Positions 1 to 62,926 of a stretch of DNA of 62,926 bases are shown piece by piece. This DNA is from a virus. A program made the translations under genes and the position numbers. Each line of letters starts with the position of its first letter. Positions within the stretch are counted from its first letter, which is position 1. The notes under the pieces are model-generated. The model saw only the letters and a list, made by a program, of their open reading frames with translations. It had not been told where the DNA came from and searched no databases. Where the stretch lies: positions 1 to 62,926 of IMG/VR virus record IMGVR_UViG_3300025598_002100, one strand, 5' to 3'.

Positions 1-2
1 AT

Positions 3-3000
3 ATTAGTGATTGGCATATTAGCTATACCACACACTCTAGTCATGGACCTCGTAGAAATTTTGAGGTTCTCAAAAATAGAATTTTTAATACACGTAACGC
101 AATTAATCGTTGGATAGATTGGGTTGACATTAAAAAGAAAGATCCTAACCTATTCGTTTATAATGCGTCTATTACTAAAGGCATGGTTCCTTTAGTACAA
201 AAGATTTGGCCTAGACTTAAGCAGCAATTACCTAACGCTAAATTAAAGATTATCGGTGGATATTATCGTTTCAATAACGAACCCGTTAGCGAAGCACAAC
301 AGAATTGGATTAATTTACAGAATTCTGTAGCTCATGATAAATCTATCGAATTTACAGGGATTATTCCTCAACCTAAAATTGCGGAAATTATGGCCGAAGC
401 TAGTTATAATCTCTATCCAGGTGCATTTCCTGAAACATCAGGTATTAGTATTATCGAAAGTATTAATTACAATACTCCTGTTATTGGTACAAGATTTGGT
501 GCTATGGAAGAATCGGCTACTGAAGCAGCAGGATATTATATCGACTTTCCGATAGAACCTAATGGACTATTTCCTTGGATTAATACGGATGAACAGGTTA
601 ATCGATATGTTGATCTAGTATTACATGTAGTACGAGATCCTTATCTACATCAACAAAAGCAATATGCTTGTAATGCAGCTAAAGATGTATCCACATGGGA
701 TGCTGTTGCATTACAATGGAAACAGCATTTTTATTACAAATTAGGATTAGAGCTATCTGTTGAAGAACAGGCTACAGTTGACTGGATTAATTATCGAGTA
801 CATAAAGTATTCGGTCGAAGGATCTTAAATCCAGAAGAAGTTATTATACCATTGCCTGCTACAGATCTATCTCCGTTACCGATGCCTCGTGCTAAAATTG
901 CCTTCATTGATATTGTAGGTATGTCCTATGACGGCGATACACTTAATAAAAAGGGTATGGGAGGAAGTGAAAGCGCAGTAATTCTTAATTCTAAAGAATT
1001 AGTTAAACTAGGGTTCGATGTAACAGTTTTTAATGCTTGTGACGAAGGGGATTCTAAACCAGGTATATACGATGGCGTAATCTATCGTCCGTTGTCTGAA
1101 ATTGCAAATGACAAAACTGTTTATCAAGTTGTTATCAGCAGTCGTGTGGTAACTCCGTTTGTTCCGAACCATTATTACAATTATTCACAAACTACAAATA
1201 GAAAAATTGACTATACTGCATTCGAACATATGCGATCAACTGCTAAGTTAAAAGTATTTTGGATGCATGATACATTTTGTTGGGGTGACGATATTTTAGA
1301 AGATTTGGTAGCTATGAACGCTATCGATGAAGTATGGACATTGAGTGATTTTCATACATTCTATGTTATGAATGCAGCACACCCGCGTATGCGTATGTAC
1401 GAAGTATTCCGTAGACATAGTTGGATTACACGAAACGGCATAGTCAAGTATTTCGATTCGGTAGATTTAGATACGAAAGATCCTAACATGTTTATATTCA
1501 ATGCTAACATGAGCAAAGGACTAGATCCTTTATTGAATCTAGTTTGGCCTAAAGTTAAAAAACGTATACCATCTGCAAGATTGACTGTGATCGGAGGCCA
1601 TTACAAATTAGGTGCAGCCTTTGCTCACGACGATGAAGAAACAGAATTTATGAAAATAGCAGGACCTCATTTAAATGATGCTACTATTACATTTACAGGA
1701 ATTGTTGATCAGAAAACCGTTGCAGAGATTTCTGCCAAAGCCAGTTATTTCCTGTATCCTACAGCTTTTCCAGAGACATACGGAATTAGTACATTAGAAT
1801 CACTATATGCTAATACCCCGTTAATTACTTGTAGATTCGGAGCATTGGAAGAAACTGCAAGCCCACAAGGATATCTTATCGATTATTCAGCAACTCCTAA
1901 TAGTCTATTTCCTAATGTTAATGCAGAAGAACAGTCTAATCTTATTGTAGAACAGGTAGTTGCTGCTTATCAAAATAAAACAGAACATCGACGTAGAATG
2001 AAAGCATTAGACGAGATTAAAGACCTAGTAGGTTGGGATGTTGTCGCATTAGAATGGAAGCAACATATCTATGCTAAATTAGGGTTATATCTCAGCAGGG
2101 GTGAAAGTCAACAGGCCTCATATACTAAAAATAAGTATCATAAGATATTTAATCGAAGATTAAGTACCAGCGAAGAATGGCTTGCTCCTAAATTAGGACC
2201 TGAACAAAAGATCGTTGTAATTAGCCCATTCTATAATGCTGAAAAATATATCGAACAATGTATTGCTAGTGTGGCTGCTCAAGATTACGACAATTATGAA
2301 CATTGGTTAATCGATGATGCTAGCACAGATAATGGCCGAAATATTGCATTAAATTATATTAAACAGCTTCCTAAAGAAATACAAAATAAAATTACAGTAG
2401 TACATAATGATGAAAATCGAGGGGCTGTTTATAATCATATGCAAATCATTAGAGATCTCAACCCTGACGATATTATTATGATGTTAGACGGCGATGATAG
2501 TTTGATCAATCGCCCGGATATTTTCGATTATTATAATACTATACATTACAACCATGATTTTACATATGGGTCCTGTTGGAGTGTGATTGATAATATTCCA
2601 TTAATTAGTCAGCCGTACCCGCCAGAGGTGATCGAATCTCGCAAATTTAAAGATTATCGTTTTAATTGGAAAATGCCGTATACTCATCTAAGAACCATGA
2701 AAGCTAAATTATTGTTAGATGTACCAAATCAAGCATTCCAAGACGATAATGGAAATTGGTTTAAGGCCGGTGGAGATAATGCCACCTTCTATAGTGCATT
2801 GTATAATTGCGATCCGGATCGTATCTATGTAGTTCCTGATGTTGTTTATAACTACAATGATGCTAGTCCTTTAAATGATTACAAGGTTAACAAAGAAGAG
2901 CAAGATCGTACAATACAAAATATTTTCGGAGATAACGAAGATAATGTTATTCGGTTGCCGAAGAGAACTGAAATAACTAATACGCCTACAGCAATTACTG

Positions 3001-3629
3001 CACCTGTTGCTAATAAAGGCCCAGTAAAGCGAATTCTAATAGCTATTCCTACTAATAGAAATATCGAAGCACAGACTTTCAAGAGTATATATGATCTAAT
3101 TATACCAGAAGGTTATGATGTAACTTTCCAATATTTTTGGGGATATCAAGTAGATCAAGTACGCAACTTAATTGCACATTGGGTCGTAAATGGCGGGTTT
3201 GATTATCTATTTGCAGTAGACAGCGATATTTCATTTGAAACAGACACATTAGCAAGATTGTTATCACACGATAAAGACATTGTAACCGGCATCTATATAC
3301 AACGTATACCAGGAACTCATGTTATTGAAGTAATGCGAAAAAATGCCCATGGTGGTGTATCGCATGTTGATTGGAATACTATTAAAGGGCGTGGATTGGT
3401 GCCCATTGATGGGTGTGGATTCGGGTGTGCTCTAATAAAAGGTGAGGTTTTTAGAGCAATTCCTTACCCGCATTTCTTATATCACAGTGCGATCGATCAT
3501 GCAAATACTGTTAGTGAAGATGTTCATTTCTGCAATCAAGCTAGAGATAGAGGATTTACTCTTTGGGCAGATACAAATGTGATTTGTGATCATATCGGCT
3601 CATGGACTTTCAAGGTAGATAGAAGTTGA
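3..3629 (+). CDS. Multidomain glycosyltransferase, 5' end outside window
   Basis: The frame is open from the first bases of the window, so the true start lies upstream. The ATG at 183 falls inside a continuing fold and is not a credible start. In order I see the C-terminal half of a GT4-type (GT-B) domain with the signature FPETSGISIIES; a complete second GT4-like domain from about nt 890 to 2190 with GMGGSESAV near its start and FPETYGISTLES near its end; a GT2-type GT-A domain from about nt 2205 with SPFYNAEKYIEQC and the metal motif DGDD; and a fourth GT-A-like domain from about nt 3025 with a VDSD motif. The two GT4 units look like an internal duplication. It probably builds a polysaccharide or glycosylates a virion or host surface molecule. 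Acceptor and sugar cannot be read from sequence. Confidence 0.85.
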   Translation: MSDWHISYTTHSSHGPRRNFEVLKNRIFNTRNAINRWIDWVDIKKKDPNLFVYNASITKGMVPLVQKIWPRLKQQLPNAKLKIIGGYYRFNNEPVSEAQQNWINLQNSVAHDKSIEFTGIIPQPKIAEIMAEASYNLYPGAFPETSGISIIESINYNTPVIGTRFGAMEESATEAAGYYIDFPIEPNGLFPWINTDEQVNRYVDLVLHVVRDPYLHQQKQYACNAAKDVSTWDAVALQWKQHFYYKLGLELSVEEQATVDWINYRVHKVFGRRILNPEEVIIPLPATDLSPLPMPRAKIAFIDIVGMSYDGDTLNKKGMGGSESAVILNSKELVKLGFDVTVFNACDEGDSKPGIYDGVIYRPLSEIANDKTVYQVVISSRVVTPFVPNHYYNYSQTTNRKIDYTAFEHMRSTAKLKVFWMHDTFCWGDDILEDLVAMNAIDEVWTLSDFHTFYVMNAAHPRMRMYEVFRRHSWITRNGIVKYFDSVDLDTKDPNMFIFNANMSKGLDPLLNLVWPKVKKRIPSARLTVIGGHYKLGAAFAHDDEETEFMKIAGPHLNDATITFTGIVDQKTVAEISAKASYFLYPTAFPETYGISTLESLYANTPLITCRFGALEETASPQGYLIDYSATPNSLFPNVNAEEQSNLIVEQVVAAYQNKTEHRRRMKALDEIKDLVGWDVVALEWKQHIYAKLGLYLSRGESQQASYTKNKYHKIFNRRLSTSEEWLAPKLGPEQKIVVISPFYNAEKYIEQCIASVAAQDYDNYEHWLIDDASTDNGRNIALNYIKQLPKEIQNKITVVHNDENRGAVYNHMQIIRDLNPDDIIMMLDGDDSLINRPDIFDYYNTIHYNHDFTYGSCWSVIDNIPLISQPYPPEVIESRKFKDYRFNWKMPYTHLRTMKAKLLLDVPNQAFQDDNGNWFKAGGDNATFYSALYNCDPDRIYVVPDVVYNYNDASPLNDYKVNKEEQDRTIQNIFGDNEDNVIRLPKRTEITNTPTAITAPVANKGPVKRILIAIPTNRNIEAQTFKSIYDLIIPEGYDVTFQYFWGYQVDQVRNLIAHWVVNGGFDYLFAVDSDISFETDTLARLLSHDKDIVTGIYIQRIPGTHVIEVMRKNAHGGVSHVDWNTIKGRGLVPIDGCGFGCALIKGEVFRAIPYPHFLYHSAIDHANTVSEDVHFCNQARDRGFTLWADTNVICDHIGSWTFKVDRS

Positions 3630-3648
3630 AAATACTAATAAATACTGG

Positions 3649-4911
3649 ATGCGTATTAATGAATTATTAGAAGAAAAACAGCCAGAATTTAGAGAAATTT
3701 TAAGAGATTTCTTCCCTTTAGCTAAAAAAATCATAGGATTAGATAGTGTTCCTACTATCAAATTCGTAAAAAGGGTTGCAGATAAACAACAGCCTACTTT
3801 TGGAAAGTTCATAAATGATCAGGGTGTTATCTATTTAGGTATAGAAAATCGACATCCTCTAGATATATTACGCACATTAGCACATGAATTAGTACACTAT
3901 AAACAAGGATTAGAACACCAATTAGACGCAACTAGCGGGCATACTGGTAGTCCTGCTGAAAACCAGGCACATGAAGTTGCTGGCATTGTAATGCGTCATT
4001 TTAATAAAACATATCCTAAATATTTTTCCGCACTTCCGGTTAATCTAGAGGAAGGAAAATGGAATGATTTTAAAAAAGAATTTGTTCGTAAAGGCAAACA
4101 AAGTTTAGCTACCGCTGCAGCAATAGGTGCATTTAGCGGAGGAGTAGCAGGATATGATTATGCTAAACATAAGTTTCAACATCCTCCTACTTATCAGCAG
4201 CAGCAACAGCAGCAACCCCAAAAATTAATACCGTCTGATGATAATGATGACTTTTATAAATCAATGCCTCCGGACGAAACTGTCCCTGACATTGATGTTA
4301 ATCCTCCTAAAAAGGAATTGCCGGTACAGGCTCCATTAAGTCCAGAATATTTTAAAAAATACGTCGAAACACAAAAAAATACTGTCTTTAAAGATCCTAC
4401 AGAAAATGCTCTTAAAAATGCTGCTATGAAAGCAGGAATTGTAGGGTTAGAGCTAGATCAATTTCTCGGTCAATGTGCACATGAAAGTATACAATTTACC
4501 GAATATGATGAAGCTAAGAGAAACGGGCATTGGAGAATGGGCACCGAAACTCTTACAAAAGCATGGTTTTTAGCTAATCGACACTATTGGAAATATAGAG
4601 GAAGAGGACCAATACAAATTACCTTGGAATCTCAATATAAAGCAATCGGTGAATATCTAGGAATAGACTTAGATCATCATCCGGAATTAGCATTATCTCA
4701 AAAATATATGATTCCTATTGCAATTGCTTATTGGAAAATAAATGTGCAAAAACGGGTTCCGAAAGATCAAATGTGGGATACCGGAAAAGTTACTAAAGTA
4801 ATTAATCCTCGTGGATCTCGTGAAGCATTAGAGAAAAGACATCTACTTGTACAACAATTTACTAATTGGTTCAAAGACAAAGTAAAACGAAGCGAAGGAA
4901 AAGGTTCGTAA
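3649..4911 (+). CDS. Metalloprotease / GH19 lysozyme-like fusion, putative virion protein
   Basis: This 420-residue protein joins two lytic-looking domains. Residues about 20-135 carry a zincin motif HELVH at 79-83. Residues about 148-168 form a glycine/alanine-rich hydrophobic stretch, followed by a glutamine- and proline-rich linker near 185-230. Residues about 250-400 resemble glycoside hydrolase family 19 (chitinase/endolysin type), with AHESIQFTEYDE holding candidate catalytic acids and a YRGRGPIQIT substrate-cleft motif. It begins MRINELLEE, like several unrelated proteins here, which could be a capsid-targeting tag cut after LLE. A late-promoter-like TAATAAATA sits only a few bases upstream and no strong ribosome site is visible. 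Peptidoglycan degradation at entry or lysis is inferred; each domain call is moderately secure. Confidence 0.75.
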   Translation: MRINELLEEKQPEFREILRDFFPLAKKIIGLDSVPTIKFVKRVADKQQPTFGKFINDQGVIYLGIENRHPLDILRTLAHELVHYKQGLEHQLDATSGHTGSPAENQAHEVAGIVMRHFNKTYPKYFSALPVNLEEGKWNDFKKEFVRKGKQSLATAAAIGAFSGGVAGYDYAKHKFQHPPTYQQQQQQQPQKLIPSDDNDDFYKSMPPDETVPDIDVNPPKKELPVQAPLSPEYFKKYVETQKNTVFKDPTENALKNAAMKAGIVGLELDQFLGQCAHESIQFTEYDEAKRNGHWRMGTETLTKAWFLANRHYWKYRGRGPIQITLESQYKAIGEYLGIDLDHHPELALSQKYMIPIAIAYWKINVQKRVPKDQMWDTGKVTKVINPRGSREALEKRHLLVQQFTNWFKDKVKRSEGKGS

Positions 4912-4926
4912 TATATAAGGGCTAAC

Positions 4927-7110
4927 ATGAGCCACAATTCTGTTCTGAACATAGATAATTTTGAACAGCTCTTAAATGAAGATAACTTTTCCAATCTATT
5001 ATCTACATTATCTGGTAAAGATAACCTCGAAGATTCTTTACAAAGCTTAGTTAAAAAGAATGAAACTATTGTAACTAAAAAAACAGTTACCGTTGTTGTA
5101 CCTGTAAAAAAAACAGTAGTTGTTACTAAAAAAACAAAATCACTCAAATTAAAAAAAGAAATTGTTGCATTATTAGCAACAGCATTATATGCATCTAGTT
5201 GTGTAGATATTAATGATAATAACTTTAATATACCCATTAATGATCATACTACTACTGAAGAACATTCTACAGATTCAACTACTATAACACCTACTGCACA
5301 TAAGAACGAAACTGTTGTAGAAAAGTTAGCGCATATGTTTTTAATAGGGAAAATTATTAATTCTCTAAAACCTAGTGATATCGATAACACAATGCCTGTC
5401 ATTAATGATCGTAGTGATGAGGATGACGAAGTTAAACAACCTATCGTTACTTTTGATACACGATCTCTAGATGAATTGATGGGCGAAGCTAGATCTTTAT
5501 TACTTGAAAAAAATGGTACATATGATCAAGCAATTGCTGATTTGCGTTCTATTATACTTACTCATCCAAAAGAAGAATCTAGATATGCGCATGAATTATT
5601 AGGATACGCCTACGAGAAATCTAAAAATTTTCCCAAAGCTATGAAAGAATATCAAACTTACTTAGCCTTATATACCGACGATGACGAGGATCGTACTAGA
5701 GTAAGACAGCGTTTAATGTCTTTAGAAATATTAGAACCTTCGGGCTTTGTTATAGGTAAAATTAATAAAACACGCGAGCCGCACCATGGAGATAGTTTTG
5801 ATTTTTCAGGGTCAACATCGGATTACTTATACGCAACTTCAAACTCTACTAGAGGAAGTAATCAGTCAGCAACACAAGTAGATTGGATTACAGGTATACA
5901 AGCCTCTTTAACAGAAGTACATAATCAATATACACTATCATCAAAGTTAAGATTTACTGAGATTAAAGATCTTAGTTCTAGTTCAGGCAATAGAACTAAT
6001 TTAACAACAGCATATGTTGATTTTGCTGATACATTTAAAGGATATAATATTCGTTTAGGCAGACAGTCTAGTATTGCCGGAGCATTAGGAAAATTTGATG
6101 GATTGTCGGGTAGTGTTAAACTTACTGATGATTTAAAATTATCTGCGGCTGCAGGGGTTCCTTATGCTACTGCTGTATCTCAAACTAAAAGAACATTCGA
6201 AGGAGTTGAATTAGAATATAATCTTAATCAAGATTGGACTACAGGAATTTATCTAAACCGTGGAATAGCTGATGGGTTCTTAGAACGTATGGCTATTGGC
6301 AATAATTTAGAATATAAAAATAGAGTAGGTAATATTTTATTAAGAACTGAATATGATACAGTTTATCATAGTCTTAATTTAATTTCTTTGCAAGGAACTT
6401 ATTATACTAAAAATTTCGACATATTTACTGTATTTGAAAGAAGAAAATCACCAATGCCTTATGGAGATGTTGCATTGAATTTAGGAGCATTATCATTAGA
6501 TAAACAAACTTATAATTCAGTCAGCGATCTTATAGGAAAATCCGGTCTAACCACTAATGAAATTTATACTTATATATCTCAATCAACACCTATAGCAACA
6601 TCAGCTATTATAGGTGCTAGAGAAAAGATTTCTCGAAATTGGGAAGCTACAATCGATGCACAAGTTACAAATTTATCAACAATTCCAGGATTTAATTTAA
6701 ACCCAAACTTCGATCCCATTCCTATACAGGTCGGTGATTCAAAAAATTATTCATTAACTGCCCACTTAAAAGGAGATAATATTTTCTTAAAAAATAATAA
6801 CATAGAATTTGTAGTAAATGATTCTACTGGGGGACAAAAATCTTCCTTCTTTACTGTAGCTGATAACTATAAGTTTGGAGATAAGAGTAAGAACAGCATT
6901 TCAACTATTCTTAGATATGACGCAACTGATGCAACTTATGGTAAAATGAGCACTGTATCTGCAGTATTGAGAGGATTCTATGCTTTAAGTGATAAAGGTA
7001 TGCTAGAAGCTCAATATTCACGGTCATTAACTAAAACCAATAACACGCTGTTCCTTAATCCAGACAACACAAATCAAAGTTTTTATATCGGGTATAGATA
7101 TGATTTTTAG
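4927..7110 (+). CDS. TPR plus outer-membrane beta-barrel protein
   Basis: This is a 727-residue protein. The N-terminal 75 residues are charged, rich in Lys/Thr/Val repeats and non-secretory in look. A hydrophobic run ending in a lipobox-like LYASSC lies at about 80-93, oddly far from the start. About 180-265 resembles tetratricopeptide repeats (AIADLRSIILTHP then a YAYEKSKNFPKAMKEY helix pair). From about 290 to the end, alternating hydrophobic/polar strands finish with YIGYRYDF, typical of a C-terminal outer-membrane barrel strand with terminal Phe. Its 3' end overlaps the first cytochrome gene by 11 nt, so the two are co-translated. By analogy it could be a porin partner of the cytochromes (PioB/MtrB-like role) or a BcsC/PgaA-like export porin. 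Neither family is identified with certainty. Confidence 0.65.
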   Translation: MSHNSVLNIDNFEQLLNEDNFSNLLSTLSGKDNLEDSLQSLVKKNETIVTKKTVTVVVPVKKTVVVTKKTKSLKLKKEIVALLATALYASSCVDINDNNFNIPINDHTTTEEHSTDSTTITPTAHKNETVVEKLAHMFLIGKIINSLKPSDIDNTMPVINDRSDEDDEVKQPIVTFDTRSLDELMGEARSLLLEKNGTYDQAIADLRSIILTHPKEESRYAHELLGYAYEKSKNFPKAMKEYQTYLALYTDDDEDRTRVRQRLMSLEILEPSGFVIGKINKTREPHHGDSFDFSGSTSDYLYATSNSTRGSNQSATQVDWITGIQASLTEVHNQYTLSSKLRFTEIKDLSSSSGNRTNLTTAYVDFADTFKGYNIRLGRQSSIAGALGKFDGLSGSVKLTDDLKLSAAAGVPYATAVSQTKRTFEGVELEYNLNQDWTTGIYLNRGIADGFLERMAIGNNLEYKNRVGNILLRTEYDTVYHSLNLISLQGTYYTKNFDIFTVFERRKSPMPYGDVALNLGALSLDKQTYNSVSDLIGKSGLTTNEIYTYISQSTPIATSAIIGAREKISRNWEATIDAQVTNLSTIPGFNLNPNFDPIPIQVGDSKNYSLTAHLKGDNIFLKNNNIEFVVNDSTGGQKSSFFTVADNYKFGDKSKNSISTILRYDATDATYGKMSTVSAVLRGFYALSDKGMLEAQYSRSLTKTNNTLFLNPDNTNQSFYIGYRYDF

Positions 7111-7627
7111 AATAATAGCAATACTTTTTTTATTACTTGTTAGCGATCGTGTATATGGTGCAGAATGTACAGCTTATCAAACATTACATCCTCGCTATCC
7201 ATTAACAGGTGCACATTTAAGTACTGGAAAATGCACTACGTGTTCTTTTTGTCATGTACCAGCAGGCAATGCTGTTTGGATAGGAACTCCAAATACCTGC
7301 ATAGGTTGTCACAACGGAAATCCTAGTATCAATGGCATGGTACGTAGTGCTAAACATCTGCCTACTTTATTATTAGATTGTGCTGGGTGTCATAATACTA
7401 CTGCATTTAATAGTTTCGCAGGAATTACACAAACTATGATCCATAATACTGGATATCCTACTGTTAGATGCGACGGGTGTCATAATGGTAACTATACCTC
7501 ATATAATGCGCAAGGTAAAGGAAACGGTCATCCTACTACTGTAACTAAAAATGGAGTAAAAATTCTAGTTACTAGTGTTGACTGTAATTATTGTCATAGT
7601 CCGAACAGTTCTCAGTTCGATGATTAA
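7100..7627 (+). CDS. Exported multiheme c-type cytochrome (5 CxxCH)
   Basis: This 175-residue protein has a clear signal peptide (hydrophobic core ILFLLLV, cleavage near VYGA). Five heme c attachment motifs follow: CSFCH, CIGCH, CAGCH, CDGCH and CNYCH, with extra histidines between them that could act as distal axial ligands. The mature start AECTAYQTLHP and the segment TGAHLSTGKC are shared with the next gene, so the two are tandem paralogs. Covalent heme attachment would need the host cytochrome c maturation machinery, as no maturation gene is visible here. The start overlaps the barrel gene. Electron transfer in the periplasm or outside the cell is inferred from family knowledge. Such a protein is highly unusual for a phage. 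Confidence 0.85.
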   Translation: MIFRIIAILFLLLVSDRVYGAECTAYQTLHPRYPLTGAHLSTGKCTTCSFCHVPAGNAVWIGTPNTCIGCHNGNPSINGMVRSAKHLPTLLLDCAGCHNTTAFNSFAGITQTMIHNTGYPTVRCDGCHNGNYTSYNAQGKGNGHPTTVTKNGVKILVTSVDCNYCHSPNSSQFDD

Positions 7628-7675
7628 AGCAGAATTTAGGTAAATAAATGTAAACCTTACAGGAGGGCTGCCATC

Positions 7676-8542
7676 GTGCAAAAAATTAAAACACTCTTTA
7701 TGTCTATTATAATGACAATTGCATTAGGAGTATCTTATATTACTGTACCAACAGTAATTGCCGGATCAATGTTGGCATTTTCGGGCACAGCAGACGCTGC
7801 CGAATGTACATTGTATGAAACACTACATCCTAATTTTCCTTTAACAGGTGCACACTTATCTACCGGTAAATGCAGTACTTGTGCCAGCTGCCATGCAGGA
7901 GGTATCTATTTAGGTACTCCTAAAATTTGTGCAACATGCCACAATGGTAGCCCAATCGGACAAATATCTGCTCAAACTATAGGAAGATCAGCTAATCATA
8001 TTCCGATTGGAACTGCTAGTTGTGATTCTTGCCATAATACTACCAGTTTTACAGCATCGTGGTCTATGAATCACGCAAGTGTAAGTAGTTTAGCATGTAA
8101 CACTTGCCACAATGGGTCATATACAGCATACGGTGCTACGGGACAAGATGCTAATCACGCTCCTGAAACAGCTGATTGTGGTGCTTGCCATACAACTCTT
8201 GATACCCCAACACATACTAATGCTGATTGGACTATGTCTCACGCAACAATTCACGCTGGTGTTACAACCGGCTGTGTAAGCTGCCATAATGGTACATATT
8301 TTGAAACTGCAAGTCCTCCGGCATTTGGTAAGAAGGATTATGCTCCTGGTCATCCAGTAACTAGTGACAATTGCGAAACTTGCCATAGTATTAATAACAC
8401 ATTTAAGTGTGCATCTTTAATTGAAGATAAAATGCTTAAGAAAATGATGTCTACACAATTTGCTTGGATTATGCCAAAAAATAAGACAGCAAAATCGACA
8501 ACATTTGCTATGCTGAATATAAAGTTAAATCTTAAGAGCTAA
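7676..8542 (+). CDS. Exported multiheme c-type cytochrome (7 CxxCH)
   Basis: A GTG start follows a strong ribosome site (ACAGGAGGG). The 288-residue protein has a long signal peptide with cleavage near ADAAE, and seven CxxCH motifs: CASCH, CATCH, CDSCH, CNTCH, CGACH, CVSCH and CETCH. Repeats of MNHA, NHAP and CHNG suggest about 35-residue heme units with bis-His ligation. It is a longer paralog of the preceding cytochrome. After the last heme motif, about 50 residues rich in Lys and Met show no heme motif and look unlike the rest; I could not recover a better continuation in another frame. A bidirectional terminator follows directly. Likely an exported electron-carrier chain; its partners are unknown. 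Confidence 0.85.
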   Translation: MQKIKTLFMSIIMTIALGVSYITVPTVIAGSMLAFSGTADAAECTLYETLHPNFPLTGAHLSTGKCSTCASCHAGGIYLGTPKICATCHNGSPIGQISAQTIGRSANHIPIGTASCDSCHNTTSFTASWSMNHASVSSLACNTCHNGSYTAYGATGQDANHAPETADCGACHTTLDTPTHTNADWTMSHATIHAGVTTGCVSCHNGTYFETASPPAFGKKDYAPGHPVTSDNCETCHSINNTFKCASLIEDKMLKKMMSTQFAWIMPKNKTAKSTTFAMLNIKLNLKS

Positions 8543-8552
8543 AAGCCAAAAT

Positions 8553-8576
8553 AAAACGCCCCGAAAGGGGCGTTTT
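8553..8576. terminator. Bidirectional intrinsic terminator
   Basis: Ten-base perfect arms AAAACGCCCC and GGGGCGTTTT around a GAAA tetraloop. Flanking A and T runs make it usable from both strands. It separates the cytochrome gene from the convergent reverse-strand gene. Confidence 0.9.
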
Positions 8577-8619
8577 ACTATCACGAAGTAATTTATTTTT
8601 ATTGTAGGCTATGCCACTT

Positions 8620-8895
8620 TTACTTCTTTGATACGCCGGCATTAACAAACGCATACATCTTTTCTGCAGTAGCTAATACTTGATCTAGACCAGGAAATTC
8701 TGGCATAGCAACGGTAGATACTAATTCTCCAGTCTTTTCGTCTCGCTTAGAGCTTAGTTCCCATCCAGCAAACTTAGCACTATATTCGGCTTCGACAAGA
8801 TCTTTAGCCATACTAAGAATGTCTGTCCTAATTTCGTAACCATTCTTATTAAACTTAACTTCAGGAACTTTTGGTGTGTAATCGTTCAACGACAT
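8620..8895 (-). CDS. Conserved phage-type hypothetical protein, 91 aa
   Basis: A reverse-strand gene with a strong ribosome site (AAAGGAG) before ATG and its own sigma70-like promoter upstream. The protein is soluble, acidic/lysine-rich and begins MSLNDYTPKVPEVKF. No catalytic motif is visible. It resembles small conserved hypotheticals of T4-like phages, but I cannot name a function. Confidence 0.75.
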   Translation of the reverse strand: MSLNDYTPKVPEVKFNKNGYEIRTDILSMAKDLVEAEYSAKFAGWELSSKRDEKTGELVSTVAMPEFPGLDQVLATAEKMYAFVNAGVSKK

Positions 8896-8941
8896 TTTTA
8901 TTCTCCTTTGTATGTGTGTATGTCTTTAATTAACTTGCAAT

Positions 8942-8970
8942 ATTATACATAATCGTGCATTTAATTACAA
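8942..8970 (-). promoter_or_regulatory. Sigma70-type promoter for the 8620-8895 gene
   Basis: On the reverse strand TTGTAA (plus 8965-8970) and TATAAT (plus 8942-8947) are separated by 17 nt, about 45 nt before the start codon. It overlaps the 3' end of the 38-aa gene upstream. Confidence 0.6.
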
Positions 8971-9077
8971 GATTTCTTAACAGGCTTTGTAACCCATTCA
9001 ACTTCTTCTTCGGTTACTGGTTGCCAACGATTTAAAAAATACCAATTTGCAAAGGCGGTGATAGTAGTGTAATACAT
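8961..9077 (-). CDS. Small hypothetical protein, 38 aa
   Basis: It starts at an ATG overlapping the stop of the upstream 45-aa gene (TAATG), a translational-coupling arrangement that supports it being real. The protein MYYTTITAFANWYF... is aromatic-rich at the N-terminus and charged at the C-terminus. No recognisable family. Confidence 0.5.
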   Translation of the reverse strand: MYYTTITAFANWYFLNRWQPVTEEEVEWVTKPVKKSCN

Positions 9078-9214
9078 TATACACGTTCCTTTGTTGGTTG
9101 AGGTTTTACTAGATCAGGCCACATTGCAGTATAAACTGCAGCAAGATTACGACCATTATTTTCTAGACCTTTTACATAGATTTCTAATAGTTTAATGAAA
9201 AACTGTTTAATCAT
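9077..9214 (-). CDS. Small hypothetical protein, 45 aa
   Basis: A reverse-strand gene with a strong ribosome site (AAAGGAGAGACAG before ATG), a sigma70-like promoter and an overlapping late-type octamer upstream. The protein begins MIKQFFIKLLEIYVKG, an amphipathic helix. No function is assigned. The promoter architecture and coupling to the downstream 38-aa gene make it credible despite its size. Confidence 0.6.
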   Translation of the reverse strand: MIKQFFIKLLEIYVKGLENNGRNLAAVYTAMWPDLVKPQPTKERV

Positions 9215-9238
9215 CTGTCTCTCCTTTGTGTGTATGTG

Positions 9239-9246
9239 TATTTATA
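9239..9246 (-). promoter_or_regulatory. T4-late-type promoter octamer
   Basis: TATAAATA on the reverse strand, overlapping by one base the TATAAT of a sigma70-type promoter, giving the composite TATAATATAAATA. It lies about 25 nt before the start of the 45-aa gene. Confidence 0.55.
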
Positions 9247-9274
9247 TTATATGTTGCAATGCAACAATAATCAA
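9246..9274 (-). promoter_or_regulatory. Sigma70-type promoter with palindromic operator in the spacer
   Basis: Reverse-strand TTGATT (plus 9269-9274) and TATAAT (plus 9246-9251) lie 17 nt apart. The spacer holds the perfect palindrome TGTTGCAATGCAACA (9252-9266), a likely repressor-binding site. Confidence 0.6.
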
Positions 9275-9311
9275 CAATAAATCCTTTCAAATTACATGTG
9301 TAAAATATTTG

Positions 9312-9319
9312 GATAAATA
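9312..9319 (+). promoter_or_regulatory. T4-late-type promoter octamer
   Basis: GATAAATA about 24 nt before the GTG start at 9343. It matches the T4 gp55-dependent late consensus TATAAATA at seven of eight bases. Confidence 0.5.
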
Positions 9320-9342
9320 TCATAGAGAAAAAGGTTAACACC

Positions 9343-9642
9343 GTGCAGAAAAAAACAAAAAGTCTTTTAGATGAATTAAATGATTTTGCTGCTAGAAAAG
9401 ATAAAGAAACTATTCTAGAATCTAGGGCAAGTCATATTATCGATTCGGCTATCAATTTTTTAAAACATATCAGAGAAACATTTGATCCTGAAGTTGCATA
9501 TGAATTAGAAAGACGATTCATTAATAGCATTAAAAGCGGTGATAATGCTAAATTTACACGCGGCATACGTAAAATTAAAGAAAATAAAGAAATTTCACAG
9601 GGTCTCAAGATCATTAATGGTAATGTAAAACATGATGATTAA
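9343..9642 (+). CDS. Hypothetical protein, 99 aa, late gene
   Basis: GTG start with AAAAAGG just upstream and a late-type octamer before it. The protein is helical and highly charged (MQKKTKSLLDELNDF...), with no membrane segment or catalytic motif. It may be a small virion or assembly protein given its late promoter, but the family is not recognised. The stop is followed by a short T-run (GGGTTTTTTTGG) that could be a weak terminator. Confidence 0.65.
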   Translation: MQKKTKSLLDELNDFAARKDKETILESRASHIIDSAINFLKHIRETFDPEVAYELERRFINSIKSGDNAKFTRGIRKIKENKEISQGLKIINGNVKHDD

Positions 9643-9672
9643 TAGCCTATTCTAGGGTTTTTTTGGTTTATT

Positions 9673-9680
9673 GATAAATA
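9673..9680 (+). promoter_or_regulatory. T4-late-type promoter octamer
   Basis: GATAAATA followed by a ~45 nt leader, a strong AAGGAG ribosome site and the ATG at 9729. Confidence 0.55.
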
Positions 9681-9728
9681 TTTGCATGATTAGCTCACAA
9701 GGCTATCACAAAATTAAGGAGAAATAAA

Positions 9729-10223
9729 ATGGCTTCGATTAATCGCGTTCATGGTGGTTTATTATCACCGAAGAACTTTGCAGGTCCTGCGTTACAAGAT
9801 TTTACATTAACATTCTGGGGTCCAGATGGTTTAAAATTATGGGCTGACTATGCTGGTACAGTAGGTGCAGTCGGCGGCGGAAATGGCGGTGCATTTACCG
9901 GTGGTGGTGTTTACTCAGCAACTACAGGTACTGCAGCCGGTGGTGTATTCGATCAGGTATTCCGCTCAGCGGTGACACAATTCGGTTCACTTAGCCGCGT
10001 CGGTACATTAAATACTACCAATGCTGCTTATACAATCAATTTTGCTTTAGAAGCATTAGGTGTTGATCCGTTTAGTCCGAGCGGATTGGGATTAGGGTCT
10101 GTAGAAGGCACAACTGCGAGTACAGTTGCTGCTGCATTAACTGCTGCTGTTCAAGGACTAGGCACAGTTAATGGTGTTACATTAAACACTGCAAGTGTTA
10201 GTGTTACAGCACTCACATACTAA
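9729..10223 (+). CDS. Probable abundant structural protein, Gly/Ala-rich
   Basis: A 164-residue protein that forms its own late unit: late-type octamer, strong ribosome site and a strong terminator directly after the stop. It begins MASINRVHGGLLSPKNFAG, has a central glycine-rich loop (VGGGNGGAFTGGGVYS) and an Ala/Thr/Val/Leu-rich C-terminal half with no charged patches. There is no signal peptide and almost no lysine. This composition and the monocistronic late unit fit an abundant virion component such as a decoration or tail-associated protein. I do not recognise the family. Confidence 0.65.
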   Translation: MASINRVHGGLLSPKNFAGPALQDFTLTFWGPDGLKLWADYAGTVGAVGGGNGGAFTGGGVYSATTGTAAGGVFDQVFRSAVTQFGSLSRVGTLNTTNAAYTINFALEALGVDPFSPSGLGLGSVEGTTASTVAAALTAAVQGLGTVNGVTLNTASVSVTALTY

Positions 10224-10247
10224 GTTAATAAGTTAGTAGATGATAAT

Positions 10248-10279
10248 GAAAGGCGATCTTTATGATCGCCTTTCTTTTT
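10248..10279 (+). terminator. Intrinsic terminator
   Basis: Eleven-base perfect arms GAAAGGCGATC and GATCGCCTTTC around TTTAT, followed by five Ts. It isolates the preceding gene transcriptionally. Confidence 0.9.
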
Positions 10280-10282
10280 GAT

Positions 10283-10290
10283 TATAAATA
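10283..10290 (+). promoter_or_regulatory. T4-late-type promoter octamer (exact)
   Basis: Exact TATAAATA, 27 nt before the ATG at 10318 and immediately after the preceding terminator. Confidence 0.65.
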
Positions 10291-10317
10291 CCTATAACTT
10301 ATTAAAGTAGGTATATA

Positions 10318-10767
10318 ATGGAAATCATCGAAATTAAAACATTAATTGATATCACAAAGCCTGAAATTGCTCGTGCAGGGTATGGATCAGATCTAGAACA
10401 AAATCAATTCAAAAATTGGACAACATTACAACAATGTATCGGGTTACGAAGCAATATAGAATGGGACACTCCTCCTAGTGTCGAAACAGCTGATATTAAA
10501 GGTATGGGTTTTGGTAACAGATATAAAGGCGAACACAAAATATGGACTTTTAAATTCTATACTGATAGATCTTCTGCCTATAGCGATGATAATGGTAACT
10601 TAATCGGTTTATTACTAGACGATGTAGATCAAGTACCGATTATTCAAAATTTAACAGAAACGATAAATATTTCAAAAGCGGTGTTTAATTTAAACAGTCC
10701 GCAGTACAAAAATACAATAATTACGGCAACTATCAGGCAAATCGAGGCACAAGAAAATGTTATTTAG
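10318..10767 (+). CDS. Conserved T4-like phage hypothetical protein, 149 aa
   Basis: Begins MEIIEIKTLIDITKPEIARA and contains the segment NWTTLQQCIGLRSNIEW and a GMGFG turn. This pattern matches, from memory, a conserved family next to structural genes in T4-like cyanophages. The protein is soluble with no enzyme motif. It heads a run of late genes (10318-13479). A virion or assembly role is plausible but unproven. Confidence 0.7.
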   Translation: MEIIEIKTLIDITKPEIARAGYGSDLEQNQFKNWTTLQQCIGLRSNIEWDTPPSVETADIKGMGFGNRYKGEHKIWTFKFYTDRSSAYSDDNGNLIGLLLDDVDQVPIIQNLTETINISKAVFNLNSPQYKNTIITATIRQIEAQENVI

Positions 10768-10784
10768 AACAGGAGATACCTTTA

Positions 10785-11030
10785 ATGCCTGCAATACAGG
10801 AACCGTCGAATATAGAATCTGAAAATTTAGAAACACATGTCGCACTATGTGCATTACGTTATGCTACTCTAGAAAATAGATTAGATACTATCGAAAAAAA
10901 GGTCAGCACACTACAAGAAGTGATCGAAAAAAGTCATATGAGTATGATTCGGGTATTGATCGGTACTGCAGGAACAGTTGTAGCAGGCGTGCTATCGACA
11001 CTTGTAGTAATATTATCTAAATCACATTAA
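10785..11030 (+). CDS. Small coiled-coil membrane protein, holin-like (XhlA-type)
   Basis: An 81-residue protein. Residues about 15-50 form a coiled coil (ENRLDTIEKKVSTLQEVIEK) and residues about 55-78 a single transmembrane helix (IGTAGTVVAGVLSTLVVIL). This soluble-coil plus C-terminal membrane anchor layout is that of XhlA-type holin-associated proteins. A lysis role is inferred from topology only. It sits between late genes with a good ribosome site (AGGAGATACC). Confidence 0.55.
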   Translation: MPAIQEPSNIESENLETHVALCALRYATLENRLDTIEKKVSTLQEVIEKSHMSMIRVLIGTAGTVVAGVLSTLVVILSKSH

Positions 11031-11031
11031 T

Positions 11032-11250
11032 ATGCGGATAAGCCATTTATTAGAAAATATAACAATTATCCTAAATAATGAAGAGAGGGATTTTGTTAAT
11101 AGACATCGAGATTTAATTTCGATATCTAGTCTAGATGAGCATGATGCATGGGTTGCTCAAAATTTAGTTAGAAAGCATGTATATGAAATAACTAATAATG
11201 GCAAAACAATTAAATTAAAGAACCATGCTAGCAGAAAAACAACTTTATAG
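11032..11250 (+). CDS. Small hypothetical protein with LLE-type N-terminus, 72 aa
   Basis: Begins MRISHLLENI, matching the MR-x-x-x-LLE start seen in three other unrelated proteins here, and so a candidate capsid-targeted peptide. The remainder is charged and lacks motifs. Start and stop are tightly packed with neighbours: one base after the upstream stop, and a 26-nt overlap with the next gene. Confidence 0.55.
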   Translation: MRISHLLENITIILNNEERDFVNRHRDLISISSLDEHDAWVAQNLVRKHVYEITNNGKTIKLKNHASRKTTL

Positions 11251-11689
11251 AAAAATCGAAGAACTTGCCATCGAAGTGAAAGAAACACTTAGAGAAAAAG
11301 GCTATGTAATCCCTGCCGAACGAGAAGATGGAAAAATAAAAATAGGCAATTATTATATATGTAAAAATAACGGATTCTTTGATATAACAAATCTACGCAA
11401 TCAAATGTTATATGAAAGAATTAATTTGCCTCAAACCGCATTAATTATTGCTAACTCTTTAGCATTAGGGCAAGATATTGATAATAAACTTTTAGAAAAT
11501 GATCAGCAATTCGGGTATAGTTATTTTGAAGAGTTAAATTATAATAGATTATCTAAAGTATATCTTAATAAAAGAGATTACGACAAATTCAATTCTCTGT
11601 TAATAAAGCAAGAATTGGCACAAATACGTTCTAAAAATGCTAAGAATTACATTTTAACTAACTTCGAAAAACTTAGAAGAATGCGATAA
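11225..11689 (+). CDS. Hypothetical protein, 154 aa
   Basis: A soluble, lysine/asparagine-rich protein starting MLAEKQLYRKIEELAIEV. It overlaps the preceding gene by 26 nt in another frame. No motif recognised. Its place between late virion-type genes suggests co-expression with them. Confidence 0.65.
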   Translation: MLAEKQLYRKIEELAIEVKETLREKGYVIPAEREDGKIKIGNYYICKNNGFFDITNLRNQMLYERINLPQTALIIANSLALGQDIDNKLLENDQQFGYSYFEELNYNRLSKVYLNKRDYDKFNSLLIKQELAQIRSKNAKNYILTNFEKLRRMR

Positions 11690-11692
11690 ATA
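11685..11692 (+). promoter_or_regulatory. T4-late-type promoter octamer
   Basis: GATAAATA overlapping the stop codon of the preceding gene, 24 nt before the ATG at 11717. Confidence 0.55.
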
Positions 11693-11716
11693 CTTTATCA
11701 ACTTTTGGGTTAAACT

Positions 11717-13189
11717 ATGAAGACAACAGATTTTAATTTTCAAATTTCTAGTAAATCATTAAACGAAAGTATGTTTAAGAAATTCGGCGTCAAAGTCGAT
11801 CTCGAAAACTATACTAGAGAAGAACTAGAAAACTATCGTAATATTATTCGCACTAAACTCAGCCAATCAGAAGGTAATACAGGATTTAATGATCTATTGG
11901 CAAATGAAGATTATCAAAAAGATAAACATATGCTAGATTTACTTAATAGTCGAATTAAAGAAATGCTAGGCGAGTCTATTCTTAATGAAAAATCTAAGAG
12001 TGAAAAACAAGCTAGAACAATGGCTGCTGCTGCGCACAATCCTAAATTTGCAAAGAAAGTAGGTATCAAAACCAGTGTTGCAAAAGAATTTAATAAAAAA
12101 GATAAAGGCACTAAACTTCTAAGCAAGGCTATGAAGCATAAGAAGAAGAAGAAAAAAACTAACGAAAGTAATAAACCAGGATTACCCGGAAATCCGCGTC
12201 CGGCTACAATGGATTTCGGAAATAAACCTGTTTTAACAGATCCCGATAAACCATTAGATCCTAAGTCTTGGGAATATAGAACACGTCACAGACCTACAAC
12301 TTCTTCTACTGCAGGACGAGAGTCAAATGAAATTCAACAAGATGTAGATAATAGAAATGAAAGATTAACTCAAAACAGAAAAGTTAGAAAAAAATCACCT
12401 ACCAGTAGCGGTACATTAAAAAATTATTTAAATAACAGACCACCAAGGTCTGAAGGAATAGAACTTAGCAATGGTAAATACTCCAAGTCCACAATGGAAT
12501 CTAAAACTATGAAAAAACCAAAAAAGAAAGCAGCCAAGCCAGATTACTTAGACTTTGACGGTGATGGTAATAAGAAAGAACCAATGAAGAAAGCTCTTAA
12601 AGATAGAAAGAAAGCTCCTCCTTTTAAGAAGAAGAAAGTTAAAGAAAGCTTTTTAAACCGTAAACATAATTACGCTATTATTATCGAATCTTTAAAATAT
12701 TTAATTAGTGAAAACGAAGAAGACAAAGCTAAAGATATTAGTGGTTCTGCAGATATGGTATCTGATATCACTAACTTTATGCAACGTCTAGGAACTATGC
12801 AAACTAAAACAATGATCGACTTGTCTGATAGCATTCGTAAGAATTTTGGTCAAGCCGAATCAGATGCTTTTAGAAATAGCATCGATCCTGCTCTTAAACA
12901 GGCACTAGAAGTATTAACTAAGGTTAGAGAATCTATTAGTAGTGCTGTTGCACAATTAGCAGGTGGCGAACTTCCTCAAGAAACTATGGGAGCTGAACCA
13001 GTTAATCCAGCACCGTCCGATAGTATGAATACTAGCATGACTGCAGGTATGAGTGACGAATTCGGCGCTAGTGATGCTGCATCTGGCGGATTTGATACCG
13101 CTGGAAGAGAAAAGAGAGAAAGTATCGAAAGATCTAAAGCTCGTAGATTATCAGAAGCTCATTCATTGATGACTAAATTATCGAAATGA
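11717..13189 (+). CDS. Probable head-core / internal virion protein
   Basis: A 490-residue, highly basic, low-complexity protein. Residues about 90-150 contain RTMAAAAHNPKFAKKVGI and a poly-lysine tract KHKKKKKK. A loop DFDGDGNKKEPMKKA near 275 resembles an EF-hand/dockerin calcium loop. The last third is a helical acidic domain with Met- and Ser-rich spacers. From memory, similar Lys-rich proteins with this DxDGDGN loop accompany head genes in T4-like cyanophages. The N-terminus contains SLNE, an (L/I)-x-E site of the kind cut by T4 prohead protease. Late promoter upstream. Scaffold or packaged DNA-binding protein is the best guess. Confidence 0.55.
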   Translation: MKTTDFNFQISSKSLNESMFKKFGVKVDLENYTREELENYRNIIRTKLSQSEGNTGFNDLLANEDYQKDKHMLDLLNSRIKEMLGESILNEKSKSEKQARTMAAAAHNPKFAKKVGIKTSVAKEFNKKDKGTKLLSKAMKHKKKKKKTNESNKPGLPGNPRPATMDFGNKPVLTDPDKPLDPKSWEYRTRHRPTTSSTAGRESNEIQQDVDNRNERLTQNRKVRKKSPTSSGTLKNYLNNRPPRSEGIELSNGKYSKSTMESKTMKKPKKKAAKPDYLDFDGDGNKKEPMKKALKDRKKAPPFKKKKVKESFLNRKHNYAIIIESLKYLISENEEDKAKDISGSADMVSDITNFMQRLGTMQTKTMIDLSDSIRKNFGQAESDAFRNSIDPALKQALEVLTKVRESISSAVAQLAGGELPQETMGAEPVNPAPSDSMNTSMTAGMSDEFGASDAASGGFDTAGREKRESIERSKARRLSEAHSLMTKLSK

Positions 13190-13479
13190 GATTATTTGAA
13201 CTCGAAGACCAACGAGGAGATATAGTTAATATTCTGGTATTGGTTTTACGTAATGCTGTCGGAAGAGGAGTGTCAGAATTGTCATATGACGCTATCAAAG
13301 GCGCATTACAAGACCAGAATATTTATATGAATGTTGATTATAAAACTTTTGATAATATATATCATCAAAATCCTCGCGCATTTTCAACCGTAATTAATAA
13401 CTATAACGGTACTGGAATTGTACTTAATAAGTCCATTAAAGCAGCCAAGGATAGCGCTCCTGAAACCCCAGTAGTCTAA
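13186..13479 (+). CDS. Hypothetical protein with ELE-type N-terminus, 97 aa
   Basis: Its ATG overlaps the preceding stop (ATGA), indicating translational coupling. It begins MRLFELEDQRGD, another MR-x-x-x-L-E start that could be a prohead-protease target. The remainder is a compact alpha/beta-looking domain without catalytic motif. Function unknown; a virion-internal protein is possible. Confidence 0.6.
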   Translation: MRLFELEDQRGDIVNILVLVLRNAVGRGVSELSYDAIKGALQDQNIYMNVDYKTFDNIYHQNPRAFSTVINNYNGTGIVLNKSIKAAKDSAPETPVV

Positions 13480-13481
13480 AT

Positions 13482-13510
13482 TTGCTCTAAATCAATTTTT
13501 CTGTTATAAT
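13482..13510 (+). promoter_or_regulatory. Sigma70-type promoter, probably giving a leaderless mRNA
   Basis: TTGCTC and TATAAT with a 17 nt spacer. The -10 ends only 7 nt before the ATG at 13518 and no ribosome site is present. Confidence 0.6.
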
Positions 13511-13517
13511 TAAAGTT

Positions 13518-14240
13518 ATGACTACTCTAAAACCTCCACCGTTTGTGGAAAAATTCCAATACAAAAATTGCAAACAAATAAATGATCCTATAACACGTAA
13601 AAGATTATACGAAACGCCTGATGGAGAACGTATACCTAGTGTCACTACTATTTTAAGTGCAACTAAAGATATGACGCACTTAATTGAATGGAAAAAACGT
13701 GTAGGAGAAGCTAAAGCACAACAAATCACTACAGAAGCAGCCAGTGTAGGAACTGGGCTTCATGCCAATTTAGAAAGATTTCTATGTAATGAACAAAGAC
13801 AACCCGGAAATAATCCAATACACATTAAAGCAAATGCAATGGCTGATGTTATTATTGAATACGGATTAAAATATGTTGACGAAGTTTGGGCAATGGAACA
13901 AAGTCTATACTATAAGGGACTATACTCGGGCACAACTGATCTAGTATGCGTTTATAAAGGTAATCCTTGTATTGCCGATTACAAACAAACCAATCGTCCA
14001 AAGAAAGCAGAATGGGTTGAAGATTATTATCTGCAACTCATGGCGTATATCATGGCCCATAACAATACATATGGAACTGATATGCGTGAAGGACATATCT
14101 TTATGGTTAGTAGGGGTGATGATGGAATGAAGCCTGGTGGAGAGGTATATCAACAGTTTGATCTACTACCAAAAGATTTTAACAAATATCAAGATATGTG
14201 GCTTGATAGAGTTGAAGAATATTACAAATTAACTAAGTAA
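13518..14240 (+). CDS. PD-(D/E)XK exonuclease (RecB/Cas4-like fold)
   Basis: A 240-residue nuclease. The core is GTTDLV, then IADYKQTN (catalytic Asp and D-x-K), then YYLQLMAY, a QxxxY motif. This order matches the RecB-family exonuclease fold. An upstream IPSVTTIL and GTGLHANLERFL helix fits the GxxxH motif of phage exonucleases. It is expected to degrade or process DNA ends during replication or recombination, or to destroy host DNA. It has its own early-type promoter amid late genes and lacks a ribosome site, suggesting leaderless expression. Confidence 0.8.
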   Translation: MTTLKPPPFVEKFQYKNCKQINDPITRKRLYETPDGERIPSVTTILSATKDMTHLIEWKKRVGEAKAQQITTEAASVGTGLHANLERFLCNEQRQPGNNPIHIKANAMADVIIEYGLKYVDEVWAMEQSLYYKGLYSGTTDLVCVYKGNPCIADYKQTNRPKKAEWVEDYYLQLMAYIMAHNNTYGTDMREGHIFMVSRGDDGMKPGGEVYQQFDLLPKDFNKYQDMWLDRVEEYYKLTK

Positions 14241-14287
14241 TTTCCGTAATGCCTATTTTGACACCAGTTTTAACTTCTCCGAAGTTC

Positions 14288-14295
14288 GATAAATA
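14288..14295 (+). promoter_or_regulatory. T4-late-type promoter octamer
   Basis: GATAAATA followed by an ACTGGAGAG ribosome site and the ATG at 14316. Confidence 0.55.
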
Positions 14296-14315
14296 TCTAA
14301 TACTGGAGAGTTAAA

Positions 14316-15956
14316 ATGGCCGTAATCGAAATAGCCCGCATACAAGTACGTCGAGGACAAGAAAATATTACCGGAATCCCTGTTCTTTCACCGGGAGAAT
14401 TCGGATGGGCCGAGGACACAGAGCATTTATACATTGGCAAAAGTGTAAGCGAAGGTGCGGTTAGTAATAGTAATACTAGACTTTTAACCGAAAACGATCT
14501 TATCAATTTATATAACGGATCTATTACTAGTTCAACATTATATAACTTAGTCGGGCATATACCTAATGTTTCTCTTGCTAATACAGTCTCTAGATCATTG
14601 CAGAGCAAATTAGATGATGAAGTAAGTGTACTAAGTTACGGGGCAATAGGCGATGGAACTACACCCAATGCTCAATATTTTAGAGCAGCTATCGAAAGCC
14701 TATATCTAAACGCAACAGTTAAAGGGTCATTAGGAAATGAAAGTCTAGTAACACTATATGTGCCGGCTGGTGTCTATAATATCGAAACCACCATTTATCT
14801 TCCACCTAATGTTATTATTGTAGGCGATGGTCTAGGAAAAACAATTCTTAATCTTGTAACTACATCAATACCTTTGATGCAATATGCTGATCAAACCAGT
14901 ATCCATAATAATTATGTAGTATTTGTTGATGGACAAGCTAATATATTAAGTGCTACTCGTCCTAATAAAATTATTATCAAAGATATGACATTGCAGTACG
15001 ATACTACCCTAAGTGGTCCTAGTGGAACTTCTACACTTCCATTATTAAGAGCAGATTGTGGAGTTGATTGTTTAATTAGTGGCGTGCAATTCTTAGGTAA
15101 CTATGTAGCAGGTTCCGGACAAATTGCTGACAATAATTACACCGGAATTGATATTAGAGGGCAAGGCTCTTTAATCACCCAAGATTTAATCGTAGAAAAT
15201 TGCAGCTTTGATAATTTATATTACGGAATTAAATCTAACTATGATATGCAAGATTCTATCATTATAAATTCCAGATTTAGAAATCTAAATCGTGGTGTTG
15301 TCTACGGAGAAAGTGTAGCTGTAAATAATTTTACAGGTCCGTTAAGAAGCAGAATTGAAAATAATAAATTTTATTATATAGAACGTGAAGGTATTTTTGT
15401 CGGTAGAAATACTAATAATTTACCTACACATCATGTTAGTGCATTTAATATTTTTAACAACGTAGGCAATAACACTAACAATGACCAAAATCAAGTTACT
15501 CCGGTTATTACCTTCCAATCTCAAGGTAATACATCAATTTCTGATTATAATTCTAGATATGATACAGTTAATAGTACTACTACTAATTATGCATCAACCA
15601 CAACCACAGTAAGTGGGCCTACTTATGTGACAAGTCCGGGCGCTTATGCCGGAACGATTATTGTTTCATCAAACCCGGTATTATTGTCTAGATTTCCATA
15701 CAGTAGTCCTACTCAATCTACAATCATAGATTATAATTTAAACGTATCGACTACTAATAGATCCGGAGAACTAACTGTAGGTATTGACGTGTATGGCATA
15801 GCATCGATAACAGATAGCTATTCCTATTCGGGTCCAAATGATGGCGGAGTGGTATTTACAGTTAACTTAAATAATTCAACTAATTTGGTAGAGTTATATT
15901 ATACAAGTCCAAATTATCCTGGTACGATTACTTATAGGTATACACAATTACAATAA
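14316..15956 (+). CDS. Tail spike / fibre protein with pectate-lyase-like beta-helix
   Basis: A 546-residue protein. Residues 1-45 (ARIQVRRGQENITGIP then LSPGEFGWAEDTEHLYIG) match the short N-terminal attachment domain common in tail fibres. About 105-150 begins a right-handed beta-helix of the pectate lyase type (SYGAIGDGTTPNAQYFRAAI). The middle carries many Asn/Gly turns typical of beta-helix rungs, and the C-terminal 130 residues are Thr/Ser-rich. It is driven by a late-type promoter. A receptor-binding spike, perhaps cutting a polysaccharide, is the natural reading. The catalytic residues and substrate cannot be defined from sequence. Confidence 0.8.
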   Translation: MAVIEIARIQVRRGQENITGIPVLSPGEFGWAEDTEHLYIGKSVSEGAVSNSNTRLLTENDLINLYNGSITSSTLYNLVGHIPNVSLANTVSRSLQSKLDDEVSVLSYGAIGDGTTPNAQYFRAAIESLYLNATVKGSLGNESLVTLYVPAGVYNIETTIYLPPNVIIVGDGLGKTILNLVTTSIPLMQYADQTSIHNNYVVFVDGQANILSATRPNKIIIKDMTLQYDTTLSGPSGTSTLPLLRADCGVDCLISGVQFLGNYVAGSGQIADNNYTGIDIRGQGSLITQDLIVENCSFDNLYYGIKSNYDMQDSIIINSRFRNLNRGVVYGESVAVNNFTGPLRSRIENNKFYYIEREGIFVGRNTNNLPTHHVSAFNIFNNVGNNTNNDQNQVTPVITFQSQGNTSISDYNSRYDTVNSTTTNYASTTTTVSGPTYVTSPGAYAGTIIVSSNPVLLSRFPYSSPTQSTIIDYNLNVSTTNRSGELTVGIDVYGIASITDSYSYSGPNDGGVVFTVNLNNSTNLVELYYTSPNYPGTITYRYTQLQ

Positions 15957-16378
15957 TGTTCAACAAATCTCCAGAAGAGAGATTGTCTATTTGGGCCGAA
16001 TTTAGAAAAACATTGAATCACTGTGATCACCCGTTTGATGATGTTTCTGTATTTTGGCAAGACTCTCCTCGAATACTATTCAATCATAGGGTCGATCCTT
16101 TTAATAAAAAATCATGGCCTACCCCATGGGAAATTATCGTAGAAAATCGATATGACGATTTTACCCTAGCACTAATGATGGGTTACACCCTAAAGTTTAC
16201 AGAAAAGTTTAAGAATTCCAAAATTGAGATTAAAACCATGGTTGATTATTCCAAGACAAAACTGTATAATCTTGTATTCGTAGACGACGAATATATATTA
16301 AATTACGATAAAAATAATGCTGTTAAAGCTGCAGATATTGATCAGGAACTATACGTTGAAAACAATATTAATGTATGA
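15956..16378 (+). CDS. Conserved T4-like phage hypothetical protein, 140 aa
   Basis: Its ATG overlaps the tail-spike stop (TAATG). It begins MFNKSPEERLSIWAEFR and contains SWPTPWEIIVENRYDDF, a pattern I recall from conserved cyanophage proteins near structural genes. Soluble and acidic, with no enzyme motif. Coupling to the tail spike suggests a tail or baseplate-linked role, which is inference only. Confidence 0.7.
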   Translation: MFNKSPEERLSIWAEFRKTLNHCDHPFDDVSVFWQDSPRILFNHRVDPFNKKSWPTPWEIIVENRYDDFTLALMMGYTLKFTEKFKNSKIEIKTMVDYSKTKLYNLVFVDDEYILNYDKNNAVKAADIDQELYVENNINV

Positions 16379-16425
16379 CGATCCTAGGTAAATATTCAGT
16401 AAAATAAGTTAAGGGTTAAAAGTAC

Positions 16426-18756
16426 ATGATTACTGTTGTAAAAAGAAATGGGGAGAAAGTACCTCTAGATATTTCCAAAATTCAGAGGCAGGTAGCACAC
16501 GGATGTAGCGGTATAGATGGAGTAAGCCCATCTATGATTGAGATTAAAGCTCAATTAGAACTACACGATGGTATGAGTACAAAAACTATAGATGAGCTAT
16601 TATTAAAAGCTATGGTTAATCTCATTGACGAGAATGAGAATCCTGAAATCAACAATACCAATTATCAATATGTAGCAGGCAGACAGCGTGTTAGTATGTT
16701 GCGTAAAGAAGTATATGGAGAATATGAACCTCCTAAGCTCTATAGCATTGTTAAAACCAATGTTGAAGCAGGTATGTATACTAAAGATTTATTAAATTGG
16801 TATACTGAGGATGAATGGAATATTATTGACTTATTCATTGATCATAGCAAAGATGAAAATTACACATTTGCTGCGATTGAACAGTTGGCAGAAAAGTATC
16901 TAGTTCAAAATCGTGCCACTGGGCAAATCTATGAAACACCACAAGTTCGGTATGCTGTTGCTGCCGCTACTGCGTTTCATGCTGAGCCAAAAGATATCAG
17001 ATTGAAACTAGTAAAGGAGTATTATGAATGCGCGTCAGAAGGACAGTTTACTTTGGCTACTCCTGTTCTTGCGGGCCTTGGGACCACTACTAAGCAGTTT
17101 AGTAGCTGTGTACTTATTAGTTCGGATGATACATTAGATAGCATCTTTGCCAGCGGCGAGATGATGGCCAAATATGCTAGTAAACGTGCTGGTATTGGAT
17201 TGGAATTAGGTCGTATCAGGCCAGTTGGCGCTCCAATACGCAATGGGGAGATTAAACATACAGGATTGGTGCCATTTTTAAAGAAATGGTTTGCAGATCT
17301 TCGCAGTTGTAGTCAAGGTGGCATTCGTAATGCTAGTTGCACTGTAACTTTTCCCATTTGGCATGCACAGTTTGAAGATCTAATTGTATTGAAGAACAAT
17401 CAAGGTACAGAAGAAACTCGTGTTCGACAGATGGATTATTCTGTAGTTGTATCTGCGCTCTTTTGGCGCCGCTATAAGAATGGAGAAAATATTACATTAT
17501 TCGATCCACACGAAGTTCCGGATTTATACGAAGCATATTACCGCAACAGTCAGGAATTTGAAAAACTATATCTTAAATATGAACAAGATAAGACTAAGAA
17601 AAAGAAAGTTTTGTCTTCAGAAGAAGTTTTTAAAAATGGTATACTTAAAGAACGTACAGATACTGGCCGTATCTATCTTGTTAATATCGATAATGTGATT
17701 AATCAAGGTCCATTTAATTCGACAACTGACCCAATCTATCAAAGCAATCTTTGTCAAGAAATCTTATTACCTACTCGCCCATTTCAACGTATCGACGATG
17801 AATCAGGACGCATCTCTCTTTGCACATTGGGGTCTATTAACTGGGGTGCATTCCGTAATCCCGCCGATATGCGAAAGGCTTGTCGAATATTAGTTCGTAG
17901 TCTAAGTAATTTGCTTAACTATCAAGATTTTCTTAGTGTGCAAAGCCGATTGGCTAATAAAGAATTTGAACCATTGGGTGTGGGTATTACTAATCTGGCA
18001 TTTTGGCATGCCAGAAAGAATTTAAAATACGGCGACCCGGAAGCACTAGCAGAAGTTAAACGATGGACTGAACATCAAGCATTTTATCTTACAGAGATGA
18101 GTGTAGAACTTGCTCGTGATCGTGGTGCTTGTGAACGAAGTCATTATACCTATTATGGACAAGGAATATTTCCTTGGGAACGCCGTAATAAGAATGTTGA
18201 TGAATTAACTAATTTCGAACCAAGTGCTAATCTCGATTGGGAAGGATTACGTAATGATATGAAAACATATGGAATACGTAATGCTACTTTAATGGCTATT
18301 GCTCCGGTTGAATCGAGTAGCGTTGTGCTTAATAGCACTAATGGCATCGAGATGCCGATGGAATTAATTAGTGTCAAAGAAAGCAAGGCCGGATCATTTG
18401 TACAGGTCGTTCCTGAATATAAACGTTACAAAAATCGTTATCAATTAATGTGGGATCAAAAAGACTGTGTAGAATATCTTAAAACAGCAGCAGTATTAGC
18501 TGTATACATTGATCAAAGTATTAGTACTAATACGTTTTATTCGCCGAAACATTTTAAAGATGGAAAAATTCCTGCTACATTAGTTGCTAAAAACCTTATG
18601 TTGGCATACAAATGGGGGGTCAAAACTATCTATTATTCGTTAATAGATAAAATTGGCAGCAAAAATGTGTTAAATAGCCAAAATGATCGACTTTCAACTT
18701 CAAAATCTATTATAATACAAGAAGATGAATCGGATTGTGATTCATGCAAACTTTAG
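16426..18756 (+). CDS. nrdA: Ribonucleoside-diphosphate reductase class Ia, large subunit
   Basis: A 776-residue protein, of normal length for NrdA. An N-terminal ATP-cone (TVVKRNGEKVPLDISKIQRQ) provides allosteric control. The catalytic barrel has the redox cysteine pair in FSSCVLIS and GRISLCTLGSINWG and the thiyl-radical cysteine in NLCQEILLPT. The C-terminal tail DCDSCKL holds the CxxC that passes electrons from glutaredoxin. It reduces NDPs to dNDPs with NrdB for phage DNA synthesis. nrdB and a glutaredoxin follow, with a homing endonuclease between. A GGTAAATA late-like element upstream is a weak match. Confidence 0.97.
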   Translation: MITVVKRNGEKVPLDISKIQRQVAHGCSGIDGVSPSMIEIKAQLELHDGMSTKTIDELLLKAMVNLIDENENPEINNTNYQYVAGRQRVSMLRKEVYGEYEPPKLYSIVKTNVEAGMYTKDLLNWYTEDEWNIIDLFIDHSKDENYTFAAIEQLAEKYLVQNRATGQIYETPQVRYAVAAATAFHAEPKDIRLKLVKEYYECASEGQFTLATPVLAGLGTTTKQFSSCVLISSDDTLDSIFASGEMMAKYASKRAGIGLELGRIRPVGAPIRNGEIKHTGLVPFLKKWFADLRSCSQGGIRNASCTVTFPIWHAQFEDLIVLKNNQGTEETRVRQMDYSVVVSALFWRRYKNGENITLFDPHEVPDLYEAYYRNSQEFEKLYLKYEQDKTKKKKVLSSEEVFKNGILKERTDTGRIYLVNIDNVINQGPFNSTTDPIYQSNLCQEILLPTRPFQRIDDESGRISLCTLGSINWGAFRNPADMRKACRILVRSLSNLLNYQDFLSVQSRLANKEFEPLGVGITNLAFWHARKNLKYGDPEALAEVKRWTEHQAFYLTEMSVELARDRGACERSHYTYYGQGIFPWERRNKNVDELTNFEPSANLDWEGLRNDMKTYGIRNATLMAIAPVESSSVVLNSTNGIEMPMELISVKESKAGSFVQVVPEYKRYKNRYQLMWDQKDCVEYLKTAAVLAVYIDQSISTNTFYSPKHFKDGKIPATLVAKNLMLAYKWGVKTIYYSLIDKIGSKNVLNSQNDRLSTSKSIIIQEDESDCDSCKL

Positions 18757-18832
18757 TTTAATGGTAAATACCAGTGCCGGTCGCGATACTGCAAATATCC
18801 ACCGGCTCTATAACTGTAAGGAGTTACAGCAA

Positions 18833-19483
18833 ATGTATTTACATAATATCCCTGCTTATGTTTACTATATCAAACATTTGCCGACTGGCAAATTTTACTA
18901 CGGCTTTCGTTCCGCCAATATTAATGAAAAAAGGTTTCCAGAAGATGATTTATGGAAAGCGTACTTTACATCTTCTGTTAAAATAAAAAACCTGAGAGAA
19001 CAGGAAGATAATTTTGAGGTCAAAATTGTTTACAAAAATACAGATGTCGAAAAAGTATATTGGGTTGAACAAGAATATATAAAAAATAATATAGATGACC
19101 CTTTATGCCTTAACAAATATTATATAAGTAAAGAAAAGAATCAAAAAATTTTTAGTATGGCAGGGAAAAGTCATTCGAATGAAACTAAATTAAAAATGAA
19201 GGGAAGGCTCCCTTGGAATACCGGAAAACATATTCCTAGAGGAACCCCAAGCTGGAATAAAGGAATTCCTACTCCAGATCATGTTAAGAAATTAATTATA
19301 GAAAAAACAACTGGTTTGAAAAGATCCAAAGAAACTAAAATTAAAATGAGTAAACCCAAATCAGAATCTCATTGTAAAAATATATCGAAAGCAGCATTGA
19401 CACGCCCTAGGTTTGCCTGTATAGTATGCGGTAGACTAATAACTAAAGCTAATATTGAAAATCATAGGAAATCACATGAGTAA
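18833..19483 (+). CDS. GIY-YIG homing endonuclease, free-standing
   Basis: I place the start at 18833, after TAAGGAG, rather than at an upstream in-frame ATG inside nrdA, because the GIY-YIG core begins there (AYVYYIKHLPTGKFYYGFRS). The middle contains NUMOD3-type basic repeats (LKMKGRLPWNTGKHIPRG, SKETKIKMSK). The C-terminus is a zinc-finger-like CIVCGRLITKANIENHRKSH. It overlaps the nrdB start. It would cut intronless nrd alleles in co-infecting phages and spread itself, as free-standing T4 endonucleases do. Confidence 0.88.
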   Translation: MYLHNIPAYVYYIKHLPTGKFYYGFRSANINEKRFPEDDLWKAYFTSSVKIKNLREQEDNFEVKIVYKNTDVEKVYWVEQEYIKNNIDDPLCLNKYYISKEKNQKIFSMAGKSHSNETKLKMKGRLPWNTGKHIPRGTPSWNKGIPTPDHVKKLIIEKTTGLKRSKETKIKMSKPKSESHCKNISKAALTRPRFACIVCGRLITKANIENHRKSHE

Positions 19484-20576
19484 AGCACAATACGATTTTT
19501 CTCAAAAAACTAATTATCTAAAACGTACGATGTTTTTGGATCCAGCTGGCCCGGTCACCGTACAAAGATTCGAAGAAGTTAAGTATCCAAAATTACAAAA
19601 TTACGAATCCTTAGCTCGCGGATTCTTTTGGGTTCCAGAAGAAATCAGTCTCACCAAAGATAAAATGGATCACAAGGAGGCCAGTGATGCAGTTAAACAT
19701 ATTTTCACAAGTAATCTACTCCGTCAAACAGCTCTTGACAGTATTCAAGGGCGTGCCCCTTTCCAGGTATTCGGACCAGTCACGTCTATTCCGGAATTAG
19801 AAGCACTGACACTTACATGGAGCTTTTTTGAAACGTCTATCCATAGTAAGAGCTACAGTCACATTATCCGTAATATCTATGGAGTACCTAAGGATGAATT
19901 TAATAAAATTCATGACACTACAGAAATTGCTGGTATGGCTGCTGGAATCGGACGTTATTACGAAGAACTACATGTTCTTAACATGCGCCGAGAACTAGGC
20001 GAAGATATTCCAGTTTATGATCATAAGAAAGCGATTTGGCTAGCTCTACATGCAAGTTATGCATTAGAGGCATTACGCTTTATGGTTAGCTTTGCTACTA
20101 GCCTTGCAATGGTCGAAAATAAGATCTTCATCGGAAATGGAAATATTATTAGTCTTATTTTACAAGACGAGATTTTACATACCGAATGGACTGCATGGTT
20201 AATTAATAATGTAACCAAAGACGATCCTGACTTTGTTCAAATTGAACAGGAATGTCATGCAGAAGTATATGCACTATATATGGAAGTTATACAAGAAGAA
20301 AAGTCATGGGCAGATTATTTGTTCCGAAAAGGAGTGGTAATCGGTCTTAATGCTAATATTCTTAAAGACTTTGTTGATTATACTGCGTATACTAAACTTA
20401 AGGATATCGGTATTAAGTATCAGGAAGATCATCCTAGAACTAGTCCAATTCCATGGTTTAATAAACATATTAATATTAATAAAAAACAGTCAGCACTACA
20501 AGAAACCGAATCAACGAATTATGTTATTGGTGTAATGTCAGATGCGGTTACACATGATGAATTGCCAGACCTATAA
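19476..20576 (+). CDS. nrdB: Ribonucleoside-diphosphate reductase class Ia, small subunit
   Basis: I choose the start at 19476 (MSKAQYDF), inside the end of the endonuclease gene and preceded by AGGAAA. An in-frame ATG 21 nt earlier lies deeper in the overlap. The 366-residue protein has the diiron ligands in ALDSIQGR, FFETSIHSKSYSHI and DEILHTEW, and the tyrosyl-radical Tyr in HSKSYSHI. It supplies the radical for NrdA. Confidence 0.96.
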   Translation: MSKAQYDFSQKTNYLKRTMFLDPAGPVTVQRFEEVKYPKLQNYESLARGFFWVPEEISLTKDKMDHKEASDAVKHIFTSNLLRQTALDSIQGRAPFQVFGPVTSIPELEALTLTWSFFETSIHSKSYSHIIRNIYGVPKDEFNKIHDTTEIAGMAAGIGRYYEELHVLNMRRELGEDIPVYDHKKAIWLALHASYALEALRFMVSFATSLAMVENKIFIGNGNIISLILQDEILHTEWTAWLINNVTKDDPDFVQIEQECHAEVYALYMEVIQEEKSWADYLFRKGVVIGLNANILKDFVDYTAYTKLKDIGIKYQEDHPRTSPIPWFNKHININKKQSALQETESTNYVIGVMSDAVTHDELPDL

Positions 20577-20587
20577 GGATAATAAAC

Positions 20588-21016
20588 ATGAGAAATCTTA
20601 TTAATCTACTTGAAGATACTATTAACGATGCATGGTTTAAAGACGGATTTCAAACTTATAAGAAACCAGCTCGAGAAAAATATGAAATTGCATCTCAAGA
20701 TACAACTATTCAAACCCTAGAAGGGCCACAGCAAGTTAAAAAGGGATTTTACATTCTTACCGGACCTAAAGGCGAAAAGTATAGTATGCCACCGGAAAAA
20801 TTTGCAGAATTAAAAGATGACTTAGGAAATGGCGATTGTTCACCAAAGAAAATCATGAAGGTAGCTAAATTAGCAGACCATGATGGGGATGTAAAAACTA
20901 GCTGGGGTGAGACGCTTCATTATACTAAGGGCAATGACTATATTGTTCGTCACGGCCCTGGAGATTATGGAGTAGTCAAAGCAGATATTTTTAAACAAAC
21001 TTACGCAACAGAATAA
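20588..21016 (+). CDS. Hypothetical protein with LLE-type N-terminus, 142 aa
   Basis: Begins MRNLINLLEDTIND, matching the recurrent MR...LLE start. The body contains GFYILTGPKGEKYSMPPEKF and the C-terminal motif GPGDYGVV, suggesting a small beta-barrel-like domain repeated in phage proteins. It lies between nrdB and glutaredoxin with short spacers, so it is probably co-transcribed with the nrd genes. Function unknown; possibly packaged in the capsid if the N-terminus is a targeting tag. Confidence 0.65.
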   Translation: MRNLINLLEDTINDAWFKDGFQTYKKPAREKYEIASQDTTIQTLEGPQQVKKGFYILTGPKGEKYSMPPEKFAELKDDLGNGDCSPKKIMKVAKLADHDGDVKTSWGETLHYTKGNDYIVRHGPGDYGVVKADIFKQTYATE

Positions 21017-21025
21017 GGAGAAAAA

Positions 21026-21250
21026 ATGAACGTAGTAATTTGGAGTAAGAACGGATGTACGTACTGTGAGAAAGCTAAAGCATTGCTTAAAGCTAAGAAT
21101 ATTACATTCGAAGAACGCAATATTAACAACGGATGGACTAAGGAACAATTGCTAGAAGCTGTTCCAAATGCACGAACAGTACCACAAATTTTCTTTGATA
21201 ATGAACTCGTTGGCGGGTTCGACGACCTTACTAAAAAACTAGCTGTGTAA
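21026..21250 (+). CDS. Glutaredoxin
   Basis: A 74-residue protein with the active site CTYCEKAK, the cis-Pro context RTVPQIFFD and the glutathione-binding GGFDDL. These define the glutaredoxin (NrdC/NrdH-like) family. It is preceded by AAGGAG and follows the nrd genes closely, so it likely reduces the C-terminal cysteines of NrdA. Confidence 0.93.
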   Translation: MNVVIWSKNGCTYCEKAKALLKAKNITFEERNINNGWTKEQLLEAVPNARTVPQIFFDNELVGGFDDLTKKLAV

Positions 21251-21253
21251 TAT

Positions 21254-21706
21254 ATGGATTCAGAAATAAAAAAGAAAATTGATGATATAATCAACGGACA
21301 GCCATATTTCACTAATATGGCTGTTTATGATCCTTTACAATATCAATTTAATTATAATATAAATGCCGGAGGTCCTGTCGGTTCTTCACCAAATGTAACA
21401 ATAAATAATGGAGGAACATGGACATCAACTAATGGCGGAACTACATGGACATCAATTCCATATACGTTCTCTTCGACTTCACCTAGTAACGGAAATTTTA
21501 AGGTAACCGGCGATGCTGAAATCGATGGCGATATTAAAATGCAAGGTCGTAGTCTCAAAGAAATTTTTAACAAGATTGAACAACGTCTAGCTATATTGGT
21601 TCCAGATCCTAATAAATTAGAACAATTCGAAGCATTAAAGAAAGCTTATAATCATTATAAAATGATTGAAGCATTATGTGAAGTTCCAAAAAATGAAAAC
21701 GAATGA
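21254..21706 (+). CDS. Phage structural-type hypothetical protein, 150 aa
   Basis: The N-terminal half is rich in Thr/Gly/Asn (NNGGTWTSTNGGTTWTS). The C-terminal half contains GDAEIDGDIKMQGRSLKEI and then RLAILVPDPNKLEQFEALKKAY, a coiled-coil-like pattern I recall from conserved cyanophage proteins. The layout suggests a small fibre or baseplate-associated protein. No enzyme motif. The next small gene overlaps its 3' end. Confidence 0.65.
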   Translation: MDSEIKKKIDDIINGQPYFTNMAVYDPLQYQFNYNINAGGPVGSSPNVTINNGGTWTSTNGGTTWTSIPYTFSSTSPSNGNFKVTGDAEIDGDIKMQGRSLKEIFNKIEQRLAILVPDPNKLEQFEALKKAYNHYKMIEALCEVPKNENE

Positions 21707-21845
21707 AACAAAAATTGCAGAATTAGAAAATTTAGTTAAACGACAAAATCGTTTGCTAGATAATCTATATAAAAAGATTCTATTTCTTGAAAGAGAAAAT
21801 GCTCGTAGACGCAGTGATGTGGAAAAGTTAAATGAACGCAGATGA
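21693..21845 (+). CDS. Small coiled-coil protein, 50 aa
   Basis: A short gene overlapping the stop of the preceding gene and the start of the following one, so all three are probably translationally coupled. The protein (MKTNETKIAELENLVKRQ...) is an almost continuous heptad-like helix, similar in style to SlyX-type coils. Function unknown. Confidence 0.6.
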   Translation: MKTNETKIAELENLVKRQNRLLDNLYKKILFLERENARRRSDVEKLNERR

Positions 21846-22215
21846 TTTTAAAGATTGGTGCGGCCGACACGGTATAGTAATTATTGATAAAAATAAAAGA
21901 GCACACCGATATACTAAACAAAATGTAAAATATTTTCAAAATCCTGCAGATTATAATTTAGTTTACGAAGATATAACACTAGAAACAGAACCTCTTTATA
22001 CACTAGAGATTACCCTCAGTGAGTTAGAACGCTTGGCAGAATTCGAACAACAAGTTTTTAATAATTTAAAAGAAACAGGACGTTTTAATATGTTCGAAAT
22101 GATGGCCAAACAAAAAGAATTAGAGAAAGATTTAAGAAATAAATACGCCGCAGTGAATAAAGCATATGAGCATTATAGTCTATTGCTCAAATTAGCACAA
22201 AGCGGCGAACTATAA
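21832..22215 (+). CDS. Hypothetical protein, 127 aa
   Basis: Begins MNADDFKDWCGRHGIVIID. The C-terminal 70 residues are helical and charged (ELERLAEFEQQVFNNLKE). It overlaps the 50-aa coiled-coil gene. Its helical tail and position suggest a partner of that coil; no family recognised. Confidence 0.65.
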   Translation: MNADDFKDWCGRHGIVIIDKNKRAHRYTKQNVKYFQNPADYNLVYEDITLETEPLYTLEITLSELERLAEFEQQVFNNLKETGRFNMFEMMAKQKELEKDLRNKYAAVNKAYEHYSLLLKLAQSGEL

Positions 22216-22227
22216 AAGGAAATAAAA

Positions 22228-22521
22228 ATGTTAATTACCAAAGGTGTCAGTGTAGGTGAAATCGTATCTGTTAGAACTACAGCTGGCGAAGAAATTGTAG
22301 GAAAGTTGTCAGAAGTTGGTACAGAATCTATTGTGCTTGATCGTCCGAGAGTATTAGTCCCTACTCAAACAGGTGTAAACTTTGTCCCCTTTATGTTTAC
22401 TACTAGTTCGGATAACATACCCATTTACAGACATGCATTATTGACTGCTCCGGTAGCAACAGATAAAGATGCTGCGGATCTCTATATACAAAGAACCACT
22501 GGTATAACACTAGGTAAATAA
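22228..22521 (+). CDS. Small beta-rich hypothetical protein, possibly Sm-like fold
   Basis: A 97-residue protein with short beta strands (VGEIVSVRTTAGEEIVGKL then SIVLDRPRVLV) in the style of small Sm-like barrels seen in T4-like phages. The fold call is tentative and no RNA-binding residues can be assigned. A good ribosome site (AAAAGGAAATAAAA) precedes it. Confidence 0.5.
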   Translation: MLITKGVSVGEIVSVRTTAGEEIVGKLSEVGTESIVLDRPRVLVPTQTGVNFVPFMFTTSSDNIPIYRHALLTAPVATDKDAADLYIQRTTGITLGK

Positions 22522-22537
22522 GTTAAAGGATTAACTT

Positions 22538-23377
22538 ATGCCATATGTATCAGGTACGGGATTAATTAGTGACGTTTTTTATAGTAAAAATGTATTTGTT
22601 AATAATGTTTCTGTAGCATTATGGAATAAGCCACAGCAAAGTGCCGCATTTGTTGGTGATATCACCGTCGGTGGGGTAGCTATCGACCCATTAATTGTTG
22701 AACAAATTACTAGTAATGATACTGCGTATACTGAAAATCCTAGTGTATTCGCAATGCCTGCAGATGCAGTATCGCAAGGAGCAATTCAACCTAACTACCA
22801 AGGTACTCCGCCACAGATTTCAACTGCAACTGGGGTAATCACAACAGCTACGTTTACCAGCGGAATTATTCCTTTCTTAGCTGAAAGACTAGTCGAAGCA
22901 GGAAATGGACAATGGAGTAGAACTTATCAGACTACCGGCGTTGATAATCCGAATATTATAGGAATATGGCAAAGCCTAGGATTAGGTGCCGTTATATTGC
23001 ACGATACTACTCCTTGGTGCATGGGGTTTGTTAATTTCACTCTCAAACAATGTGGATACAAATGGTGCCCGGAAGCTGGCGCTATTGCAATCGAAAATGC
23101 TCCATCGAGGTGGAATGCAATGTCTATTCCACTAGATCAAGGACAACCGGGTGATATTGCACTTTGGAATTATAGTGGGCATAATCATGTGAATTTTATA
23201 TATACTGTACAAAATGGTAGGTATACATTTGTAGGCGGAAATCAAAATAGTAGGGCAACAAATAATAACAACCCATCTGATAGCACAGTATCTATTGCAT
23301 GGCCCGGAGGGTGGACTCAAGCGAGTAATAAACCCGGAAGCACTTTGGTTGGGTTATGGAGACCTAGCCAAACTTAA
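22538..23377 (+). CDS. NlpC/P60- or CHAP-like peptidoglycan hydrolase
   Basis: A 279-residue protein. The C-terminal ~130 residues contain TPWCMGFVNFTLKQCGYKW, with the candidate catalytic cysteine, then QPGDIALWNYSGHNHVNFI with the candidate His, and FVGGNQN. This order is that of NlpC/P60/CHAP cysteine hydrolases that cleave peptidoglycan stem peptides. The N-terminal ~130 residues are a Thr/Val-rich domain that may anchor it to the virion. It could act in tail-mediated entry or in lysis. Confidence 0.7.
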   Translation: MPYVSGTGLISDVFYSKNVFVNNVSVALWNKPQQSAAFVGDITVGGVAIDPLIVEQITSNDTAYTENPSVFAMPADAVSQGAIQPNYQGTPPQISTATGVITTATFTSGIIPFLAERLVEAGNGQWSRTYQTTGVDNPNIIGIWQSLGLGAVILHDTTPWCMGFVNFTLKQCGYKWCPEAGAIAIENAPSRWNAMSIPLDQGQPGDIALWNYSGHNHVNFIYTVQNGRYTFVGGNQNSRATNNNNPSDSTVSIAWPGGWTQASNKPGSTLVGLWRPSQT

Positions 23378-23387
23378 TATAAATCTC

Positions 23388-23415
23388 TTGCATTCTTATT
23401 AAATAATGTTACAAT
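23388..23415 (+). promoter_or_regulatory. Sigma70-type promoter
   Basis: TTGCAT and TACAAT with a 16 nt spacer, about 21 nt before the 46-aa gene, which has an AAAGGAG ribosome site. Confidence 0.55.
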
Positions 23416-23436
23416 AGTTCTTTAAAGGAGACTAAG

Positions 23437-23577
23437 ATGTTTACATTAATCGTACTTTTAGTTGTAATCGGCGCAGCAATTTATTTTGTTACACGTAATA
23501 AGAATTCAAGTTCTTCAACAGGATCAGCACCAGCAAGTATGCCAACTACTGACCCTACTAAAGAAAATAAGAATTAA
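23437..23577 (+). CDS. Small single-pass membrane protein, 46 aa
   Basis: It has its own promoter, ribosome site (AAAGGAG) and terminator, so it forms a monocistronic unit. The protein starts MFTLIVLLVVIGAAIYFV, one transmembrane helix, then a short Ser/Pro/Thr/Lys tail. Possibly an early membrane-active peptide acting on the host envelope or on lysis; no family recognised. Confidence 0.7.
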   Translation: MFTLIVLLVVIGAAIYFVTRNKNSSSSTGSAPASMPTTDPTKENKN

Positions 23578-23609
23578 TGGTAGTTATACCTTGTTACTAA
23601 AAATAGCAG

Positions 23610-23636
23610 ATACCCGCTTCGGCGGGTATTTTTTTT
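23610..23636 (+). terminator. Intrinsic terminator
   Basis: ATACCCGC, TTCG loop, GCGGGTAT, then eight Ts. It ends the 46-aa gene unit. Confidence 0.92.
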
Positions 23637-23671
23637 AAGCATACGACGATGCTTGGAAGATAAATAAATAT

Positions 23672-24301
23672 ATGAAACATTTCATTTATAAAACTATTCA
23701 CAAAAACGGAAAATATTATATCGGACGACATTCAACAGAAAATGAAAATGACGGCTATAAGGGATCAGGATTATGGGTACTCTCAATAAAGGATAAATCA
23801 TCTCTTACAACAACCATTTTAGAATATGCGTCAGATATGGATTCTTTGCTTAAATTAGAGAAGGAATATTTGTCCAAACATATTAATAATCCGAATAATA
23901 TGAACTTTAATCAAAATCCAGTTGGATTTGCATCTGGGGATTTACATCCCCAGAGACAAGAAAAAAACAGACAACGTTTTAGTGAAAATAATCCCGGTAA
24001 GCGACCAGAACACATAGAAAGGATGCGAAGCGAAGATAATCCTGCTAAAAAGAGTGAGGTCAGAGAAAAAATCTCGCAGCGCATGACTGGAAAAAATAAT
24101 CCCATGTATCGTCCTGATGTAATCGATGCAAGAAGAGGAAATAATCATCCGTCCAAAAAAGATCCTACCATCGGAAATAAAATAAGTCAAGCAAGGTTAG
24201 GAATTAAACTCGAAAGAGTTATTTGTGAAAATTGCGGCAAATCAGTAGCTATTAATCATTACCCTAGTCGTCACAAAGCAAAATGTATAGGGCGTTTGTA
24301 A
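23672..24301 (+). CDS. GIY-YIG homing endonuclease, free-standing
   Basis: A 209-residue protein with the GIY-YIG core IYKTIHKNGKYYIGRHS at the N-terminus. Repeated NUMOD3-type motifs follow in the middle (NNPGKRPEHIERMRSEDNPA, GKNNPMYRPDV, GNNHPSKKDP), and a C-terminal zinc-finger-like CENCGKSVAINHYPSRHKAKC. It differs from the nrd-linked enzyme but shares its architecture. It is inserted between a terminator and the phosphoesterase gene, with a late-like GATAAATAAATA directly at its start. A selfish DNA element. Confidence 0.87.
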   Translation: MKHFIYKTIHKNGKYYIGRHSTENENDGYKGSGLWVLSIKDKSSLTTTILEYASDMDSLLKLEKEYLSKHINNPNNMNFNQNPVGFASGDLHPQRQEKNRQRFSENNPGKRPEHIERMRSEDNPAKKSEVREKISQRMTGKNNPMYRPDVIDARRGNNHPSKKDPTIGNKISQARLGIKLERVICENCGKSVAINHYPSRHKAKCIGRL

Positions 24302-24335
24302 TAGTATTGTAATGATTTTATAGTTAAATATAGGT

Positions 24336-25085
24336 ATGAAAAAAACATACCGAACAATATGCATTAGTGATGTGCATTTAGGCACTAAAGATTGCAAAGC
24401 TGAACAGCTTAATAATTTCCTCAAACATAACAGTTGCGAAACGCTATACCTAGTAGGAGACGTGATAGACGCATGGAAAATTCAACAAAATCGCTGGAAA
24501 TGGAAGCAAAGTCATACTAACGTCATTCGTAGAATCTTAGGTCATGCTAAACGCGATACTAGAGTAGTGTATGTAGCTGGTAACCATGATGAGTTTTTAA
24601 GGCCTTTACTACAATATAATATTTCTTTTGGGAATGTGGAAATTGTAAACCAAACCGAACATTTAGGTGTTGACGGAAAACGTTACTTGCTAACTCATGG
24701 TGATTTATTTGATGGAATCACACGATTGGCACCATGGATTAGTTTTTTAGGTGATCGTGCTTATGACATTGTTTTATCTTTAAACACCCGATTTAACTGG
24801 ATAAGACATCGAATGGGGTTTGGTTATTGGAGCTTAAGCAAATATCTTAAACAACGTGTTAAAAAAGCAGTGGATTTTATGTTTCAATTTGAACATAATC
24901 TTGCTTCTTATTGTAAAAAGCGTGGGTTTGATGGTGTAATTTGCGGTCATATACATCATGCAGAAATTAAAGAAATTGATGGTGTTATATACATGAATGA
25001 CGGTGACTGGGTAGAATCAATGACTGCATTAGTTGAACATCATGACGGACGCTGGAAAATCGTCACTTGGACTAAAGAAAAATAA
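24336..25085 (+). CDS. Calcineurin-like phosphoesterase, LpxH/UDP-diacylglucosamine hydrolase type
   Basis: A 249-residue protein with the metal-binding series DVHLG, GDVIDAW, GNHDEF, THGDLFDG and GHIHHAE that defines metallophosphoesterases. Together with CKAEQLNNFL near the start, this resembles the LpxH-like UDP-2,3-diacylglucosamine pyrophosphatase group, which acts in lipid A synthesis. In a phage it could alter host lipid A or another nucleotide-linked metabolite; the substrate is not proven. A typical length for the family. Confidence 0.75.
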   Translation: MKKTYRTICISDVHLGTKDCKAEQLNNFLKHNSCETLYLVGDVIDAWKIQQNRWKWKQSHTNVIRRILGHAKRDTRVVYVAGNHDEFLRPLLQYNISFGNVEIVNQTEHLGVDGKRYLLTHGDLFDGITRLAPWISFLGDRAYDIVLSLNTRFNWIRHRMGFGYWSLSKYLKQRVKKAVDFMFQFEHNLASYCKKRGFDGVICGHIHHAEIKEIDGVIYMNDGDWVESMTALVEHHDGRWKIVTWTKEK

Positions 25086-25133
25086 TCGGACACAAGTATT
25101 GGGTGTCACTGGAACCGTAACCAGTATCTCTTT

Positions 25134-25141
25134 TATAAATA
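25134..25141 (+). promoter_or_regulatory. T4-late-type promoter octamer (exact)
   Basis: Exact TATAAATA, 20 nt before the ATG at 25162. Confidence 0.6.
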
Positions 25142-25161
25142 TTCTTATAGGGAGTACCAAA

Positions 25162-25317
25162 ATGAAGCAGTCTAAACTAGTAAAGAAAATGTATCAGGCT
25201 TGTTTAGAGCATGATAAAGATCGCCAACGTGAGTTAACTCTGATTGAATACAACAAGATCTTCAAACATAAGCATGCAGGAAAATATTTTACTCCTAAAT
25301 GGACTATAATTCGGTAA
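25162..25317 (+). CDS. Small basic hypothetical protein, 51 aa
   Basis: I choose the ATG at 25162 because it follows TAGGGAG and a late-type octamer; a longer in-frame extension would overlap the phosphoesterase gene. The protein MKQSKLVKKMYQACLEHD... is basic and helical, with no motif. Late expression suggests a virion or assembly role. Confidence 0.6.
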   Translation: MKQSKLVKKMYQACLEHDKDRQRELTLIEYNKIFKHKHAGKYFTPKWTIIR

Positions 25318-25325
25318 AAGTTTAG

Positions 25326-25354
25326 TTGACGATAAAACCTTTTAATACTATAAT
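25326..25354 (+). promoter_or_regulatory. Sigma70-type promoter
   Basis: TTGACG and TATAAT with a 17 nt spacer. A short leader with AACAGGAG leads to the ATG at 25377. It may drive the redox gene 25682-26983 as well, since the genes are adjacent. Confidence 0.7.
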
Positions 25355-25376
25355 GATGTTTTAACAGGAGAATAAT

Positions 25377-25682
25377 ATGTCGGCAATTAACACGTTGTAT
25401 TCTCTGGAACAGTTTTGTCTAGATTCTAGTGGCTTTGCAGAACGTTGGCAAGGTAACAGTGCATTCTATCAGTGGAATAAAGGTAAAACTACCGAAGAAG
25501 GTATTATTAATGGTGTTGTACGTAAACTAGCAGGAACAGATACATCAGGGAATGAGATTTGGGTTGTTGCTGGATCTTTTAAGATTGCTGCTAATGGAGA
25601 AATTCTTCGATTTACTGGCATTAGCAAAAAGCAATGGGATATTATTCAGGTATTGCCTGCTAAGGATACTATTGCAGCATAA
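25377..25682 (+). CDS. Hypothetical protein, 101 aa
   Basis: A small soluble protein (MSAINTLYSLEQFCLDSSGF...) with a beta-rich centre (GNEIWVVAGSFKI). Strong promoter and ribosome site; its stop overlaps the next start (TAATG). Function unknown, but coupling to the ferredoxin-FAD oxidoreductase suggests a related pathway. Confidence 0.65.
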   Translation: MSAINTLYSLEQFCLDSSGFAERWQGNSAFYQWNKGKTTEEGIINGVVRKLAGTDTSGNEIWVVAGSFKIAANGEILRFTGISKKQWDIIQVLPAKDTIAA

Positions 25683-26983
25683 TGGAATTTTTAATTTATT
25701 TGGCATTTATTTTAATTGTTATTGCGATTTATCTTTATAAAAAACGCAAAAAACATAAAAAATCTATTAAAATATTAGAAGAATCTGTAGAAGCAGGCTT
25801 AACTGAGCCTGTTTCTCTACATCCTATTATTGATCAAGATCTTTGCATCGGTTGCGGCAGTTGTGTTATAGCTTGTCCAGAAAGCCATCACCATGTATTA
25901 GGTATGATTGCTCATAAAGCGGTATTGGTAAACCCTACCGAATGTATCGGGCATAGTGCCTGTAAAGCTGCTTGCCCAATGGATGCGATCACCGTAGTAT
26001 TCGGTACTGCTCGACGCGGGGTTGATTTACCGGTAGTGAAGCCCGACTTTGAAACTAATATTCCCGGGCTCTATGTTGCCGGAGAATTAGGTGGCATGGG
26101 ATTAATTAAGAATGCACTAACACAAGGAAGAGAAGCTGTTGAAAATATTAGTAAGAATAATGAACGTGATCAAAACCAGTTTGATCTTATCATTGTTGGC
26201 GGTGGGCCTGCTGGAATTGGCGCAGCTTTTACTGCAATTAGTGAAAAGCTTAACTATCTGATACTTGAACAAGATTCGTTAGGTGGAACAGTTTTTAAAT
26301 ATCCCCGCAGAAAATTAGTTATGACACAACCGGTTACATTGCCTGTTATTGGTAAAATACATTTTAGAAATACCACCAAAGAAGAACTATTAAACTTTTG
26401 GGATGAACAACGTCAACGACATAACTTAAATTTTAAATTTAATGAACGTGTAGAGAGCGTAGTTAAAGATAATACAGGATTTATTGTTACTACTGCACTA
26501 GGTACATACCGTGCCACTAATGTATTATTATCTATCGGAAGACGAGGCAGTCCTAGAACACTAGGAGTCCCTGGTGAAGAATTACCAAAAGTAGTTTACA
26601 GACTTATCGATCCTGAACAATATAAAGGTGCGCATGTGTTGGTAATCGGAGGCGGTGATAGTGCGCTAGAAGCTGCTGCTAGTGTTGCTGAAGCAGATCC
26701 TAATAACCATGTTACTTTATCATATCGTGGTACAGCTTTTCAAAGAGCTAAACCCGCTAATAGGCGCCGTGTTGAAGCTGCTGTTAAACAAGGAAATTTA
26801 GAAATTATACTTAATTCTAATGTACAGCAGATTGGTGAAGATTATGTTATTCTCCAAATTGGTAAAGACGACTTGCGCATTATAGAGAACAATGCTATTA
26901 TTGTTAATGCAGGCGGTATTTTACCAGATGCGTTTTTGAAAAAGTGTGGCATTGAAGTTGTAACTAAATGGGGTACAGAATGA
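25682..26983 (+). CDS. Membrane-anchored ferredoxin-domain FAD/NAD(P) oxidoreductase
   Basis: A 433-residue protein. Residues 1-18 form a membrane anchor (FLIYLAFILIVIAIYLY). Residues about 52-110 carry two 4Fe-4S-type motifs, CIGCGSCVIACP and CIGHSACKAACP; the second has His at the second position, which I believe is usual for this family. GLYVAGELGGMG follows. From about 165 there is an FAD-binding GGGPAGIGAAF and, near 320, an NAD(P)-binding GGGDSALEAA, as in thioredoxin-reductase-like enzymes. It should shuttle electrons between NAD(P)H, flavin and iron-sulfur centres at the inner membrane. It is a plausible donor for the bilin reductase or the cytochromes, but that link is inference. Confidence 0.85.
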   Translation: MEFLIYLAFILIVIAIYLYKKRKKHKKSIKILEESVEAGLTEPVSLHPIIDQDLCIGCGSCVIACPESHHHVLGMIAHKAVLVNPTECIGHSACKAACPMDAITVVFGTARRGVDLPVVKPDFETNIPGLYVAGELGGMGLIKNALTQGREAVENISKNNERDQNQFDLIIVGGGPAGIGAAFTAISEKLNYLILEQDSLGGTVFKYPRRKLVMTQPVTLPVIGKIHFRNTTKEELLNFWDEQRQRHNLNFKFNERVESVVKDNTGFIVTTALGTYRATNVLLSIGRRGSPRTLGVPGEELPKVVYRLIDPEQYKGAHVLVIGGGDSALEAAASVAEADPNNHVTLSYRGTAFQRAKPANRRRVEAAVKQGNLEIILNSNVQQIGEDYVILQIGKDDLRIIENNAIIVNAGGILPDAFLKKCGIEVVTKWGTE

Positions 26984-27381
26984 TTGACTTTTCTTTTGGC
27001 TTGCGAAATCCTCTAATTCATTTTAATAAAATTTATCATAATAACTGCTACGAAAAAGCTTGGACGGTTTCTAAAAATAAAGTAATTGACTTTCATTGCG
27101 GCATTATTAATAATGTTATAGTGGATTTTACTTTTAATCTAACTTTCAAAACGGATCATGCAGGATTACATATTTTCTTTGGTGTTCTTGGATTCTATTT
27201 TAACTTCGACTTCCACGATACTCGTCATTGGAACGATAAAGAAAACCGTTGGTGCTTGCCTAGCGAAGAGGATATGGCGTTTATTGAGAGTATTTCAGAA
27301 TTGGATAACAATGATAACAAACCTCAGAATCCTTATGAAAAAATGGTAGAAGAAAACTTTAAAAAAGTAGTAACTGATTAA
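26980..27381 (+). CDS. Hypothetical protein, 133 aa
   Basis: I place the start at 26980, in a four-base ATGA overlap with the preceding stop, rather than at an in-frame ATG twelve bases earlier. The protein is rich in aromatics and His (FHCGIINNVIVDFTFN, FYFNFDFHDTRHWNDKEN). This resembles a conserved phage hypothetical family with a C-terminal acidic helix. No catalytic assignment. Confidence 0.65.
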   Translation: MIDFSFGLRNPLIHFNKIYHNNCYEKAWTVSKNKVIDFHCGIINNVIVDFTFNLTFKTDHAGLHIFFGVLGFYFNFDFHDTRHWNDKENRWCLPSEEDMAFIESISELDNNDNKPQNPYEKMVEENFKKVVTD

Positions 27382-27398
27382 CATCAAAAGGATAATAT

Positions 27399-27785
27399 AT
27401 GTCAATGCATCTAGCGCATCCTGCTCTTACTACAACCGGTAAGAAGAAAGGTAAAAAAAAGTGGGCGTCTGCTGAACATAAACGTCGTGCTGAATCTGCA
27501 CAAGCTGCTCGAGAAGCTATGTTGCAGGAATACAACATCAAACCTGCAAAGAAGAATAATAAAGGATTTATGTCTTCAACTTATCAACCTAAGTTCGATC
27601 ATCCTCGGTATACTACTAGTAATATTGCTAGCGTAAATCCTACTTGGGCAACTTGTGCGAAACCTCCTGAGCGTAAGTATACTGGTACTCTTATCAAAGG
27701 CATTGCTACGATGCACAAAAGCAATGCTGTACCTGTAATTAATGAAGAAGAGATGATATCTATTAGTCGTATGCGTCGAGGATAG
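27399..27785 (+). CDS. Conserved phage hypothetical protein, basic N-terminus, 128 aa
   Basis: Begins MSMHLAHPALTTTGKKKGKK, with KRRAESAQAAREAML after it, and ends with KGIATMHKSNAVPVINEEE. From memory this start and end pattern is common to a widely conserved phage protein of unknown function. The very basic first 60 residues suggest nucleic-acid contact. Good ribosome site (AAAAGG). Confidence 0.75.
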   Translation: MSMHLAHPALTTTGKKKGKKKWASAEHKRRAESAQAAREAMLQEYNIKPAKKNNKGFMSSTYQPKFDHPRYTTSNIASVNPTWATCAKPPERKYTGTLIKGIATMHKSNAVPVINEEEMISISRMRRG

Positions 27786-27786
27786 T

Positions 27787-28938
27787 GTGAAATTATTCAG
27801 CCGTAAACGCAGGAGAAAGAAAAAGGATAATGCTACAATTCAGGAAATAAATATTTCCATGAATACTTTATCCAATAAGATCGTAGCTTATTTGACTTTA
27901 CTTTCTGGGCTAGCAATTTCAGCAGTTGCAGTTTACTATTCTGTTTCGGGATTGACTGCAATTTTCTCGGCGGCAGTAGTACCTATCATTGTAATGGGTA
28001 TTACATTAGAAATTAGCAAATTAGTTGCTACAGTATGGCTCAAACAAAACTGGGTTATTGCCCCAACTGCCGTTAAAGGCTACTTAATAGCAGCTATCGT
28101 TGTACTTATGCTAATCACTAGTATGGGAATTTTCGGATTCCTTAGCAAGGCACACAGCGACCAGAGCTTGGTTAGCGGCGATGTAGCTGCCCGTATTTCA
28201 GTTTATGATGAAAAGATCAAGACTGAAAAAGAAAATATCGATACAGATCGTAAAGCATTAAAACAAATGGATAATGCTGTTGACCAATTAATGGAACGTT
28301 CTACCGACGAACAAGGTGCCGGTCGTGCAGTACGGTTGCGTCATTCTCAAGCTGATGAACGAAACAGATTATTATCAGAGATTTCCGAATCACAAAAAAG
28401 AATAGCTACTCTTAATGATGAACGTGCACCTATTGCTGCAGAATCTCGTAAAGTAGAAGCTGAAGTCGGACCTATTAGGTATATTGCTGCATTTGTATAT
28501 GGTAATACAGATCCTAGTATATTAGAACGAGCAGTAACTTGGGTTATTCTAATTCTTATCTTAGTATTCGATCCACTGGCTGTAATATTATTGTTAGCTA
28601 GTCAATATAGTTTTCAACAATTTCGTAAACTGGAAGAGTTTAACTCTAATAAAGAAAAAGAAGATCCTGTAGAATTATGGAATTCTATGATTAATGCAGC
28701 CGAAAAAGAAGTAGAACAAAAGTCCGAATCTACCTCCTACATTCAAAATGAAGAACAATCAGAAAGTGGACTTTGGAAAAATGTTAGTAATGTAATCAGC
28801 GAAAAAGATTATTTAGAAACTTCGGAAAAAAATATAAGAGATATGATCAAACGAGTTAAAAGTGGAATATTACCCTTTTATCAAGTTCCTGAAGAAATTA
28901 AGGCTCAAGTTAAAAAAGGTCTAAAAGATGCCGGCTAA
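27787..28938 (+). CDS. Multi-pass membrane protein with central coiled coil
   Basis: A 383-residue protein with a GTG start. Basic N-terminus, three to four hydrophobic segments between about 30 and 130 (LSGLAISAVAVYYSV, AAVVPIIVMGITLEI, LIAAIVVLMLITSMGIFGFL), a long helical/coiled-coil region at about 140-235, and a further hydrophobic hairpin near 255-280 (WVILILILVFDPLAVILLLA). A soluble acidic tail follows. Similar membrane proteins occur in cyanophage genomes, but function is unknown. An envelope or superinfection-exclusion role is conceivable. Confidence 0.75.
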   Translation: MKLFSRKRRRKKKDNATIQEINISMNTLSNKIVAYLTLLSGLAISAVAVYYSVSGLTAIFSAAVVPIIVMGITLEISKLVATVWLKQNWVIAPTAVKGYLIAAIVVLMLITSMGIFGFLSKAHSDQSLVSGDVAARISVYDEKIKTEKENIDTDRKALKQMDNAVDQLMERSTDEQGAGRAVRLRHSQADERNRLLSEISESQKRIATLNDERAPIAAESRKVEAEVGPIRYIAAFVYGNTDPSILERAVTWVILILILVFDPLAVILLLASQYSFQQFRKLEEFNSNKEKEDPVELWNSMINAAEKEVEQKSESTSYIQNEEQSESGLWKNVSNVISEKDYLETSEKNIRDMIKRVKSGILPFYQVPEEIKAQVKKGLKDAG

Positions 28939-29320
28939 AATTACATTAATCACACCGCCTGATATTTTTCAAAATGATCAAAGAAGCTTAATGTTTATTG
29001 ATTTAGATGAAACTGATCAGGAACAAATCACACAATTATTAAAAGATGATACAAATGAATCTTTTAATATTTACTTTTACAGCGGAGAAACTAATATTCC
29101 TTGGTTATTGCATAGCCTTTCTTGCAGTGATTACAGGCTTATTAACTTAAATAATATGTCTGCTGTTACAAGCTATTTGGTAGGATATATTTTATCAAAA
29201 CCGAATACATATTATATAACTAATGATGCTAATATAGCAGAACTATATAGCCATATTAATCTAGGGCGGGTTAATAACATGAATGATTTTTTTGAAAGAA
29301 TACTCAGTGGAAAAGAATAA
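28928..29320 (+). CDS. Hypothetical protein, 130 aa
   Basis: Overlaps the end of the membrane-protein gene and the start of clpX in other frames, so it sits in a tightly coupled operon. The protein begins [17 protein letters not shown] and shows an alpha/beta pattern with alternating hydrophobic strands. No motif recognised. Confidence 0.65.
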
Positions 29321-30542
29321 AACACATTACTGCGATTTTTGTAATAAATCCAAAGAAGATGTTAAAAAGTTAATCGTCGGTGATTCTGCCGCTATTTGCA
29401 ATAGTTGTGTAGAACTATGTCGAGAGATGCTTGATGAAGAAAAAATTAAAAAATTTCCTTTAGAAAATTCTAAAGAAATATACAATCCTGTAAAAATAAA
29501 AGAATATCTCGATCAATACGTAATCGGACAAGATGAAGCAAAGATTGCCCTAAGCGTTGCTGTATGTCAACACTTTAAAAGAATCTATAACCATAACAAA
29601 GATATAAAAATCGAAAAAACCAATGTCTTATTACTAGGACCCACCGGGTGTGGTAAGACTATGTTGGCAAAAAAGTTAGCAGAATATCTCGATGTGCCAT
29701 TTGCTATATGTGATGCTACTGGATTAACCGAAGCGGGTTATGTAGGTGATGACGTTGAAAGTATTCTAAATCGTTTGATCTCTGCATCGGATGGCGATAT
29801 CGAACGTGCTCAACACGGTATTATTTACGTTGACGAAATCGACAAACTAAGTCGTAAAGGTGAAAATGTTAGTCTCACTAGAGATGTAGGCGGCGAAGGT
29901 GTTCAGCAATCATTACTTAAAATGATCGAAGGATCTATTGTACGTGTACCTGCGACTGATAAGCGTAAACATCCTAGAGGTGAAATGATTGAAGTAGATA
30001 CTAGTAGTATCTTGTTTATTTGTGGTGGCGCTTTTGTTGGGTTAGATAAGATCATTAATCGTAGAAATAAAACGAGTAGTGTCGGCTTTGGGTCAGTATT
30101 ACCTAGTAATACTAATAATTCTGCAAATTATCGCGATGTTACAACAAAAGATTTAATTACGTTCGGTATGATTCCGGAATTCGTCGGTCGGTTTGGATTA
30201 ATAACCAATGTCGAAGAATTAGATGTTAAAGATTTGGTAAGAATTTTAAAAGAACCGCGTAATAGTTTAATAACACAATATAAACATTTATTTGAATTAG
30301 ATGGTATTAATTTAGAATTTAACGATCCTGCACTTGAAAATATTGCCGAAAAAGCAAAAAAACTCGAAACCAATGCAAGAGGATTGAAGAATATATTAGA
30401 AAAAATGTTATTACCATACCAATTCGATGCAGTGGATCTAGTTTCGCGTGGTCTTAATAAAATTGTGATAACTAAAGAAGCAGTAGCAGGAGAGCCTGCT
30501 ACTCTAATTTTTAATAAGAGTAAAAAAGAAAATAAATTATGA
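29283..30542 (+). CDS. clpX: ATP-dependent unfoldase ClpX
   Basis: A 419-residue protein of full ClpX length. The N-terminal C4 zinc finger uses C17, C20, C39 and C42. Walker A is GPTGCGKT at 119-126, Walker B is [10 protein letters not shown], the pore loop is GYVGDD, and the RKH loop KRKHPRGE is present. The ClpP-docking loop IGF of bacterial ClpX appears as SSVGFGS, so docking to host ClpP is probably retained. An internal GTG at 29307 is an alternative start, since the first eight codons overlap the previous gene. It likely redirects host ClpXP proteolysis or unfolds phage substrates. A ClpS homolog lies at 41.8 kb. Confidence 0.95.
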
Positions 30543-30745
30543 AAGTATATGTAAAAGACGGTAATATTAATTCTGCTTTAAGAAAATTTAAAAAGAAAGT
30601 AGAAGATAGCGGAATTTTAATCGAAGTTTTAGAAAGACAATATTACGAAAAACCAACTATTGCTAGACGTAAAGCCGCCGCTGCAGCTAAAGCCCGTTGG
30701 AAGAAAAAACAGAGAGAATTAAATACAGTCGCTCGTTACGAATAA
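30539..30745 (+). CDS. rpsU: Ribosomal protein bS21 homolog
   Basis: A 68-residue protein with an ATGA overlap to clpX. It matches bS21: N-terminal [19 protein letters not shown], then [15 protein letters not shown], then a basic Ala/Lys-rich tail. bS21 sits on the small subunit near the anti-Shine-Dalgarno region and affects initiation. Phage-encoded bS21 is known from other large phages and is thought to steer ribosomes to phage messages. The residues needed for 30S binding look conserved. Confidence 0.88.
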
Positions 30746-30746
30746 T

Positions 30747-30775
30747 TTGACAATTATCGCTTTGTATCATACAAT
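30747..30775 (+). promoter_or_regulatory. Sigma70-type promoter under a long inverted repeat
   Basis: TTGACA and TACAAT with a 17 nt spacer. The -10 lies within the left arm of the inverted repeat 30763-30795, an obvious operator arrangement. Confidence 0.7.
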
Positions 30776-30795
30776 ATAACTCGTTGTATGATACA
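30763..30795. promoter_or_regulatory. Inverted repeat, probable operator
   Basis: Perfect 12-base arms TGTATCATACAA (30763-30774) and TTGTATGATACA (30784-30795) around TATAACTCG. It overlaps the -10 and the transcription start of the next gene, so it could bind a dimeric repressor or form a 5' hairpin in the RNA. Confidence 0.75.
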
Positions 30796-30803
30796 GAGAA
30801 AGA

Positions 30804-31661
30804 ATGAAGCGTACTAATATTAAAGATGCATTTGGCGGAGAAGTATTTTTTACCAAATTCATTGCAAGTGATTTAGAAACAGCTCGTCGACTGTTAACTG
30901 CTTTAGATCTCAGTTACGAAGATGGTTATTCAATAACACCCGAAGAACATACTACTCACTCTAAACGAGTAGATTTAGTGGTTCGTGACGAATCTAATGA
31001 AACTGTATTGATTATCGAAAGCCAAGATGCATCTGGATGGCTCGATAGTGTTCATGCTAGCAAAATTACATATTACATGTATGATAAGCAATGCGACGAT
31101 GGCGTCTTAATTTGTGAAGATGCAGATGAACACATCAAAGGCTTTGTGAAATGGCTGAACGAAAATACTCCATTACGTATTACTTTAATTAGTGCTATAA
31201 TTTTTGATTATGAAGGGCACAAGCATTGCGAATTTGTTCCATTAATTCGCCCGAGCAATCTTAATGATAAGAAAGTAATTCGCAAAACAGCATCTGCTTC
31301 GGAAAATGATCAAAATAAAGCAGAACATCTCCAGCAGATCTTCAGTGATAATCCTGGATTATTTACTAATGTTACCGGGCGTTATGTTAGTAAAAATAAT
31401 GTAGGAAATTCCGGTATGAATGTCGGAATTTCTCCTTATAATAGCGAAGGCTATTTTGTAGATATATGGCATGCAGGCAAGTCCGATACAGAATCTTTTA
31501 GAAAGAGCTTTACAGATCTTTGTAAGAAAAATGATCTCGAAGCCAAATTTCAAAAATCTCGGGCATATGTTAATGGTGAAAAAGTATTACGTACTACAGA
31601 CGCCATTACTGCATTTAAAATTTTCGTAAAAGCATTAGAAAATAAAGAGGTAGTATCTTAA
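30804..31661 (+). CDS. PD-(D/E)XK-type nuclease-like protein
   Basis: A 285-residue protein. About 50-100 contains KRVDLVVRDESNE and then VLIIESQDASGWLDSVH, followed by ITYYMYDK. This is the strand-strand order of a PD-(D/E)XK core in which the usual E-x-K is E-S-Q, as in several DUF4268-like nucleases. The C-terminal ~110 residues (SPYNSEGYFVDIWHAGK and on) form a separate domain. Preceded by a strong promoter and operator-like repeat, so expression is probably tightly controlled. Could act on host DNA or in defence; no target can be named. Confidence 0.6.
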   Translation: MKRTNIKDAFGGEVFFTKFIASDLETARRLLTALDLSYEDGYSITPEEHTTHSKRVDLVVRDESNETVLIIESQDASGWLDSVHASKITYYMYDKQCDDGVLICEDADEHIKGFVKWLNENTPLRITLISAIIFDYEGHKHCEFVPLIRPSNLNDKKVIRKTASASENDQNKAEHLQQIFSDNPGLFTNVTGRYVSKNNVGNSGMNVGISPYNSEGYFVDIWHAGKSDTESFRKSFTDLCKKNDLEAKFQKSRAYVNGEKVLRTTDAITAFKIFVKALENKEVVS

Positions 31662-32197
31662 TGTCAAAACATTTAATGGTCGATTTGGAAACATTGTCAG
31701 TTGCACCCGACGCAGTTATTTTAACACTAGGTGCTGTACATTTTAATCCTCTAGGAAACGGTATAATTGATGAATTGTATTTTAAAATCGATCTCGATGA
31801 TCAAGATAAACTAAAAAGATCAATTGATAACAACACTATCGAATGGTGGGGTAAACAGGACCCTACAATTATGGAAGAAGCATTTTCTTCGGAAGGCCGT
31901 ATTAAGGTTACGGATGCTATTGATCAATTTCATAAGTTTGCTTGGGGATGCAAGACTTTTTGGAGTCACGGCTCTGTGTTCGATCTTATGATTATGGAAA
32001 ATATCTATAAGCAGCTTACGAAAACCCCTCCTTGGAGTTTTTGGCAGATCAGAGATACTAGAACTTTATTTGATCTAGGAGTTGATCCTGAAATGCCTAA
32101 AGAATCGAAACATAATGCACTTGAAGATGCTAAAAGGCAAGCGATTGGAGTACAAAATGTTTATAAACAACTGTATAAAGGATATAGAGGATTATAA
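31661..32197 (+). CDS. DnaQ-like 3'-5' exonuclease
   Basis: A 178-residue protein with the DEDD series: MVDLETLS (ExoI), SHGSVFDLMIM (ExoII), and KHNALEDAKRQA (ExoIII, His then Asp, DEDDh type). Length and layout fit single-domain exoribonucleases/exonucleases of the Rv2179c/DexA-like group. It would digest RNA or single-stranded DNA 3' ends during infection. Overlaps its neighbours by single bases (TAATG). Confidence 0.85.
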   Translation: MSKHLMVDLETLSVAPDAVILTLGAVHFNPLGNGIIDELYFKIDLDDQDKLKRSIDNNTIEWWGKQDPTIMEEAFSSEGRIKVTDAIDQFHKFAWGCKTFWSHGSVFDLMIMENIYKQLTKTPPWSFWQIRDTRTLFDLGVDPEMPKESKHNALEDAKRQAIGVQNVYKQLYKGYRGL

Positions 32198-32769
32198 TGG
32201 AAAATCTACTATCTCACGATGAAATTAACCATGCAATACTTGCAAGATCTTTACATTTAGAATATGATGAAAATACCTATTTTAGTAAAGGCATATATAA
32301 TTACGTATTAGATCATGTAGATGATCCTCATATATTGTTTAGAGTAGCGTTATACGGATATTATAGAAAAGAATACAAATGGACTAACGAACAAACTGAA
32401 GAATTCTTTCAATTACATAAACATGATTCTATCAAATGGGACGACGGTTTTCATGTTTATTATTATGACTGGGGTAAGGGTAAAAATAGAATTACTAGAG
32501 ATCCTATGCATTTTCCTAATTTAGATCATGTACAGCCTAAGAGTATAGATGTTAACAAAAATGGGCCTGAAAACTTTCGTATACGTTGCAAACGCTTAAA
32601 TGAGAGCAAAAGCGATGCTAACAGTGATAACGAACGTAGAGCTAGTATTGTTGATCTTTTCAAAGACATGACTGCCGAAGGACAACAAGTAATTTTATCT
32701 TATCTAAATACTATTAAAAAAGAAATTGATAAAACTTTAGATTGCTCTACATCAAATAAAATTATATAA
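32197..32769 (+). CDS. HNH-like endonuclease candidate
   Basis: A 190-residue protein coupled to the exonuclease by a one-base overlap. About 105-145 contains NLDHVQPKSIDVNKNGPENF and then RCKRLNESKSDAN. This resembles the HNH core (D-H, then N, then N-x-x-K) without the zinc cysteines. The rest is helical and aromatic-rich. A DNA-cleaving role is suggested but the motif is imperfect. Confidence 0.6.
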   Translation: MENLLSHDEINHAILARSLHLEYDENTYFSKGIYNYVLDHVDDPHILFRVALYGYYRKEYKWTNEQTEEFFQLHKHDSIKWDDGFHVYYYDWGKGKNRITRDPMHFPNLDHVQPKSIDVNKNGPENFRIRCKRLNESKSDANSDNERRASIVDLFKDMTAEGQQVILSYLNTIKKEIDKTLDCSTSNKII

Positions 32770-32794
32770 TGCTCTAAATTAAAAGGAGAATAAT

Positions 32795-33325
32795 ATGAAT
32801 TGGACTGTTCCAAATGTTACGTTTATGTTTCGTGTAGGCGACGAACCTACTGATGACGGCGGATGCCCGATTGGTGGCGAGTTTGTTGCTAAAACCACAC
32901 AGGATTTGTTTGCCAGCAAGCGGGTAGTGCTTTTTAGCCTCCCGGGTGCATTTACTCCTACTTGCTCATCAAAGCAGCTTCCTGGATTCGAGGAAGGATA
33001 TAATGAGTTTAAGAATTTGGGTGTAGATGAAATCTATTGCATTAGTGTTAATGATGCGTTTGTTATGAACGAATGGGCACGACAACTTGGTATTAAGAAC
33101 GTTAAGGTCATTCCAGATGGTACCGGACAGTTTACTCGTTTAATGGGTCGACTTGTTGATAAGAGTGCAATTGGTTTTGGTTATCGCAGTCATCGCTATG
33201 CTGCTATTGTTAACAATGGTGTAATCGAAAAGATTTTTGATGAACCCGGACGTGAGGACAATTTCGGTAGCGACCCCTACGGCGAAACTAGCCCAGAAAA
33301 TGTTCTTGCTTATCTTAAGGGCTAA
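32795..33325 (+). CDS. Peroxiredoxin, Prx5 type
   Basis: A 176-residue protein with the peroxidatic motif PGAFTPTCSSKQLPGF and a downstream catalytic Arg context (MGRLVDKS). No resolving cysteine is obvious, as in 1-Cys or atypical Prx5 enzymes. It reduces peroxides using glutaredoxin or thioredoxin. Codon use looks richer in GC than most neighbours, suggesting a recent acquisition. Strong AAAAGGAG ribosome site. Confidence 0.93.
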   Translation: MNWTVPNVTFMFRVGDEPTDDGGCPIGGEFVAKTTQDLFASKRVVLFSLPGAFTPTCSSKQLPGFEEGYNEFKNLGVDEIYCISVNDAFVMNEWARQLGIKNVKVIPDGTGQFTRLMGRLVDKSAIGFGYRSHRYAAIVNNGVIEKIFDEPGREDNFGSDPYGETSPENVLAYLKG

Positions 33326-33328
33326 ATA

Positions 33329-33532
33329 ATGCGCGATCCGAAACTAGGGTATCATTGGCTTTGGCTCTATCCATTAGCTGTTTTGTTACTTATAGTTTCG
33401 GTATTAGCATTTCCCTTTATTAAATTTATTGACTTTTATCAAAAGTATCAGCATAATAAACGTATGCAACGGATTTATAAAAAGAATCCAGATATTAAAG
33501 ATTTATCTATTTTAGCAGGTACAAAGAAGTAG
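33329..33532 (+). CDS. Small single-pass membrane protein, 67 aa
   Basis: Starts three bases after the peroxiredoxin stop. Residues about 10-30 are a transmembrane helix (WLWLYPLAVLLLIVSVLAFP), followed by a basic cytosolic tail (YQHNKRMQRIYKKN). No family recognised. Co-transcribed with the peroxiredoxin. Confidence 0.65.
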   Translation: MRDPKLGYHWLWLYPLAVLLLIVSVLAFPFIKFIDFYQKYQHNKRMQRIYKKNPDIKDLSILAGTKK

Positions 33533-33561
33533 TTGACAATTAGGTAAAAGTTAATTATAAT
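33533..33561 (+). promoter_or_regulatory. Consensus sigma70 promoter
   Basis: Perfect TTGACA and perfect TATAAT with a 17 nt spacer, among the strongest promoters in the window. Expected start near 33568, about 210 nt before the coding region. Confidence 0.9.
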
Positions 33562-33567
33562 ATCTGC

Positions 33568-33778
33568 ATAGTTTGAAATTAAGGATAGGTACAGCAATTC
33601 ATAATCAATATGGAACGCTAATACATTGTATTAGATAGAGTGGTTTCGACAGTTCCTCTCGATAAACATAAAAAGTAGATAACTATCCTGTTTTTAAATT
33701 AGGTTAAGTTCCGCATTCAATCAATATCCAATGTCTACTAGGACGTAAAACTAGTTTTAACCTGTAAGGAGAATAAAG
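33568..33778 (+). ncRNA. Structured leader RNA of the DUF2828 gene, Y-RNA-like layout
   Basis: The transcript would start with a closed domain. The outer helix is AGGATAG (33582-33588) with CTATCCT (33683-33689), followed at once by GTTTTT. Inside lie GGAAC (33612-33616) with GTTCC (33652-33656) and a hairpin CTAATAC/GTATTAG (33618-33634). A second domain pairs AGGTTAA near 33701 with TTAACCT near 33757, just before the AAGGAG ribosome site. A terminal stem plus a U-run resembles Y RNAs that bind Ro60/TROVE proteins. Could also be a cis-regulatory leader. Confidence 0.6.
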
Positions 33779-35179
33779 ATGAATATGTTTGTAGACGCAG
33801 TTAAAGAAGTTCAAATCGAAACTCGTACTATTAACGGTATGAAAACTTTCGATTCCAGCAAGAGTCAGCTCGTTGACTTGTTCTTTGCAATCGGTGCAAG
33901 TCGTGGAAAAGACTTGAGCGCCGAATTCCACCGTGCTCTTGCTGAAGATGAAACGCTAGCACTTCGCTTGCTCATGTGGGCTCGCGACGTTCGCGGCGGT
34001 GCAGGCGAGCGTGATGTTGTTCGCACTATCTTGCTTAGTCTGGAAAAGAAAGATCCAGATGTGTTGAAGCGTGTGCTTCCTCACCTAGCTGAGTTTGGCC
34101 GCTGGGATGACTTGTTGATTTTTGAGCACAATCCGGAAATCAAGAGCATGGCTTTTGATCTTATCCATGCAGCACTTAAGGCTGGCAACGGTCTCTGTGC
34201 TAAGTGGATGCCTCGTAAGGGAGAGAAGTCTGCAGAGTTGCGTAATGCACTCGGTATGAGTCCTAAGACTTATCGCAAAACTCTAGTCAATTTGACTAAG
34301 GTTGTTGAGCAGAATATGTGTGCTAACGACTGGAATAACATTAACTATAACCACGTTCCTAGCGTGGCTGCTAGTCGTTACCAGAAAGCGTTTAAGAAGC
34401 ACGATCCGGAGGGCTATGAAGCGTATGCTTCTAAACTCGAAAAGGGCGAGGCTAAGATTAACGCTGGTGCAGTCTATCCGTATGACATCATCAAGGCACA
34501 CAATGCAGGTGGTGATGATAAGGTAGTTACTGCACAGTGGGAAGCATTGCCTAACTACATTGGTGACGAATTGATTCTTCCGATGGTAGATGTTTCGGGC
34601 TCTATGTGTGTACCAATCAGTAGCAACAAGAACCTGCAATGTATCGATGTTGCAGTTAGCTTAGGTTTGTATCTTGCAGATAAGAATACCGGTCCGTTTA
34701 AAGACATGTTCTTAACTTTCTCGACTGTTCCGGAGCTACAGGTTCTTAAGGGTAATCTCATTAAAAAAATTGCACAGCTTCAAAACGCTCAATGGGGGAT
34801 GAGCACCAATCTTAACAAAGCATTTGAGTTAATTCTCGATTACGCTGTTAAGGGCAAAGTTGCAACTAAGGACATGCCTAAGTATGTGCTCATCTTGTCA
34901 GATATGGAGTTTAATCGGTGCACAAAACACGACGACAGTGCTATGCAAATGATTGTACGTAAGTACGAAGCTGCTGGCTACGAGGTTCCGAATATTATTT
35001 TCTGGAATCTAGCAGCACGTAGCGGAAACGTTCCAGTGAAGTATGACAAGAAAGGTACTGCATTAATTTCCGGATTCAGCCCGGCAATTATGACTTCGGT
35101 ACTAGCAGCTAAGAGTATTACTCCGATAGATGTGATGCTTGAGACTCTAAACCGGCCACGTTACGCTATCATCGATTAA
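33779..35179 (+). CDS. DUF2828 protein with vWA domain (TROVE-like)
   Basis: A 466-residue protein. The N-terminal two-thirds has a helical-repeat look (ALRLLMWARDVRGGAGERDV, LPHLAEFGRWDDLL) similar to the ring of TROVE/Ro60 proteins, and contains NALGMSPKTYRKTL typical of DUF2828. The C-terminal ~200 residues form a von Willebrand A domain with the MIDAS motif VDVSGSM. Codon use is richer in G and C than most neighbours. Ro-type proteins bind misfolded or Y RNAs, and the structured leader just upstream is a candidate ligand. It has a consensus promoter and strong ribosome site, so high expression is likely. Function in phages is unknown. Confidence 0.8.
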   Translation: MNMFVDAVKEVQIETRTINGMKTFDSSKSQLVDLFFAIGASRGKDLSAEFHRALAEDETLALRLLMWARDVRGGAGERDVVRTILLSLEKKDPDVLKRVLPHLAEFGRWDDLLIFEHNPEIKSMAFDLIHAALKAGNGLCAKWMPRKGEKSAELRNALGMSPKTYRKTLVNLTKVVEQNMCANDWNNINYNHVPSVAASRYQKAFKKHDPEGYEAYASKLEKGEAKINAGAVYPYDIIKAHNAGGDDKVVTAQWEALPNYIGDELILPMVDVSGSMCVPISSNKNLQCIDVAVSLGLYLADKNTGPFKDMFLTFSTVPELQVLKGNLIKKIAQLQNAQWGMSTNLNKAFELILDYAVKGKVATKDMPKYVLILSDMEFNRCTKHDDSAMQMIVRKYEAAGYEVPNIIFWNLAARSGNVPVKYDKKGTALISGFSPAIMTSVLAAKSITPIDVMLETLNRPRYAIID

Positions 35180-35204
35180 TAGTTAAGCAATTAACTACGT
35201 ATAT

Positions 35205-35236
35205 AAATAAAGGAGCAATTATGCTCCTTTATTTTT
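35205..35236 (+). terminator. Intrinsic terminator
   Basis: Thirteen-base arms AAATAAAGGAGCA and TGCTCCTTTATTT around ATTA, ending in a T-run that abuts the next start codon. A TATAAATA octamer (35202-35209) overlaps the left arm and may be incidental. Confidence 0.85.
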
Positions 35237-36220
35237 ATGAACATACTATTTCACACATATACTTTAAATTTTAGAGGCGGAGCTAGAGCGGTAGCAGATT
35301 ATGCCAAATATAATCAGGAAATTTTAGGAAATTCTAGCACAATTATCTATGAAAAGGGAGTATTCGATGGATACGTCGATATGCAAACTGAAAACTCTGC
35401 TTTAGATTATTTTAATAATGAATTTAATGTAATATCTTATAATGCATCTGAATCTAATTTAGTTAATGAAATTGCTAATAAGTATGACGTATTTTATAGT
35501 TTAAGAGCCGGGTGGGTGCAAGAACCTTTAGTGACTTCTACAAAAGCTGCAAACCATGTAGTTTTTCAAGTTTGTGATCCGTATGGGGATCGCTATGCAT
35601 ACATTTCCGACTGGCTTTCTTTAAAAATGTCTAATGGCAAATTGCCTTATGTCCCGCACATTGTTCAACTTCCTCAACCAAACCCATTAGCTCGCAATTC
35701 TCTCAGGAGTCGACTTGGCATAGCTGAAAATAAATTTATTTTTGGAAGATACGGTGCCTGGGGTTCGTTTGATGTTGCTGAAGTTCAACGTGCTATTATC
35801 GAAATAGTAACAGAATATAATGATATTGTTTTTGTTTTTGTGAATACTAATCCATTTTTCTATCACCCAAATATAATATATCTAAATCCGATAATGGATT
35901 TGCAATTAAAATCCGATTATATCGATATGTGCGATGCGATGATACATGCAAGATCAAACGGCGAATCTTTCGGATTAGCTATATGTGAATTTTTATTCCA
36001 TGATAAGCCTGTATTAGCATGGGAAGGAGGAGAGGATCAGCATCACGTCGATTTACTTAAAAATCATAATTTAATTTATAATTTATCAAACGTAAAAGAA
36101 ATGATGCTAAATCTTACTACTACTCAAAAATATCCAGATGTATATAGAAATATCATTAAGAGATTTGAACCAAAAACTGTAATGAAACAGTTTAAAGATG
36201 TGTTCTTAACTTTTAACTAA
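35237..36220 (+). CDS. Glycosyltransferase, GT4-like
   Basis: A 327-residue protein. It starts MNILFHTYTLNFRGGARAV, a GT-B N-terminal glycine-rich strand, and has the nucleotide-sugar-binding signature ARSNGESFGLAICEF followed by DKPVLAWEGG in the C-terminal half. It lacks a ribosome site because a terminator sits immediately before the ATG. It ends with an 8-nt overlap with the convergent DUF454 gene. Probably modifies a surface polysaccharide; donor unknown. Confidence 0.8.
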   Translation: MNILFHTYTLNFRGGARAVADYAKYNQEILGNSSTIIYEKGVFDGYVDMQTENSALDYFNNEFNVISYNASESNLVNEIANKYDVFYSLRAGWVQEPLVTSTKAANHVVFQVCDPYGDRYAYISDWLSLKMSNGKLPYVPHIVQLPQPNPLARNSLRSRLGIAENKFIFGRYGAWGSFDVAEVQRAIIEIVTEYNDIVFVFVNTNPFFYHPNIIYLNPIMDLQLKSDYIDMCDAMIHARSNGESFGLAICEFLFHDKPVLAWEGGEDQHHVDLLKNHNLIYNLSNVKEMMLNLTTTQKYPDVYRNIIKRFEPKTVMKQFKDVFLTFN

Positions 36221-36632
36221 ACCAACCTAATTTTTCACCAGCAGCTTTTCTACGATCTGCTTCAGCGCGGCTACCTGGTAATCTACTTGCCCAAATTAGA
36301 ATTAAAGCAAAGAATATACTTAGTCCTAAACATAGCTTCCAGTTGCCGGTACGCCAATATATTAGAATTAAACTAAAGTCCATACTAGCAAACATTAGCC
36401 ATTTAGCAATAGTAGGGAATACTCGGCCTTCACTCCAGTTACGTATAACCGGTCCAAAAAGTTTATGGTTAAGCATATAGTTATGGAACTTTTCCGAACT
36501 TTTACTAAAGCACCATGCTGCTAAAATACTGGGAGTCGACCAAGGCAATCCTGGTATAAATGTTCCCAAATATGCAACTCCTAGAAATAAGATACCTAAA
36601 GTAAACCAAAGAGCTTTTTTAATTTTATTCAT
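36213..36632 (-). CDS. DUF454 (YbaN-like) inner-membrane protein
   Basis: A 139-residue protein with three hydrophobic segments (ALWFTLGILFLGVAYLGTF, WLMFASMDFSLILIYW, LCLGLSIFFALILIWA) and the family-like motif FIPGLPWSTPSILAAWCFSKSS with HNYMLNHKLFGP. This matches the DUF454/YbaN family of bacterial inner-membrane proteins of unknown function. It lies on the opposite strand to its neighbours, facing the large non-coding region, and may be a host acquisition. Confidence 0.85.
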   Translation of the reverse strand: MNKIKKALWFTLGILFLGVAYLGTFIPGLPWSTPSILAAWCFSKSSEKFHNYMLNHKLFGPVIRNWSEGRVFPTIAKWLMFASMDFSLILIYWRTGNWKLCLGLSIFFALILIWASRLPGSRAEADRRKAAGEKLGWFS

Positions 36633-36661
36633 ATTTTATTCTCGTTTGAAATATTTATTTG

Positions 36662-36691
36662 TTGACTTTACCCCACAAAATGTTTTATAGT
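36662..36691 (+). promoter_or_regulatory. Sigma70-type promoter of the large non-coding RNA
   Basis: TTGACT and TATAGT with an 18 nt spacer, predicting a start near 36698. No open reading frame of note follows for about 500 nt. Confidence 0.75.
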
Positions 36692-36697
36692 ATATCA

Positions 36698-37200
36698 ACT
36701 AAGGCACACTTACCGGCAAAAACATAGGCAAATCAATCAACGCTTAAGCTCGCACCGGCTAATTTCGGGTGCCTATGATAACCGGACAGCAAAGTCGCGG
36801 GGACAGAAATCCTGTGTGTTGACAGGAACTCAGCCACTACCCCTTCAGGGATGATGATGGAATATGCCTATATAATCCGTTTGGCTAGGTTAAAAATACT
36901 AGGGCTCTTTTGATCGCGGCTCTGTGAAAAAGATACAACCGCAAATGCTACATGTCTGCTAACATCGGTATGTAGTGTTCCCGTTAGATTGAAGTTAGGA
37001 ATAAGAAGTACAGGCTAACCGCTTCTGCGCAGAAATGCAATTTCCGAATGTTAGTGACTAACGAACTCAGGTAATATTCGTTAGAAATCTTCGCCCTGTT
37101 TTGGGCGAAGTATGACCTGTGAATCTAGGTAATCATTTCTCTTAAGAGAAAATGTGATGAGCGCGAGCGAAATCACAGGCGAATACTTTCGCCTTTCAAA
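36698..37200 (+). ncRNA. Unidentified ~0.5 kb structured RNA
   Basis: This gene-free stretch is G+C-richer than its surroundings and full of complementary segments: CATAGGCA/TGCCTATG (36723-36730 with 36770-36777), TCCTGT/ACAGGA (36810-36827), CTACAT/ATGTAG near 36950-36980, CTTCGCCC/GGGCGAAG (37089-37110), an outer CCTGTGA/TCACAGG pair, and a final GGCGAA/TTCGCC hairpin (37178-37193) followed by TTTC. It has a promoter and no convincing reading frame. I do not recognise tmRNA, RNase P RNA, 6S RNA or group I intron cores. Large phage RNAs such as GOLLD or ROOL are the classes to compare. Confidence 0.75.
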
Positions 37201-37203
37201 TAA

Positions 37204-37232
37204 TTGACATTGTTGGTAATTCCAGATATAAT
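37204..37232 (+). promoter_or_regulatory. Sigma70-type promoter, probably leaderless
   Basis: Perfect TTGACA and perfect TATAAT with a 17 nt spacer. The -10 ends 6 nt before the ATG at 37239 and there is no ribosome site. Confidence 0.8.
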
Positions 37233-37238
37233 TACGTT

Positions 37239-38057
37239 ATGAAAATTAATATTGTAAGCGATCTACATTTGGATATCGGCGGGTACCAGGAATTACCTGG
37301 CGGAGAAGTATTAATTCTTAGTGGCGATATCGCCGAAGTTCGTAATATTCGTAAACATTATCATAGTACTAAACTATTATCTGATCTACCTAATCATGAA
37401 TACGCATGTTCAGAGTTCTTTCATTATGAATGTGCTAAGTACGATCGTGTATTCTACGTAATGGGTAATCACGAACATTACAGAAGTGTCTATCAAAACA
37501 CTCGTAAAGATCTCGAATATATGATGCCTACAAATCTTACTATTTTAGAAAATGATGTAGTCGATTATAATGGCATTATGTTTATGGGTGCTACATTATG
37601 GACAGACTTAAATCGTGGCGACCCTTTAACTCAATATCATATTAAGCAATGTATGAGTGATTATCGTCAAATCACCCAGAAAGGTGATGTGTATGATGCC
37701 TATCATAAACTTAAACCATCTTTTACTATAGCAGAACATCGCCGCAGTTTGGAATATTTTAAAATTGTACTCGAGCAAAATAAGGATCGTAAGTTTGTGA
37801 TTATAACTCACCATGCACCGAGCGAAATGAGTGTGCATGAATATTATAAACATGATACGTTAATGAATGGTGGATACATGAGTCGTTTAGAAGAGTTTAT
37901 CCTAGATCGCCCTAACATTTGTTTATGGACGCATGGGCATATGCATAACAAGGCTGATTATCTAATTGGAGATACTCGAGTGGTATGTAATCCTAGAGGG
38001 TACCTTCCGTATGAAGCAGATAATGAGTTTGATCCAGGATTTACAGTGGAGTTATAA
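37239..38057 (+). CDS. Calcineurin-like metallophosphoesterase
   Basis: A 272-residue protein with the metal-ligand series SDLHLD, SGDIAEV, MGNHEHY, THHAPSEMS and THGHMH. This identifies the calcineurin-like phosphoesterase fold; the substrate cannot be told. Expressed from a consensus promoter directly at its start codon. The next gene overlaps its stop by one base. Confidence 0.88.
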   Translation: MKINIVSDLHLDIGGYQELPGGEVLILSGDIAEVRNIRKHYHSTKLLSDLPNHEYACSEFFHYECAKYDRVFYVMGNHEHYRSVYQNTRKDLEYMMPTNLTILENDVVDYNGIMFMGATLWTDLNRGDPLTQYHIKQCMSDYRQITQKGDVYDAYHKLKPSFTIAEHRRSLEYFKIVLEQNKDRKFVIITHHAPSEMSVHEYYKHDTLMNGGYMSRLEEFILDRPNICLWTHGHMHNKADYLIGDTRVVCNPRGYLPYEADNEFDPGFTVEL

Positions 38058-38362
38058 TGTTTAAGTTTCTTCGTCTATGGAAAAAATATCCTAAGCGAGA
38101 TAAATCGTTGCGTATTCCTGTTAGTCAACATCAAGAGATTTACGAACATATTAGGCTTAAAGTTTTTCGAGAATGGCACAAAGATAATCCTGAGAGATCT
38201 ATAGTCGATTTCTATAATATACCTTTACCATCATTAGGTTTAATGTTTAAGCAATATAGTGGGGTTACTATTGATATGGGCGAAAAAGATCTAGAAAAAT
38301 TCTTTTTCGTGTTTGCTAACGAAGCAGCATATACTATGTTCTTATTAAAGTGGTCTTCATAA
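38057..38362 (+). CDS. Hypothetical protein, 101 aa
   Basis: A TAATG overlap couples it to the phosphoesterase. The protein is basic and aromatic-rich (MFKFLRLWKKYPKRDKSLRI) with a central amphipathic helix. No motif. Possibly an accessory of the phosphoesterase. Confidence 0.6.
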   Translation: MFKFLRLWKKYPKRDKSLRIPVSQHQEIYEHIRLKVFREWHKDNPERSIVDFYNIPLPSLGLMFKQYSGVTIDMGEKDLEKFFFVFANEAAYTMFLLKWSS

Positions 38363-38380
38363 GCAATATTTAGGTATTAT

Positions 38381-38518
38381 ATGTTTTATAATAGTAATAA
38401 CACACATTATCATTTTTATTTAGGTACAGATCGACCGCCTTTTTTTATTAAAAAGTTCATAGTATACAGAAATTATTCGACGATAGTAAAAAAGAATAAT
38501 TACTTTTTTAGAGGGTAA
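38381..38518 (+). CDS. Possible small protein, 45 aa
   Basis: A short frame ending two bases before the rmlB start. It begins MFYNSNNTHYHFYLG and is rich in Tyr, Phe and Lys. Only a weak AGGT precedes it, so it is tentative; otherwise this 158-nt gap holds only an AT-rich leader. Confidence 0.35.
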   Translation: MFYNSNNTHYHFYLGTDRPPFFIKKFIVYRNYSTIVKKNNYFFRG

Positions 38519-38520
38519 TT

Positions 38521-39531
38521 ATGTCTTTATTGATCACAGGTGGTTGCGGTTTTATTGGTTCTAATTTTATACATAGATATTTGCAATTATTTCCAAATGA
38601 AAAAGTAATTAATGTAGATAAATTAACTTATGCAGGAAACATAGCAAATCTTAACGATATTAAAAATGAAAATTATCACTTTGTCTGTGCAGATATCAAT
38701 GATCGACAGATTATTACACAACTACTAATACGATATAGACCTAATCGTATTGTTCATATGGCTGCAGAAAGTCATGTAGATCGATCTATAGAAGATTCTA
38801 CCCCATTTATAAAAACCAATGTATTAGGAACTTTGGCTTTATTAGAATCTGTTAAAAATACTGTAGATTGGGATTATAAATTTATACATGTTTCTACAGA
38901 CGAAGTGTATGGCAGTTTATCGTTAACTGACCCTCCATTTACAGAAGTTACTCCTTATAATCCTAGATCTCCTTATTCTGCTAGTAAAGCATCATCAGAC
39001 CATTTAGTTAATGCTTACCATCATACGTATGGTATGAATACAATTATTACAAATTGTTCTAATAATTACGGTTCCTTTCAATATCCGGAAAAATTTATTC
39101 CTGTTATTATTACTAAAGCTCTTAGAAAAGAATCTATACCAGTTTATGGACAAGGGTTAAACATTAGAGATTGGTTGCATGTTTTAGACCATTGTGATGC
39201 TCTCATTAAAGTATTAGAGCACGGAGTACCTGGAGAAAAATATAATATCGGAGGTAACTGTCAAATAGATAATTTATCATTGGCTAAAATGATTTTAGAT
39301 CACATGGAATTAAATCACGATCTATTAACATTTGTTACAGATAGAAAAGGTCATGATTTTAGATACGATATAGATAACAGTAAAATATCTAAAGAATTAG
39401 ATTGGACCCCTGCTGTTGACTTAAATATAGGGCTAGCACAAACCATTAATTGGTATATAGATAATCTCGATTGGATCGAAGGAGTAGAACATCGTGCTAA
39501 AAACTTTAGGAATAATACTAGCAGCAGGTAA
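38521..39531 (+). CDS. rmlB: dTDP-glucose 4,6-dehydratase
   Basis: A 336-residue protein with the Rossmann motif TGGCGFIGSNFI, the YxxxK pair in SPYSASKASS, and STDEVYGSL typical of RmlB. It converts dTDP-glucose to dTDP-4-keto-6-deoxyglucose. It overlaps the next gene by 38 nt. Strong GAGGG ribosome site. Together with the next two genes it forms a deoxysugar nucleotide pathway feeding the glycosyltransferases. Confidence 0.95.
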   Translation: MSLLITGGCGFIGSNFIHRYLQLFPNEKVINVDKLTYAGNIANLNDIKNENYHFVCADINDRQIITQLLIRYRPNRIVHMAAESHVDRSIEDSTPFIKTNVLGTLALLESVKNTVDWDYKFIHVSTDEVYGSLSLTDPPFTEVTPYNPRSPYSASKASSDHLVNAYHHTYGMNTIITNCSNNYGSFQYPEKFIPVIITKALRKESIPVYGQGLNIRDWLHVLDHCDALIKVLEHGVPGEKYNIGGNCQIDNLSLAKMILDHMELNHDLLTFVTDRKGHDFRYDIDNSKISKELDWTPAVDLNIGLAQTINWYIDNLDWIEGVEHRAKNFRNNTSSR

Positions 39532-40384
39532 ATCTACAAGGTTATATCCTGCTACTCTAGCCGTATCTAAACAAATTTTACCAGTATATGATAAGCCTTT
39601 AATTTACTATCCTCTCAGTGTATTAATGTTAGCTGGTATAAAACAGATATTGATAATTACCAATCCTCATGAAAAAAATATATTTGAAACTCTATTTAAA
39701 AACGCTAAAAAAGAATTAGGAATTGAAATTACTATAGCAACACAGGCTGCTCCTAATGGATTACCTGAAGCATTTTTAATTGCCGATCAGCATTATGATC
39801 TTAAAGAATTCGATAATATAAGTCTAATATTAGGGGATAATATATTCTATGGATCAGGATTTACCCAAATTTTAAAACAAGCATTATATACTCCTAATGC
39901 TGCACAGATTTTTTTACAACAAGTTAAAGATCCTAGTCGGTTCGGAGTTGTAGAATTTAATGCACAAGGAACGATAGAAGCTATAGTTGAAAAACCAGTC
40001 GAACCTAAATCTAATTATGCAATTACAGGATTATATTTTTTCCCGAATGATGTTGCTGATAAAAGTAAAAAATTAACGTTTAGTGAGAGAAAAGAATTAG
40101 AGATGGTAGATTTAATTAGAATGTATCATTTAGAAGAAAGGTTAGACGTACAGCGTTTGTTACGAGGAATATCTTGGTTTGATACTGGCACATCAACTTC
40201 GTTATTAGAAGCTGCATTATTTGTTAAAACTATACAAGATTATCAAGGATTTCTTGTAGGGTCTCCTCATGAAGTGGCGTATACTAATAAATGGATTAAA
40301 GATTCTGCTATAGAACAATTTACAGATTCTTGGAAGAATAAAAATGATTATGGAACTTATCTAACGGAGATGATTAAAAAATGA
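39494..40384 (+). CDS. rmlA: Glucose-1-phosphate thymidylyltransferase
   Basis: A 296-residue protein starting at a GTG. It has the nucleotidyltransferase signature GIILAAGKSTRLYPATLAVS, LGDNIFYG for metal binding, and EKPVEPKSNYAITGLYFF, all typical of RmlA. It makes dTDP-glucose from dTTP and glucose-1-phosphate. Overlaps rmlB at its start and the next gene by four bases. Confidence 0.95.
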   Translation: MLKTLGIILAAGKSTRLYPATLAVSKQILPVYDKPLIYYPLSVLMLAGIKQILIITNPHEKNIFETLFKNAKKELGIEITIATQAAPNGLPEAFLIADQHYDLKEFDNISLILGDNIFYGSGFTQILKQALYTPNAAQIFLQQVKDPSRFGVVEFNAQGTIEAIVEKPVEPKSNYAITGLYFFPNDVADKSKKLTFSERKELEMVDLIRMYHLEERLDVQRLLRGISWFDTGTSTSLLEAALFVKTIQDYQGFLVGSPHEVAYTNKWIKDSAIEQFTDSWKNKNDYGTYLTEMIKK

Positions 40385-41154
40385 AAATACTTGTAGTAGG
40401 TAGAGGTTGGACAGGGAATAAAATGTTTATTGAATTAACTCAGCGAGGCCATGTTTGTAAACTGGTTTCTCATGATGATGTTAATAATTTGATCACTAAC
40501 GATTATGATTGGGTAGTTAATGCTGCAGGAGTAACCGGAACTCCGAATGTAGATGGATGCGAGTTAATTAAACCCGAAACTTACAAAGGAAATGCTTTAT
40601 TTCCTATCGAACTATATAATCTATGTCAACAACATAATGTAAAACTTGCCCATTTTTCTAGTGGTTGCATATACGAAGGTGTAATTACAGATGTAAATGC
40701 AGATCCTAATTATTTCGGAAGCACTTATTCAGTTAGCAAAGGCATTTCTGATATGTTCTTAAAAGACAAAGCGTTGGTTTTTAGAATTAGAATGCCGTTT
40801 ACTGGAGTTAATGAAGCTAAAAACTATCTAACTAAAGTTTACAAATATAGCAATAATGGTAAACTAGTAGATCTAGGTAAGAACAGTATGACTGACTTAG
40901 ATGAAGCAGTTTCGGTAGCATGCAATCTTATTGAACAAAACGAAACAGGGCCTCACAACTTGATTAACCAAGGTGCTATCACGATGCCTGAATTAGTAGA
41001 AATTATGGGTATTGAAAATCCCCAATATTATACTAGAGAAGAATTTGCAGCCGTAACACGTTCAGGAAGATCAACCTGCGTTATTCCTGAATTCGGACTA
41101 ATGCGTTCATTGCATGATGCACTAGTTGATGCCGTGGCTAAGATGAAAGTTTAA
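40381..41154 (+). CDS. RmlD-like sugar-nucleotide reductase/epimerase
   Basis: A 257-residue short-chain dehydrogenase-like protein: the N-terminal MKILVVGRGWTGNKMF is a Rossmann motif, and NAAGVTGTPN plus FSSGCIYEG and YSVSKGISD give the Ser and Y-x-x-x-K of the SDR family. Position after rmlB and rmlA suggests an RmlD-type reduction step. No rmlC epimerase is present, so the product may not be L-rhamnose. Length is slightly short for RmlD. Confidence 0.75.
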   Translation: MKILVVGRGWTGNKMFIELTQRGHVCKLVSHDDVNNLITNDYDWVVNAAGVTGTPNVDGCELIKPETYKGNALFPIELYNLCQQHNVKLAHFSSGCIYEGVITDVNADPNYFGSTYSVSKGISDMFLKDKALVFRIRMPFTGVNEAKNYLTKVYKYSNNGKLVDLGKNSMTDLDEAVSVACNLIEQNETGPHNLINQGAITMPELVEIMGIENPQYYTREEFAAVTRSGRSTCVIPEFGLMRSLHDALVDAVAKMKV

Positions 41155-41182
41155 TATCTATCTGACATATTAAAAATATTTG

Positions 41183-41195
41183 TATAATATAAATA
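41183..41195 (+). promoter_or_regulatory. Composite early/late promoter of hsp20
   Basis: TATAAT (41183-41188) overlaps by one base the exact late octamer TATAAATA (41188-41195). CTGACA upstream (15 nt spacer) is a weak -35. Confidence 0.6.
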
Positions 41196-41196
41196 C

Positions 41197-41227
41197 TGTT
41201 GTAGATGACCTAATAGGCTCTACAACA
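41197..41227 (+). promoter_or_regulatory. Hairpin in the hsp20 leader
   Basis: Nine-base arms TGTTGTAGA and TCTACAACA with an inner CCT/AGG pair, at or near the transcript 5' end. It does not cover the AAAGGAG ribosome site directly. Confidence 0.55.
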
Positions 41228-41251
41228 ATTCTTACTTTAAAAGGAGAAAAA

Positions 41252-41695
41252 ATGAATCAATTAGTAAGACAAGTTCGTTTTGACACTAATACACTAAATG
41301 CTCTAAATAGAGCCCTTGTAGGGTTTGATAATTTGTTTACACAGCATTTTGTAAATTCTGTAGAATCAAGCTATCCCCCATACAATATTTTAAAGCGTGA
41401 CGAGGATACTTACGAGGTTCAAGTCGCTGTAACTGGTTTCGATCCAAAAGAGATCACAGTTGAACTCGATCAGAACCAGTTAGTTATCCGTGGTGAAGTT
41501 GAAGATAGAGATGATGAAAATGTTCAATATATTCATCGAGGTCTTGCCGGACGCAATTTTACTCGTGTTCTACCATTAGCAGAACATATTGAAGTTGGCG
41601 AAGCAACTATTAAAAATGGTGTATTGAGCATCGAACTTAACCGTGTAATCCCTGAGGCATTAAAACCTCGTTTGATTAAAGTTAAGTCTGAGTAA
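41252..41695 (+). CDS. Small heat-shock protein, Hsp20 family
   Basis: I start at 41252, right after AAAAGGAGAAAA, rather than at an upstream in-frame ATG that lies at the promoter. The 147-residue protein has an alpha-crystallin domain (YEVQVAVTGFDPKEITVEL, then GLAGRNFTRVLPL, then NGVLSIELNR) and the IbpA-like start RQVRFDTNTLNALNRALVGF. It holds unfolded proteins during infection. Ends at a strong terminator. Confidence 0.95.
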   Translation: MNQLVRQVRFDTNTLNALNRALVGFDNLFTQHFVNSVESSYPPYNILKRDEDTYEVQVAVTGFDPKEITVELDQNQLVIRGEVEDRDDENVQYIHRGLAGRNFTRVLPLAEHIEVGEATIKNGVLSIELNRVIPEALKPRLIKVKSE

Positions 41696-41704
41696 TTTAA
41701 ATCA

Positions 41705-41733
41705 GGGAGAGAAGAGCAATCTTCTCTCCCTTT
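41705..41733 (+). terminator. Intrinsic terminator after hsp20
   Basis: Eleven-base arms GGGAGAGAAGA and TCTTCTCTCCC around GCAA, then TTT. A TATAAT at 41738-41743 follows and may start transcription of the next gene. Confidence 0.85.
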
Positions 41734-41769
41734 ATGTTATAATGTATTTTTGAACAATACGGAGTAATA

Positions 41770-42072
41770 ATGAGCGATACAGCAATCGTTACTAAAGATA
41801 CAGTAAAAAGTCGAATTAAAGAACCTAAACGATTTAAGGTTCTTATTCTTAATGATGATTATACTCCGATGGATTTTGTTATAGCTATTTTAGTTACTAT
41901 TTTTAAACATTCCGAAACTTCTGCTGCAAAAATTATGATGCAAGTTCATAATGAAGGCAGCGGAGTAGCAGGAGTTTATAATTATGAAATAGCAGAACAA
42001 AAAGGAATCGAAGCAAATAATGTTTCAAAAGAAAATGGGTTTCCTCTACAGGTTAAGGTAGAACCAGAATGA
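41770..42072 (+). CDS. clpS: ClpS adaptor protein
   Basis: A 100-residue protein with the ClpS core VLILNDDYTPMDFVIAIL and MMQVHNEGSGVAGVYNYEI. These carry the Asn-Asp-Asp and His residues that bind N-end-rule residues. ClpS normally delivers N-degron substrates to ClpA. In a phage it may redirect host ClpAP. Its stop overlaps the heme oxygenase start by four bases. Confidence 0.93.
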   Translation: MSDTAIVTKDTVKSRIKEPKRFKVLILNDDYTPMDFVIAILVTIFKHSETSAAKIMMQVHNEGSGVAGVYNYEIAEQKGIEANNVSKENGFPLQVKVEPE

Positions 42073-42611
42073 GTTTAAAAGATTTAACTAAAGAAAGTCA
42101 CACTGCTGCAGAAAAAACGAAATTTATGAAAACAGTATTTAAAGGTAATATGCCTTTAAATGTATGGGCTGATTGGACTTATCAAAAGAGTTTATTCTAC
42201 AATGCTATAGAAAGCTGTGCAGACGAACTTGGAATATTAGATGAGATCCCGGATATTAAGCGAACATTTTTGCTACTCGAAGACTATAAAAATATGGTTG
42301 CCGAACATGTAACTCCTACATATCGTAAAGTTACTATAGACTATTATCAATATATTATGAGTTTGTATCCTGACCGAGATAGAGTCATTGCACATTTATA
42401 TACATGGCATATGGGCGATTTACATGGCGGGCAAATGATTAAAAAGATTTTGCCAGGTAGTCATCGAAATTTAGAATTTACAGATCCTACATCAACAATT
42501 ACTAAAATTAGAACATTGTTAGATGATCGTTTAGCTAAAGAAGCTAATATGGCATTTTGGTGGGCAATTAAATTGATGGATGATTATGAACCCTGGCTTG
42601 CCGGCGAATAA
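42069..42611 (+). CDS. Heme oxygenase
   Basis: A 180-residue protein with the proximal-His motif LTKESHTAAEKTKFMK (H11) and the distal-helix motif HMGDLHGGQMIKK, which match biliverdin-forming heme oxygenases. It cleaves heme to biliverdin, CO and iron using ferredoxin-derived electrons. The next gene, which overlaps by 32 nt, is a bilin reductase, so the pair makes a linear tetrapyrrole. Similar pairs are known from cyanophages and related uncultured phages. Confidence 0.9.
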   Translation: MSLKDLTKESHTAAEKTKFMKTVFKGNMPLNVWADWTYQKSLFYNAIESCADELGILDEIPDIKRTFLLLEDYKNMVAEHVTPTYRKVTIDYYQYIMSLYPDRDRVIAHLYTWHMGDLHGGQMIKKILPGSHRNLEFTDPTSTITKIRTLLDDRLAKEANMAFWWAIKLMDDYEPWLAGE

Positions 42612-43260
42612 AATTATTAACTTTGCTGATCGATTTATTTCTAGATTAGAAAAATATTCTATCTGTATTAAGGATGAACATCCTAAATTAATTTGGCAAG
42701 ATTATCTATTTCATAGCAATGTCTTTAGACGTGCACACGTTAATGTCGTTGATGCTAGAGAAAGTAGAGGGTTGTATCTTTTTCATTGTTGCATATTTCC
42801 TAATCTTCAAGATTCTAGTCCTATATTCGGGTTAGACATTATTGCTGGTGAAACAAAAATCAGTGGAGCTTTTCACGACTTTTCTAAAACAGCCGATGAT
42901 AATCATGCAATGATGCAGTGGTTTGAAAAACGGGTAGAAAATTTAAGTTGGCGACGACCGAGAGAACTTCCTGAATGGGCTCAATCTATTTTTAGTCCTG
43001 CAATTATTGCTGCTGGTGCTATTAATACTGAAGAAGAGATTGACCAATTAATTACTTTATCTTTAGAGAATTTAGATTACTATCTTGCTAATGTTGGATT
43101 AACTAACTTTCCGACTAGCAATTTTTTAAAAGAACAAAATTTCTATTGTCAACAGCAGAAATTGAATCCTCATAATGCTCGCACTATGCAACATCTTGGA
43201 CTTACTGAAGAAGAAACAAACTATTTTGTCCAAAATGTCATGTTTCCTGAAGTTAAGTAA
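42580..43260 (+). CDS. Ferredoxin-dependent bilin reductase (PcyX/PebS type)
   Basis: A 226-residue protein. Residues about 50-105 contain RRAHVNVVDARESRGLYLFH, FPNLQDSSPIFGLDIIAG and KISGAFHDFSKT. This is the conserved core of ferredoxin-dependent bilin reductases (PcyA/PebS/PcyX), with candidate catalytic acids D86 and D100. It would reduce biliverdin to a phycobilin. A short alternative start lies two codons in. Overlap with heme oxygenase indicates co-translation. Which bilin is made cannot be told; PcyX-type proteins of uncultured phages make phycoerythrobilin. Confidence 0.8.
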   Translation: MIMNPGLPANKIINFADRFISRLEKYSICIKDEHPKLIWQDYLFHSNVFRRAHVNVVDARESRGLYLFHCCIFPNLQDSSPIFGLDIIAGETKISGAFHDFSKTADDNHAMMQWFEKRVENLSWRRPRELPEWAQSIFSPAIIAAGAINTEEEIDQLITLSLENLDYYLANVGLTNFPTSNFLKEQNFYCQQQKLNPHNARTMQHLGLTEEETNYFVQNVMFPEVK

Positions 43261-43295
43261 GTATTTAACTCGATATCTACCAAGTTAACATATTA

Positions 43296-43334
43296 ACACA
43301 CCCCTGTAAATATTTACATACAGGAGTGTGTCAT
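43296..43334 (+). promoter_or_regulatory. Hairpin masking the csgF ribosome site
   Basis: Thirteen-base near-perfect arms ACACACCCCTGTA (43296-43308) and TACAGGAGTGTGT (43319-43331) with one mismatch. The right arm contains the CAGGAG ribosome site and ends one base before the ATG at 43333. Folding would block initiation. Confidence 0.75.
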
Positions 43335-43797
43335 GAAATATACTGTAATTATAGCATTATTGTTGTACGGTGTGTCTATAGCCGATGCAGCACCACTTCC
43401 TGATTTTGCTTTCAAGAGTCCTAGTTTTAATGGTGTAGGTTATGGTACCTACGTGCTTACTATTGAAAACGAAGAATACACCAGAGCACAACAAATACAG
43501 CAAGCATTAGAAGCAGCAGCACAAGCTGCTAAAAATGCTGCTGCAAATACTCCGATTAATCAGTTCTTAACAAATCTGGAATCCCGCATTTATGCCCAGA
43601 TCAGCCAAAATTTAGCAACCGCAATGTTTGCTGGAGGTTCATCTACTAGCGGTAGCATGAACTTCGAAGGCAATACGATCTTTTGGCAAAATAATGGAAC
43701 AAATATAACACTACAGGTTACAGATAGTTTAGGTAATGTGACAACAATTACTGTTCCTCTAGGATCGTTTAACATTACAGGATCATCAGGGAGTTAA
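43333..43797 (+). CDS. csgF: CsgF-like curli assembly protein
   Basis: A 154-residue protein with a signal peptide (VIIALLLYGVSIADA) and the mature N-terminus PLPDFAFKSPSFNG. This matches the F-x-F-x-x-P-x-F-G start of CsgF that plugs the CsgG pore. The middle has an Ala-rich helix and FLTNLESRIYAQISQNL, matching CsgF's helical linker. The tail is beta-rich (LQVTDSLGNVTTITV), also as in CsgF. It would bridge CsgG and the fibre outside the cell. Confidence 0.85.
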   Translation: MKYTVIIALLLYGVSIADAAPLPDFAFKSPSFNGVGYGTYVLTIENEEYTRAQQIQQALEAAAQAAKNAAANTPINQFLTNLESRIYAQISQNLATAMFAGGSSTSGSMNFEGNTIFWQNNGTNITLQVTDSLGNVTTITVPLGSFNITGSSGS

Positions 43798-43798
43798 C

Positions 43799-44644
43799 AT
43801 GAGATTACTTCTTTTATTATGCAGCATGCTAATGCTGGGAGCTTGTGCTACATCTCATAAAATGGAACAATTAGCTAGAATTAAAGACACTCCAGTTCCG
43901 GCTATAAATGTAATGCAAAAAGAGTTTGATTCACTACCCCCACCAAACGGGCCAAAGATTACTGTTTCAGTTTATAGTTTCCAAGATAAAACCGGACAAC
44001 GTAAAGCTACTTCATCATACGCTAGCTTTTCAACTGCAGTTACACAAGGTGCTGAACCTTTCCTAATTAAAGCATTACAAGATGTTGGACAAGGACAATG
44101 GTTCGATGTTGTAGAACGCACTAATGTTGATGATTTAATTAAAGAACGTACTATTATCAAACAGATGCGTGATGCATACGAAGGTAAGGATGCTAAACAA
44201 TTAGCGCCTTTACAATTCTCCGGAATCATAATGGAAGGTGGCATTGTTGGTTATGATTCTAGTGTCGAATCCGGAGGCAGCGCTTATAAATGGTTAGGGA
44301 TTGGACCTCAAACACAATATTCTAAAGATATAGTAGTTGTAAGCCTTAGAGCTGTGAGCGTTAATACAGGACAGGTATTAGCTTCAGTAACTGTAACTAA
44401 AACTGTATATTCGGCTGCAGATAGTATAGCAGTATTAAAATTCTTTCAAGACGGAACACAATCATTTGAAGCAGAAACAGGCTTAACAATTAATGAACCA
44501 ATAACAATAGCAATAAAAACTACAATTGAAGCATCTGTAGTGGAATTGATTAAAGAAGGGGAGAAGAAAGGTATATGGGAGTTTAAGTATCCAATGCCAG
44601 AAGAAAAGCATTGGTGGACACCCAGTAAGAAAAAACTAAAATAA
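43799..44644 (+). CDS. csgG: CsgG-like curli secretion channel lipoprotein
   Basis: A 281-residue protein, close to the 277 of E. coli CsgG. A lipoprotein signal ends in LMLGACAT. The mature part contains ISVYSFQDKTGQRK-like ITVSVYSFQDKTGQRK, FDVVERTNVDDLIKER, GIIMEGGIVGYDSS and SAADSIAVLKFFQ. These are hallmark CsgG segments, including its transmembrane hairpin. It would form the nonameric outer-membrane pore for curlin export. Separated from csgF by one base. Confidence 0.93.
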   Translation: MRLLLLLCSMLMLGACATSHKMEQLARIKDTPVPAINVMQKEFDSLPPPNGPKITVSVYSFQDKTGQRKATSSYASFSTAVTQGAEPFLIKALQDVGQGQWFDVVERTNVDDLIKERTIIKQMRDAYEGKDAKQLAPLQFSGIIMEGGIVGYDSSVESGGSAYKWLGIGPQTQYSKDIVVVSLRAVSVNTGQVLASVTVTKTVYSAADSIAVLKFFQDGTQSFEAETGLTINEPITIAIKTTIEASVVELIKEGEKKGIWEFKYPMPEEKHWWTPSKKKLK

Positions 44645-44656
44645 AAGGAGATCGTG

Positions 44657-45493
44657 ATGAGAAATTTTAGATTAGTTGCTGTTATTGCTAGCATGTTTGC
44701 TTTAAATGCATACGCTGCAGACAACAACATTTATATCCAACAGTCCGGTGACAACAGTACTGTAACTATGACACAAGATGGTGCAGGAAACATTGTACAA
44801 GGACTCGGCGGAAGTGCTAGTAACTCTATTATTAACGGTAACAATAATACTGTAACTGTTGATCAAGTAGGTACCGGCAATACATTGAACTTTGGTGTAC
44901 AGACATCAATGGCAAAAGGATTGGTCGGAAACAACTATTCCTATACAGTAACAGGTAATAATGCAACTGCTATTATTGATAGTAATAACAACGGCAATAA
45001 TACTAGTGCTAGTAACAATATTAATGTAACACAAACTGGAAATTACGCTAATTTAAATGTTAACGTATTAGGCTCAGGAAATAATATTGCTGCTGCTACT
45101 GCCGGCGGTGATTACAATAGCTTTGTATCAACTGTCAATGGAAGCAATAACAATCAAACAGTTAATGTCTCCGGCGGCGGTAATAACAACGTTATTATTA
45201 ACCAAGGTATGGGTGGTAGTGCGTTAGGATTAAACTCAGCTGGACAACCATTATTACCTGCTACTACAGATGTAGCTGGCACAGTAAACTTATCAGTTAT
45301 CGGTGCAAGCAACTCTGTTGATGTTACTCAAACAGGTGGAATGGGCGTAACTGGGCATATGGCCAACATTAGCCTTGACGGGTCTAGCAACGTTGCTAAC
45401 ATTATACAACAAGGAGTTAGTGCAAATAGTATTATTAGACTTACTAGCGTAGGTAATGGTAATACATTTACACTTTCATCTAACACACATTAA
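44657..45493 (+). CDS. Curlin-repeat fibre protein
   Basis: I start at the ATG at 44657, six bases after AAAGGAG. The 278-residue protein has a signal peptide and then repeated Asn/Gln/Gly motifs of the N-x-V-x-x-x-Q-x-G-x-x-N type (YIQQSGDNSTVTMTQDGAGN, NTVTVDQVGTGN, NINVTQTGNYAN, SVDVTQTGGMG). This is the amyloid repeat pattern of CsgA/CsgB. It is the likely secreted fibre subunit for the upstream CsgG channel. Confidence 0.85.
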   Translation: MRNFRLVAVIASMFALNAYAADNNIYIQQSGDNSTVTMTQDGAGNIVQGLGGSASNSIINGNNNTVTVDQVGTGNTLNFGVQTSMAKGLVGNNYSYTVTGNNATAIIDSNNNGNNTSASNNINVTQTGNYANLNVNVLGSGNNIAAATAGGDYNSFVSTVNGSNNNQTVNVSGGGNNNVIINQGMGGSALGLNSAGQPLLPATTDVAGTVNLSVIGASNSVDVTQTGGMGVTGHMANISLDGSSNVANIIQQGVSANSIIRLTSVGNGNTFTLSSNTH

Positions 45494-46518
45494 TGTGGAA
45501 AAAATTAGCACTAGTTTTATTTCTAGCTGCTCCTGGTATTAGCAATGCTACTATAGGTTCCATTACTAACCAGGTCAATGCCGTTCCCGTGATCCAGAGA
45601 GACAAATTAAACTTAGCTGGATCAAAGGGAACCGGCGTTGAAATGAACGATACAATCAAGACTACGTTAGGTAAAGCTGATATTACTTTTGTCGATGAAA
45701 CTAAAGTACAAGTAAATGAAAATTCTCGACTAGTTATAGATGATTTTGTTTACGACCCAAAAACACCTAAAGGTAGCAAATTAGCATTAAAGTTTGCTAG
45801 CGGTACTGTAAGATACGCCAGTGGCGCAATAGCACACAATAATCCTAGCTCAGTAGCAATTAATACACCATCAGCTACAATCGGTGTACGTGGAACAGAT
45901 TTTAGTGCTGTAGTAGATGATACTGGTGCTAGCATGGTTGTATTATTACCTAGTTGTCCTGAAGGATTTAAAAGTGTTGAAGATGATTGCGTTACTGGTA
46001 TTATTGATGTTTCTAACGATTCTGGCACTGTAGTATTAGATAAACCATTTCAAGCAACATATGTAGCCAGCAGACAAATAACACCTGCAAAACCTGTTGT
46101 ATTACGTTTAACAGCTGATCAAATTAATAACATGCTGATAGTTAGTCCGCCTACAGGGCTTAATACTACACAATCTAAAGATACTAAAAAAGATAGTAAC
46201 GATCCTACTGATTTAGGATATAACTTTCTCAAACAAAACTTTTTGAAAAACGAGTTAGATGAGCCAATAGTACTCGAACCTCCACCAACCCCTTCCAACA
46301 CTGCAGTATTGCCGGATTGGACTGCAAATAGCGAAGTAGTTAAAGTAATTACAAATACACAAGTTAGTTTATGTCGTACAGATAGCAGTAGCAATGCACA
46401 ATGCATAGTTGTACCAAAAGATCAAAATTCTGTAGTAACACAAAGTGAAGGGCAGATTACAATTAAAAATCGCGTTAATTCTGGAAATGGAACAACAATT
46501 ATATTAAAGCAAAATTAA
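45493..46518 (+). CDS. FecR-domain periplasmic/outer-surface protein
   Basis: A 341-residue protein with a signal peptide (LALVLFLAAPGISNA). The FecR-like fold shows as TTLGKADITFVDETKVQVNE, then VRYASGAIAHNNPSSVAINT, then SATIGVRGTDFSAVVD. The C-terminal half is Pro/Thr/Asn-rich. It overlaps the stop of the curlin gene by one base. FecR-domain proteins with CHASE2 cyclases are paired in many bacteria. Here it may sense the envelope or act in fibre anchoring. Confidence 0.85.
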   Translation: MWKKLALVLFLAAPGISNATIGSITNQVNAVPVIQRDKLNLAGSKGTGVEMNDTIKTTLGKADITFVDETKVQVNENSRLVIDDFVYDPKTPKGSKLALKFASGTVRYASGAIAHNNPSSVAINTPSATIGVRGTDFSAVVDDTGASMVVLLPSCPEGFKSVEDDCVTGIIDVSNDSGTVVLDKPFQATYVASRQITPAKPVVLRLTADQINNMLIVSPPTGLNTTQSKDTKKDSNDPTDLGYNFLKQNFLKNELDEPIVLEPPPTPSNTAVLPDWTANSEVVKVITNTQVSLCRTDSSSNAQCIVVPKDQNSVVTQSEGQITIKNRVNSGNGTTIILKQN

Positions 46519-48254
46519 TGAAAAAAATAATTACCCTAATTCTATTATTATTATTCTGCTCAATAGCTGTTGCTCAGACATTACCACCGGGAAGTATCGG
46601 TTCTATACAATGCTGTAATTCAGGAGGAACTTGGCAACAATACACTTATACTTTTACTCCTACTACTTCGGGGAGTGATTATGTACTATTTGCCTTTAGA
46701 CAAGATCCTGCATATTGGAATTTTAGTAATGTAGATTTATTTGCTGCCGGTAGTAATACAAATCTATTATTAAATCCTAACTTTACTACCGGAGGATCTG
46801 TGACTGTAAGCGGGCATACAGTTACAGCTCCTACTCACTGGGGAGTATTTTATCAAAATGGAACAGTACCTAGTGCAGCAGGTATATGGAAAGGATCCGG
46901 AGGTCATACCGGGGGAGGATTATGGTATGACGGTGCTGTAGGATCATTTGATGGCATTTATCAAGGTGTTACATTAACTGCAGGTGTTACATATGATATT
47001 ACTTTTTGGGCAATGTCTACTTCAGGTACAGCTAATAATAGTACAATACAAATGGGAATTTATGCAGGATCGTGTGCTAATATTGGATTAGCTCCTAGTC
47101 AATGTTCTCTGCCTAGTTCATCGGGATTTGCTGGATTAGTTACCCCATCACAAACTGCAACTGTAGGCGGAGTTACTGTTGTTAGTACTAACACTACTAA
47201 TGTACAAAATACTGTAGTAACAACAGGTACTCCTACAATTACATCAACTACATCTAATCGAACTGTTAATACAACACTTAATGGACAAGCAGTAATTGAA
47301 CTATTTCAAGATACAACTACCACAACAGTTACTCCTACAACTACCATTGTATATTCTACCCCTACAACTACAACAACTTACAGCGATGGAACATCTGTTG
47401 TAACACAAGGAACTACTACAGTTGTTAGTACCAATACTGTAAATGTTACTACTACATCTGTTACACAAGGCACAACACCTGTTAGTATTATTCCAGTATA
47501 TACTAGTAATATTACTGCGATTGAGCAAACTAGATATAATTCTGCACAATCTAGATTGTATGCTGTGCAAGGAGATAGCATCTATATTTCGCAATCATTG
47601 GGTAATAATAATTCTATCTATGTAACACAAACCGGACGGAATGAAAGTGTTGCTGGTATTGGACAACAAAATGCTCCAGTACAAGGATCTAATAACACTA
47701 TCGGTATTAGACAAGGCGATCCTGTTGCATTAACAGGAGCAAACTTAATTGAATTAGAGGTATATGGTAGCGGCAATAGTTTAAACCTAAATCAAGGCTA
47801 TGATTATAATGGAAACTATACTGGACTTGATTTAGCTTATCATTATCAAAGTGTAAGCATCACTGGAAATTCAAATGCTGTAATAACACAGCAACAAGGG
47901 CAATATCAATATGGCGAGGTTAAAATTTCAGGAAATTCAAATAACCAAACTATGATACAAACAGGTATAGGACAACAACTATTTTCTGCTATTACAGGAA
48001 ATAATAATCTACTAACAACTACACAAACAGGTAATGCACAAAACTTTTTAGATGTAGCATTAATCGGTGATGGTAATAGTGCAGTAGTAAATCAAAGTGG
48101 TACTACACAAAATAAAGCTACAATTAGTATTACTAACGCTGGCGGTCCTGCAGGAGTTAATCTAACACAAACTGGCGGGCAAGTTTATAGCATAAGTACA
48201 GTATGTGTAACTGCAGGAGGGTGCGGAACAGTTACTGTAAAACAAGGACCATAA
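46518..48254 (+). CDS. Large curlin-repeat protein with N-terminal lectin-like domain
   Basis: A 578-residue secreted protein. After the signal peptide (IITLILLLLFCSIAVAQ) comes a beta-sandwich-like, possibly carbohydrate-binding domain at about 25-205 (LFAFRQDPAYWNFSNVDLF, GIYQGVTLTAGVTYDITFW). A Thr/Val-rich stalk spans about 210-330. Curlin-type repeats fill the last 230 residues (IYISQSLGNNNSIYVTQTG, AVITQQQGQYQYGEVKISG, TTTQTGNAQNFLDV). It could be a nucleator or a tip adhesin of the fibre. Confidence 0.75.
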   Translation: MKKIITLILLLLFCSIAVAQTLPPGSIGSIQCCNSGGTWQQYTYTFTPTTSGSDYVLFAFRQDPAYWNFSNVDLFAAGSNTNLLLNPNFTTGGSVTVSGHTVTAPTHWGVFYQNGTVPSAAGIWKGSGGHTGGGLWYDGAVGSFDGIYQGVTLTAGVTYDITFWAMSTSGTANNSTIQMGIYAGSCANIGLAPSQCSLPSSSGFAGLVTPSQTATVGGVTVVSTNTTNVQNTVVTTGTPTITSTTSNRTVNTTLNGQAVIELFQDTTTTTVTPTTTIVYSTPTTTTTYSDGTSVVTQGTTTVVSTNTVNVTTTSVTQGTTPVSIIPVYTSNITAIEQTRYNSAQSRLYAVQGDSIYISQSLGNNNSIYVTQTGRNESVAGIGQQNAPVQGSNNTIGIRQGDPVALTGANLIELEVYGSGNSLNLNQGYDYNGNYTGLDLAYHYQSVSITGNSNAVITQQQGQYQYGEVKISGNSNNQTMIQTGIGQQLFSAITGNNNLLTTTQTGNAQNFLDVALIGDGNSAVVNQSGTTQNKATISITNAGGPAGVNLTQTGGQVYSISTVCVTAGGCGTVTVKQGP

Positions 48255-50282
48255 ATGTTTAAAAAGATTCTATTGAGCCCGTGGACTGCATTAATTACAC
48301 TATTTTTAGTATTAGCAGTTAGAGTAGTAGATCCGAGTTTTGTTGAAAGTGTTCGTTTACGTTATTTTGATACATTAATTACACATAAAACTCCTACAAA
48401 AAATAATATTGTAACTGTAAACATTGATGAAACCACATTGGATCAACTAGGTCAATGGCCCTTACCTCGTAATGAATATTCTAAACTTATAGAGGAATTG
48501 TATGCTAGACATGCCGGGTTGGTTATACTAGATATCATGATGTCTGAGCAAGATCGCATGGGTGGTGATTCTGCACTTACTGACACTTTAAAAAAATATC
48601 CAGTTGTGTTAGTTAATGTTCCTGCACAAAAAACTAAAAATGAACCTCGTGTACCAGGTAGTGTAGTAATGGGCTCAGATTATTTAAATCGTATTGTGCA
48701 ATATCCAGGATTGATTGCTAATATACCTGCACTAGAAGAAAATGCAGTAGGCATAGGTAGCATTAATACTATGCCAGAAATCGACGGTGTTAATCGTCGC
48801 GTACCATTAATTGCTGCAGTTGATGGAAAACTATACCCGTCATTAGCCATGGAAGCACTACGTGTTGCAGGTAATGATACTACATTTCAAGTTAAGCTTA
48901 ACGAAAATGGTGTAGAGAAAATGCGTATACCTGCATTCGGACCTATCGCAACAGATAGCCTAGGACGTATTTGGGTTGATTGGAGTCAACAAAATCAACA
49001 GATTTCTGTAACAAATTTACCTAAAGATTTTAACGGTGCTGTAGTTATAGTAGGCCCTACTGCTGCAGGCATCGCTAATCCTGTTCCAACTGCAAAAGGA
49101 GCCGTGTATCCGCAAGACATGCAAGCGGCTGTCTTAGGCACGATGATAAACGGTGTAACAATACAGCGACCAGATTATGCAGACGGACTAGAAATTGTTG
49201 CTATTTTATTAGCAGGCGTTATACTATTAGTTCTAACAAGGTGGGTTTATGCGGGTCTGGTTTCAGTCATTACTCTTTTGGCTGCAGGAGTGTTTGGCAG
49301 TTATTATCTTTTTAGTCATTACCTTTGGCTTTTTGATGCTAGTGCTTTTGTTACTGCGATCATCCTTGTGTCACTCCATGCCTATGGAATTAAGTTCGTC
49401 AGTGAATATTTGCAGAAACAACAAATAAAGAAACAATTTGGAAGTTATCTTTCACCAGCGATGGTAGAAAAATTACAAAAAGATCCATCATTATTAAGAT
49501 TAGGGGGGGAGGAAAGAGAATTATCAATACTCTTCACCGATGTACGCGGATTTACAGGGATCAGCGAGCATTATGGTAAAGATGTACAAGGACTCACTAA
49601 AATTATGAATCGCTATATGACTGCGATGACTGCAAAAATTATAGAGAATGAAGGTACGCTCGATAAGTATATAGGTGACGCGCAAATGGCATTTTGGAAC
49701 GCACCATTAGATGATGCTACTCATGCTAAGAATGCTGTTAAAACTGCGCTAGCTATGTTAAAAGACTTAGAGGATTTTAATGCAGAAATTGCTAAAGAAG
49801 GTGTTCCGGCGTTTGGAATGGGGCTTGGTATTAATACTGATGTTGTGGTGGTTGGGAATATGGGCAGCAGTCAGCGTTTTGACTATACTTGTCTTGGTGA
49901 TGGTGTCAATCTTGCAAGCCGTTTGGAAGGACAAAGTAAGCCCTATGGTGTCAAAATTGTTCTCGGCCCGAAGACAGCAGAATATGTAATGGATGAATAT
50001 CCTTTAATTGAATTAGACCTAATTGCTGTTAAAGGTAAAAAAGATCCAGTTAAAATTTATACTCTAGCACCTATTGATGACGGCATGGCTTGGTTACTAC
50101 ATGAAAAATTTCTTGATGCTTATAGAGAAGGAATGTGGGTAGCTGCACGCTTCTATGCTGAAGAATTGCGCGATAAAGGGTGGGGTGGAGAAATGAATAA
50201 GTATTATGAAATGATGCTAGAACGCATGCAAGAAGAAGTTCCGTTAGACTGGGACGGTGTATTTAGAGCTACTAGTAAGTAA
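48255..50282 (+). CDS. CHASE2-domain class III adenylate/guanylate cyclase
   Basis: A 675-residue protein. One N-terminal membrane helix precedes an extracellular CHASE2 domain (about 30-300, with DETTLDQLGQWPLPR). Three membrane helices follow at about 310-385. The class III cyclase domain (about 415-600) has FTDVRGFT (metal Asp), LDKYIGDAQMAFW (second metal Asp) and YTCLGDGVNLASRLEG (transition-state Asn/Arg). All catalytic residues needed for activity appear present. It ends the curli-like operon and would make cAMP or cGMP in response to an envelope signal. Confidence 0.9.
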   Translation: MFKKILLSPWTALITLFLVLAVRVVDPSFVESVRLRYFDTLITHKTPTKNNIVTVNIDETTLDQLGQWPLPRNEYSKLIEELYARHAGLVILDIMMSEQDRMGGDSALTDTLKKYPVVLVNVPAQKTKNEPRVPGSVVMGSDYLNRIVQYPGLIANIPALEENAVGIGSINTMPEIDGVNRRVPLIAAVDGKLYPSLAMEALRVAGNDTTFQVKLNENGVEKMRIPAFGPIATDSLGRIWVDWSQQNQQISVTNLPKDFNGAVVIVGPTAAGIANPVPTAKGAVYPQDMQAAVLGTMINGVTIQRPDYADGLEIVAILLAGVILLVLTRWVYAGLVSVITLLAAGVFGSYYLFSHYLWLFDASAFVTAIILVSLHAYGIKFVSEYLQKQQIKKQFGSYLSPAMVEKLQKDPSLLRLGGEERELSILFTDVRGFTGISEHYGKDVQGLTKIMNRYMTAMTAKIIENEGTLDKYIGDAQMAFWNAPLDDATHAKNAVKTALAMLKDLEDFNAEIAKEGVPAFGMGLGINTDVVVVGNMGSSQRFDYTCLGDGVNLASRLEGQSKPYGVKIVLGPKTAEYVMDEYPLIELDLIAVKGKKDPVKIYTLAPIDDGMAWLLHEKFLDAYREGMWVAARFYAEELRDKGWGGEMNKYYEMMLERMQEEVPLDWDGVFRATSK

Positions 50283-50284
50283 AA

Positions 50285-50608
50285 TTACCACGGCAACGGA
50301 GGTGTTGTTATTGGATTAATTAATTTTGATAATTTATCCCCAACCGCTCCTTCTACTAATTCTTTAACAGGGCCATAATTCCATACCCACCCTAATACGA
50401 TATCTTGAGTTAGATCGCTATAAGGAACATAAGTGCTCGGATCATACGGAACATTACAGCTAGCACTATCACTAGCAGTAACGGTATTACCGTTAACGTC
50501 AGTATCAGTTGCAATACAACTCCAATAAACTGTATATACAATGTTTGGTCTATCACCTACTAAAGGAACAGCATCCATGCGATCTATTGTCCAGTTAATT
50601 GTTGCCAT
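50285..50608 (-). CDS. DUF7936-like phage protein, 107 aa
   Basis: Begins MATINWTIDRMDAVPLVGDR and contains IVYTVYWSCIATDTD and SDLTQDIVLGWVWNY, ending PITTPPLPW. This pattern matches, from memory, a small conserved family found mainly in phages. Its function is unknown. Lies convergent to the cyclase gene with a two-base gap. Confidence 0.75.
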   Translation of the reverse strand: MATINWTIDRMDAVPLVGDRPNIVYTVYWSCIATDTDVNGNTVTASDSASCNVPYDPSTYVPYSDLTQDIVLGWVWNYGPVKELVEGAVGDKLSKLINPITTPPLPW

Positions 50609-50612
50609 AATA

Positions 50613-50936
50613 TTAAGATTCTCCAGCTGATGCAGTATTATCGTCTTCAGTTTTTTTGATTTTATTTATTTGCTGTTCTGCTTCAACACGTTCTCGTTCA
50701 ATTGTTTTACCGCGTAAATGTAACACTGTAGTTACTTTTTGATTTAATCTAATCAAATCATTATCAAGCATACGTATTCGATCTATAAGAGCAATAAGCA
50801 CGGTGTTGGATTCTCCCAACACCGGCTTAATTTCTTTTGTTGCCCACTCCCAAACATAGTAAATCAAGTAACCCATTCCGCCTGCAGCCACTACAGGAAA
50901 CCCATATTTGTTAATTAAATCTGCTACGTCGCTCAT
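50613..50936 (-). CDS. Small membrane protein, holin-like (BhlA/UviB-type)
   Basis: A 107-residue protein with one N-terminal transmembrane helix (GFPVVAAGGMGYLIYYVWEW) and a charged coiled-coil tail (LIALIDRIRMLDNDLIRLNQ). A paralog lies at 52256-52537 with the same start pattern (GFPIAAACAGGYFVF). Topology fits BhlA/UviB-type holins; evidence is from topology only. Confidence 0.6.
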   Translation of the reverse strand: MSDVADLINKYGFPVVAAGGMGYLIYYVWEWATKEIKPVLGESNTVLIALIDRIRMLDNDLIRLNQKVTTVLHLRGKTIERERVEAEQQINKIKKTEDDNTASAGES

Positions 50937-51127
50937 TAAGCGTAAGTGTTAACAGCAGAGTGATTTACAGCTTCGTGTACTACTCGACCTTCTTCATCGA
51001 AAATTTTAACAGAATGATTACTGCTACCTTGTACAAATCTAATAGCATCGTCAAAGCTTTCAAAAATAAATTCTCTAGCACGTAATATTCCGCCAACCCA
51101 ATTGTGTGTTTTAACTTTGTGTTTCAT
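50936..51127 (-). CDS. Small conserved hypothetical protein, 63 aa
   Basis: Basic N-terminus (MKHKVKTHNWVGGILRAREF), then FESFDDAIRFVQGSSNH and SVKIFDEEGRVVHE. The FxSFDDA and D-x-x-G-x-V-V-H layout resembles a small conserved phage family. Overlaps the glycosyltransferase upstream by 17 nt and shares one base with the holin-like gene. Confidence 0.6.
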   Translation of the reverse strand: MKHKVKTHNWVGGILRAREFIFESFDDAIRFVQGSSNHSVKIFDEEGRVVHEAVNHSAVNTYA

Positions 51128-52187
51128 TATTAGCTCCGGTAAAATAATTAAACCAAATTTTTCTGGTTTTATTTGTATACTTATCTAAATTTGTTTGATT
51201 TCTCCAGACATTAAGTTTTGGATAATGATAAGCTCGTAACATCATATCAGCAATATTGTCGCTATTGGTTGGATCCGCATTAAAAAACTTTGTTGCCCAA
51301 GGTATTTCTTTAGATCCAACAATTGGCACTCCTTGACTAATCAAGTCAGCACTAACAATATTAAATGTTTCACTAAAATTGCATTGTAACCCGATATCCA
51401 TTCCTGCACAAATTTTAAGGAATTCTTCTCTAGGAGTCCATTCGTGTACTACCATTTGATGACCGTGTTCTTCGATATGCTGAAATAAGGCCTTTAGATT
51501 GTTCATTACAGGATCGCCCTTCATTTCTATGCGGCCGCCGTTAATATGAAATCTTAATTGTTTTCCAACATTATTAGCAAATTTCAAAGAAGCAAACGCC
51601 TGCAATAAATGATTCTTTAATGGTCTAACCGCACCAAAACATGCAACATCGACCCAATATTTACTTGTATCAAATGACTTTATTTTATAGTCTTTTGGGT
51701 AATAATTAGGCATATAAAATACTCTACGTGCAGTTTCTTCTTTTGACCACTGTTGTTTGATACGTAAGTATGTCTGTACTTCATCTAACATTCTAGGAGC
51801 ATTTACTCCGATATCGATGTTAGGATGAGTTACATAATCACCTATCCAATCCATAGCCATACCTTCACCGGCCATAAATGGCATTTCACTATGTAAACGA
51901 ATAATCCAACGCACTTTAGGATGTAATTTAGTAAGTATAGCAAATTTACTAGGCACTACCCATAGTGCTTCAATAATAACGTGAGTAGGACGGTGTTTAG
52001 TAACTAACCTGTCAATACAATTGTTATCAATTGCGATTTCGAGTTCAGCATTAATTCCATCTTCTATTAACATATCTTTCATAAAAGTAGCGGAATTGTA
52101 CAGCCCTGTACTAAGACCTCTCGGGCTGTGGGCGACAGCATTATAATCCTCTCGTCTCTTGAGAATGAATAAAATTTTTGTAGACAT
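51111..52187 (-). CDS. Glycosyltransferase, GT-B type
   Basis: A 358-residue protein. The C-terminal half has a GT4-like nucleotide-sugar pocket: CAGMDIGLQCNFSETFNIV followed by SQGVPIVGSKEIPW. The N-terminal half has RGLSTGLYNSATFM and IIEALWVVPSKF. A reverse-strand TATAAATA at 52214-52221 provides a late promoter. Probably modifies a phage or host glycan; the donor is not identifiable. Confidence 0.75.
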   Translation of the reverse strand: MSTKILFILKRREDYNAVAHSPRGLSTGLYNSATFMKDMLIEDGINAELEIAIDNNCIDRLVTKHRPTHVIIEALWVVPSKFAILTKLHPKVRWIIRLHSEMPFMAGEGMAMDWIGDYVTHPNIDIGVNAPRMLDEVQTYLRIKQQWSKEETARRVFYMPNYYPKDYKIKSFDTSKYWVDVACFGAVRPLKNHLLQAFASLKFANNVGKQLRFHINGGRIEMKGDPVMNNLKALFQHIEEHGHQMVVHEWTPREEFLKICAGMDIGLQCNFSETFNIVSADLISQGVPIVGSKEIPWATKFFNADPTNSDNIADMMLRAYHYPKLNVWRNQTNLDKYTNKTRKIWFNYFTGANNETQS

Positions 52188-52213
52188 AGGAATCTCTCGG
52201 TGGTTACAACCAA

Positions 52214-52221
52214 TATTTATA
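52214..52221 (-). promoter_or_regulatory. T4-late-type promoter octamer (exact)
   Basis: TATAAATA on the reverse strand, 26 nt before the glycosyltransferase start codon at 52187. Confidence 0.6.
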
Positions 52222-52255
52222 TTTTAATATATTAACTTTTGATTACTTTGATCGG

Positions 52256-52537
52256 TTAATCTCTACGAGCATCGTTCTTTCCATCAGCTCTAGCTATGCG
52301 ATCGATATCCGGTTTCAACCCAAGTGCATTAGATACTAATGTATCAATTCTAATAACATCGTGATTCATAGTTTTAACACGATTATCTAAAGCGGTAATA
52401 ATACCCTTCATTCCATTAACACTACTAGTTACTCCAGCTAAGATAAATTTTAATGTTAAAAATACAAAATATCCTCCAGCACATGCCGCTGCAATTGGAA
52501 ATCCTAATTGTGCTACTAAATTAAAAAATTGATCCAT
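52256..52537 (-). CDS. Small membrane protein, holin-like paralog
   Basis: A 93-residue paralog of the 50613-50936 protein: hydrophobic N-terminus (FNLVAQLGFPIAAACAGGYF) and a charged helical tail (DNRVKTMNHDVIRIDTLVS). The TAGGAATAAAA before ATG is a weak ribosome site. A lysis role is possible but unproven. Confidence 0.6.
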   Translation of the reverse strand: MDQFFNLVAQLGFPIAAACAGGYFVFLTLKFILAGVTSSVNGMKGIITALDNRVKTMNHDVIRIDTLVSNALGLKPDIDRIARADGKNDARRD

Positions 52538-52643
52538 TTTTATTCCTATATAATATATAATATTTAAAAAAAAAGTGATGCTTCAAAAGTAAGCATATAA
52601 TAATTTAAAATATATAAGTATAAAAAGTATTAGCGGAGATAAT

Positions 52644-53480
52644 ATGATTAACCTTGTATGGTTGTGTGATAAAGACAATTCTTGGGAAAGAGATTGGATA
52701 GAATTTTTATTCGAAAATATTCCACATGTAACTACTACTGATTACAATTGGGTGAAGAAATTAGATAATAGAATAGTGGTGTTTAATTGCACAGTAAAAA
52801 TTGAAGAATATTTAGAAAAATTCGGATATGATGTAGGCTTGATACATCTTAGTGATGAATATTATAATGATTCAAGAAGTTTTTATCCTAAGGTAAAATT
52901 TGTATTACGAAATTACTTTATAGAAGAAAATGACAAAGTAATGACCATCCCATTAGGCTGGAATTTAACGTATCCACATAATACAGTTGCAAAAACTGTA
53001 TATGAAAGGAAATATGTCTGGAGTTTTACAGGACATGTTGAAAAAACAACACGCCCTGCTATGGCACATTACATGAGTACTGTTCCTAATGGAGCAGGTT
53101 ACTTTAAAAAAGGTGGAGAGACATGGGGGCCGTTTTTAGGGCATGCGTTTGATCCTACTCAAATGGCTGATCTTTACAATAATAGTTTGTTTGCTCCTTC
53201 ACCGAGAGGAAATTTTAACCAAGATACTTTTAGAACAACTGAAGCTCTTCAAATGGGCGCTATTCCTATTGTAGAAAATGATCCTTATTGGGAAAATTTG
53301 TTCGGTATTAATCCTTTAATAAAAATTAATGATTGGGAAGAAGCACCACGATTGATCAATGATCTAATGAAAGATTTACCGAGATTAGAAGAATTGAGAT
53401 TAACGATATATAATTGGTGGCAGAATTATCTTAGAAATTTAAAAATTAAAATAGAGGCACTTATAAATGAAAATAATTGA
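52644..53480 (+). CDS. Exostosin-like glycosyltransferase (GT47-type)
   Basis: A 278-residue protein with FAPSPRGNFNQDTFRTTEAL and MGAIPIVENDPYWENLF. These match the C-terminal signature of exostosin-type GT47 enzymes, including the Glu-Ala pair that binds the sugar nucleotide. It starts after GCGGAG. Overlaps the next gene by 14 nt. Confidence 0.75.
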   Translation: MINLVWLCDKDNSWERDWIEFLFENIPHVTTTDYNWVKKLDNRIVVFNCTVKIEEYLEKFGYDVGLIHLSDEYYNDSRSFYPKVKFVLRNYFIEENDKVMTIPLGWNLTYPHNTVAKTVYERKYVWSFTGHVEKTTRPAMAHYMSTVPNGAGYFKKGGETWGPFLGHAFDPTQMADLYNNSLFAPSPRGNFNQDTFRTTEALQMGAIPIVENDPYWENLFGINPLIKINDWEEAPRLINDLMKDLPRLEELRLTIYNWWQNYLRNLKIKIEALINENN

Positions 53481-54318
53481 TACAACTTTATTCTGGAACG
53501 AATTTGACATTCTTGAACTAAGATTAGCTCAACATTATGATTATGTAGATAAGATTGTTATTGTAGAATGCGATAGAACTTATAGTGGTTTATACAAAGG
53601 ATTTACTTTAGAAACACAATTAAATCGATATACAAAATGGTGGGATAAAGTACAACACATTAAGGTATCAAATTCTCCAACTTACAGCAATCCTTGGGAC
53701 AACGAACATTGGCAACGAGATCATATGATGATAGGATGGCAAGATGTAGGAAAAGATGATGTAATATTACTTAGTGATTTAGATGAAATCGTAAGACCAG
53801 AAGCTTTTGAATACATTAGAAATACTAATTATGATTTATATGGCCTCTTTATGCCAGCATTTTATTTTAAATTTAATTATGTAGATGCTAAACCTGATTG
53901 GCACTATAAAGTATGGGGTCGAGCATTTCGCGGCGGACCTTATATTGCAGGTCATAGAATGAGGTATACTAATGATATTCCTGGTAGATCGAGAATAGCG
54001 TTACATCATGCAGGATGGCATTTTGGATGGATGGGAGATGAAAATTTTGCCAAATATAAAGTTAAAAGTTTTAGTCACAATGAATATAATCAACCACATG
54101 TTATTGAAAATTTTAATATTGAAAAACACATTAGTGACGGGACAGATCATATTAGACCGCACAACGTTACCTGGCATACTGTTAATTTAGATGAATATTT
54201 TCCTAAAATTATTTTAGATAACAAAGAAAAATATGCTAATTTAATTCTACCAGATTCTGGGAAAACAGTACAAGATTATTGGCCGGGTGGAATTATCGAA
54301 CCTACTGAATGGAAGTAG
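53467..54318 (+). CDS. Glycosyltransferase, GT17-like
   Basis: A 283-residue protein. It begins MKIIDTTLFWNEFDILELRL, a near-diagnostic GT17 start, and has LLSDLDEIVRPEAF (D-x-D type metal site) and ALHHAGWHFGWMG. GT17 members add N-acetylglucosamine to mannose-type acceptors in eukaryotes, but bacterial/phage substrates are unknown. Ends convergent with a reverse-strand gene. Confidence 0.85.
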   Translation: MKIIDTTLFWNEFDILELRLAQHYDYVDKIVIVECDRTYSGLYKGFTLETQLNRYTKWWDKVQHIKVSNSPTYSNPWDNEHWQRDHMMIGWQDVGKDDVILLSDLDEIVRPEAFEYIRNTNYDLYGLFMPAFYFKFNYVDAKPDWHYKVWGRAFRGGPYIAGHRMRYTNDIPGRSRIALHHAGWHFGWMGDENFAKYKVKSFSHNEYNQPHVIENFNIEKHISDGTDHIRPHNVTWHTVNLDEYFPKIILDNKEKYANLILPDSGKTVQDYWPGGIIEPTEWK

Positions 54319-54321
54319 GTT

Positions 54322-55032
54322 CTATTTAGAAGTTGTTCTATCTAAGACAGACTTCCAATCAACTAAATTAGCAATTACCCAACTATCTAAATGAGTGGCG
54401 TAACCAGGAATAGGAGTAATTAAACTCCTTTTATTACTAAGCTCTGTAAATAGTTGAGTATCGTGCGTCCAATTATCGGTACCACCGCACCATTTATAGA
54501 AAATATCAATATCTTCTTTTAGAAAAGAAGCTTTGCTTGCAAATGTCATAGTAGTAGAACCAGTTGTTCTCCAATGACAATCTTCGGTTATTAATATTTT
54601 AAAAAACTTTTCAGAATTTTTATTCCAATACTTATCTGGATGATCATATAAGCTAACATAAGGTGATCTTTCTAAACCTTGTTCTAAAATAATATCAGAA
54701 CCTTCGTGATGGATATAATCATCTTCTACAAAATAAACATTAGTATCTGAAGGTAAAGTTATTGCCTGAGATAATCCGTGTAAAAATGATCCTGCATTAT
54801 TACCAAAGTTAGTTTTTTCTATTTCTAAAAAATTATATATTTTTTTTAATTTATTAAAAGTATCATCGTCAACACTATCTGCAATTATATGTATATCGTG
54901 ACTTTTAAATACATTGACAAAGTTTTCTAAACATTTCCATTTATCAAACCAAATCGGTCTCTGAGGTGGAGATCGAGGATTACCTGTATTATCAGGCATT
55001 AAGTTAAAACTAAATCTATAATAAATTTTCAT
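54322..55032 (-). CDS. Glycosyltransferase-like GT-A protein
   Basis: A 236-residue protein with VYFVEDDYIHHEGS, an E-D-D type metal motif, and WRTTGSTTMTFASKASF, followed by WTHDTQLFTEL. The fold looks GT-A-like. It sits in the reverse-strand half of the sugar-modification island. Function beyond glycosyl transfer is not determinable. Confidence 0.65.
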   Translation of the reverse strand: MKIYYRFSFNLMPDNTGNPRSPPQRPIWFDKWKCLENFVNVFKSHDIHIIADSVDDDTFNKLKKIYNFLEIEKTNFGNNAGSFLHGLSQAITLPSDTNVYFVEDDYIHHEGSDIILEQGLERSPYVSLYDHPDKYWNKNSEKFFKILITEDCHWRTTGSTTMTFASKASFLKEDIDIFYKWCGGTDNWTHDTQLFTELSNKRSLITPIPGYATHLDSWVIANLVDWKSVLDRTTSK

Positions 55033-55041
55033 ACAATTATT

Positions 55042-55737
55042 TTACCGAGAAACGTTATTTCTGATGAGAACTAACCAAGCATCATTATCCCATTCTGGCG
55101 AATATCTTGCTTCATGATTAGTTACTACCCATGAAACATGATGAAAATATTTAGAATATTGTTCTACTATAGGTTCATATTGATTTAATCCTGTAACACC
55201 GTGTATATTAGCAACTCGATTAATTTCTTCATTTTCAATCGATGAACGAAAAATATCTTCGATTACGAGTATTCCGCCAGGCTTAAGATGATCAACTGCT
55301 GCATTTATAACAGGAAATTGGTCTTCAGGCCTATGACTAGCATCGTCTACTAAAATATCAAATTTATCAGCACAAATTGATAATCCATAATCAATTGATT
55401 GAGGAACCCTACAATCCATAAAATTGTAATGAGTATTATATAAATTATCTGCTTGCGCTCTTGCAATTTTATCAGTCATGTAATCATATCCATATAATGT
55501 GGCATTAGGAAAATATGATCTCCAACACTTCATCGAAGCATTGCCTTCTATTCCAATTTCTCCAAAATTGATATTACCATATCGATAAGTAGAAAACAAA
55601 AAATCATAAACCGCTGTATAAGGATGGCGATGCCACCCAGTATTAAATGGTGATTTATCAGTTTGATATTTTTCACCTAACGTACATAAATCTGTTTTGG
55701 ATTTAGAAGTGTCTATATATATTTTATTAATAATCAT
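55042..55737 (-). CDS. SAM-dependent methyltransferase, class I
   Basis: A 231-residue protein with NFGEIGIEGNASMKCWRSYF (SAM-binding motif I), LYGYDYM, DILVDDASHRPEDQ and LKPGGILVIEDIF (post-I and motif III). It belongs to the methyltransferases common in polysaccharide clusters (CmcI-like, rhamnosyl methyltransferase-like). Likely O-methylates a sugar. Confidence 0.8.
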   Translation of the reverse strand: MIINKIYIDTSKSKTDLCTLGEKYQTDKSPFNTGWHRHPYTAVYDFLFSTYRYGNINFGEIGIEGNASMKCWRSYFPNATLYGYDYMTDKIARAQADNLYNTHYNFMDCRVPQSIDYGLSICADKFDILVDDASHRPEDQFPVINAAVDHLKPGGILVIEDIFRSSIENEEINRVANIHGVTGLNQYEPIVEQYSKYFHHVSWVVTNHEARYSPEWDNDAWLVLIRNNVSR

Positions 55738-55747
55738 TTAAAATTCC

Positions 55748-56470
55748 TTATGTTGGTATATGTCGATGCCATCCGATATGCTGTACTCGTCCTTCGGGTT
55801 CTAAACTAGCACACCACATTCCTAATCTTTGATAATTTTCTGCATGTGTTCTTTCAACTAAGCACCCGTCTTTTTTATTAAAAAATGGACCATATTTAAC
55901 TGCAATAGGAGTAGTTAGCCCTCCGACTTTTTGATAATCAGATAATCTTCGTAATCCCGGATTAAAAGTAAATCCAAATCCGCCATCGTGTTGTATCCAA
56001 GGACGAATTTTCCAATATTTTAGAGATCCTTCGGCATCTGATAAAACGTATTCAGTTTCTTCAACCCAACTTCTATTGTAATCGACCTGCCATTGATCTC
56101 TATGACTACGTAGATGAACCATTAAACATTCAGGATATGCTTCGAGTAATCTTCGACTATCTTCTATAAAATTCGATTTAGTAAAAACCCAATCATCTTC
56201 GCAATGAAAGATATACGGAGTTTTTACATAATTATACGCCCATTCGATGTTTAATAATTGCCCTCTACGGGTAACTGGACTATTCAGTAAGGTTATTTTT
56301 TTTACACTAGGTATTAGGTCTTTTACAAAGTCATTTTTAATCTCAGTATCTTCGACTATAATTAATTCATCTAGCGTATTAGGTGCAAATCGTTCAAAAG
56401 ATTTAATAGTTTCTTCTAATAAATCTTGCCGACCACAGCTAGTAATAACCATAGTAATTCCTAATGTCAT
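55748..56470 (-). CDS. Glycosyltransferase, GT2-like
   Basis: A 240-residue protein beginning MTLGITMVITSCGRQDLLEE, a GT2-type N-terminus, with IFHCEDDWVFTKSNF as metal motif and RPWIQHDGGFGFTFNPG. It may act on a surface glycan. Tightly spaced between two methyltransferase genes on the same strand. Confidence 0.8.
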   Translation of the reverse strand: MTLGITMVITSCGRQDLLEETIKSFERFAPNTLDELIIVEDTEIKNDFVKDLIPSVKKITLLNSPVTRRGQLLNIEWAYNYVKTPYIFHCEDDWVFTKSNFIEDSRRLLEAYPECLMVHLRSHRDQWQVDYNRSWVEETEYVLSDAEGSLKYWKIRPWIQHDGGFGFTFNPGLRRLSDYQKVGGLTTPIAVKYGPFFNKKDGCLVERTHAENYQRLGMWCASLEPEGRVQHIGWHRHIPT

Positions 56471-56483
56471 ATAGAATATTTCC

Positions 56484-57128
56484 TTAATCTACCCAAACAG
56501 CTAAAATCATACTATGACGATCACCTGTTAATTCTCTAAAATCAAATAGTTGATGTCTATAATGTTTAATAGGATCTATCAAATTCTTTTGAATAGACCA
56601 ACCCGGAGTAGCATGTAATGGCCAATCTGATATATCTTCAATGATTAACATACCGCCGGGTTTAATTTTAGGAAGATATAATTCATAAAATTTTTCCCAT
56701 TGTCCAACTTCATGCCAACCATCGTCGATTACAATATCTAAATCAGGCAAGCTATTTACAAATTCAGAAGAATATCCATCAACTCCTGCATATAAATTAA
56801 TACGAGGCCGTTCTGCTACTTCAGGAATAAACACCTGAGGGTACCAAATAAAATTAGGTACTCCCTCCATTGCAGCTTTTCCTTCAGGAGTATGATCTCT
56901 TAATTCTACTCCTATGATGTTAGCTTTTGTAAACCAATCATCCCAACACAACAATGCTCCGCCCCACGCAGATCCTACTTCTAATAAGTTAATTTCTCGA
57001 TCTCGATATGGTGCCATATAAGTTTCATAAAAATTACTAAAATACTTGTGTGTAGATTCTTTATCAGTTGCAGTGTCTGGATACTTTAATCTTTGTTTTT
57101 CTGATAATTCGGCTAGAGTAATGGACAT
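56484..57128 (-). CDS. SAM-dependent methyltransferase (CmcI-like)
   Basis: A 214-residue protein with the SAM motif NLLEVGSAWGGALLCWDDWF, then VELRDHTPEG, LDIVIDDGWHEVGQW and IKPGGMLIIEDISDW. Similar enzymes occur in O-antigen and phage glycan clusters. Distinct from, but related to, the enzyme at 55042-55737. A reverse-strand late octamer lies upstream. Confidence 0.8.
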   Translation of the reverse strand: MSITLAELSEKQRLKYPDTATDKESTHKYFSNFYETYMAPYRDREINLLEVGSAWGGALLCWDDWFTKANIIGVELRDHTPEGKAAMEGVPNFIWYPQVFIPEVAERPRINLYAGVDGYSSEFVNSLPDLDIVIDDGWHEVGQWEKFYELYLPKIKPGGMLIIEDISDWPLHATPGWSIQKNLIDPIKHYRHQLFDFRELTGDRHSMILAVWVD

Positions 57129-57156
57129 AAAATCTCCTGTAGATTATAACCATGAA

Positions 57157-57164
57157 TATTTATA
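57157..57164 (-). promoter_or_regulatory. T4-late-type promoter octamer (exact)
   Basis: TATAAATA on the reverse strand, about 28 nt before the methyltransferase start at 57128. It is divergent with the next promoter. Confidence 0.6.
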
Positions 57165-57175
57165 TTATATACTAC

Positions 57176-57188
57176 TATAATATAAATA
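57176..57188 (+). promoter_or_regulatory. Composite early/late promoter element
   Basis: TATAATATAAATA: a TATAAT (57176-57181) overlapping by one base the exact late octamer TATAAATA (57181-57188). About 30 nt before the ATG at 57219. No good -35 is visible. Confidence 0.55.
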
Positions 57189-57218
57189 GATTTGGTATTA
57201 ATAATATAATTAAGAAAT

Positions 57219-58595
57219 ATGAATAAATTAATAATTTTTGATTTAGATGGTGTATTGATTGAAAGTAGAGAATTACATTATAATGCATTAAACGCTGCTT
57301 TAGAAAAAATCGGAAAACAATATGTAATTTCTAGAGAAGAACATTTAAGCACATATGATGGTTTAAACACCACTCGTAAATTAGAATTACTATATGAAAA
57401 TAAAGGATTAAGTAGACAGCTATTCGATCAAATATGGAAAGATAAACAACTTGCTACATTTGATCTTATTCGAGAATTTCCTAAAGATAAAAAATTAATT
57501 AAGATTTTTTCAACATTAAAAAGTCAAAATATTAAAATTGCTGTTGCTAGTAATAGTATCAGAGAAACGGTCAAATTAGCATTATTAAGTATAGGAATAT
57601 TACAATATGTGGATTATTTCATCAGCAATGAAGATGTTAAAAGAACGAAACCATTTCCGGAAATGTACTGGAAATGTATGATTGCATTAAATTGTTTACC
57701 CAAGAATACCGTAATTATCGAAGATAGTCATATAGGTAGACAAGGTGCTATAGACAGTGGAGCACATCTTATCCCAGTAAATGACAGTTTTGATCTAAAC
57801 GAAGATAAAATCAATGAAGCTATTGATATTTTAAAAGGCACTTTACATAAAAAAATTCCTTGGAGAAATAAAAAAATGAATGTGTTGATTCCTATGGCAG
57901 GAGCAGGTAGTAGGTTTTCTCAGGCAGGATATACTTTTCCAAAACCATTAATTGAAGTCGAAGGTAAACCTATGATTGAAGTAGTGGTTAATAATTTAAA
58001 TATAGAAGCTCATTATATTTTTATAGTACAAAAAGATCATTACGAGAAATATAATCTAAAATATTTGTTAAACTTAATCGCTCCTAACTGTGATATTATA
58101 CAAGTCGATGGCATAACAGAAGGAGCTGCTTGTACCACATTGTTAGCAAAAAAATTAATTAATAATAATGATCCATTAATAATTTCTAATAGCGATCAAT
58201 ATATCGAATGGAATAGTAACGAATGTTTATATGCATTTAGTGCGGATGAAATAGATGGCGGAATCTTAACATTTAAGTCTCATCATCCGAAATGGTCTTA
58301 TGCTCGTACCGGTAATGATGGATTTGTACTAGAAGTAGCAGAAAAAAAGCCTATTAGCGAACATGCGACCGTAGGGGTTTATTTCTGGAAACACGGGGAA
58401 GATTATGTCAAATATGCTGAACAGATGATTAATAATAATATAAGAGTTAATAATGAATTTTATGTTTGCCCTGTTTTCAATGAAGCAATAAAAGATAATA
58501 AAAAAATACGAATTAAAGAAATAGAAAAAATGTGGGGTATTGGTACTCCGGAAGATCTTAATTATTTCTTAGAAAATTACAAAGGAACATTATGA
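57219..58595 (+). CDS. HAD phosphatase / nucleotidyltransferase fusion
   Basis: A 458-residue bifunctional protein. Residues 1-215 are a HAD-superfamily phosphatase: FDLDGVLIESRELHYNAL (motif I), AVASNSIRETVKLAL (motif II) and IIEDSHIGRQGAI (motif IV). Residues 220-458 are a sugar nucleotidyltransferase: NVLIPMAGAGSRFSQAGYTF, then KPLIEVEGKPM and SNSDQYIEW. Together they could make an activated sugar from a sugar phosphate. Product sugar unknown. Overlaps the next gene by four bases. Confidence 0.85.
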   Translation: MNKLIIFDLDGVLIESRELHYNALNAALEKIGKQYVISREEHLSTYDGLNTTRKLELLYENKGLSRQLFDQIWKDKQLATFDLIREFPKDKKLIKIFSTLKSQNIKIAVASNSIRETVKLALLSIGILQYVDYFISNEDVKRTKPFPEMYWKCMIALNCLPKNTVIIEDSHIGRQGAIDSGAHLIPVNDSFDLNEDKINEAIDILKGTLHKKIPWRNKKMNVLIPMAGAGSRFSQAGYTFPKPLIEVEGKPMIEVVVNNLNIEAHYIFIVQKDHYEKYNLKYLLNLIAPNCDIIQVDGITEGAACTTLLAKKLINNNDPLIISNSDQYIEWNSNECLYAFSADEIDGGILTFKSHHPKWSYARTGNDGFVLEVAEKKPISEHATVGVYFWKHGEDYVKYAEQMINNNIRVNNEFYVCPVFNEAIKDNKKIRIKEIEKMWGIGTPEDLNYFLENYKGTL

Positions 58596-59392
58596 ATAAA
58601 TCTTGTTTTTTAGCACCAATACACGAAGCAAAGTTTAATTACGGACTAGATTGGATTAAATCTTATAACGAGCATTTCGACGATGATCATATTTACCTTG
58701 TTTTTTCTTCAGAAGAAGAACGTAAAAAATTTGCAGATTTGGCAGAAGGATTAAAATATAGGTCCATTATTTACGATGGACACACATGGAATAAGCACTG
58801 CATAGTTACACATAAAAAATGGTATGGATTAATACAAATTTTTTCTCAAACTGATTTTGATAAAGTTGGCGTAATTGATGTCGATAGTAGATTTATCTGT
58901 AATAAAAATTACGATGAGTTATTCCAAAATAAAATAAACAATGGATTAGTACATGCTAACAGCGGAAATAGAGAAGAATTTTATACATATGCTTTGAAAT
59001 ATTTTAAATTTGAAGATTATCAATTTTTAAAAGATTATACTTCAGGAAATAATGTACATTGGCATGATATAATAGTTTATTACAAACCTTGGTTTTTAGA
59101 AATGTGCGATTATCTTGGATTTAATCAAAAAGATCAAGGTGAAGATTTTATGATTTTTAGAAATGGTGATTATGCTATCTATTATTATTATCTATTTTTA
59201 AAAAAATATGCTAAACTATCTATATTAGATGTAAGCTTTGAGGGCGGGTCTTTTATAGAAAAACAAAGGTTTATGCACCCTGAAAAATTTGCTCAATTAT
59301 TTCATTCATATAATCCTATGTGGATTATGTATCCTATTGAAAATATGAAAAATGTGTTTATGTTAACTCATGTCGATATAAGCGGATTATAA
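58592..59392 (+). CDS. Glycosyltransferase-like protein, 266 aa
   Basis: A protein with FLAPIHEAKFNYGLDWIKSY at the start and GVIDVDSRFICNKNYDEL (D-x-D type) in the middle, then DQGEDFMIFRNGDYAIYYYY. The pattern suggests a GT-A-fold glycosyltransferase, but no named family is recognised. Flanked by nucleotidyltransferase and GDPD-like genes. Confidence 0.55.
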   Translation: MNKSCFLAPIHEAKFNYGLDWIKSYNEHFDDDHIYLVFSSEEERKKFADLAEGLKYRSIIYDGHTWNKHCIVTHKKWYGLIQIFSQTDFDKVGVIDVDSRFICNKNYDELFQNKINNGLVHANSGNREEFYTYALKYFKFEDYQFLKDYTSGNNVHWHDIIVYYKPWFLEMCDYLGFNQKDQGEDFMIFRNGDYAIYYYYLFLKKYAKLSILDVSFEGGSFIEKQRFMHPEKFAQLFHSYNPMWIMYPIENMKNVFMLTHVDISGL

Positions 59393-59415
59393 AAATATTA
59401 AAAATAAATTAACCT

Positions 59416-59871
59416 ATGAAATTAATAGCGCATAGAGGGCTTACTCAAGGTCCTGATAAAAAAATCGAGAATCGACCCGAACAAATTTTAAAAACAATCG
59501 AGCAAGGATTTGATTGTGAAATCGACTTATGGGTGATTAATTCAGAATTATGGTTAGGACATGACAATCCACAATACTTAATTAAAGAAGAATTTTTAAA
59601 AAGTAATAGTTTAAACTTTTGGATACATGCTAAGAATCTAGCAACATTGCGTTGGTTAACTTCTACTACATTTTACAAATATTTTTGGCATCAGAATGAT
59701 GATTTCGTGCTTACCAGTAATAATTTTATCTGGACATTCCCTGGTAAAGAGCTAACTTCTGTTAGCATAAATGTATTACCTGAATGGTATGATCCGGAAT
59801 TTAAAAACCTTAATACAAATTGTTATGGCATTTGTAGCGATTATGTACAAATTATAAAAGAAAAATTATGA
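59416..59871 (+). CDS. GDPD-like phosphodiesterase domain protein
   Basis: A 151-residue protein with MKLIAHRGLTQGPDKKIENR (His-Arg and Glu-Asn of the glycerophosphodiester phosphodiesterase core), then DCEIDLWVINSELWLGHD and FWIHAKNLATLRW. This is a short GDPD/PI-PLC-like barrel as found in capsule clusters. It could act on a phosphodiester-linked polymer. Shorter than typical GDPD enzymes (about 240 residues), so activity is uncertain. Confidence 0.7.
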   Translation: MKLIAHRGLTQGPDKKIENRPEQILKTIEQGFDCEIDLWVINSELWLGHDNPQYLIKEEFLKSNSLNFWIHAKNLATLRWLTSTTFYKYFWHQNDDFVLTSNNFIWTFPGKELTSVSINVLPEWYDPEFKNLNTNCYGICSDYVQIIKEKL

Positions 59872-60554
59872 TAAGTTTATTATGTCCTAGTAGAGGTCAA
59901 CCCGAATTAGCCTCTAAAATGATAAAGTCGGCTATAGCATTGGCCGGAGCTCCGATCGAAATACAATTATACTTAAACGACGACGACCCGAAATTACAAC
60001 AATATCTTGATCTAATCGATTCAAAATATATTTCAATAGGACCAGACCGTAGCCCTATATATAGTTGGAACATAATGGCAGAAAAGGCTAAGTATGATTA
60101 CCTGTTTTTAATCGGACATGATGGATGGTTTGAAACAGAAAATTGGGTTCCGAAGATTATAAAACATTTTGATAATTATCCGGACAAGATTGCGTTCGTA
60201 TATCCTTCTGTCGACGGATTAGAATGGGAAGAAGGATTTTTAACTGCAGATCATTGTCCTCATTTTTGTATACATAAAAATTGGGTTAAAACGCTAGGTT
60301 ATTTTCTCCCTCCTCAATTTCATCATTGGTATGTGGATACCTGGTATAGAGAAATTGCAAAAATGTTAGGAAGATATCATATAGTTACAGATGTTAAAAC
60401 TCCGTTGTTAGTAGATATTAAAGATGAACTATGGGAAAGAAAAGATAGATTTTGTAATAGAGAAAAAGACCATTGGCTTTGGCGTAATACACAACGTTGG
60501 CTACATGCTGATGCATATGCATTGCATCAATTTATATTAAATTTTAAACAATAA
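59868..60554 (+). CDS. Glycosyltransferase, GT2-like
   Basis: A 228-residue protein overlapping the previous stop (ATGA). It starts MISLLCPSRGQPELASKMIK, a GT2-like opening, with IGPDRSPIYSWNIMAEKAKY and FLIGHDGWFET. No full D-x-D is visible; GHDGW may supply the metal site. Acceptor unknown. Confidence 0.65.
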   Translation: MISLLCPSRGQPELASKMIKSAIALAGAPIEIQLYLNDDDPKLQQYLDLIDSKYISIGPDRSPIYSWNIMAEKAKYDYLFLIGHDGWFETENWVPKIIKHFDNYPDKIAFVYPSVDGLEWEEGFLTADHCPHFCIHKNWVKTLGYFLPPQFHHWYVDTWYREIAKMLGRYHIVTDVKTPLLVDIKDELWERKDRFCNREKDHWLWRNTQRWLHADAYALHQFILNFKQ

Positions 60555-60567
60555 AAAGGAATTAAAA

Positions 60568-61449
60568 ATGAAAGCTCTTTTTACAGGTGGGTTAGGCGAT
60601 TTTATTGGAGCTGAAAGTTTCATGACAGAATTTGAAAAAGATTCCGTCACTGAAGTATTATGGGCAACACGTAATAGAGAAGAAATACGCTCTGCTGTAA
60701 ATTTAAAAGATATTTTTCCTAATTTAGAAAAAGAAACAATTATGTATGATAATTTTTGTGATGAACGACCAACTAAACCATGGCAACCCGGTGATCGTTT
60801 TATTAATATACATCGTAAAGAAGATTTAAATCGTATGTGCGGGTTAAATCTCACCGATCAAGAAATGGCAGATATAACTGATTGCGGGCTTGACCCTACT
60901 TTAGAAAGAATATTCAAAGGTCATAGATGGCAGAGCAGCAGAATTACTACTCGTAGCGCTTGGCCTGATATTGGTAGATTTAATTTACCACACCGTTATG
61001 TAGTAATACATCCTTGGAGCGATGCTGAAATTAATGGTAGAGAATTCGATGATAATGATTGGAATCATATTTTTAAATTTCTTGACCAAAATAATATTAT
61101 AGGTGTAGTTGTAAATCGAAGTACTAAGACCGCTCCGTTACATACAAAATTAATAGATTTAACCAATCAAACTAATTTAAAAGAAACATTTAACATTATT
61201 ACAAAAGCAGAAATGTGTATATTGTGTGCAAGTAGTTTAGCATGTTTTGCTACAAAAATATTTCCAAAAGATAAAATTTGGTTAAAAGGCGGCGTTGAAC
61301 ACATGTTTTCACAGTGGGCTACTTATTTTTATCACGGACCATTTTTAAACCCGAAAGATATTATTTTTAAAAATTTATCAATTTTAAATTCTTATTCTAA
61401 TAAAAATCAATCTAAAATGCTTGACCAAGGAACATTAACACTGTTATAA
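60568..61449 (+). CDS. Glycosyltransferase, GT9/heptosyltransferase-like
   Basis: A 293-residue GT-B-type protein: N-terminal MKALFTGGLGDFIGAESFM, C-terminal VVIHPWSDAEINGREFD, then IGVVVNRSTK and MCILCASSLACFATKIF. This resembles the ADP-heptose:LPS heptosyltransferase fold. Good AAAAGG ribosome site. It could alter LPS or another envelope glycan. Confidence 0.65.
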   Translation: MKALFTGGLGDFIGAESFMTEFEKDSVTEVLWATRNREEIRSAVNLKDIFPNLEKETIMYDNFCDERPTKPWQPGDRFINIHRKEDLNRMCGLNLTDQEMADITDCGLDPTLERIFKGHRWQSSRITTRSAWPDIGRFNLPHRYVVIHPWSDAEINGREFDDNDWNHIFKFLDQNNIIGVVVNRSTKTAPLHTKLIDLTNQTNLKETFNIITKAEMCILCASSLACFATKIFPKDKIWLKGGVEHMFSQWATYFYHGPFLNPKDIIFKNLSILNSYSNKNQSKMLDQGTLTLL

Positions 61450-61455
61450 TAAAAT

Positions 61456-62298
61456 ATGAATAATTTAACTATCGTAGCTGTAACTACAGTAAAACATGCT
61501 TTAACTAGCAAAGCAATTGAACAAGCAGTGCAAGTAACTAATTCAAAGAATGTATTAGTTATTAGTGATCAAGACTTATATCCCGGATCTGTTCATATAG
61601 ATACAGATCCTCTCTCTATTAGAGATTATAGCGAGATAGTATTTCATAATCTAATCGACTATATCGAAACAGATCATTTTATGATGGTCCAATACGATGG
61701 AATGCCAACTGATGCTACATTTTGGGATAATGACTATTTGAAATATGATTATATCGGTGCAGTTTGGCCATGGGCACCCGAAGGATTAAATGTTGGTAAC
61801 GGTGGATTTAGTATTAGAAGTCGAAAATTATTAGAAGCCTGCCAAACATTACCATTTGGATTAGAAGAATTTGGTAAAGACAAAGATATTGAAGATGCAA
61901 CTATTTGTCGTTATTATAGAAAAACGTTAGAACAGCAAGGAATACAATTTGCTACAAGTGATTTGGCAAAAAAGTTTTCTGCAGAATTACCTGGAGGAAA
62001 ATTCGACACATTCGGGTTTCACGGTACATTATGTCTACCATTTTATTTAAATGATGTTCATATGGAATTTTATATCAATAATATGACAGATCAAATGTTA
62101 AACGATCCTATACAAATCAGAATTGCATATGGTTTGTTTAAAGCAGGCAAATATTATCATTTAGAAAATTTTATGGATCATGCGGTATCGTTAGTTCCGA
62201 ATTTTAAACAAATATTATTGAATCAATTTCCGCAAGACAACAAATTTTTTCCGGAATTTAGTTTAAATGATTTGGAAAGTTTGTTAATTAACTATTGA
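61456..62298 (+). CDS. DUF5672-type glycosyltransferase-like protein
   Basis: A 280-residue protein with DHFMMVQYDGMPTDATFW, YIGAVWPWAPEGLNVGNGGF and SIRSRKLLEACQ, then DIEDATICRYYRK. This series is characteristic of DUF5672, a GT-like family in polysaccharide and phage gene clusters. The C-terminal 60 residues look helical (PIQIRIAYGLFKAGKYY). Last gene of the glycan island. Confidence 0.82.
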   Translation: MNNLTIVAVTTVKHALTSKAIEQAVQVTNSKNVLVISDQDLYPGSVHIDTDPLSIRDYSEIVFHNLIDYIETDHFMMVQYDGMPTDATFWDNDYLKYDYIGAVWPWAPEGLNVGNGGFSIRSRKLLEACQTLPFGLEEFGKDKDIEDATICRYYRKTLEQQGIQFATSDLAKKFSAELPGGKFDTFGFHGTLCLPFYLNDVHMEFYINNMTDQMLNDPIQIRIAYGLFKAGKYYHLENFMDHAVSLVPNFKQILLNQFPQDNKFFPEFSLNDLESLLINY

Positions 62299-62323
62299 CA
62301 GCAGGGATAAATAAACGTATATT
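62295..62323 (+). promoter_or_regulatory. Sigma70-type promoter
   Basis: Perfect TTGACA and TATATT with a 17 nt spacer, overlapping the end of the previous gene. Start predicted near 62330. Confidence 0.7.
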
Positions 62324-62369
62324 AAATATCTATGTTGTAATGCATAGACTTAATAAACAAGGAATAATA

Positions 62370-62513
62370 ATGATAATTGCAGCGACATTTAGAACTCATA
62401 ATAGTAAGACCTTTAAAGCAGGGTTCATACCCGCTTGGTCGTCGATTATGAATTATTCATATGATCGCGGCCAAGAAGGGAGTCCGGGGTCCGGAAGTGA
62501 GATGTTAGAGTAA
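62370..62513 (+). CDS. Possible small protein, 47 aa
   Basis: An ATG preceded by AAGGAA within a short unit bounded by a promoter (62295) and a terminator (62542). The protein MIIAATFRTHNSKTFKAGFI... has no recognisable family. The same 240-nt transcript could instead be a small RNA, as it holds paired segments (GCAGGGT with ACCCGC). Low confidence. Confidence 0.35.
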   Translation: MIIAATFRTHNSKTFKAGFIPAWSSIMNYSYDRGQEGSPGSGSEMLE

Positions 62514-62541
62514 CAACAAAACATCTAAAACCACTTAAAGG

Positions 62542-62576
62542 ACCCTAGGATTAAGAACCCTGGGGTTTTTGTTTTT
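62542..62576 (+). terminator. Intrinsic terminator
   Basis: ACCCTAGG and CCTGGGGT form an eight-base stem with one G-U pair, followed by TTTTTGTTTTT. It closes the promoter-62295 unit. Confidence 0.8.
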
Positions 62577-62686
62577 AGCAGTGTGAAAATAGGGTAACGA
62601 GGACCCTGCAGCGCACTATAAACATGCTGTAAACGGGCGGAACCGGGGATCAAACCTGTGGCGAAAACGCAGGGAGTAAAATCCGG
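62577..62686. other. Gene-free spacer before the tRNA
   Basis: No reading frame or promoter is evident. It is G+C-richer than the average of the window and contains local pairs such as AGGGT with ACCCT (near 62592-62608), so part of it may be structured RNA or processing sequence. Nothing definite can be assigned. Confidence 0.4.
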
Positions 62687-62736
62687 AATTTATATACTAA
62701 AGCATACCTAGTGTAGTATGCTTTAGTATATAAATT
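62687..62736. repeat. Perfect 21-bp inverted repeat
   Basis: Arms at 62687-62707 and 62716-62736 are perfectly complementary over 21 bases around the 8-base loop CTAGTGTA. It lies 4 nt before tRNA-Tyr. It could be an RNase III/processing site or a remnant of a mobile element. Confidence 0.85.
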
Positions 62737-62740
62737 ATTT

Positions 62741-62825
62741 GGGTAAGCGCCGGAGTGAGAGAGCCGGATTTGACTGTAAATCAAACGTTCCGACTGAGTA
62801 GGTGCGAATCCTACCTTACCCACCA
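62741..62825 (+). tRNA. tRNA-Tyr (GTA)
   Basis: Acceptor stem GGGTAAG (62741-62747) pairs with CTTACCC (62815-62821). Anticodon GTA is at 62776-62778 in TGACTGTAAATCA. The long variable arm (CGTTCCGACTGAG) is that of a class II tRNA-Tyr, and the T-arm is GTAGGTGCGAATCCTAC. The 3' CCA is encoded (62823-62825). It reads Tyr codons, which are common in these AT-rich genes. Confidence 0.95.
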
Positions 62826-62831
62826 AATAAT

Positions 62832-62926
62832 GCGGCAGTAAGTGCGTAATGGGCTAGTGGTGGCCAATCCTGTCTACATGGATCCAATGTAACGGTTGCA
62901 CCTTGATGTAGGTTCGAATCCTATCT
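62832..62926 (+). tRNA. Truncated tRNA-like element at window end
   Basis: A canonical T-arm GTAGG-TTCGAAT-CCTAT lies at 62908-62924, and the last bases CT could begin an acceptor 3' strand pairing with GCGGCAG at 62832-62838. The D-arm and anticodon do not fold convincingly, so the isotype is not assigned. The element runs off the window. Confidence 0.45.

What the first reader, a model, noticed from the sequence alone, without database searches (positions are those of the whole stretch)
4927..8542. Phage-encoded exported multiheme cytochromes behind a TPR/outer-membrane barrel gene
Seen directly: two tandem secreted proteins with 5 and 7 CxxCH motifs and shared start AECT..TLHP, directly coupled to a gene with TPR-like repeats and a barrel C-terminus (terminal Phe). 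Multiheme cytochromes plus a barrel are known from bacterial extracellular electron transfer (MtrA/MtrB, PioA/PioB type). Inference: the phage may install a redox conduit or heme-protein fibre in the host envelope, or put heme proteins on its virion. I know of no phage with such a module.
Basis: partly seen in the sequence, partly recalled or inferred. Interest (0 to 1): 0.92.

Follow-up and report, generated by a model that had tools for sequence, protein, structure and literature searches.

The report
Phage genes for an extracellular-electron conduit
A large freshwater phage, and at least a dozen relatives, carry genes for a compact 'electrical wire' through the bacterial cell envelope (outer-membrane pore, two multiheme cytochromes and, in several, an inner-membrane haem protein) related to a known but untested bacterial system called PCC3, which suggests that phages may rewire how infected bacteria breathe.

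Summary
In detail: 4927-8542 encodes a TPR plus 22-strand outer-membrane barrel, a 5-heme and a 7-heme exported cytochrome c. It is not chimeric. The module recurs in 21 other IMG/VR contigs (about 14 lineages). Five of the large ones (179-369 kb) also carry a T4-type portal gene. Haem motifs and distal histidines are invariant and dN/dS is 0.04-0.23.

The closest known system is not MtrAB/PioAB but PCC3, a putative porin-cytochrome conduit of Proteobacteria. Bacterial relatives of the barrel lie beside multiheme cytochromes in 20 of 21 loci, and in 12 beside the PCC3 inner-membrane protein and a 24-27-heme cytochrome. Six phage contigs encode a half-size version of that inner-membrane protein with both WX3HX13H motifs and SGxxG; by synteny it should lie just past this window's end. 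The window itself encodes the FAD/4Fe-4S oxidoreductase found beside PCC3 (25682-26983, 51% identical). One Methylophilaceae chromosome carries the same three genes.

Best explanation: a compact, phage-borne PCC3-like conduit that lets infected methylotroph-type hosts exchange electrons with extracellular acceptors or donors. It is not a strict PCC3 member: the 21-27-heme periplasmic wire is absent and haem numbers are small. Direction, expression and activity are untested.

The parts
4927..7110 (+). Outer-membrane porin gene of the module: N-terminal extension, hydrophobic export segment, TPR domain, 22-strand beta-barrel with terminal Phe
   Evidence: relatives; profile A10 finds bacterial relatives beside multiheme cytochromes
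5467..5733 (+). TPR domain (aa 181-269), expected in the periplasm; probable docking site for cytochromes (role inferred)
   Evidence: Pfam TPR_16 E 3.6e-5, helices in the AF2 model
5794..7107 (+). 22-stranded beta-barrel (aa 290-727)
   Evidence: AF2; Foldseek finds only generic outer-membrane porins and ushers
7100..7627 (+). 5-heme exported cytochrome c (signal peptide, then AEC...; 5 CxxCH and exactly 5 other His in the mature chain)
   Evidence: starts 11 nt before the end of the barrel gene
7661..7667 (+). Shine-Dalgarno-like AGGAGGG before the GTG start of the 7-heme gene
   Evidence: sequence
7676..8542 (+). 7-heme exported cytochrome c (7 invariant CxxCH, 7 invariant non-motif His, 3 invariant extra Cys)
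   Evidence: related to PCC3 extracellular multiheme cytochromes
8550..8579 (.). GC-rich inverted repeat between the module and the convergent gene, terminator-like (scored on the - strand)
25682..26983 (+). Membrane-anchored FAD / 2x[4Fe-4S] oxidoreductase, 51% identical over 429 aa to the oxidoreductase beside bacterial PCC3 genes; the proposed cytoplasmic electron entry or exit
   Evidence: 87% and 83% identical copies in related phages G001 and G003
3649..4911 (+). Phage flank: endolysin-like gene directly upstream
   Evidence: phrog_181 endolysin E 7.8e-18
9343..9642 (+). Phage flank: virion structural protein family downstream
   Evidence: phrog_11854 E 1.8e-19

Best explanation
The three genes are the outer half of a compact, phage-encoded porin-cytochrome electron conduit of PCC3 type. 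The barrel is inserted in the host outer membrane. The 5- and 7-heme cytochromes are exported by Sec, loaded with haem by the host's Ccm machinery, and dock on the TPR/barrel so that a bis-His haem chain passes through or over the outer membrane. The inner half is a small two-b-haem membrane protein (present in six phage contigs; expected about 1.3-1.9 kb past this window's end) and a membrane-anchored FAD/4Fe-4S oxidoreductase (25682-26983). Together they would link the NAD(P)H or quinone pool of the infected cell to an extracellular electron acceptor, probably humic substances or Fe(III), or in reverse to a donor. I lean about 60:40 to outward flow, which would keep the host respiring while the phage replicates in low-oxygen humic water. 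Shown here: genes, homology, intact ligands, selection, gene linkage. Inferred: assembly, electron flow, direction, benefit.
For: Multiheme proteins with all haem motifs and 7+7 (or 5+5) His ligands kept across phage lineages, even where the last 5-heme motif changed to CX4CH or CX5CH. dN/dS 0.04-0.23. Barrel relatives in bacteria sit beside multiheme genes in 20 of 21 loci, and in 12 beside the inner-membrane protein plus a 24-27-heme gene, the PCC3 layout described in PMC5566968. Phage inner-membrane proteins carry two WX3HX13H and SGxxG, the published PCC3 signature. They are adjacent to the module in L009, L024 and L037, and on the same contig in G001 and G003. The FAD/4Fe-4S partner is in the window. 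The same three genes are in a Methylophilaceae chromosome that elsewhere has the oxidoreductase, inner-membrane protein and a 27-heme gene. The 7-heme profile matches PCC3 extracellular cytochromes (best-domain scores mostly 44-106 bits) better than periplasmic ones (10-27 bits).
Against: No biochemical proof that PCC3 itself moves electrons; in Sideroxydans ES-1 both PCC3 clusters go down on Fe(II) (PMC8788666). No phage contig encodes the 21-27-heme periplasmic wire, so the periplasmic gap must be bridged by the host or by the small cytochromes. The inner-membrane protein was not found in several contigs, including the long G007 and G009. The barrel clade is distinct from the PCC3 porins. 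AF2 of the 7-heme protein is uninformative. No ccm genes in the phages. No expression data.
Confidence: 0.72

Rival explanations
1. Same conduit, but run inward: electrons from Fe(II), reduced humics or a partner cell enter via the porin and cytochromes to the quinone pool or to the FAD/4Fe-4S oxidoreductase, making reducing power for nucleotide synthesis.
For: PCC3 was proposed in Fe(II) oxidisers with donor-to-quinone flow (PMC5566968); the phages carry ribonucleotide reductase, which needs reductant.
Against: PCC3 genes fall on Fe(II) in ES-1; the lake literature argues for humics as acceptors for Methylotenera (PMC6344600). Sequence does not decide direction.
Confidence: 0.27
2. The barrel is an envelope-modifying or superinfection-exclusion protein; the cytochromes are passengers or plugs that alter the surface, without electron transport.
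For: Phages do encode outer-membrane barrels (one search lists phage porins).
Against: Every haem motif and distal His is kept, two more redox genes travel with it, and bacterial relatives are tied to multiheme clusters.
Confidence: 0.07
3. Virion component: haem proteins decorate the particle or tail.
For: The neighbours include a virion structural protein family.
Against: Signal peptides, a TPR-barrel and an inner-membrane b-type partner are envelope, not virion, features; the bacterial chromosomal copy has no virion genes around it.
Confidence: 0.03
4. Haem or iron store, or detoxification of periplasmic oxidants, rather than a through-membrane conduit.
For: Small c7-like multiheme proteins can act as electron capacitors (general knowledge, not tested here).
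Against: Does not explain the dedicated porin with 11-nt gene overlap, also kept in the Methylophilaceae copy.
Confidence: 0.06
5. Chimeric assembly or contaminating bacterial DNA in the virus set.
For: The window is a metagenomic fragment without portal or terminase hits.
Against: Same locus in many independent contigs; colinear with a 328-kb contig that has portal and terminase genes (57 of 77 ORFs match).
Confidence: 0.01

Closest known systems
PCC3 porin-cytochrome c complex (He et al. 2017, PMC5566968; Gallionellaceae survey PMC10734462)
   Same: Homologous TPR-barrel porin; a cytochrome homologous to the extracellular multiheme subunit; inner-membrane protein with two WX3HX13H and SGxxG; the linked FAD/4Fe-4S oxidoreductase
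   Different: Haem numbers 7 and 5 instead of 10-85; no 21-27-heme periplasmic cytochrome; inner-membrane protein half the size and sometimes 60-67 kb away; porin in a separate clade; carried by phages
MtrAB / MtoAB / PioAB
   Same: Works alike: barrel plus periplasmic multiheme cytochrome
   Different: No MtrB/PioB family hit, no decaheme cytochrome, MtrB not among the best 50 Foldseek matches
OmbB-OmaB-OmcB (Geobacter)
   Same: Porin plus multiheme layout
   Different: 8- and 12-heme subunits; homology not tested directly, no family hit
c7-type 'nanowire' cytochromes (PDB 3ov0, 3ouq; GSU1996 by my recollection)
   Same: Best solved-structure sequence match to the 7-heme profile (E 8.7e-6, partial)
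   Different: More haems (12 in the whole protein, from memory), no porin partner
Phage auxiliary genes for photosynthetic electron transport (cyanophage photosystem genes)
   Same: A phage supplies electron-transport parts to the host
   Different: Those act in photosynthetic membranes; no phage-borne extracellular electron transfer was found in the papers searched

Membership tests
PCC3 | beta-barrel porin of the PCC3 family | tested here: met
   Profile A10 matches bacterial barrels at E 1e-31 to 1e-80; 12 of 21 lie in full PCC3-like clusters. Tree: phages plus one bacterial copy form a separate 100/100 clade.
PCC3 | extracellular multiheme cytochrome with many haems (10-85 reported) | tested here: not met
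   A homologous protein is present but with only 7 haems, plus a 5-heme paralogue
PCC3 | periplasmic multiheme cytochrome of about 21-27 haems | tested here: not met
   None in the window or in eight relatives' contigs scanned whole; contigs may be incomplete
PCC3 | inner-membrane protein with two WX3HX13H and SGXXG | tested here: met
   Met in the phage contigs of L009, L024, L037, L052, L053, motifs also in L135; not within this window, expected just past its end by synteny with G001
PCC3 | genes in one cluster | tested here: inconclusive
   Clustered with the inner-membrane protein in L009, L024, L037; 60-67 kb apart in G001 and G003
PCC3 | electron transfer across the envelope | not testable with these tools
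   Not shown biochemically for bacterial PCC3 in the papers read either
MtrAB/PioAB/MtoAB | MtrB/PioB barrel family and DmsE-type decaheme cytochrome | tested here: not met
   No Pfam or NCBIfam match to either; 5 and 7 haems
OmbB-OmaB-OmcB | octaheme plus dodecaheme cytochromes with OmbB porin | not tested
   No direct comparison made; haem numbers differ
c-type multiheme cytochrome (bis-His) | CxxCH motifs, export signal, one distal His per haem | tested here: met
   7 motif and 7 other invariant His over 11 sequences; 5 and 5 in the small one; AxA-AEC or G-AEC signal sites by eye
c-type multiheme cytochrome (bis-His) | covalent haem attachment in vivo | not testable with these tools
   Needs haem stain and mass spectrometry

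The most novel reading that the evidence does not exclude
Large T4-like phages carry a complete, self-contained route from the cytoplasm (FAD/4Fe-4S oxidoreductase) through the inner membrane (two-b-haem protein) and the outer membrane (5- and 7-heme cytochromes in a TPR-barrel), and so install extracellular respiration in cells that lacked it, making infected methylotrophs respire humics or iron.
Probability: 0.4. Interest if true: 0.96.

Novelty: new variant of a known kind. Interest (0 to 1): 0.88.

Why it matters
Phage auxiliary genes are known for photosynthesis, methane oxidation and sulfur, but the searches here found no report of a phage-borne conduit for extracellular electron transfer. 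If it works, viruses would affect whether cells in humic, iron-rich or oxygen-poor water can use external electron acceptors or donors, which bears on carbon, iron and methane budgets. The compact phage version (7+5 haems, 150-aa inner-membrane part) is also a far simpler test object for the PCC3 family, whose function has been open since 2017.

Tried and rejected
(1) Known phages: no tblastn match in 50,697 phage records for the barrel or the 7-heme protein; no PHROG. (2) Pattern scan of genome contigs with the barrel found nothing. This was a false negative of the pattern method: the profile search later found 21 bacterial relatives besides the Methylophilaceae one among 399 genomes of the order. 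(3) AlphaFold2 of the 7-heme protein failed (pLDDT 38), so no haem geometry. (4) Foldseek of the barrel gives only generic porins and ushers with TM below 0.5, so no special tie to MtrB. (5) Alignment A12 contained a cytochrome row by mistake and was not used. (6) Promoter scan at chance level (28 found, 27.4 expected); no TATAAATA late-promoter word directly upstream of the module. (7) Other weak bacterial hits of the cytochrome (L041-L044, L046) are large multiheme proteins with no barrel of this family noted; L045 turned out to be a barrel beside a 65-heme gene. (8) ccm genes sought in the phages: none. (9) My notebook says 13 of 20 loci with the inner-membrane protein; the recount is 12 of 21.

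Full report
What is there. Three genes on the + strand: a barrel gene 4927-7110, a 5-heme cytochrome 7100-7627 that starts 11 nt before the end of the barrel gene, and a 7-heme cytochrome 7676-8542 behind a strong ribosome-binding site. The motif counts in the finding are exact and far beyond chance. Flanks are phage: endolysin-like 3649-4911, virion structural family 9343-9642, exonuclease 13518-14240, ribonucleotide reductase 16426-18756. GC of the module (about 0.32-0.37) does not differ from its surroundings.

It is real and widespread. Scans of IMG/VR give 21 further contigs: identical copies (L003-L005), a 71% group (L006-L008), L021, and 328-kb, 326-kb, 179-kb, 266-kb and 369-kb contigs (L010, L009, L023, L025, L038), plus L024, L027, L037, L123, L124, L126, L127, L131. 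Five of the large contigs carry a T4-type portal and four a terminase C-terminal domain. The window is colinear with part of the 328-kb contig G003 (57 of 77 ORFs match). The core is barrel plus 7-heme gene; the 5-heme gene is missing in L024, L027 and L038.

The cytochromes look functional. All 7 CxxCH and exactly 7 further His are invariant in 11 sequences. The small protein has 5 motifs and 5 other His, and its last motif drifts between CX2CH, CX4CH and CX5CH without loss. dN/dS lies between 0.04 and 0.23 for all three genes. Three extra Cys in the 7-heme protein are invariant, one near the C-terminus; their role is unknown.

The barrel. AlphaFold2 gives a TPR block and a 22-strand barrel. 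Foldseek shows only that it is an outer-membrane barrel. A profile search found relatives in 21 of 398 other genomes of the order of the Methylophilaceae genome, and in fewer across the phylum. Of 21 bacterial loci examined, 20 have a multiheme gene beside the barrel. Twelve have the string inner-membrane protein, 24-27-heme cytochrome, 10-62-heme cytochrome, barrel, and three of these also have a FAD/4Fe-4S oxidoreductase within the stretch fetched. Three bacterial barrels checked have the TPR part too. This is the PCC3 layout of He et al. 2017 (PMC5566968), whose inner-membrane protein is defined by five helices, two WX3HX13H motifs and SGXXG.

The other PCC3 parts in the phages. A 145-160-aa membrane protein with both WX3HX13H motifs and SGxxG lies directly beside the module in L009, L024 and L037, and on the same contig in G001 and G003. 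A collection scan with it returned mostly the same contigs. The window ends before it: the last shared ORF (61456-62298) matches L134:7294-8142, and the gene starts at L134:10001. The window's 25682-26983 is the PCC3-linked oxidoreductase, 51% identical to bacterial copies over its length, with 87% and 83% copies in G001 and G003 and none in the other phages tested. No phage contig scanned has a 20-plus-heme cytochrome or ccm genes.

Origin and host. A Methylophilaceae chromosome (JABFRO010000001, 2.0 Mb) has 7-heme, barrel and 5-heme genes together, with the same 11-nt overlap. It was the only one of 187 family members with a close 7-heme match and the only one of 399 in the order. Elsewhere it has the oxidoreductase, inner-membrane protein and 27-heme gene. 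In the barrel tree it joins the 13 phage sequences in one 100/100 clade apart from 18 PCC3-type porins, so phage and methylotroph lineages have probably exchanged the module; the direction is open. Methylotenera with putative porin-cytochrome genes occur in a humic bog lake, where humics are proposed as electron acceptors (PMC6344600). A Methylophilaceae host is therefore likely but not proven. Peat-bog phages also carry a haem-precursor synthase gene (PMC11480375).

Mechanism and limits. Homology, linkage, ligand conservation and selection are shown. Assembly into one conduit, direction of flow and benefit to the phage are inferred. PCC3 itself is untested biochemically in the papers read, and is not induced by Fe(II) in ES-1 (PMC8788666). 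The phage set lacks the long periplasmic wire, so it either uses the host's or spans the gap with its two small cytochromes.

Verdict. A new, compact, phage-borne variant of a PCC3-type porin-cytochrome system. It works like an extracellular electron conduit by all sequence evidence, but fails two defining PCC3 features (haem number, periplasmic wire), so it should not be filed as a strict PCC3 member.

Noticed in passing
L009:287-4854 (326-kb phage contig): Shortly upstream of the conduit genes: two secreted curlin-repeat or CsgB-like proteins, a FecR-domain protein and a CHASE2-adenylate/guanylate cyclase; looks like an amyloid or signalling operon in a T4-like phage.
   Followed up: partly
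window 4927-5200: About 75-85 conserved residues precede the export segment of the barrel only in the window clade and L009; L024, L027, L037, L038 and L040 have an ordinary N-terminal signal peptide. Role unknown.
   Followed up: partly
L052:1457-2050 and L053:912-1493: A 193-197-aa secreted protein, by eye an outer-membrane barrel (ends ...HSF), sits just before the inner-membrane protein gene in two phages.
   Followed up: no
G006 (contig of L037) 51669-52310: A further exported 4-heme cytochrome, apparently of another family, in the 166-kb contig.
   Followed up: no
window 7676-8542: Three invariant non-haem Cys (residues 44, 66, 245), an odd number; an intermolecular disulfide is possible.
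   Followed up: no
window 25682-26983: PHROG labels this protein's best family 'ribonucleotide reductase large subunit', but it is a FAD/4Fe-4S oxidoreductase; the label looks wrong.
   Followed up: yes
window 3-3629: Very large multidomain glycosyltransferase (two group-1 domains plus a family-2 domain), open at the 5' end.
   Followed up: no
window 8620-8895 (-): Small convergent protein right after the module, 93% identical to the 328-kb contig's copy while the module is 62-73%.
   Followed up: no
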